Of a stretch of 23,014 bases of DNA, positions 1 to 23,014 are shown one piece after another. Positions within the stretch are counted from its first letter, which is position 1, and each line of letters begins with the position of its first letter. Position numbers and translations under genes: made by a program. Source of the stretch: a virus. Below the pieces are notes generated by a model that saw only the letters and a program-made list of their open reading frames with translations, searched no databases and had not been told where the DNA came from. The stretch lies in IMG/VR virus record IMGVR_UViG_3300037117_000062, positions 1 to 23,014 of that record; one strand, written 5' to 3'.

Positions 1-256
1 CGTAGCTGAGCCCGGTCACCGTCATCAAGTTGCCGGCGATGGAACCGACACCCTTGGTATCAACGAACTGGTCGACGTTGGTCTCCAGGCGGCGGCGCAT
101 GATCGGCCACATGACGATGAAATCGCTGTCTGCCGGCTCCGGTACGCGGTTGATCTGGCCACGGATCACGTCAACGCTGCTCGGCAGCACGCTACTCATA
201 AAGGAGCGCAGCGCCATGATGGCGTCGTCTTCGGTAGGAGTCAGCAATATAGTCAC
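1..256 (-). CDS. Neck/tail terminator-like protein (N-terminal part, runs off left edge)
   Basis: Reading starts at a GTG whose first bases overlap the TGA of the upstream gene (GTGA junction), and stays open for 85 codons to the window edge. The visible N-terminus contains NRVPEPADSDFIVMWPIMRR followed by LETNVDQF. This resembles phage neck or tail terminator proteins of the LIC12616/gp12 type, which close the head-tail connector and cap the tail tube. The position directly after gp10-like and collar-like genes supports this. The C-terminal part is missing, so family membership rests on the N-terminal motif and context only. Confidence 0.6.
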   Translation of the reverse strand, partial: MTILLTPTEDDAIMALRSFMSSVLPSSVDVIRGQINRVPEPADSDFIVMWPIMRRRLETNVDQFVDTKGVGSIAGNLMTVTGLSY

Positions 257-636
257 GAGCCATCCTGGAGTACGACTGCCACTTTGCACCAGTCAGGCCA
301 CTGTTCGAGGGACTGAACCACTAACCAAGTGCCAATGCTTGTCCCATTATTGATGACAATCAAGTCACCGCCCTTGCCAGCGACGCGCACCGTACCGTCG
401 AGCTTGCCCTTGATGTAGATGGCCCGCTTCTCGCCGTTGAGGTTGAGGCCCTCGACCTGCATCAGGTCCCTAAACGACAAGCTTTGAACCTGCACCGGAA
501 CTTCGGTAACTGTGTTGTAAGCCGGCGTCTGTTTGCCGTCGGGAGCGATCGTGTAGCCGGTAGACGACATAACAGTAGCGAAGATATCCGGGTTAACCGC
601 CGTTATGACGCTTCCGGCTATAGAGCGAAGATCCAC
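253..636 (-). CDS. Small collar/head-tail joining protein
   Basis: This 127-residue protein starts with GTG immediately after the TAA of the glycosyltransferase-like gene (TAAGTG, no gap) and ends with a GTGA overlap into the next gene. Visible features are a short N-terminal region (AGSVITAVNPDI) and a central part (RDLMQVEGLNLNGEKRAIYI) that leads into beta-rich segments with DLIVINNGTSIGTWLVV. The size, the fold impression and the place between gp10-like and terminator-like genes fit small collar or head-completion proteins of siphoviruses. No catalytic motif is visible. The exact family is inferred from context. Confidence 0.6.
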   Translation of the reverse strand: MDLRSIAGSVITAVNPDIFATVMSSTGYTIAPDGKQTPAYNTVTEVPVQVQSLSFRDLMQVEGLNLNGEKRAIYIKGKLDGTVRVAGKGGDLIVINNGTSIGTWLVVQSLEQWPDWCKVAVVLQDGS

Positions 637-1563
637 TTAGGCAACCTTCCGCTGCGCCGAATCGTCTGTCATGCCGATCGCCGCCAAGGCGTGGCCGACG
701 CAGAACTCCGGCGAAAGCTTCTTCTTGAACTTTTCCATTTGGCTACCATGCAACCCCTTCCACATGGCCTTGGCCATAATAGCCTTGGAGAAGAAGTCGT
801 CGATCGAGGCGGCGAAATCGACCACCTCGTCCCACGGCTTCGACAGTAGGTGTGGCTCGGCCACCACTGGGCGACCGATATGCAACGCTGTGTTGCAGCG
901 TGAACTCGACACCAGGCCCATCTCCTCGAACTTCCTTATCTGCACGATCACCTTGGCGCGCGACATCAATTGGTCGCGCTCGGTCTGGGTCTTGAAGTCG
1001 CTCACGATCTTAACCGCCTTGGGCGAATTGATTTTGTTCGCCAGCCGCTTGAGCAACTTGAGCCGGCGCGGCGTCAGCGAGCCGTAGAAACCGAAGTCAT
1101 AGTCCGGTACGATGCCGTGGTTGCGTACCAAAGTCGGCGCGTAGCCCAACTCGATCTGCGCGGTCGGCGCGAATTGGCCGTACCAGCGCGTGATGTTCTC
1201 GCCAGGCACCAAGTGGAGGATGCCGTCAAAGTATTTGGCCACTTCGGGGAACACCCGTTGGCGCACAACCATCTCTTCCTGGGTACCGTGGTTGAAGCCT
1301 TTATCGGTTGGCTCCTCGGTCGCCAACATCAGAAAGCGGGCGCCCTTGCTGTGGGCCTCGGCGATAATTGGAACGTGATAGGGGAAGAAGCCCTCGACGA
1401 TGATATTTATGCCTTGACCAGGGCCGAGGAAGCGCGTGTTACTGGTCTCCCACACGATCTGGTGACCGAATGATCTCAACTGATGGCCAAAAATTCCCAC
1501 AACATCTTCTAGTGAGCGTTGCCCAACTTCATTGTGGTTGAACATATTAACGAGAAAGATCAT
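637..1563 (-). CDS. Glycosyltransferase-like protein inside the neck module
   Basis: This 308-residue protein starts at an ATG in an ATGA overlap with the gp10-like gene. It has the two-domain look of GT-B glycosyltransferases. The N-terminal half has alternating strands and helices, including GINIIVEGFF and ARFLMLATEEPT. The C-terminal half contains FGFYGSLTPRR, the stretch AKVIVQIRKF, and EEMGLVSSSRCNTALHIGRP. The last resembles the acidic/glycine nucleotide-sugar loop of GT4-type enzymes followed by GRPVVAE. The acceptor and sugar cannot be told from the sequence. It has no signal peptide or membrane helix, so it should act in the cytoplasm. It sits between two connector genes, which suggests a role on virion proteins or host surface precursors. 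That role is inference; a degenerate enzyme is also possible. Confidence 0.65.
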   Translation of the reverse strand: MIFLVNMFNHNEVGQRSLEDVVGIFGHQLRSFGHQIVWETSNTRFLGPGQGINIIVEGFFPYHVPIIAEAHSKGARFLMLATEEPTDKGFNHGTQEEMVVRQRVFPEVAKYFDGILHLVPGENITRWYGQFAPTAQIELGYAPTLVRNHGIVPDYDFGFYGSLTPRRLKLLKRLANKINSPKAVKIVSDFKTQTERDQLMSRAKVIVQIRKFEEMGLVSSSRCNTALHIGRPVVAEPHLLSKPWDEVVDFAASIDDFFSKAIMAKAMWKGLHGSQMEKFKKKLSPEFCVGHALAAIGMTDDSAQRKVA

Positions 1564-2012
1564 TTAACCACCCATGTTATAGAATTAGACATTGCGCCAG
1601 TGTCAACCAATGGTTGCGTTCCCGACTTCCTGGCGAGAGTAGATGGCTTATTCGGCAGCCAACCGCCGTTAAAAATAGAATCCACGAGCTGGCCCTTGAT
1701 CTTATCGCCCATGTAATCGAGCGTTACCGTAGCATCGTAGTCGTTGGCCTTTAGCAGCTTCTCAATGTCGCCGGCCCAGCCGCCGCTTTTGTTGGCAACC
1801 ATGGTGCGAAAGAACGGCCGCGGCGGGATGTTTTTGGTGCCGTACTCGTTCAAAGCAGCCTTCATTGCGTTGAGCGTTCCGCTCTCGTCCGTAGACCCGT
1901 CCTGAAACCCGACGCTCAGCGTCCCTGGGCTGCGAACCTTTTCGGCCATCGCCTTGAGTGCGGCCGCCAGCTTAGCGCCACCACTGAACTTAGTGGTGAA
2001 GATATCGGCCAC
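1560..2012 (-). CDS. HK97 gp10-like head-tail/tail completion protein
   Basis: This 150-residue protein starts with GTG directly after the TAA of the DUF4054-type gene. It carries the hallmarks of the HK97 gp10-like family: an N-terminal basic helix, a central segment YGTKNIPPRPFFR, and a C-terminal PLVDTGAMSNSITW motif. Members act at the head-tail interface or in tail completion. The length is typical. The stop overlaps the next start as ATGA, so it is probably translated together with the glycosyltransferase-like gene. Confidence 0.85.
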   Translation of the reverse strand: MADIFTTKFSGGAKLAAALKAMAEKVRSPGTLSVGFQDGSTDESGTLNAMKAALNEYGTKNIPPRPFFRTMVANKSGGWAGDIEKLLKANDYDATVTLDYMGDKIKGQLVDSIFNGGWLPNKPSTLARKSGTQPLVDTGAMSNSITWVVK

Positions 2013-2453
2013 TTAATAACCACCGATCATCGGCCAGCGCCCGCCAACCACAAACTGCGGTCGCGCCCTATACCTAGCGGTGCGGTAGCCCACCGTGGCT
2101 TGCCAAAACGCAAGACCATATTTTGTCTGCGTGAAAAAAGCCGCGGCAGCCGACATGTTCGTCGGCATCTCGACTGCAACGTGAACGCTACCTTCGGCCG
2201 CATCGCTAATGCGACCCACCAACTGTGATGGTGCCTCACCGTTGGCGCCGGAATACAAAAAGGCAAGATGAGCTGTTAACATATTTAGTAAGGTGCTTTG
2301 GATTGCTGCAGTAGGCACCGGGCCGCCGCCGTCATTTCGACAATACATTGTGGCTTCATTGAAATATTCTTGAGCTGTCGGCTGGGACACAGCCGCAAAT
2401 TCAGGATATCTCGCGACCCACGACGCATAGTCGAATGTGACGACGACGCCCAT
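2013..2453 (-). CDS. DUF4054-type head-tail connector protein
   Basis: This 146-residue protein begins MGVVVTFDYASWVARYPEF, the usual opening of DUF4054 phage proteins (F...YPEFA followed by a helical region). A central LLNMLTAHLAFL helix and a C-terminal GLAFWQATVGYRTARY segment also fit the family. These proteins are adaptor-type connectors next to the portal ring. It lies between the 171-residue structural protein and the gp10-like gene, as in related head modules. Confidence 0.8.
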   Translation of the reverse strand: MGVVVTFDYASWVARYPEFAAVSQPTAQEYFNEATMYCRNDGGGPVPTAAIQSTLLNMLTAHLAFLYSGANGEAPSQLVGRISDAAEGSVHVAVEMPTNMSAAAAFFTQTKYGLAFWQATVGYRTARYRARPQFVVGGRWPMIGGY

Positions 2454-2460
2454 GTGCTTA

Positions 2461-2976
2461 TCACCCCGTCCGAGCGCCGGTCTGGATTGGGGTTACACCC
2501 GAACCTCCCGGTGCCATCGGTACAGCCTTCGGCCAGCGCGGGTCGACATTGACCTCGCGCCCCTTGACGTTGATGGTCGCGGGATCGAGCGGCTCGAGGT
2601 TACTTTTGACTTCCTCATGCTCTACGGCCATCTTGGCTGCAGCCTCGGAAGTAGCGGCGGCGAAGATCTGCTTGTTCTTCACCATGACGCTATCCTCGTT
2701 GGCCTTGAGCCAAGATTCCCACACGTCCGCCGGCACGTTGTGCGTCAATGCGTAGCCGCCCGGCATGGCGAAGTTTGGCTGCGCACTGAGCGGCTTCGGG
2801 CCGTTGACCTTGAATCCCTCACCGACCTGGTAGTTGACTTCAACCTCACGGCTGCCACCACCCATGACTTGCTGATGTTCCTTGCGGGACTTGAACACCC
2901 TCAAGACGAGACCGTTCGGGACCTTGCACGCCACGCTGACGTGCTTCGATCCCTTGGAGGCTTCGTTTTCTGCCAT
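2461..2976 (-). CDS. Conserved phage structural protein, 171 aa, function unknown
   Basis: The ATG start is preceded by AGGAG eight bases upstream, a good ribosome binding site. The protein has a short lysine-rich N-terminus, a segment HVSVACKVPNGLVLRVFK, then VPADVWESWLKANEDS, and a proline- and glycine-rich C-terminus. The VACKVPNGL stretch looks like a small beta domain seen in proteins encoded next to DUF2184-type capsid genes. No enzyme motif, signal peptide or membrane helix is present. The position directly after the major capsid gene suggests a head or head-vertex component. Confidence 0.6.
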   Translation of the reverse strand: MAENEASKGSKHVSVACKVPNGLVLRVFKSRKEHQQVMGGGSREVEVNYQVGEGFKVNGPKPLSAQPNFAMPGGYALTHNVPADVWESWLKANEDSVMVKNKQIFAAATSEAAAKMAVEHEEVKSNLEPLDPATINVKGREVNVDPRWPKAVPMAPGGSGVTPIQTGARTG

Positions 2977-2979
2977 GGT

Positions 2980-4086
2980 TCAGACTCCTACCATTCCCTG
3001 GAAGGCGACCGGCATGCGGATGATTGCACCCCAAGTGCCGCCAGTAACCTTCTGCTTGAACGCGCTCATCTCGCGCACGATGACATGGGCACGCATCTTC
3101 TCATTGAAGGAGCAGTAACCAGTAGCTTGCCCCTCAATCGACTCGGCGATCATCTGCACCATGTTGCCGGCCGCAATGCCTTGCGGATTGGAAGCCGTCA
3201 ACACCCCGTACTGCACCGCGGTCACGAACCGAAGACCTGGGAAGGTCCTCTTCAACATATCGCTGACGGTGATGCCGAAGGAGTTGGTGAAGTCGAGCGC
3301 CACTTGCGAGCCCGGCGACATGGCGAGCACCAACTTGGTGCCCTTGTCAACGAGGCCGGCAGCGGTAGTAACCAGCGTTTCGTAGATCGCCAAGATGTCG
3401 TTGTAGACCTCGTTGGCCGTGCAGTTCGGCGCCCCGCCAGTAGTGAACCAAGTGACGCCCACAGCGGGTGATGCCTTGCTTCCAGGTGTCAGGTTGGCCG
3501 GCAGGTTCGGGTCGTTGAGCAAACCGTAGTTCTGCAGGCCATTAACACCGTAAAAGTACGACAGGTTCGTAAACTTATTGAGCTGCGTGGCGGCGGACTT
3601 ATCGATCTCCGACACGTAGTTGATGCGGCCCAGGCCGGCACGCTCGAGTTCGCGCTCGCCGTACTGCTTGACGGTCTGGAACAGGTAGGACTGGCGAGCC
3701 GGCCAGTTCATGTTGAGGCCAGCGCGTCCAGAGTTGGCGTAGTCGCCGTAGCTGGACACCTCGCCGGTGTGCTCGACCACCGGGAACAGCGCGGCGTCGT
3801 CAAGCCAGGTTCCCTTACGGTTCTCGCCGAGAATCTCCGCTGCCTTGTTCGGGCTGAACAAGATCTCGTAGACCTGCGGGTCGATCAACGTAGTGAGCAT
3901 CGCCGGGATGCCCGCATTGGGGTCCGTCGTCAACGTGGGCATTGCGTCCATAGCGAGTGCCCAGTTGCGGCGAAACTCTTCGGGTACATAGGCTTTCGCC
4001 TCGGCGCCCGGTTCCCAACTAACGCCAAGTTCCATGAGCCGCGCCTTGTCGGCAGCAAAGGTGCGGACTGCTTCTTGCAGGTTCAT
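2980..4086 (-). CDS. Major capsid protein (DUF2184 type)
   Basis: This 368-residue protein has an ATG start preceded by AAGGAG at 4095-4100 with an eight-base spacer, the strong ribosome site expected for an abundant protein. Visible family features are an N-terminal AVRTFAADKARLMELGVSW, the central VSSYGDYANSGRAGLNMNWP, the helix containing YGERELERAGLGRINYVSE, and a C-terminal VGGTWGAIIRMPVAFQGM-like ending. This organisation matches the DUF2184 major capsid family of HK97-fold siphoviruses. It follows the cement gene, whose TAA sits in the capsid gene's Shine-Dalgarno region. No N-terminal delta domain is visible. Scaffolding is probably supplied by the charged tail of the protease gene product. 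Confidence 0.9.
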   Translation of the reverse strand: MNLQEAVRTFAADKARLMELGVSWEPGAEAKAYVPEEFRRNWALAMDAMPTLTTDPNAGIPAMLTTLIDPQVYEILFSPNKAAEILGENRKGTWLDDAALFPVVEHTGEVSSYGDYANSGRAGLNMNWPARQSYLFQTVKQYGERELERAGLGRINYVSEIDKSAATQLNKFTNLSYFYGVNGLQNYGLLNDPNLPANLTPGSKASPAVGVTWFTTGGAPNCTANEVYNDILAIYETLVTTAAGLVDKGTKLVLAMSPGSQVALDFTNSFGITVSDMLKRTFPGLRFVTAVQYGVLTASNPQGIAAGNMVQMIAESIEGQATGYCSFNEKMRAHVIVREMSAFKQKVTGGTWGAIIRMPVAFQGMVGV

Positions 4087-4098
4087 TTGTGTTTCTCC

Positions 4099-5088
4099 TT
4101 AACCGAGCGGATGGCTGGAAGTTTTGACCAGCTCGCCCGGTGCGCCGCTGGACATGGCGATCCACTTCGTCTCAACATTTCCGTAGGCCGTAATTGAAGT
4201 CGAGTTGAGAGTCTGTGTCTTGTTGACGATATAGGTGCCGGAGCCACCTGCTCCAGTACCGAGCGCCGTGATCCAAGTAGTCGTAGCGCTTGTCGTGGTC
4301 GTGCCATCGGTACCAGCGATGCTCTGACCAACGGCTAACGTGCCGGTGAGCGAACCACCCACAGTCAACGTACCGTAAGTCTCGGTGATAGTCGTCGAGG
4401 TGACGTTCTGTTCGCCGATGCTGACAGTGTAGGTACCAACCGAACCGGAGGTTCCGCCAGTTAACTGACTGACGATCTGCGTGCCGGTGGCAACCGCCAC
4501 GCCGCCCGCCGAACCTGCGGAACCGGCGATAGTGGCACCAACCACCAACTTGCCGCTGCCGATCGTGCTGACCGTCAGGATGTTGCCGGAGATGGAACCA
4601 GTGACCGAGGCCGAACCGGCCGCAATCGAGGCAGCCGTCGAGGTGGCCCCCGCGGTTGGGCTGGCGGTGGCCGCAAACGTCACCTTGCCAGTGGCGAGGT
4701 CGGCGTAAGCTTTCTGCCCCATCAAGGCGTCGGCGGTGCCGTCGTTCTTCATGAGGAAGTCACCACCAGTCATCAGCGAGACATCAAGGCCGGCCGGAAC
4801 CACCATCGACGCATCGGCAAGATAAGTAGTGATCAACGCTCGCTGAGAGCGATGCACGAAACCGGCAACTTGGCCGATGCCGTTGTTGTTGGCTACTTGG
4901 CCGGCGTTGTCCGCATCGAGAGGATACGGGGCAACCCAGGCGAAGCGGCCAACAGTAAGACCGTTGGCACCAGCCACGAGTCCTCCAGGGCCGGCGTCGT
5001 AGCTGAAGTACGGATTGGCGCTGGCGAAGTCGCCCGCAACGCCAAGTGCCGGAAGGGTGGTAACGGAAGTTTGGAAACCGCCACTCAT
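4099..5088 (-). CDS. Capsid cement/decoration protein (Gp24-like) with duplicated C-terminal domain
   Basis: This 329-residue protein has AAGGAG at 5097-5102, eight bases before its ATG. The N-terminal part (about residues 1-130) has the opening typical of phage structural cement proteins: GVAGDFASANPYFSYDAGPG, then GLVAGANGLTVGRFAWV. The rest is longer than a bare cement protein. It contains two glycine/serine/threonine-rich repeats that each end with a GTYTVS- or GTYIVN-like strand followed by STSIT- or STTIT- and a TYG/AYG ending (about residues 155-238 and 239-302). These look like two copies of a small beta domain. The final 25 residues return to non-repeat sequence. The protein should sit on the outside of the capsid and lock capsomers. 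Confidence 0.8.
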   Translation of the reverse strand: MSGGFQTSVTTLPALGVAGDFASANPYFSYDAGPGGLVAGANGLTVGRFAWVAPYPLDADNAGQVANNNGIGQVAGFVHRSQRALITTYLADASMVVPAGLDVSLMTGGDFLMKNDGTADALMGQKAYADLATGKVTFAATASPTAGATSTAASIAAGSASVTGSISGNILTVSTIGSGKLVVGATIAGSAGSAGGVAVATGTQIVSQLTGGTSGSVGTYTVSIGEQNVTSTTITETYGTLTVGGSLTGTLAVGQSIAGTDGTTTTSATTTWITALGTGAGGSGTYIVNKTQTLNSTSITAYGNVETKWIAMSSGAPGELVKTSSHPLG

Positions 5089-5100
5089 GTTGATATCTCC

Positions 5101-6666
5101 TTATGCCTGTCCGATGCGAGCGGCACCGGGGAAACGCTTGTTGAAGCTGTCGACGGAGGCCGCATCCATCGCGATGTGCTCAGCCGCCGGCTTCTTCTCG
5201 TTGGGCTTGGGTTGAGCTTCAAGGACGTGCTTGAGCGCGGCAGGATGGATCTGATCGACATCCTTCTTGCCGAGCGCACCAAGCGCAGTGCGGTAGACGC
5301 CTTCGGCGCTGTCGTGCGCCATGGCGATATTGCCCACCCACGGCCGCACGAAGTTCTCGGCCTCGCGGATGTCCTTCTGGGTCTTGGTGGCGGTATCGGC
5401 AGCGACCTTGATCGCCGACTTGATCGCCGCGTCCATTGCCTTCTTCGGCACCATTTCTTCCTTCTCCTCGTCTTTGGCCGGCTCCTTGACGGGAGTAGAC
5501 TCGTCTGCGTCCTTGGCTCCGGACATGAGTGCGTCGAGCGCCTTCATATCGTCTTCGGAGATCTTGTCCTTAAGGAAGTTTTTGACGCCCTCGGCGTCCA
5601 TTGCCGTGTCGTCCTCGTCCTCAGCGGGCTTCTTGACTTCGTCTTTTTCTTCGTCCTTGGCCGGCTCGTCCTTTTTCTCCGGCTCTTCGTCGCCGGCAGG
5701 CTCTTCCCTGTCAAGCGAATCGAGGAAGCCGTGGACGTCCTCAAGCTTGGCGTCCTTGGCCAGCTTGCCGTCGAGCAGCTTGGCGATGCCGGCGAAGATT
5801 GCCGGCTTGCTCTCGACGTAGTTCTTGGCCGTGACGCCCTTGAGTACTGACGCGAGGTCAATCTTGGCGTCTTGTGCCATCTTCGGCTTCAGGAAGACCA
5901 TCAGGGCTCCCTGGGCCAGTGCAGCCTTGCGGCTCAGTTTCACACCCATCTGGATGATCTCCTCTGTTATGGGTAATGCCGAATCTCCGACAATGACATC
6001 ACTGCCGGCTCTCCCTTCCCTTACCAAAGCGACGTGATTGCCGATGATGTCGCGCATCACGCCGTCGTATTCTGCTCCGTTGTAGTTGCCGGGCGTCATA
6101 TCGGCCCGGTAGCGGTAGGCGGACGAAAGTTCTTTCTGAGTGCCAGACTCCACCGCGTCAATGAAATCCTTCGCCCATAGCACCAGGCTGTTGCGCAGAT
6201 AAGGCTCCGCAAACTCAGCATCGGTACCGGTGGAGCCGATCACTAAATCAGGCTGGTGATCTTGCGCGTTGACCGGGACGTGCTCGCTAAGTAGCGGTAA
6301 ATTATTGAATGAAGGCGCGGCCTTGCGCAGTTCAGCCGGGTCGCGCAGCAGCTGATAGACCTTGTCGCGCTTGAGGCCCATCTCTTCCCAGTCAGGGATC
6401 TCAGAGCCGAGATAGGGACACACATTCGATTTTGAAATATTTGTTATCTCAACATGCAGCCGACCGTCGTCGTCAGTACGGCGCACGCTGGCGCGGTCGA
6501 AGGCGAAGGAATCTTGGGCTTGCTTGTCTTCTTCGTCCTCATCCTTCCCAACAAATTCCTCACCCACCGATTTAGGGATACCAATCGTGCTCTTGCCCTC
6601 ACGCGCGGCGAACATCGCCCTGCGCTGTGCTTCACTTACCGGAGGATCAGTAGCTATCTGTGGCAT
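5101..6666 (-). CDS. DUF2213-type prohead protease with acidic/lysine-rich scaffold-like tail
   Basis: The ATG at 6666 is chosen because AAGGAGGG lies at 6673-6680, six bases upstream, and because it overlaps the ParA-like stop as TAATG. The product is 521 residues. Residues about 55-240 match DUF2213 phage proteins: FNNLPLLSEHVPV (His129), KELSSAYRYRADMTPG (Ser181/Ser182), and IIGNHVALVREGRAGSD (His211). These are placed like the histidine and serine of S78/U35 prohead proteases. Residues about 310-420 are very rich in Glu, Asp, Lys and Pro. A helical C-terminal part (about 420-521) follows and ends RFPGAARIGQA. It directly precedes the cement and capsid genes. A fused protease plus internal scaffold is the likely role; cleavage activity is inferred. 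Confidence 0.8.
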   Translation of the reverse strand: MPQIATDPPVSEAQRRAMFAAREGKSTIGIPKSVGEEFVGKDEDEEDKQAQDSFAFDRASVRRTDDDGRLHVEITNISKSNVCPYLGSEIPDWEEMGLKRDKVYQLLRDPAELRKAAPSFNNLPLLSEHVPVNAQDHQPDLVIGSTGTDAEFAEPYLRNSLVLWAKDFIDAVESGTQKELSSAYRYRADMTPGNYNGAEYDGVMRDIIGNHVALVREGRAGSDVIVGDSALPITEEIIQMGVKLSRKAALAQGALMVFLKPKMAQDAKIDLASVLKGVTAKNYVESKPAIFAGIAKLLDGKLAKDAKLEDVHGFLDSLDREEPAGDEEPEKKDEPAKDEEKDEVKKPAEDEDDTAMDAEGVKNFLKDKISEDDMKALDALMSGAKDADESTPVKEPAKDEEKEEMVPKKAMDAAIKSAIKVAADTATKTQKDIREAENFVRPWVGNIAMAHDSAEGVYRTALGALGKKDVDQIHPAALKHVLEAQPKPNEKKPAAEHIAMDAASVDSFNKRFPGAARIGQA

Positions 6667-7391
6667 TACGATCCCTCCTTCGGAGCGCACGCGCTCTTCG
6701 CCAAACCGCCCAACCCCACCTTATCGAAGTCTGCCCAAGTCGAAGTTAGCCAAGTTCGCACGTAGCCGCGCAGCATGCGCGACTGACCGGCGTCGCGGCA
6801 GAAGTCGGTAAAGCCGACGCCGAGCTTGTCGACAGTCTCACACGCCCGCTCGGCCAAGTGCGGCACTACCACGGTCTGCGGCTCCATTTGGGCTAACACC
6901 GCGGCGAACTTGCTGTCAGCGCCGTCCCATTCGAAGTAACCGCCGGCGACATCGCTGATGTGGTTCTTTACCAGAATGTGCCGCGAGCCACCACCGATCC
7001 TGGCGGCAGCCGCCGAAACCTCGCCTAGCGATTGAACGCTTGGTCCCAGCACATGCATCAGAACCAGACCGACGGCGCCGGTTTGAACATCGTCCAACAA
7101 ATGCGCCTGCTCTAGTGTGGCAAGGCTCTTGGACAGCATGCCGGCCCGCACGTCGATGACGGTGACGCCGGAGGCGACGTCGAACATCTCCATCTGATCC
7201 TCGACGCGCGCCATATCGACGACCTTGGCTGACGGCACGAAGCGTGCCAGGCCGCCAGCCGGGTTCTCCGAGTCGAATGCCCTACCTGACACGCCAGTCG
7301 AGGCCAGATAGTCGATCAGCGACCGGGTAACGGTGGTCTTGCCGACGCCGCCCTTATCGGAGCCGACCATGATAATCAGAGGCACTGTCAT
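6666..7391 (-). CDS. ParA/MinD-like P-loop ATPase
   Basis: The product begins MTVPLIIMVGSDKGGVGKTT, a deviant Walker A motif with the signature lysine (Lys13) and catalytic lysine (Lys18) of the ParA/MinD/ArsA family. A FDSENPAG segment stands where family members have their second acidic motif, and VTVIDVRAG is the Walker B-like strand. A LMHVLGPSVQSL segment follows. The 241-residue length suits a single-domain ATPase without an N-terminal DNA-binding domain. The start at 7391 puts the P-loop ten residues in, as usual. An in-frame ATG at 7454, four bases beyond the upstream stop, would add 21 residues and cannot be excluded. No ParB-like gene is visible. The stop overlaps the protease start as TAATG. 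Confidence 0.85.
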   Translation of the reverse strand: MTVPLIIMVGSDKGGVGKTTVTRSLIDYLASTGVSGRAFDSENPAGGLARFVPSAKVVDMARVEDQMEMFDVASGVTVIDVRAGMLSKSLATLEQAHLLDDVQTGAVGLVLMHVLGPSVQSLGEVSAAAARIGGGSRHILVKNHISDVAGGYFEWDGADSKFAAVLAQMEPQTVVVPHLAERACETVDKLGVGFTDFCRDAGQSRMLRGYVRTWLTSTWADFDKVGLGGLAKSACAPKEGS

Positions 7392-7457
7392 TAGTTTTTC
7401 TCTCGGCCCGGCACGGTCATAGCGCCGCGGGTGCAGCGGAAAGCTGTAGCTCATGCA

Positions 7458-7655
7458 TCAGCATTTCCCCATCGGCGCGGTGGCGCATAATTGCTGGGCC
7501 GCGCAGCGCAGATTGTCATTGATGACGTGCATACGGCTTTCTTCCACCTTGCCGAGGCGAATTTCCTCGATCTCCTCAGGCGAGGTACCGACGGTGACCG
7601 ACTCGGCCAAGAAGTAGCCGCCGGGATCGATCAACATGTTAACGAGGTGGGTCAC
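7458..7655 (-). CDS. Hypothetical protein, 65 aa
   Basis: A GTG start overlaps the preceding stop as GTGA. The product has an N-terminal MTHLVNMLIDPGGYFLAES, a glutamate-rich middle (PEEIEEIRLGKVEES) and a C-terminal part with three cysteines (LRCAAQQLC and a final Cys). It has no signal peptide or membrane helix. I do not recognise a family. Tight packing on both sides supports it as a real gene. Confidence 0.55.
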   Translation of the reverse strand: MTHLVNMLIDPGGYFLAESVTVGTSPEEIEEIRLGKVEESRMHVINDNLRCAAQQLCATAPMGKC

Positions 7656-8068
7656 TTAATCTCCGGCGGCTTCCTGTTCGGGTCGATCAGCGGGATGGCG
7701 CGCATGAGAACAATGCCGCCGTACATTTTGCCCAATCGCTTAACAACTAGATCAGCTTCTGCGGCGGTTAAAGCCGCCTGCTTTTCATTGCGAACCTTGT
7801 CCGCGAACGTAGCCCAAGACCATTTCTGCTCAGGGGTTACATCCTTTTCATCGCCACCGACAAAGAACAGCGCGTGCGCCACGGCATTGCCGAGCGTAAG
7901 TGGCTTGCAATGCGAGCAATCCTTGTCGCCTTCCGACTTGGTGAATTGATCGTCAATTGGCTTGCCTGCATCGTCATGCAGGATGGTTGTCATATCGACG
8001 GTGCGTGGCTTGTCCTGGGCATAAGCAGGCGAACATAACAATGACAGAGCGATGATTAGATATTTCAT
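7652..8068 (-). CDS. Exported protein with CxxC motif, 138 aa
   Basis: The ATG at 8068 is preferred over the upstream in-frame GTG at 8080 because it forms an ATGA overlap with the previous stop and gives a clean signal peptide, MKYLIIALSLLCSPAYA, with probable cleavage after residue 17. The mature part has DCSHCKPLTLGNAVAHALFF. A helical C-terminal part follows: LTAAEADLVVKRLGKMYGG, then VLMRAIPLIDPN. The pattern TLGNAVAHAL followed by LT..EADLVVKRLGK.Y resembles small proteins found near phage structural genes, which normally lack a signal peptide. The CxxC could bind metal or form a disulphide in the periplasm. Function unknown. Confidence 0.7.
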   Translation of the reverse strand: MKYLIIALSLLCSPAYAQDKPRTVDMTTILHDDAGKPIDDQFTKSEGDKDCSHCKPLTLGNAVAHALFFVGGDEKDVTPEQKWSWATFADKVRNEKQAALTAAEADLVVKRLGKMYGGIVLMRAIPLIDPNRKPPEIK

Positions 8069-8241
8069 TTTGAGCACCATTCTGGGAATGAGACACCTTT
8101 TTCAAGCGAGAATACAGGTTTGCCGTTAATCTCAGCGCTAAGGCGCATGTTCAGTGCGCGCAATTCAGGAGATTGCTGTTGCGGCGCTTGAGCTTGAGCG
8201 GCCCCACACATAAACAGAAAACAGAAAAGTAGACGTTTCAT
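8065..8241 (-). CDS. Small exported protein, 58 aa
   Basis: The ATG at 8241 overlaps the TAA of the 605-residue protein as TAATG, and its TGA overlaps the next ATG as ATGA. The product has 58 residues. It starts with a signal peptide (MKRLLFCFLFMCGAAQA) whose cleavage site is likely after residue 17, followed by a glutamine/proline stretch and a short soluble tail containing LRALNMRLSAEINGKPVF. The cysteine at position 12 is not in a convincing lipobox. Perfect overlap on both sides makes it a real gene despite its size. Function unknown; a small periplasmic or spanin-like component is only a guess. Confidence 0.65.
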   Translation of the reverse strand: MKRLLFCFLFMCGAAQAQAPQQQSPELRALNMRLSAEINGKPVFSLEKGVSFPEWCSK

Positions 8242-10058
8242 TAGCGCAGTGTCCTCTTCAATTGTTCGATTTCCGCCTGCTGTTGCTGCACCGCCCGAAC
8301 TAGCACAGGCACGACTCCGAGATAGTCAAACGTGTTCGGCCTGCCGCTTGCATCAACGCCCATCAAATCTGGAAGCACCGTCCCACCCTGTTCGGCCGTG
8401 AAGCCATAGAGCAAGTGATCTGGGTTTCCGTGATCGGCATTGAGATAGTAGCTGACCGGGCGAAGCTGCATGATCTGGTCTAGGCCGGCGTTTAGTTCCG
8501 CAATGCTGTGCTTATAGCGCGCGGACGATGTGCCGAGACAGATACCGATGGTGCCGGAGCCTGAGTAAAGCGAGTGAGTAGTCGTATCCTCACAAACCGT
8601 GGCATCGGTATGGGCAGTATCAGCAGTAATGGACGGCAACAGGACGGTTCCACCAGAAGTATCGACCGTCAAATAAACCGCCCCGCCGCCTGCTTTTTGA
8701 ACACGAAATGCCGAAGTGCTATCCGTTCCTGGTCGGAACAAATGTCCAACATTGCCTTTGCTAACGTATAATATTTCTATGTTTGTGTCGGAGCCAATAG
8801 CGTTAAGCGTCACAATTCCTGGCGTTCCCGTAACACCACCAGTCAGCCCAAATTGGTCGGCGCAGGTGCCACCGCAATCCTGCACAACCGCGGAAACACC
8901 ATTCGTAACCGTACCTAAACTAAGCGTTCCGGTGCCTGCACTCTCAATCAATAGAGCACGCGAAGCATCTACACCAGTTCCTTGAATTGTAGCTGCGACT
9001 CCAGTAGTTGTTGAAACAACTTTAATGCCGTTGTGAGTAGCATCCGCGCCGATAGAATTAGCAAATATGTTAAAACTGCCGTCAATCTTTCCATTCGATC
9101 CCGGCCCAAGTAAAATGTTATTTGTGATTGTAGAATAATTGCTAAGGTCAAACCCAGACCCGATAGTTCCGCAGTTTCCAGTATTGGCGTGCGGATAACA
9201 GGCAAAAATTTTGCCGGTTGATTTAAGAGAGTGATACCCGGCGAATGATCCATCCAATAAAAGATAGTCCCACCCCGTTGCACCAGTTGCATTGTTTGCT
9301 GAATAGGCAACTCCAAATTGATTTGGAGACACAGTAGATGAGCCATCTTGGACAATTTGCATTCCAATCATTTGATCGGCACTTGCTCCGGTTCGCAAAC
9401 TCATATCTATTTCAAGGCCAACTCCTTGGCTCCAATCAGTTGCACCGGATAAAAATCGAACATATGGATTAAGTCCGAACAAGGAGCCTGCGCCGTTTCC
9501 GGTACCCGATGTTCCTCCCACATTTACGCTGGCCTGAGCGGTCAATCCTATTGTCGAATATTGTGAATTGGTGTCGGAAGGAACCGCATTGAGATTTAAA
9601 TCAAATTGAGCAAGCGAGCGGCCACCTTTCATCCCAGTGCCGCCATAGTTTCCTGAAAAATAAAACGTGTAAAGAGACACGCCCGATCCGCTGGCATCAA
9701 CCGTGTCTGAGTTCATAAGAAACAAATTCAGCGAACATCGGCCAGAGTTACACGCCCCTGTCGCCGTATCCGTCGATGTTATTCCGCGCATGCCCGCACT
9801 TGAGGATGCGCCTGCGCCGTAGTTAATAGTTGAACTTAGATTTAACCCTGTAGGAAGAGAGACATACCCCGGCGACGACGCCAGCGCCGAACTATCCTGT
9901 ATCTGCGTCGTGCCAAGGCCAACGATTACGTCGCCAGCGGTGACAGTGCCGGGCAACGGATTGGTTCCACCGGAACCTGGCGGGAGAGGCCCAATCGTCT
10001 GCGCGTGCAGAGACGTGGCGAACAACAGGCCGAAGATAAGTGCTAAGATTTTTTTCAT
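8241..10058 (-). CDS. Signal-peptide-bearing fibre-like protein with C-terminal S74 chaperone domain
   Basis: This 605-residue protein starts MKKILALIFGLLFATSLHAQ, a textbook Sec signal peptide with probable cleavage after residue 19. The long middle (about 20-505) is rich in Gly, Ser, Thr and Asn with no enzyme motif and looks like a beta-structured fibre. The C-terminal hundred residues form an intramolecular chaperone (peptidase S74) domain: SSARYKHSIAELNAGLDQI, LRPVSYYLNADHGNPDHLLY, GFTAEQGG, and the terminal coiled coil AVQQQQAEIEQLKRTLR. Ser511 and Lys516 have the five-residue spacing of the self-cleavage serine and lysine of endosialidase tailspikes. The domain trimerises the fibre and then cuts itself off. 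The gene looks more A+T-rich than its neighbours, suggesting separate origin. Confidence 0.85.
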   Translation of the reverse strand: MKKILALIFGLLFATSLHAQTIGPLPPGSGGTNPLPGTVTAGDVIVGLGTTQIQDSSALASSPGYVSLPTGLNLSSTINYGAGASSSAGMRGITSTDTATGACNSGRCSLNLFLMNSDTVDASGSGVSLYTFYFSGNYGGTGMKGGRSLAQFDLNLNAVPSDTNSQYSTIGLTAQASVNVGGTSGTGNGAGSLFGLNPYVRFLSGATDWSQGVGLEIDMSLRTGASADQMIGMQIVQDGSSTVSPNQFGVAYSANNATGATGWDYLLLDGSFAGYHSLKSTGKIFACYPHANTGNCGTIGSGFDLSNYSTITNNILLGPGSNGKIDGSFNIFANSIGADATHNGIKVVSTTTGVAATIQGTGVDASRALLIESAGTGTLSLGTVTNGVSAVVQDCGGTCADQFGLTGGVTGTPGIVTLNAIGSDTNIEILYVSKGNVGHLFRPGTDSTSAFRVQKAGGGAVYLTVDTSGGTVLLPSITADTAHTDATVCEDTTTHSLYSGSGTIGICLGTSSARYKHSIAELNAGLDQIMQLRPVSYYLNADHGNPDHLLYGFTAEQGGTVLPDLMGVDASGRPNTFDYLGVVPVLVRAVQQQQAEIEQLKRTLR

Positions 10059-10059
10059 G

Positions 10060-10515
10060 TCACTGGCTCGTCACAATGTAGCCGTCACCAGAGGTACCGG
10101 TGATGTCAACGGCATCTGTTAAAACGATTGTTCCGGCAGTACAGGAAATTGTTTGGCCGGGGTTGATCTGGAAAGCATTAGAGGTTGTGGCGCTACCAAT
10201 GGTGCCAAAGTAAATGTACTGCACATGCGCTCCGGTGTTTTGCAGCAAACAGCCTTTGCGCGTGCTTGATGAGGCGAGAGCTGCCTGGAACGTATTGGTG
10301 ACGGAGATCGTTGAATTGGTTGTAGTTGTCGTGGCGCCAGAAGTGGTGCTCGCATTGATACACAGCTTTCCGTTAGTATCAATATACAAGTCACCGCTGA
10401 AGCCCGTCACCGCCGTTATCGATGAGCAGGATGACACTACAACGACAGCATTAGCCGGCAGCGGCACTAGCAACCAGGCACAAGCTAGTACGATAGCAGT
10501 AATTATCTTTTTCAT
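10060..10515 (-). CDS. Exported beta-rich protein, 151 aa
   Basis: The ATG at 10515 gives the signal peptide MKKIITAIVLACAWLLVPLP followed by ANA, with probable cleavage after residue 23; GAGGA lies upstream. The mature protein is Thr/Ser-rich. It ends in a domain containing KGCLLQNTGAHVQYIYFGTI, FQINPGQTISC and DAVDITGTSGDGYIV. This C-terminal pattern (QNTG, YFG, PGQ.ISC, ITGT.GD) is seen in small phage decoration or fibre-associated proteins. Here it is preceded by an export signal. One base separates its stop from the 605-residue gene, so the two exported products are probably made together and may interact. Confidence 0.7.
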   Translation of the reverse strand: MKKIITAIVLACAWLLVPLPANAVVVVSSCSSITAVTGFSGDLYIDTNGKLCINASTTSGATTTTTNSTISVTNTFQAALASSSTRKGCLLQNTGAHVQYIYFGTIGSATTSNAFQINPGQTISCTAGTIVLTDAVDITGTSGDGYIVTSQ

Positions 10516-10531
10516 TGCCACATTTTCCTCA

Positions 10532-10732
10532 TCATGCATGAGCCCAGAAGTGCATAGACAGAACACCAACCAGCACGCCGAACCAGAACGGGATGATTGG
10601 CCACTGGCGCGTCCACTTGCGGATGTGATCGGATAGTGTGCCCGCTGTGCCGTTGCGATAATAGCTGACCGCTTCCAGCGCGCCGAGGCTTACGATGAAG
10701 CAACCGATCCAGATCAGCCAGATCACAGTCAC
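10532..10732 (-). CDS. Small two-helix membrane protein (holin candidate)
   Basis: A GTG start overlaps the upstream stop as GTGA. The 66-residue product has a first membrane helix at the N-terminus (VIWLIWIGCFIVSLGALEA), a basic loop with YYRNGTAGTLSDHIRKWTRQ, and a second helix near the C-terminus (FWFGVLVGVLSMHFW). Size and topology would suit a class II holin. Holins are defined by function rather than sequence, no endolysin gene is visible in the window, and related short proteins are found near phage fibre genes without known lysis roles. The membrane location is well supported; the holin role is not. Confidence 0.6.
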   Translation of the reverse strand: MTVIWLIWIGCFIVSLGALEAVSYYRNGTAGTLSDHIRKWTRQWPIIPFWFGVLVGVLSMHFWAHA

Positions 10733-11175
10733 GGTATTGAAACAAGCGCCGCGGCTGTGACTAGCGCCGTGATCTGATCTGCCGTTAAGCCTATAGCCTC
10801 ACCGAGCGCGAGTAGCGTCGTCGAGTTGGCTGGAATTACATTGGTGCCGTGCGCGAAGAACGCCGACACCGCCGAATTGTTGAGCGCAGCAACCGCAGCT
10901 TGTGCCGCGGTCCACTGCGTCGGTGTCATAACCGACTGCAACTGCCAGAGCTGACAACTTGGAATCGGCGCGGGTGGTGCCACATAAGCAGCAATTGCGC
11001 CAAAGTCGCCAGCAACTGCTCTGCTAAAAATTTCAGCGCCATGTGCTTCATAATCTGTAGCAGTTGCTGTAAACGGTATAGTCCCTAATGTATCAAACGT
11101 TACTTGGCAATTGATCATAGTATGCGCAGCATCAGCCCATTGGCAATCAGCGACCGTTGTGTATGCCAGTGTCAT
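10729..11175 (-). CDS. Hypothetical phage protein, 148 aa (fibre-associated candidate)
   Basis: The ATG start has GGAAA a few bases upstream. The N-terminal half contains DCQWADAAHTMINCQVTF and a region like those of small proteins encoded after tail fibre genes (PFTATATDYEAHGAEIFSRA, then GDFGAIAAY). The C-terminal half is alanine-rich and helical. Position immediately after the 411-residue fibre-like gene suggests a fibre assembly or adhesion partner. No signal peptide, membrane helix or enzyme motif is visible. Confidence 0.5.
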   Translation of the reverse strand: MTLAYTTVADCQWADAAHTMINCQVTFDTLGTIPFTATATDYEAHGAEIFSRAVAGDFGAIAAYVAPPAPIPSCQLWQLQSVMTPTQWTAAQAAVAALNNSAVSAFFAHGTNVIPANSTTLLALGEAIGLTADQITALVTAAALVSIP

Positions 11176-11187
11176 TTGTTTTTCCGT

Positions 11188-12423
11188 TTAAGCTATTCTA
11201 ACAAAAAGACCTATATAATATTGGGGAACTTGGTTTCCAGTAATATTTCTCCAAGTGCCACTTTGTGGGGTGCCAGCGCCATTTACAGTGGTGGTAGCCA
11301 AATTAAAGTTGCACAAATTTAATGCTGATCCAGCTACCGTTGCCTCATCAGAAACGAAGCTAACACCACTTAACAGCACCGGACCGGACCATCCAACTGG
11401 CATAGTACCGTTCGTCGGTATCGGCGCGTAAGCAGCCAAGGCTGCCGCAGCAGCTCTTGACGTGTCGGTAGGATGGATGTGATCGATGCGGGCGCCGTGG
11501 GTTGAGGTCCCAGCCGATGCTGTACCATCAACTACCGGCGTCTCAGTAGCGGCAAGCTGGGCGAGGACGAACTGCGCGGTAGCAATCGCCGTCGAGTTAG
11601 TGTCACGCGCCACCGTTGTGGTAGTCGGCGTGCCGCTGAACGCCGGCCCCGCCAACAGCGCATAAGCTGACAAGTCGGGGGTCGGGGCATCATCCCAAGT
11701 ACCGCGCGCCGTTAAATACTTCGGGTCGGTGCCGTCACCTGCGGCCGGTGCCGGTACCAAACCCCTGACGCCGACTGCGGTCCCGGATGCCCCCACCATG
11801 TCCGGCACCGCGGACGTGATGGTACTGATAGGTATGGCCGTGGGCGACGCCGCCCCAGTGCCGTTGTTGCCGACCAACGTGCTGCCGGCTTGAACCGCCA
11901 GGTTGCTTAGCGCGATGCCAGTGACGGTCGTATAGGTTGGCGAAACACGGTGCCAAGTATTGTCGGAGCCACCGCTGTAGACAATCCAATCGCCGACGCT
12001 CCAGGTGGAGACGCCAGAAACTGTAGCAGTGCCGGCGACGTTGCAGATGTAGAAATTGCCGCTGATACCGCTGCCAGAGGCAAGATGTGGCGAGTTAGTA
12101 CTACCATTCCAAACACCGAGATAACTCAAACCGCCAAGCACCGACGATGGCAGCTCAGCGGTTGGAATACGCCCGGTGGCGTCAAGCGTCGCCACGCCAT
12201 TGGAGGTGCCCAGCAGCCGATCGAAGTAGGCAGTGGTCGCCAACAACGCCGAGTTACTATTTTGCGCCGGCGTCGGTGCCGTCGGCAGTCCGGTAAAATT
12301 AGGAGAGTTTAGTGGGGCTGCGCCAGCTAGAGAAGCTGCCGCGGCTGCCGCCTCGTTGGCCGCGATGACGCATTGGGCCAGCAACGACTCACACTGCCGA
12401 ATAATCTGGGACGTGGTCGTCAT
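11188..12423 (-). CDS. Tail fibre-like protein with two phage fibre repeats
   Basis: This 411-residue protein starts at an ATG overlapping the upstream stop (ATGA). After an alanine-rich N-terminal helix, a fibre repeat is visible at about residues 38-71 (LNSPNFTGLPTAP, then ALLATTAYFDRLL). A second related one is at about 256-291 (LAGPAFSGTPTTTT, then TAIATAQFVLAQLA). Between them are YLGVWNGSTNSP and WSVGDWIVYSGGSDNTWHRV, typical of phage fibre shafts, and YLTARGTWDD. HGARIDHIHPTD at about 309-320 is another recurrent fibre motif. The C-terminus ends with a compact YYIGLFVRIA. There is no signal peptide, unlike the 605-residue protein nearby. Likely role: host receptor binding. Confidence 0.75.
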   Translation of the reverse strand: MTTTSQIIRQCESLLAQCVIAANEAAAAAASLAGAAPLNSPNFTGLPTAPTPAQNSNSALLATTAYFDRLLGTSNGVATLDATGRIPTAELPSSVLGGLSYLGVWNGSTNSPHLASGSGISGNFYICNVAGTATVSGVSTWSVGDWIVYSGGSDNTWHRVSPTYTTVTGIALSNLAVQAGSTLVGNNGTGAASPTAIPISTITSAVPDMVGASGTAVGVRGLVPAPAAGDGTDPKYLTARGTWDDAPTPDLSAYALLAGPAFSGTPTTTTVARDTNSTAIATAQFVLAQLAATETPVVDGTASAGTSTHGARIDHIHPTDTSRAAAAALAAYAPIPTNGTMPVGWSGPVLLSGVSFVSDEATVAGSALNLCNFNLATTTVNGAGTPQSGTWRNITGNQVPQYYIGLFVRIA

Positions 12424-12932
12424 TCTTTTACCTTGACGCTGCCAGGGTAGACCTCATCACGCGGGGTAACATGGATGCGTCGTAGCATGATCAGCAACTT
12501 GTCCTTGCCAACTGATATCTGATGGCCCAAGTCATAATCGCGCATGGCATAGATCTTTGGGTCTTTCTTCCGCAGCCGCTTCTTGAACGGTATCGGCGCG
12601 CCGATGGTAAGAGCGCGAAGCCTAACCGAGCTGAACGAACAGTTGGTAGCACCAGCAACCTTGGACAGCCCTATTTCGCCGCGAGCACACTTGCGGATAA
12701 GTTCGTCGTCCTGCTCGGTGAAATATAGCCGACGACGACGCTGCGGAAACACCAACCCTATGCGCTTGGCATGGTAGGCGATGGTGGTCTTGGCCGCTTC
12801 AAGTCGGTAACAAGTCTCAGTGACCGTAAGGCCGTCGACTGCACACTGTATCAACTCGGGGTCGGTGAACTTACGCAGCTTTGAGTGTGATAGCACTTGT
12901 GCCAAGTGACGGCGTTCAGAGAAGATGGTCAC
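12420..12932 (-). CDS. Tandem helix-turn-helix protein in the structural operon
   Basis: A GTG start overlaps the MuF-like stop as GTGA, and the stop overlaps the fibre start as ATGA. The 170-residue basic protein shows two consecutive HTH-like segments. The first (about residues 20-60) contains FTDPELIQCAVDGLTVTETC followed by an AYHAKRIGL recognition-helix-like stretch. The second (about 68-110) contains YFTEQDDELIRKCARGEIGL and a following SFSSVRLRALTIGAP. The pattern of an acidic first helix, a short turn and a basic helix ending in IG resembles GcrA- or Myb-type HTH domains. A DNA-binding regulator or recombination-associated factor is likely; its target is unknown. Confidence 0.6.
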   Translation of the reverse strand: MTIFSERRHLAQVLSHSKLRKFTDPELIQCAVDGLTVTETCYRLEAAKTTIAYHAKRIGLVFPQRRRRLYFTEQDDELIRKCARGEIGLSKVAGATNCSFSSVRLRALTIGAPIPFKKRLRKKDPKIYAMRDYDLGHQISVGKDKLLIMLRRIHVTPRDEVYPGSVKVKE

Positions 12933-13747
12933 ATGTCAAGTCCCGGTATGACCGAACGCGACACGCAACGGCAGTTTATCAATTCGCCAGGCAGGATAAA
13001 TTTCCCCTCATCGGGGTCATACCAGCCTTCAGATATTTTATACCGCTTACCGTTGTTCTTGACGTGACTTGGCCTCGGCGTCTTGCCACCGTGCGAATGC
13101 ATCCAAATAGCTTCGGTAATCTTCATTTCTTTTTGTCTGGCACGCTGCATGGCAGCAGTCGCCAAGTTGTTCTGGCTACGCGCTATAAGCGCGGCCCGCC
13201 GCTTAGTGACGCCTAATTGTTCTCGAAGCTCTTTAGCCAGTCCGCCAATATCGCGACCGGTCTGGACCGACCGCATCACCATGCCCTCAACTTGACTGAG
13301 GTATGTAGCTGGGATGCTCTTGATCAGTGCGACGTTCTGATGAATAGTGGCGTCGATGATGTCGCGCATTGCCGGCGTCATGGTAAAGCCCACCGCAAAG
13401 CCGCCCTTCCTCAAGGCCGATAAGAGAGCCGCATCGCTGCGCTGGCTGACGTCCTGCGCAAAGTAATGGGCCAGCTCAGTGGCGGCTTGGTCGAAGTTGT
13501 ACATCCACTGACGCACCAGCTGCTGGACGGCGGCCTGTAGCTCGCTGGCAGGCGTTGCGTCTTGGGCCAATTCAGGTCGCAGTCGTTTGTACTGCTGCTC
13601 GATCCAGTGCTGGACTGAGACGCCCATCTTCTCAATCAGCTCAACCAGCCGACGCCGGTAGGCTACCTCGAGGCCAATATTAGGGCGCACGGGGCGTAGC
13701 ACCTTGTCAGTGCGATCGCGATCCTTGCGGTAGATGTAAGGGGCCAT
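12929..13747 (-). CDS. MuF-like head morphogenesis protein
   Basis: The ATG at 13747 overlaps the previous stop as TAATG and gives 272 residues; an upstream in-frame start at 13765 is less likely. The N-terminal half is helical. The C-terminal part has the Mu protein F-like/SPP1 gp7 signature: KRRAALIARSQNNLATAAM, then EAIWMHSHGGKTPRPSH, and PGELINCRCVSRSVIPG. These proteins enter the prohead with the portal and help DNA ejection or head assembly. Position downstream of the portal gene is the classical place. There is no toxin domain at the C-terminus as seen in some MuF fusions. Confidence 0.88.
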   Translation of the reverse strand: MAPYIYRKDRDRTDKVLRPVRPNIGLEVAYRRRLVELIEKMGVSVQHWIEQQYKRLRPELAQDATPASELQAAVQQLVRQWMYNFDQAATELAHYFAQDVSQRSDAALLSALRKGGFAVGFTMTPAMRDIIDATIHQNVALIKSIPATYLSQVEGMVMRSVQTGRDIGGLAKELREQLGVTKRRAALIARSQNNLATAAMQRARQKEMKITEAIWMHSHGGKTPRPSHVKNNGKRYKISEGWYDPDEGKFILPGELINCRCVSRSVIPGLDM

Positions 13748-13938
13748 TAGGACGCCAGCAGACAAGCTATTGCACTGATCACGATTATTGCAGCGAGAGA
13801 CAACAAGCCATTATTATTGCGAATGACCCAAGGCACCGGTGGCAACATATCGTGGTACTCACGTCTCCTGGTGATCCTTACGAACAGGACCCCTTCGGCG
13901 GCAAGCGCGTCTCTTAGATGAACAGTGGTAAGGCTCAT
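13747..13938 (-). CDS. Small membrane-anchored protein, 63 aa
   Basis: The ATG at 13938 starts one base after the TGA of the preceding 27-residue ORF (TGATATG), and the stop overlaps the MuF-like start. The N-terminal forty residues are soluble and charged (RITRRREYHDMLPP). A single C-terminal membrane helix is visible (LLSLAAIIVISAIACLLAS). Family unknown. Its place in a row of tiny membrane peptides between portal and MuF suggests a membrane function such as lysis, superinfection exclusion or DNA entry; none is shown by sequence. Confidence 0.55.
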   Translation of the reverse strand: MSLTTVHLRDALAAEGVLFVRITRRREYHDMLPPVPWVIRNNNGLLSLAAIIVISAIACLLAS

Positions 13939-13939
13939 A

Positions 13940-14023
13940 TCAACCCATCGTCACTCTAAGCACCACCATCGACAGCACAATCATTACCACCAGCAAACTA
14001 CCGTAGCCAATAATCTGTGCCAT
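13940..14023 (-). CDS. Tiny single-helix membrane peptide, 27 aa
   Basis: This short reading frame encodes 27 residues that are almost wholly one hydrophobic helix (ATG at 14023; MAQIIGYGSLLVVMIVL, followed by a basic end with VVLRVTMG). It fills the space between neighbouring genes and its stop lies one base before the next start. A weak GACGGG precedes the ATG. Hydrophobic composition over its full length and fit between neighbours support it, but its size makes chance possible. Confidence 0.4.
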   Translation of the reverse strand: MAQIIGYGSLLVVMIVLSMVVLRVTMG

Positions 14024-14114
14024 GAAACCCGTCCCGGCGCTCGACTGCACTCGTCTTCACTACGGCTGACCTGTGGTTGAGGAGTCGTCGAAGGCGCCGG
14101 GAGGTAACAATCAT
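13998..14114 (-). CDS. Possible small basic peptide, 38 aa
   Basis: An ATG overlaps the stop of the 61-residue membrane protein as ATGA and opens a 38-codon frame. The product is strongly basic at the start (TSRRLRRLLNHRSAVV) and has no hydrophobic helix. Its end overlaps the 27-residue membrane peptide by 26 bases in another frame. The coupling signal is the main support. It may be only spacer, in which case 14024-14110 holds no gene. Confidence 0.3.
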   Translation of the reverse strand: MIVTSRRLRRLLNHRSAVVKTSAVERRDGFHGTDYWLR

Positions 14115-14296
14115 AACTGGATCAAGGCGAAGAGCACGACTGCAGCTATAATGGCAACAACGAACACGACGGCAAAGCCTGCCCAATATAAGTAGTCCCG
14201 CCGGCTTGGCCTAGCTACTTTGGCGTTCGGGTATAGATGAGCGGTTGACACCTTCTTGACGCGAAGCTGGATCAAGCGCGGATGCTCGTCTGCCAT
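14111..14296 (-). CDS. Small membrane protein, 61 aa
   Basis: The ATG overlaps the portal stop as TGATG. The first forty residues are soluble and basic (HPRLIQLRVKKVSTAHLY, then KVARPSRRDYLYW). One C-terminal membrane helix follows (WAGFAVVFVVAIIAAVVLFA). The layout, a basic N-terminus and C-terminal anchor, is shared with the 63-residue protein two genes downstream. Function unknown. Confidence 0.6.
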   Translation of the reverse strand: MADEHPRLIQLRVKKVSTAHLYPNAKVARPSRRDYLYWAGFAVVFVVAIIAAVVLFALIQL

Positions 14297-15999
14297 CAGT
14301 CTTTACCCGCCTTCTGTGATGCCGGTCCCTCGCCCTTCTTGGTGGTGCCCCTCAAGCTTATATTCTGCCCCTTCAAAGGCTCACCGGTAGCCGGGTCAAC
14401 CTCCGGCGCAGGCGGCTCCGGCATGTCTTCCACATCCAAGCTGGCATACGGCGCGTCAACGTCAGCCGCGATGCGTTGCCGCACTTCCTCAGACGCCAGC
14501 GCCCCTACGCCGTTCACAAGGATGTCGTCAGTCTCGGCATCCATCTTGCGGATAGTTGCCTCCTGCAGTGCGTCGATCGACCACAGCTCCTCGAACCTGA
14601 TAGTGATGGCCGGGTCAACCTCGCCCCACAGACTGAGCTGGCAGAAGTCAATAACGCGCGACAAGCCAGGGCGGAAGAACTGCTCCTGGAACGCATGGAT
14701 AGTGTCGTAGAAGGCGCGAATCTCGCCCTCGCTCGAAGCGTTCAAGCCGGCCGGGCTAACGCCCAACAGCTTAACCAACGGAATACGCGACACCGAAGCC
14801 ATGTGCTCCTGGCTCTGCGCCTGCAGTGAGTCCAAGGTACTCAATGGCGTCGTAACGTTCTTAAAGTCCTCGGTGTCCTTGTTAAGCGCGAAGATGCCAC
14901 GGTTGTCACGCAGCGAGTTAAACATATCGAGCCGGTTGAACATGGCATCGCCGGTCGTGCTGCCCGCATCCGAGCCATCGAGCGCCGCATTGCTGGAACT
15001 AATCATCGCGCTCATGTCCGTCATCAGCACCATCACCGAGAAGCTGTGGATCAGGTCGTTGACCGACTGGCGCGTGGTCAACCAGTTGTCGACGTAGGGC
15101 TTGGCAATTTGGCTGCGTGATAGGCCGCCGAAGGCGTAAGCCGGCTTTAAGATGTCCGGCACCTTGTTGCCGACGAACGTCAGCAGCCGCGAGGCGTGGA
15201 TCTCCTTGGACATGCAGAACCAGACTTCTGGATTGTACCAGTCCGGTCGCAGCGGGTCGTTGGAGTTGTAGCGCTGAGGGTAACACCAGATCGGCTCGAT
15301 CACGGCCAGGCGCTGCAGCGGGTTCTTTGGGTTGACCTTCATCTTGCTGCGGTCGTTGCGACCGTCGCCAAGGTCCTGGGCCAACTCGTCCCGATCGTCA
15401 GTGTCGCCGGTGTCGAGGTACAAATGCGTGCGACCGAAGAAGCCGTCCTGTTCCGCCAGTTGGTAGAACACATCGCGCACATTGAGCCGGTCGAGATAAT
15501 CTTCCAGCTCCTTAATCTTATCGGTCTTGTCCTCGGCCTCCTCGTCGCCCTCGGACGCCTCGAGCTTGATCCACTTGCGGGTCATCTCGGTGGCAATCAC
15601 CGAACTGATAACGCGGTATTCGGGGCGCTGGCTGAGTTCGGACAGATAGGCGTAACCGAGGAACGTTAAGCCCTCCGACCACATGCCGGAGATGGTGGCT
15701 TGCGCCGCCCAAGTCAGCGCGCCGGACATCGCCTCGTCCATCGCCAGGCTGTGACCGGCAGGCACAACACCTGGCGGCGGTTGGTACGGCTCAAACGGAT
15801 TGATGCGCGGCTTGCTGTCCAACTGGCGCGTCTTCTTCAGCGCCCTGGCGCGAGCAAGCGTGAAGTCATGAACCTTGAACGGCGGCTTGGTCGGCTTATT
15901 GGCCTCAACCACAGTGACCTTCTTCGGCACACGCTTACCGCGACGACGCTCCTGACGCACGGTCTCTTGGAGGATCTTCTTGAGCTTAGAGCGTTTCAT
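14296..15999 (-). CDS. Portal protein (DUF1073 type)
   Basis: The ATG at 15999 is chosen because it overlaps the stop of the 50-residue gene as ATGA; an in-frame TTG at 16032 would lie inside that gene. The product has 567 residues, with a lysine/arginine-rich N-terminus, then features of DUF1073 portals: SQRPEYRVISSVIATEMTRK, EQDGFFGRTHLYLDTGD, IEPIWCYPQRYNSNDPLRPD, IHASRLLTFVGNKVPD, and the helix SQIAKPYVDNWLTTRQSVND. Later, PLVKLLGVSPAGLNASSEGE matches the conserved portal loop. The portal forms the twelve-part ring through which DNA is packed. Its order after terminase is normal. Confidence 0.88.
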   Translation of the reverse strand: MKRSKLKKILQETVRQERRRGKRVPKKVTVVEANKPTKPPFKVHDFTLARARALKKTRQLDSKPRINPFEPYQPPPGVVPAGHSLAMDEAMSGALTWAAQATISGMWSEGLTFLGYAYLSELSQRPEYRVISSVIATEMTRKWIKLEASEGDEEAEDKTDKIKELEDYLDRLNVRDVFYQLAEQDGFFGRTHLYLDTGDTDDRDELAQDLGDGRNDRSKMKVNPKNPLQRLAVIEPIWCYPQRYNSNDPLRPDWYNPEVWFCMSKEIHASRLLTFVGNKVPDILKPAYAFGGLSRSQIAKPYVDNWLTTRQSVNDLIHSFSVMVLMTDMSAMISSSNAALDGSDAGSTTGDAMFNRLDMFNSLRDNRGIFALNKDTEDFKNVTTPLSTLDSLQAQSQEHMASVSRIPLVKLLGVSPAGLNASSEGEIRAFYDTIHAFQEQFFRPGLSRVIDFCQLSLWGEVDPAITIRFEELWSIDALQEATIRKMDAETDDILVNGVGALASEEVRQRIAADVDAPYASLDVEDMPEPPAPEVDPATGEPLKGQNISLRGTTKKGEGPASQKAGKD

Positions 16000-16148
16000 T
16001 TTGATCCACGCAGGCCGAGGACAACTCGGCAACCCGACATCTTTTTCCTCGACAGCCGGGGTCCTGTGACCAGAGCGGGCAACTTAATCCCGTTGTAGTC
16101 CGAGGTGGTGACCGTCCCACTAAAGGGTTTCTGCGTAGAACTCTTCAC
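15996..16148 (-). CDS. Small basic protein between terminase and portal, 50 aa
   Basis: A GTG at 16148 follows the terminase TAA with no gap (TAAGTG), the same junction seen at 636/637 and 2012/2013. Fifty codons later the TGA overlaps the portal ATG as ATGA. The product begins VKSSTQKPFSGTVTTSDYNG and becomes basic (GPRLSRKKMSG), with no membrane helix. The frame fills the whole gap exactly, which is unlikely by chance. I do not recognise a family. Confidence 0.6.
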   Translation of the reverse strand: MKSSTQKPFSGTVTTSDYNGIKLPALVTGPRLSRKKMSGCRVVLGLRGSK

Positions 16149-17534
16149 TTAAAACCGCGTCCTACCGCGCATCGGCATCGAGGCGCGTTGTAGCATGCCG
16201 GCGGAGATGACCATGGGCGCGCGCACATGGCCACGATGCATCACGGCCAACGCCAGCGAACACACACAGTCGTCGTGGAAACCTTCGGGAGCCGTATACC
16301 TTACGCCGGTCCTCGTATACTCGTACTCAAAGTCATCAAGTTCATTTCGAATTACCCCATCAGGGAAACTTATGCTGCCACTCTGGATGGCCACCGCCAA
16401 GCCTTCCATCAGTTGCTGCTTGGAGCCGGAGGTAAACTTGTAACCTTGGAACGAGGAACCTGGCACCTTCTCCAGCATGCCGGCCCTGTCCTCGTAATTC
16501 TGCGGCGGGGCACCCGAGCGCTTCTGCAGCATCTCCACCACCGGATCACCAAGACCAGTACTGTCCACCAGTGCCGGCGTGCCGCCGGTTACTTTCTTGA
16601 TGCGCTCAATGGCCTCGGGCCATGGCATCTGGAAGCGTTCAATACGGCACACCGCGCCGCTTCCATCAAGCGCCGTACCAACGGTCCAGTCGACGCTCTT
16701 GCCCAAATCCCAACCCCAGACTTTGGGGGCACCGGCCGACATTGGCTTGACGCAGGCTGCTATCGCCGCCAGGCCAAATGGATTGCCACCGTCGTCGGAT
16801 GGCTCTGCCAGATACAATTCACGAAAGACTTGTTCCGGTAGATCGCGTTTAGCTTCCGCAATTTCTTGGTCGGCAAGGACACCGGCAGCAACTGCGTCGG
16901 AGGCAACAATCTTGAAGTGAGCCATCCCCGGCTCACCGCTCTCCGCCTTGCGCGCCAAAGCATAGAACCAATTCTTGCGCCCTTTGACATTCCCAATAAA
17001 GCGAACAGGGCCACGAGTGGCAGTAATAGTAGAGCGGATCGCATGCCAGCTCTCCTCGCGCATACGGGAGGCTTCGTCGAGCACTGCGGCGTAGACGTCT
17101 TCACCATATAGATTATCAGGCTTCTCGGCGCTCTTGAACCAAATCACCGTGCCGGAAACATTTATCCGAAGAATCAAATCACCATCGTTGGAATGAAACG
17201 TGCCCTCGGGATAGGCGCGCTTCATACGGGTGTAGGCAATGTTGGCCTGAACGTAGACCGGCGCCACCCACCAATAGTTCTGCCCAGCTTTGCCGAACAG
17301 CGCCTGCTCAAACAACCATGCGATGCAGCCAACAGTCTTGCCGGTTTTGGTGGCGGCCTCAATTAAGCTGAAGCGCGCCAGCGCGCCGGAAGGATCGCGC
17401 GGGTAAAATATGGCATGCTCTTGCTTCGGATAAAGCCAGGGCCGCTCGTAGGTGACATCAACGACGTCGCCATCAGCCGGTACGCTTGACGAAGGGGACG
17501 ACGTCTCCTCGGTAGGCTGCTCGTTCAGCGTCAT
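16149..17534 (-). CDS. terL: Terminase large subunit
   Basis: This 461-residue ATPase-nuclease drives DNA packaging. The Walker A-type loop is AATKTGKT (residues 60-67), the Walker B strand AAVLDEAS has Asp153 and Glu154, and FIGNVKG (179-185) is the coupling segment. The nuclease domain starts with VWGWDLGKSVDWTV (Asp276), followed by ALVDSTGLGD (Asp324) and FHDDCVCSLALA (Asp421/Asp422), the three acidic positions of the RNase H-like fold. Length and motif order are normal for Terminase_6-type proteins. The ATG at 17534 lies inside the small-subunit gene, an overlap of 62 bases in another frame. No strong ribosome site is visible, suggesting coupling to the small subunit. Confidence 0.92.
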   Translation of the reverse strand: MTLNEQPTEETSSPSSSVPADGDVVDVTYERPWLYPKQEHAIFYPRDPSGALARFSLIEAATKTGKTVGCIAWLFEQALFGKAGQNYWWVAPVYVQANIAYTRMKRAYPEGTFHSNDGDLILRINVSGTVIWFKSAEKPDNLYGEDVYAAVLDEASRMREESWHAIRSTITATRGPVRFIGNVKGRKNWFYALARKAESGEPGMAHFKIVASDAVAAGVLADQEIAEAKRDLPEQVFRELYLAEPSDDGGNPFGLAAIAACVKPMSAGAPKVWGWDLGKSVDWTVGTALDGSGAVCRIERFQMPWPEAIERIKKVTGGTPALVDSTGLGDPVVEMLQKRSGAPPQNYEDRAGMLEKVPGSSFQGYKFTSGSKQQLMEGLAVAIQSGSISFPDGVIRNELDDFEYEYTRTGVRYTAPEGFHDDCVCSLALAVMHRGHVRAPMVISAGMLQRASMPMRGRTRF

Positions 17535-17949
17535 CGGAGGCCGACTTCAATTCCATCTTGATGTGCGTGGTGGTAGAGTTCTTAGTAACAGTGATTGCTT
17601 GCAGCCGCGGGTTAGTGTACGGCGCAACATCGCGAGCGCAGTCCTGAGACTTCTCACGTGCGGCGATATAGTAGGCAGAAACCTTATTGAAATCCTTCAA
17701 GGCGTCTTCAAGCTCCTGCGCCTTCTCTGCCGGAAGCGAGTTGAGTTTTGCAATCAACGCTTCATGCTGCTCGCCCAGCTTGTCGGCCTTGTCCTTCCAA
17801 AACAGCATGTTGTCGACCATCACCGACAAACCGTCAAAGCCTTGACGCACCAATTCGTTGGCGAGGCTACGCGTGAGCTTGGTTGCAGCGCCTTTGGGCC
17901 GCCCGCCCTTCTTGCCGTTCTCTCTGGATACTTCTGCTGGAATTGGCAC
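17473..17949 (-). CDS. terS: Terminase small subunit candidate
   Basis: A GTG start has CAGG eight to eleven bases upstream. The 158-residue product opens with ENGKKGGRPKGAATKLTRSL, a basic glycine-rich stretch typical of DNA-binding terminase small subunits. Helical segments follow (VRQGFDGLSVMVDNMLFWKD, KLGEQHEALIAKLNSLPAEK) and then NPRLQAITV. Overlap with the large terminase gene is the main support. The family is diverse, so the assignment is by N-terminal pattern and context. Confidence 0.72.
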   Translation of the reverse strand: MPIPAEVSRENGKKGGRPKGAATKLTRSLANELVRQGFDGLSVMVDNMLFWKDKADKLGEQHEALIAKLNSLPAEKAQELEDALKDFNKVSAYYIAAREKSQDCARDVAPYTNPRLQAITVTKNSTTTHIKMELKSASDDAERAAYRGDVVPFVKRTG

Positions 17950-17951
17950 GG

Positions 17952-18038
17952 TTAAAACCTGACTAAACTATTGATCCCATTGCCGCAGCATCGGCAGACA
18001 AGCTTGCGCTTTCCTGCTCCCCGGTCGACAACACTCAT
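17952..18038 (-). CDS. Possible 28-aa cysteine-rich peptide between NusG-like and terminase genes
   Basis: An ATG six bases after the NusG-like stop opens a 28-codon frame ending two bases before the small terminase start. AGG lies five bases before the ATG. The product is basic and contains GKRKLVCRCCGNG, three cysteines near a glycine as in zinc-binding knuckles, but too few for a full finger. Spacing on both sides suggests a gene; length makes it uncertain. Confidence 0.35.
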   Translation of the reverse strand: MSVVDRGAGKRKLVCRCCGNGINSLVRF

Positions 18039-18044
18039 GCAGGC

Positions 18045-18518
18045 CTAAGCCGCGACGAGGTCGCCTATCTCAAACTTAATCGAGCGCTTGGCGCCAAGAA
18101 TGCTGAACAACGCAGCCTCCCGCTCGCCGGGCAGCTCGCCGATGTAACTTCCAATTTTATCTGATAACGGCCCGGTGGCCGGGCGTACTTGCTGGCCGGG
18201 TTGAAACCTCGGCGCCTTGAGCTGGATGAGAACCCCGTCCTTGTCGCAGCGGGCCTTCAACCTAATGATCTCGCCTTCGTGCGCCGGCCCTATCACGTCG
18301 GCCACCCCCCGCATGTCGAAGATAACTTCCCAACCGGGGGATAACTTGATGGGCAAATAATTGAACAGCAATGGATCGAGCCGGTGGACGCGCTTGCCGC
18401 GATGCCTGACCGTGCGTCTAACGCGCGGGAAGAAGTATTCGAACTGGGCTTTAAGAAGTTGTTCAATGACGTCTTCCTGTTGATGCCAGAACGTAACCGC
18501 GCAGGCCCAGCCGTGCAA
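18045..18518 (-). CDS. Phage NusG-like transcription elongation/antitermination factor
   Basis: The TTG at 18518 is chosen as start because GAAGGGG lies at 18526-18532 with a seven-base spacer and because the NusG fold begins right after it; the upstream in-frame extension to 18578 looks unrelated. The 157-residue product has an NGN-type domain: HGWACAVTFWHQQEDVIEQL, EYFFPRVRR, then LLFNYLPIKLSPGWEVIFDM and GVADVIGP. The C-terminal KOW-type domain is FQPGQQVRPATGPLSDKIGS, ending with a LGAKRSIKFEIGDLVAA-like strand pair. NusG binds RNA polymerase and, in specialised paralogues such as RfaH or LoaP, overrides termination on particular operons. It is the first gene after the 430-base regulatory region and heads the long structural block, so it may act on that transcript. 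That is inference. Confidence 0.8.
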   Translation of the reverse strand: MHGWACAVTFWHQQEDVIEQLLKAQFEYFFPRVRRTVRHRGKRVHRLDPLLFNYLPIKLSPGWEVIFDMRGVADVIGPAHEGEIIRLKARCDKDGVLIQLKAPRFQPGQQVRPATGPLSDKIGSYIGELPGEREAALFSILGAKRSIKFEIGDLVAA

Positions 18519-18525
18519 TTGAAAG

Positions 18526-18532
18526 CCCCTTC
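18526..18532 (-). promoter_or_regulatory. Ribosome binding site deciding the TTG start of the NusG-like gene
   Basis: GAAGGGG on the minus strand ends seven bases before the TTG at 18518. No comparable site precedes other possible starts of this frame. Confidence 0.55.
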
Positions 18533-18548
18533 GGGTTGCTGGGGTCGG

Positions 18549-18578
18549 TTTATAATAGCACCGGCCGCAACAAAGCAA
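18549..18578 (-). promoter_or_regulatory. Possible sigma70-like promoter for the NusG-like/late block
   Basis: On the minus strand TTGCTT (18573-18578) and TATAAA (18549-18554) are separated by 18 bases, about 30 bases before the TTG start. Each hexamer has mismatches to consensus. Position supports it; sequence alone does not prove it. Confidence 0.3.
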
Positions 18579-18679
18579 GGGGGGAATTGCGAAGACCTAC
18601 CCCTAGGTATGGGGGGTCGGCCAAAAACGTTTTAGGCATTTTAGGCATACCCCCCTTAAATATCCCCCCAAAAAGACCA

Positions 18680-18694
18680 GACAATGTTATTGTC
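18680..18694. promoter_or_regulatory. Perfect inverted repeat, operator candidate
   Basis: GACAAT and ATTGTC are perfect six-base arms around GTT. The site lies beside the A/T-rich stretch and one CCTAAAA variant. It is too short and lacks a U-run for a terminator; a dimeric regulator site is more likely. Confidence 0.35.
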
Positions 18695-18705
18695 CCTAAA
18701 ATACC

Positions 18706-18735
18706 TATAATGTATATATATATTATAATATATAA
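18706..18735. other. A/T-only stretch, possible unwinding element or promoter
   Basis: These thirty bases contain a single G and no C and are mostly TA steps, in an otherwise G+C-rich genome. Together with the flanking repeated motifs this is the arrangement of an iteron origin with a DNA unwinding element. It could also hold minus-strand promoters: TTGTAT and TATATA occur with a 17-base spacer. No open reading frame here has normal protein composition. Confidence 0.5.
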
Positions 18736-18790
18736 GGAAATACAAGCAGTTAAGCCCATTTTTATTGGCAAAACGTTTTAGGAGTCGCTA

Positions 18791-18814
18791 TGCCTAAAAC
18801 GATCGATTTAGGCA
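18791..18814. promoter_or_regulatory. 24-bp near-perfect palindrome containing the repeated motif
   Basis: Arms TGCCTAAA and TTTAGGCA are exact inverted copies around ACGATCGA; only one symmetric pair in the 24 bases is mismatched. The left arm continues as the CCTAAAACG motif. This is how a high-affinity operator for a dimeric protein looks. Confidence 0.5.
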
Positions 18815-18950
18815 ATGGGTTTTTGGATTTGCAGTACCTAAAACGTGGGAGGGGGAGCCGTTTACCTTGTACGTCTCCCTAAAACGTCGGGCGGGGAAAA
18901 GCTATATATAGGGGGTAGTGGCAGGCTAAGGATTCGGGGATAAGGGGGCT

Positions 18951-21104
18951 TTAGCGATACCAAAACGTTGGCGGCCCCCCGCCTTCCGGTGTTTGGCGCT
19001 CGGCCTTTATGCTGCCGGCCACAATCAATTGCTCCAACGCTTCTTTTAAATCGCGCGACTTATATTTGTATTTAAGCGCCTGTATCAGGTCGCTATGCCT
19101 AACCCGTTTAGAGCCATTGCTGAGCCGGCCGATGGTCCGCTTAATATCGTTGGCCATGGCTTGGTGCTCGCTATCGGCAATATAAAGCCCGGCGGAGACC
19201 ACCAGCTTGTTGGCTGACCAGCGGGCAAATTCGCAGGCCCAGGTCATAACATCTATTTCAATGCAATCTGTGCCAAGCCCAACGGTAACAATAGTGGCCA
19301 ACCGCATGGCAATCTCGGCGGTGCGGGCCATGAGGGAGCCAACATCCTCGTCCTGATCGTTTAGGTTTTGCAGCTCCTCGGCAAACCGGTTCCAATGGGT
19401 ATCGGCTACGTCGGAAATAGCCAGGCTAACGTAGGAGGGCGAGGATGCCGATAGTTTGTTCATGGCCCCGCCCAAGCGGCCGTATATGGCCCGCAACCCA
19501 TGCACAATGCCCTCCGGGGGCCGGGCCGGGTCCTGTTGGGGGGTTTGTTTGGCAGGGCGACCGGGGCTTTCAATAATAAGGAAGCGGTTGAGGATGCCGT
19601 TAACAATATCGGCACCCTCCAGGCTGGTGTAGAACTCGCCAGCGGTCGATGTGCCAAAGATGGACATGGCTGGGCTTTCAATCTTGCGCGCCGGGAGCTG
19701 CGCCCACTCAGGCGTAGTCATAGTAGTAAAGCTGTTGCCCCACGCCATACGCAGAACCGAGGACACCGCGCCCTCAAAGCCAGAGGCCCGCTTGTTGTTG
19801 ACCCGCTTTAGGAAGGCACCGAACTCGTCCATGGCACAGACCGACAAGGGTTCCCTGACCAAGAAGTTGATAACCGCCGGCATGCTAATAAATTGGCTAG
19901 GGCCAACGTGGGAACCCATGCCGGAGGCTTGGAGAATAGTGCCTATTTGGGAGAGCGGGTGGTTTTTGCCCGCCCCGGTACGGGCTATGCCAATAACGTA
20001 CAGGTGGGTGCCTGAGCGTGTAGGGCCGGCTATGTGGCGCCCGGCAGCGGTGCCTACGATGGTCAAGGCAGCACCCAAGGAAAGAGCAGGCTGCGGATAC
20101 ATGGCGGTGTCACATATCCATTTGGCAATGGCACCGACCAGGCCGGGGACCTGGAAAGAAGGTGTAGGTGCTTCCTTGGGGTTGGAGGTTGGGGCCGGGG
20201 GAGCCGCCGCAAGCTGCGGCAGGTCGATAACAACACCGCTGGGCAGAGAGTCGGAGGGACCTTTTGGGTGTCCTATACCGTCTTGTAGGGCGCGCGCTAT
20301 AGTGCCCTTGGGGCCTAGCGCCTTGTCGTAGGGCTTAATGCCCCAGGAAGAGGCCGCCTGCCAAAGTCTGGTGCGGGTAGTTGTAAGGTCAAGGCATTCC
20401 CCGCCAACCAGTTGGCCGGCGCGGAACGCCAAGGCGTTGGCTTGGTTGTTGCGCTCGCCTTGTGGGGTGTTCTTAAGTTCCTCGAGGATTTCATTGAACG
20501 CGGCCTCGCCATAAGCCTTAAGCCGATCGTCGGGAAGAAGGGCTATGGGTTGGGGAGCGGACTGTTGATGGGGCGATAATAGTTCAAGCAACCATGGCGG
20601 TGGGTCTTGGGCGTTGGTAAGCAGACCATGCAGAACGTAAGCCTGCATGGTGTCGGTAAAGATAGAACCCGGCCCTATAACAAAGCCGCCCATGCCGCGC
20701 ACGTCAATACCACACTCGTGCTTGGGCGGCAGCCTACCGCGGGCATTGTTGTGCTCCGTTGGGTTGCGGTAGAACAAATGCCGGCCGCCGGACGGTGTAT
20801 CGCTATAAGGAACGTTGAGTGGGTCATTGAATTGTTCAGCATAATGGGTGAGCCAGGCTAGACCGTCCGCTGGCTTCTTGTCGCAGTCGATAACCAGCAG
20901 ATTACACTTGGCCAAGTCAATACCGGGCACCGCATCAGGGTGCTTCTGCCATAACCTGCTTATCTTGTCGGGATCGGTGGTTGAGACCGAACGCCAATAG
21001 ACGCCCTTGTGCGGGGATTTCTTTGAGCCGCCTTCTTCCTGGCAAGGAAAAACATAGTAGCCCTGGGCTGCTAGCTGTAGAGCCGTCTGACGGTTAATGG
21101 ACAC
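18951..21104 (-). CDS. Primase-polymerase / P-loop ATPase (replicative primase-helicase)
   Basis: This 717-residue protein starts with GTG; GAGGAAGG lies about ten bases upstream. Residues 1-180 form a bifunctional primase-polymerase (Prim-Pol) domain: VIDCDKK with Asp73 and Asp75, TPSGGRHLFYR (103-113) and GIDVRGMGGFVIGPGS (Asp134). These are the metal and nucleotide sites. Residues about 200-280 resemble the helical region after Prim-Pol domains (GERNNQANALAFRAGQLVGG). A P-loop ATPase follows: VPGLVGAIAKWICDTAMYPQ, Walker A GIARTGAGKN (372-381), Walker B SVCAMDEFGAF (Asp426, Glu427), and NGILNRFLII. It probably primes and unwinds DNA at the phage origin. It lies between two repeat-bearing non-coding regions. 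No DNA polymerase gene is visible. Confidence 0.88.
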   Translation of the reverse strand: MSINRQTALQLAAQGYYVFPCQEEGGSKKSPHKGVYWRSVSTTDPDKISRLWQKHPDAVPGIDLAKCNLLVIDCDKKPADGLAWLTHYAEQFNDPLNVPYSDTPSGGRHLFYRNPTEHNNARGRLPPKHECGIDVRGMGGFVIGPGSIFTDTMQAYVLHGLLTNAQDPPPWLLELLSPHQQSAPQPIALLPDDRLKAYGEAAFNEILEELKNTPQGERNNQANALAFRAGQLVGGECLDLTTTRTRLWQAASSWGIKPYDKALGPKGTIARALQDGIGHPKGPSDSLPSGVVIDLPQLAAAPPAPTSNPKEAPTPSFQVPGLVGAIAKWICDTAMYPQPALSLGAALTIVGTAAGRHIAGPTRSGTHLYVIGIARTGAGKNHPLSQIGTILQASGMGSHVGPSQFISMPAVINFLVREPLSVCAMDEFGAFLKRVNNKRASGFEGAVSSVLRMAWGNSFTTMTTPEWAQLPARKIESPAMSIFGTSTAGEFYTSLEGADIVNGILNRFLIIESPGRPAKQTPQQDPARPPEGIVHGLRAIYGRLGGAMNKLSASSPSYVSLAISDVADTHWNRFAEELQNLNDQDEDVGSLMARTAEIAMRLATIVTVGLGTDCIEIDVMTWACEFARWSANKLVVSAGLYIADSEHQAMANDIKRTIGRLSNGSKRVRHSDLIQALKYKYKSRDLKEALEQLIVAGSIKAERQTPEGGGPPTFWYR

Positions 21105-21260
21105 GGGAGCGGGGCCTTCCTCACAAGGCTATGAAACGGTGCGCCGGGTAATCCTCGCAGTGTGAGGCTGCAAAGAAACCGAGCTTGGGGGGAACGGCTG
21201 TCCCCGGCGCGCGTTCGGGTAACTTATAGGCTTTACTTAGACGTCCTATCCCGGTTCCCC

Positions 21261-21299
21261 AAACATGGTTAATAAACTAGGTTAACAAACGTGGTTAAC
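21261..21299. repeat. Three tandem 13-bp repeats (iteron-like)
   Basis: Three consecutive 13-base units follow the pattern AAACNNGGTTAAY: AAACATGGTTAAT, AAACTAGGTTAAC and AAACGTGGTTAAC, with no bases between them. Two of the three include GTTAAC. They lie in the non-coding spacer between the helicase gene and the primase gene, about 160 bases before the primase start. Unit length near one and a quarter helical turns and the A/T-rich content suit iterons or operator repeats. The rest of the 272-base spacer (21105-21376) holds no credible gene. Confidence 0.7.
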
Positions 21300-21340
21300 T
21301 TTTAGGGGGTAGTTTGGTTTAAACAAGCCCCCTAGGACTA

Positions 21341-21376
21341 GGGTGGGTTGGGGCAAGTAAGGGCTAGGGTTGGGGG
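21341..21376 (+). other. Potential G-quadruplex tract
   Basis: The plus strand has six runs of three to five G separated by one to seven bases (GGGTGGGTTGGGG, a seven-base loop, then GGGCTAGGGTTGGGGG), directly beside the helicase stop codon. The pattern fits G4-forming rules. The coding strand is C-rich here, so the transcript would not form it; the DNA could. Just beside it, CCCTAG and CTAGGG (21330-21343) form a short palindrome. Confidence 0.5.
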
Positions 21377-22981
21377 TCATTCGGCCGCTTCCTCTGTTAT
21401 TTGTTCAAACCTTACGCCTACCACTCGAAAATATTTGCCATCGGGCTGCACGCAGATTTCTGTGGGTATCTTCAGCTCTTTAATGCGCGAAAGGGCTTCT
21501 GAAACTGTTGCGGGGATCGGCCGCTGTCCAGTCTTAAGCCACCATTGCTCGGCGCGTGATCTCATTTGCCCTTGGTGCTGGAAGCCCAGCCATTCCTTGT
21601 GGGTGACAAAGCCGCAGGAGTATTCAACGCGAAGGGAATTGGGGGAGCCGGGCTTGGTGTGGACGTAATACTTGACCGCGTCGACGTCGACCCATTGGGC
21701 TTTGCCTTTGGAGAGGATATTTGTGTTGGCATCGGCTACGGCTTCGTGCTTGGGCATTAGATCGCGCGGGAACAGATGTCCGCAGATAGGGCATTGCTGG
21801 GCAGCCAGCGCCAGGATGGTTTGGCACACAGGACAGGCCTTGGAGAGCGCTTCACCGTCGCCTTTGTTCTCGCCGGCCGACTTGGCCGTGATGGTATCGA
21901 TAGGACCATGGCGTTCGGTATTGCGAGCGAAGTCGAGAACAAGGCAGTTATCCTTGCCGGGAGCGCGACGAAGCCCACGGCCTACTTGCTGGACGAACAG
22001 GCCGGCACTGGCCGTTGGCCTCAAGAGGGCAATAAGATCGGTGCCGGGGTGGTTAAAGCCGGTGCCCAGCACACCTACGCTAGTGAGGCACCTGATATCC
22101 CCCTGCGAGAACTGTCTGATAAAACTATCACGCTCGGCCTTGGGGGTTTCACCGGTAACCGTCTCGCAGCTAACGCCTTCGGCGCGGATAGCATCGCGCA
22201 TGTGGCCGGCATGTTCGACACCAGAACAGAATGCTAACCAGCTTTTTCTCCCGGCGCCTAGCTGGGCAATCTCCTTGGCCGCCGACTTGGTGATCCAGTC
22301 CTTATCAACCGCCACCTCGAGCTGGCCGGGGATAAATTCACCACCGCGTTTTTGTACGCCGGAAATGTCAAACTGGGTAAGAGTAGCTTTGCTAAGTAGG
22401 GGAGACAAATAGCCCTGTTCAATAAGGTCGGTCACCTTGGCTTCATAGACCACCTTGTCAAATAAGCGGCCTTTGCCGTAGTCGAGGCGGCCTGAGTCAA
22501 GGCGAAATGCTGTCGCCGTTGTACCTACCATTCGCATATCTGGGGTCTGGGCACGCAAAGCATTAATAAAGGCCCCGTACATGGTGGCCTGGTTGCGGCT
22601 GATGAGGTGGGCCTCGTCGATAAGAAGGATATCAAACCCACCTAACAGAGGAACCTTGTTGTAGACCGACTGGATGCCGACCAACATGATTTGATGATGG
22701 CGATCGCGACGCCCGATGCCAGCGCTGTAGATACCGGCCGGGGCCTCCGGCCAAAGGGCAATGAGTTCTTTGTAGTTCTGGCTAATAAGTTCACGGACAT
22801 GCGTGGCAATGGCAATGCGTAAGCTGGGGTAGCGGGCAAGAATCTCCTTGCAGATAGAAGCAAGGATCAATGACTTGCCAGAGCCGGTCGGCAACACAAT
22901 GAGGCCATTGACACCGCCCTTGAGCCAATAGGTGTAAAGGGCATCAAGCGCTTGGCGTTGATAGGGGCGGGGATAGAGCAT
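21377..22981 (-). CDS. SF2 DEAD/DEAH-box helicase with zinc ribbon
   Basis: This 534-residue protein begins MLYPRPYQRQALDAL, the Q-motif-like start of restriction/UvrB-type SF2 helicases. Walker A is PTGSGKS (31-37), motif II is DEAH (122-125), motif III is TATAFR (155-160), and motif VI is QQVGRGLRRAPGK (331-343). After the helicase core a zinc ribbon is formed by CPVC (383-386) and CPIC (397-400). The C-terminal region contains VKYYVHTKPGSPNSLRVEY and a following RSRAEQWW segment, as in phage helicases of this kind. It probably unwinds or remodels forks or recombination intermediates. No strong ribosome site is visible before the ATG. Its stop lies against the G-tract. Confidence 0.9.
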   Translation of the reverse strand: MLYPRPYQRQALDALYTYWLKGGVNGLIVLPTGSGKSLILASICKEILARYPSLRIAIATHVRELISQNYKELIALWPEAPAGIYSAGIGRRDRHHQIMLVGIQSVYNKVPLLGGFDILLIDEAHLISRNQATMYGAFINALRAQTPDMRMVGTTATAFRLDSGRLDYGKGRLFDKVVYEAKVTDLIEQGYLSPLLSKATLTQFDISGVQKRGGEFIPGQLEVAVDKDWITKSAAKEIAQLGAGRKSWLAFCSGVEHAGHMRDAIRAEGVSCETVTGETPKAERDSFIRQFSQGDIRCLTSVGVLGTGFNHPGTDLIALLRPTASAGLFVQQVGRGLRRAPGKDNCLVLDFARNTERHGPIDTITAKSAGENKGDGEALSKACPVCQTILALAAQQCPICGHLFPRDLMPKHEAVADANTNILSKGKAQWVDVDAVKYYVHTKPGSPNSLRVEYSCGFVTHKEWLGFQHQGQMRSRAEQWWLKTGQRPIPATVSEALSRIKELKIPTEICVQPDGKYFRVVGVRFEQITEEAAE

Positions 22982-23014
22982 TGACTAGTTACTTAGATGT
23001 TTTCTTCGGCGGCC

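Follow-up and report, generated by a model that had tools for sequence, protein, structure and literature searches.

A probable iteron-type replication origin beside a PrimPol-DUF3987 gene of a viral contig, and similar modules in its relatives

The window, a stretch of 23,014 nucleotides at the start of a viral contig of 71,920 bp (G001), contains a gene whose product was assigned to Prim-Pol plus DUF3987 by Pfam and PHROG. It is followed by a NusG-like gene (Pfam NusG, E = 1.1e-4; PHROG antiterminator, E = 2.3e-4), which confirmed the location between primase and NusG-like genes given in a preliminary description of this DNA. The noncoding gap between the two genes comprises 372 bp (18579 to 18950) and is the largest seen in the ORF list; the next one noted lies at 21105 to 21376. 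The features of the locus are listed in Table 1.

Table 1. Features of the proposed origin and the adjoining genes (window coordinates)
Feature	Position	Strand	Basis or remark
Proposed initiator gene	18951..21104	-	Pfam, PHROG, AlphaFold2, fold searches
Whole module (proposed origin), initiator gene 3' end to NusG-like gene	18615..18970	no strand	
Repeat CCTAAAACG, initiator-gene-side cluster	18878..18886	+	exact match
Repeat CCTAAAACG, initiator-gene-side cluster	18837..18845	+	exact match
Variant CCTAAATCG	18804..18812	-	one-mismatch search
Repeat CCTAAAACG	18793..18801	+	exact match
Repeat CCTAAAACG	18774..18782	-	exact match
A/T stretch, one G, no C; proposed melting site	18706..18735	no strand	
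Degenerate 9-bp direct doublet CCTAAAATA-CCTATAATG	18695..18712	+	two mismatches each to consensus; overlaps edge of A/T stretch
G-run/TATA-like element between doublets	18646..18669	-	by eye
9-bp direct doublet CCTAAAATG-CCTAAAACG	18628..18645	-	opposite orientation to 18695-18712 doublet
Variant CCAAAAACG	18621..18629	+	near-palindrome together with 18628-18636
NusG-like gene after module	18045..18578	-	start uncertain: TTG at 18578 or 18518

The preliminary description had reported five copies of CCTAAAACG and variants around an A/T stretch. An exact search of the window found the same five copies within 259 bp (18628 to 18886), three on the plus strand and two on the minus strand, the fifth copy being that at 18628-18636 (-). 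Copies in both orientations enclose the A/T stretch, which is the only 30-mer of the region without C and with at most one G, and the most A/T-rich 50-mer of the whole contig overlaps it. With up to one mismatch, the window had 10 matches, of which 8 fell between 18621 and 18886, while shuffles of the whole window gave a mean of 4.2 and a maximum of 9. The contig contained 6 exact copies, compared with 0.47 expected from base composition. Enrichment of the motif at this place alone, which had been proposed as a check, held for exact copies (five of six); the sixth, at contig position 36901, lies by reading of the sequence within a small reading frame. Copies with up to one mismatch were less exclusive, 8 of 20 in the contig falling in the region and 12 elsewhere. 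The Poisson chance of at least five copies per 450 bp is about 4e-15, a figure that takes no account of the motif having been chosen for its repetition. A count that used no motif, made along the contig in 450-bp windows at 25-bp steps, found a 9-mer occurring more than three times only in windows around contig positions 18476 to 18901. As a single strand the module was predicted to form a branched structure and folded better than 100 of 100 shuffles (z = -2.4), as is expected of inverted repeats.

The cumulative GC-skew minimum of the contig was located 410 bp from the module. A skew minimum at this place, which had been proposed as support for an origin, was thus found in the phage's own genome and was missing from most of the eight long records compared: the raw minimum was within 1 kb of the module in the own contig only, and detrending added one further record (G027, 854 bp). 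GC skew is given little weight because most relatives have no minimum near the module. In the 450-bp region neither the DnaA box TTATNCACA nor IHF sites were found with up to one mismatch, and searches of the window with Rfam (gathering thresholds) and for tRNAs returned nothing. Origins of Rep/iteron plasmids have a DnaA box beside their iterons, which are direct repeats of about 17 to 22 bp. The module differs from these in both respects, as no DnaA box was found in the region at up to one mismatch and the repeat unit is 9 bp in both orientations.

The product of the proposed initiator gene was modelled with AlphaFold2. The N-terminus of the model matched the pRN1 primase-polymerase in a fold search, and the DUF3987 part matched an MCM-like AAA+ fold (Z 19.5, 3.4 A over 259 residues). 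According to this model the initiator is a primase-polymerase linked with an MCM-like AAA+ fold. Residues 644 to 717 or thereabouts are predicted to follow the order helix-helix-helix-strand-strand, from which we read the C-terminal domain as a winged helix. The predicted fold therefore has the AAA+ helicase core and C-terminal DNA-binding domain of SaPI-type initiators. A profile of the helicase and winged helix gave weak sequence matches to MCM3 in the PDB (best E 0.063). SaPI Rep, Cch and Cch2 were absent among the fold and sequence matches listed for the initiator, which carries no weight either way.

Among 17 records searched, CCTAAAACG was present at this place in the own contig only; one record (G013) had a single copy elsewhere. 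The preliminary description had counted relatives with the genes and without the repeats and the A/T stretch as evidence against its proposal. The motif is indeed literally lost, yet many relatives have another short repeat in the corresponding position, immediately 3' of the PrimPol-DUF3987 gene and around a similar TATATA stretch, so that the motif appears to be replaced rather than absent. Conservation, which had also been proposed, was found in part of the relatives for the layout and the A/T stretch, and not for the letters. A scan that was blind to the motif detected modules in 10 of 26 records, with one cluster in each, and all ten were within 3 kb 3' of the PrimPol-DUF3987 gene. This zone makes up 8.3% of the 806,726 bp scanned, and the chance of such a result for randomly placed clusters is about 1.6e-11. 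The scan was passed by 50 of 13,281 windows of the real records and by none of the 13,281 windows of locally shuffled records. In a held-out set, in which 9 of the 36 loci have less than 1.5 kb of 3' flank, a module was present at 11 loci, all 3' of the gene and none 5'. Six of eight loci from bacterial genomes also passed the motif-blind thresholds, again all 3'. At the thresholds used, 16 of the 26 records and 25 of the 36 held-out loci had no module, and just 2 of 11 named phages reached them. Most modules seen so far come from alphaproteobacterial phages and prophages.

A partition (centromere-like) site for a ParA-like protein was also considered. The window does contain weak ParA-type matches at 6666 to 7454 (Pfam E 3.7e-5 and 1.7e-4, below or near the cut-off; PHROG E 6.6e-6). 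The ParA-like gene, however, is about 11 kb away from the module, which accompanies the primase gene, and a partition site is highly improbable.

Automatic motif fitting was dropped after it had settled on TATATA or A-rich words in roughly half of 20 regions, and 9-mer seeds set by hand took its place. These seeds and the motif alignments were chosen after the data had been seen, which applies to the exact-copy, hand-seeded geometry and Mantel results. Exact seed copies were nearly confined to the module (7 of 7 in G003, repeat TGACAACCG; 7 of 7 in G027; 4 of 4 in G017, repeat CCTAGACCG). When one mismatch was allowed, 8 of the 25 copies in G017 were in the module. The layout consists of the A/T stretch, one or more sites in one orientation 20 to 41 bp from its start, and one or more sites in the opposite orientation at 72 to 141 bp. 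It recurred in 20 of 25 hand-seeded modules and in 8 of 11 held-out modules. By eye, the G-run/TATA-like element between the doublets is also present in several relatives. The doublet CCTAAAAYGCCTAAAACG was found in five stretches of viral contigs, one being the own contig. Three of the other matches (L082, L084, L086) were judged to lie inside coding frames and the fourth (L083) adjoins another kind of primase, and these were rejected.

The repeats differ between relatives and appear to co-diverge with the winged helix of the initiator. Repeat and winged-helix divergence correlated with r 0.57 (n = 24; partial Mantel r 0.42, p 4e-4) and, in a de-duplicated set, with a partial Mantel r of 0.34 (n = 14, p 0.006), by permutations that leave shared ancestry in and with the initiator as the only protein compared as reader of the repeats. 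Core residues 445 to 518 correlated with the repeats nearly as well (0.52, compared with 0.575 for the winged helix).

Such divergence could also reflect repressor specificities, as temperate phages diversify their operators. The repeats would then be an operator or promoter, and a phage regulator bound to them would act as the switch for the NusG-like gene and later ones. Of 36 records or loci, 15 have a NusG-like gene 3' of the initiator gene, and the G-run/TATA-like element between the doublets of several records, seen by eye, would suit a promoter. This explanation is nevertheless improbable. The module follows the primase gene regardless of the next gene, the genes adjoining it in the window are those for the primase and the NusG-like protein and not for a repressor, and the repeats diverge along with the winged helix of the primase itself. 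A regulator commonly controls several promoters, whereas outside the module the records contain almost no exact repeats. Promoter-like sites were at chance, with one sigma-70-like site compared with 1.1 in shuffles, and the terminator scan was likewise at chance. The preliminary description had proposed an iteron-type origin or a master switch; the origin gained support from the same anatomy recurring 3' of the same gene, and the switch received none of its own.

The 15 cases with a NusG-like gene 3' of the initiator gene mean that a double role has to be considered, in which the right-hand doublet of the origin would overlap the NusG-like operon's promoter and the initiator would also time the late genes. 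The order of initiator gene, module and NusG-like gene in the window and in other records agrees with this, and some plasmid initiators are known to act as regulators too. Against it, the promoter scan was at chance, and in 21 of 36 cases no NusG-like gene was detected at the threshold within 6 kb 3' of the initiator gene, some of these records ending there. A double role is therefore rather unlikely.

The region is probably the replication origin of the phage, of the iteron type and worked by the PrimPol-DUF3987 protein of the adjoining gene. The repeats, the A/T stretch, the 3' placement across relatives, the recurring geometry with changing letters and the predicted fold all point to this. 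The C-terminal winged helix would bind the 9-bp repeats, as the co-divergence suggests. From geometry and fold, the opposed sites, one set beside the A/T stretch and the other about 50 to 100 bp further, would seat two MCM-like rings face to face. The A/T stretch would then melt, and the fused primase-polymerase would presumably prime the strands.

The origins of many tailed phages are, to our knowledge, not established. The chances seem even that the modules represent one class of origin that is widespread among phages, with an MCM-like primase-helicase positioned by a recurring geometry while repeat letters and winged helix diverge together. Lock and key would be changed by each lineage, perhaps to prevent co-infecting relatives from firing one another's origins. 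If this is true, geometry alone would predict origins and their reading code from sequence. With this rule a likely origin can be located from a recognisable neighbouring gene, with no need to know the motif, and the 24 protein-repeat pairs are material for learning how winged helices choose their sites. A direct test is possible in cultured phages, among them Rhizobium phage RHph_TM3_3_14B, Sinorhizobium phage AP-16-3 and Sphingomonas phage Lucius. In AP-16-3 (L200) the initiator gene spans positions 2995 to 5349 and the module positions 5350 to 5610.

In the accessible part of the open-access literature, outside which most subscription papers lie, no description of this origin type in phages was found. 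The alpha protein of satellite phage P4, a phage-type primase-helicase, binds short repeats in both orientations at ori and crr; the initiator here is of another family. The origins of SV40 T antigen and papillomavirus E1 have opposed short sites beside an A/T tract and take up two hexamers. An analogy between self-loading initiators and these proteins is drawn in the available sections of PMC7581432; they are unrelated to the initiator here and read their sites by the N-terminal domain (PMC7581432). The pRN1 protein ORF904 is a PrimPol-helicase with a putative origin just 3' of its gene, according to the available text of PMC4234260. The initiator resembles it in joining Prim-Pol to a helicase and a winged helix. 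However, pRN1 needs a 100-bp stem-loop (PMC4234260), and in the same available text its authors describe no iterons there, whereas repeats around an A/T stretch are present here and the predicted fold is branched.

For SaPI Rep and SCCmec Cch2, the available sections of PMC7581432 report that the initiator helicase gene is followed immediately by clustered short repeats, which the C-terminal domain of the helicase reads, perhaps as two hexamers. Repeat binding was shown for Cch2, and the SCCmec Cch2 origin is putative (PMC7581432, same sections). Like these, as far as those sections describe them, the repeats studied here follow the 3' end of a gene for a helicase-primase with a predicted winged helix at its C-terminus. 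As in SaPI-type origins, they flank both sides of an A/T-rich stretch. Unlike SaPI, the modules belong to tailed phages and prophages of alphaproteobacteria, the DUF3987 helicase is fused to Prim-Pol, the layout of A/T stretch, doublet, spacer and opposite doublet recurs, and the reading of the repeats is predicted. By analogy, the best reading is an origin that would be opened by the phage's own primase-helicase, as in the SaPI islands.

The window corresponds to nucleotides 137-23150 of IMG/VR contig IMGVR_UViG_3300050011_000061 (G001, 71,920 bp). Direct terminal repeats were present in G001 (127 bp) and in the related viral contig G017 (107 bp), and the IMG/VR records are listed as linear. 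The direct repeat common to both ends of G001 is the pattern expected of a circularly closed assembly. The terminal repeats of the two records are probably assembly overlaps of circular maps. On the minus strand a DEAD/DEAH-type helicase gene is followed by the Prim-Pol/DUF3987 gene (the proposed initiator gene, below the initiator gene), a NusG-like gene and the genes for the large terminase, the portal and further proteins. The gap of 372 bp between the initiator gene and the NusG-like gene holds the repeats and the A/T stretch that make up the module. A ParA/CobQ-like ATPase gene with weak family matches lies inside the structural block. A D5-like transcriptional regulator is a weak PHROG hit (E 1.4e-4) of the small protein adjoining the Mu F-like gene.

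Features of the window and of locus L083, another phage contig
Feature	Position	Strand
DEAD/DEAH-type helicase gene	21377-22981	-
Prim-Pol/DUF3987 gene	18951-21104	-
Module	18615-18970	
A/T stretch	18706-18735	
Repeat doublet	18695-18712	+
G run and TATA-like word	18646-18669	
Repeat doublet	18628-18645	-
NusG-like gene	18045-18578	-
Small protein	12420-12932	
ParA/CobQ-like ATPase gene	6666-7454	
Tandem repeats	L083:5600-5930	
Primase-like gene	L083:5929-8355	

The module was found as the preliminary description gave it: it has five exact copies of CCTAAAACG, several further copies close to it in sequence, and a run of 30 bases containing one G and no C. The enrichment expected there was also present, as the whole contig contained six exact copies against 0.47 expected. 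In no other 450-bp window of G001 (25-bp steps) did any 9-mer occur more than three times, and the most A/T-rich 50-mer of the contig overlapped the A/T stretch. When one mismatch was tolerated the contig had 20 copies, of which 8 fell in the module region. In the window, CCTAAAATA and CCTATAATG form a degenerate first doublet, and CCTAAAATG-CCTAAAACG is the second.

Relatives of the initiator gene were collected from viral contigs by protein searches (17 loci) and by alignment (32 loci, overlapping those 17), and from eight loci in bacterial genome contigs, which we take from the record titles to be Hyphomicrobiales. Conservation held for the arrangement in part of the relatives and failed for the letters: among 17 records CCTAAAACG stood beside the initiator gene only in this phage's own contig, and many relatives carried a different short repeat at the same place, around a TATATA-rich stretch (CCTAGACCG, TGACAACCG, TGACAAACG, GCACTAACC and GCCAACACC, among others). 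The GC-skew minimum that had been proposed as a further mark was present in G001 and absent from most relatives. Exact copies of repeat words set by hand for each record lay almost entirely inside the module (7/7 in G003 and G027; 6/6 in G023; 5/5 in G007, G018 and G020; 5/6 in G001; 4/4 in G017, G008 and G005; 3/3 in G006 and G019; 2/2 in G002, G012 and G024; 1/1 in G021 and G026; no exact copy in G004 and G022), which is weaker evidence in short records because the module region makes up 3-8% of such a record. By eye, CTAAATC, CTAAGTC or a similar word stood directly ahead of the A/T stretch in L058, L049, L075, L078, G012 and G020, and TGAT often came next. Tandem repeats were also seen directly 3' of the primase-like gene of L083, which presumably differs from the PrimPol-DUF3987 family.

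A motif-blind scan covered 26 records (806,726 bp) in 400-bp windows. A window passed if an 8-mer with 3-6 G/C occurred four or more times, both strands counted, and if some 30-mer in it was 80% A/T or higher. A single cluster was found in each of ten records, and the other 16 had none. All ten clusters lay within 3 kb 3' of the initiator gene, a zone comprising 8.3% of the scanned sequence; six touched the 3' end of the gene, and the others lay at 134 bp (G007), 420 bp (G012), 1.6 kb (G020) and 2.9 kb (G004). Fifty of 13,281 windows passed in the real records, compared with 0 of 13,281 after local shuffling. For a held-out test, a further search gave 78 loci; 46 came from contigs new to the analysis, and of these 36 were kept after primases at least 85% alike had been dropped. 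At the same thresholds, 129 kb on the 3' side of the gene and 140 kb on the 5' side were scanned. Clusters were found at 11 of the 36 loci, always 3' of the gene and never 5', and at 10 of the 27 whose 3' flank was 1.5 kb or longer. These modules are not all independent, since repeats are in common between L137 and L078, between L153, L172 and L081, and between L140 and L170 (L078 and L081 are earlier modules, L140 and L170 both held-out). Six of the eight bacterial loci passed both thresholds, each on the 3' side; L081 had repeats without the A/T content and L076 had neither. At these thresholds no module was seen in over half of the records and loci; like the skew in the relatives, this weighs against the origin reading. 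Among 11 named phages, Rhizobium phage RHph_TM3_3_14B and Sphingomonas phage Lucius passed, and six had no module at the scan thresholds. In Sinorhizobium phage AP-16-3 the module was that of RHph_TM3_3_14B (DNA 87% identical over 72% of the stretch), and its repeat occurred there in three exact copies. Sphingomonas phage Birtae had an apparent module by eye, and NV1.1.1 was ambiguous.

In 20 of 25 modules, chosen and seeded by hand, the first repeats past the beginning of the A/T stretch lay 20-41 bp on and shared one orientation, and oppositely oriented repeats came at 72-141 bp; both sets were not seen in G004, G021, G022, G019 and L041, and G001 had two additional sites in the first orientation. 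Among same-orientation pairs 7-10 bp apart, the spacing was 9 bp in 29 cases, 7 bp in 13, and 8 bp and 10 bp in five each. Eight held-out modules out of 11 had the same order, with the two sets at 31-47 bp and 103-144 bp; it was lacking in L162, L178 and L142. By eye, a G run followed by a TATA-like word lay between the doublets of the window and several relatives. It could be a promoter, which would give the module a double role as origin and promoter. In 15 of 36 records or loci a NusG-like gene on the same strand lay no more than 6 kb from the initiator gene on its 3' side. Folded as a single strand, the module scored better than 100 of 100 shuffles (z -2.4), and its structure possibly plays a part like that in pRN1, but inverted repeats by themselves would yield such a value.

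The AlphaFold2 model of residues 315-717 of the initiator protein was confident (pLDDT 91.3, pTM 0.88) and resembled MCM helicases (Z 19.5, 3.4 A over 259 residues; Foldseek E 2e-9); the DUF3987 region (residues about 320-640) is predicted to fold like these enzymes. Sequence searches gave only weak MCM3 matches; a related protein of Pseudomonas phage DDSR119 is annotated as DNA primase/polymerase and Mcm7. The last 74 residues of the model had the element order of a winged helix, and the N-terminus of the full model resembled the pRN1 primase-polymerase. Co-divergence was computed for this one phage protein. Repeat distances correlated with winged-helix distances (n=24, r 0.57, permutation p 2e-4, with shared ancestry remaining) and more weakly with those of the helicase core (r 0.43). 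The partial correlation was 0.42 for the winged helix at fixed core (p 4e-4) and -0.07 for the core at fixed winged helix; with near relatives removed and orientation free (n=14) the winged-helix value was 0.34 (p 0.006). In sliding blocks the winged helix ranked highest at 0.575, and the core stretch 445-518 reached 0.52.

From sequence and structure models, it is quite likely that the module is the replication origin of the phage, and the origin reading of the preliminary description stands at that strength. Winged helices would bind the repeats, and sites in opposed orientation would position a pair of MCM-like rings; with the A/T stretch melted, the fused primase would begin synthesis. In PMC5862659, DUF3987 had been predicted to be a helicase and a role in origin recognition was suggested for the terminal winged helix of a related primase. 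Judged by comparison with the relatives, the window repeats are this phage's own version of a more widespread arrangement. Systems in which an initiator gene has its iterons downstream are already known. A precedent for the proposed mechanism is provided by SaPI Rep and SCCmec Cch2, whose C-terminal domain, according to PMC7581432, reads repeats directly downstream of the helicase gene and which perhaps act as two hexamers. A second is pRN1, described in PMC4234260 as a PrimPol with a putative origin 3' of its own gene. As far as the open-access literature searched shows, a geometry that recurs in tailed phages while its repeats can be exchanged is a new form of such systems.
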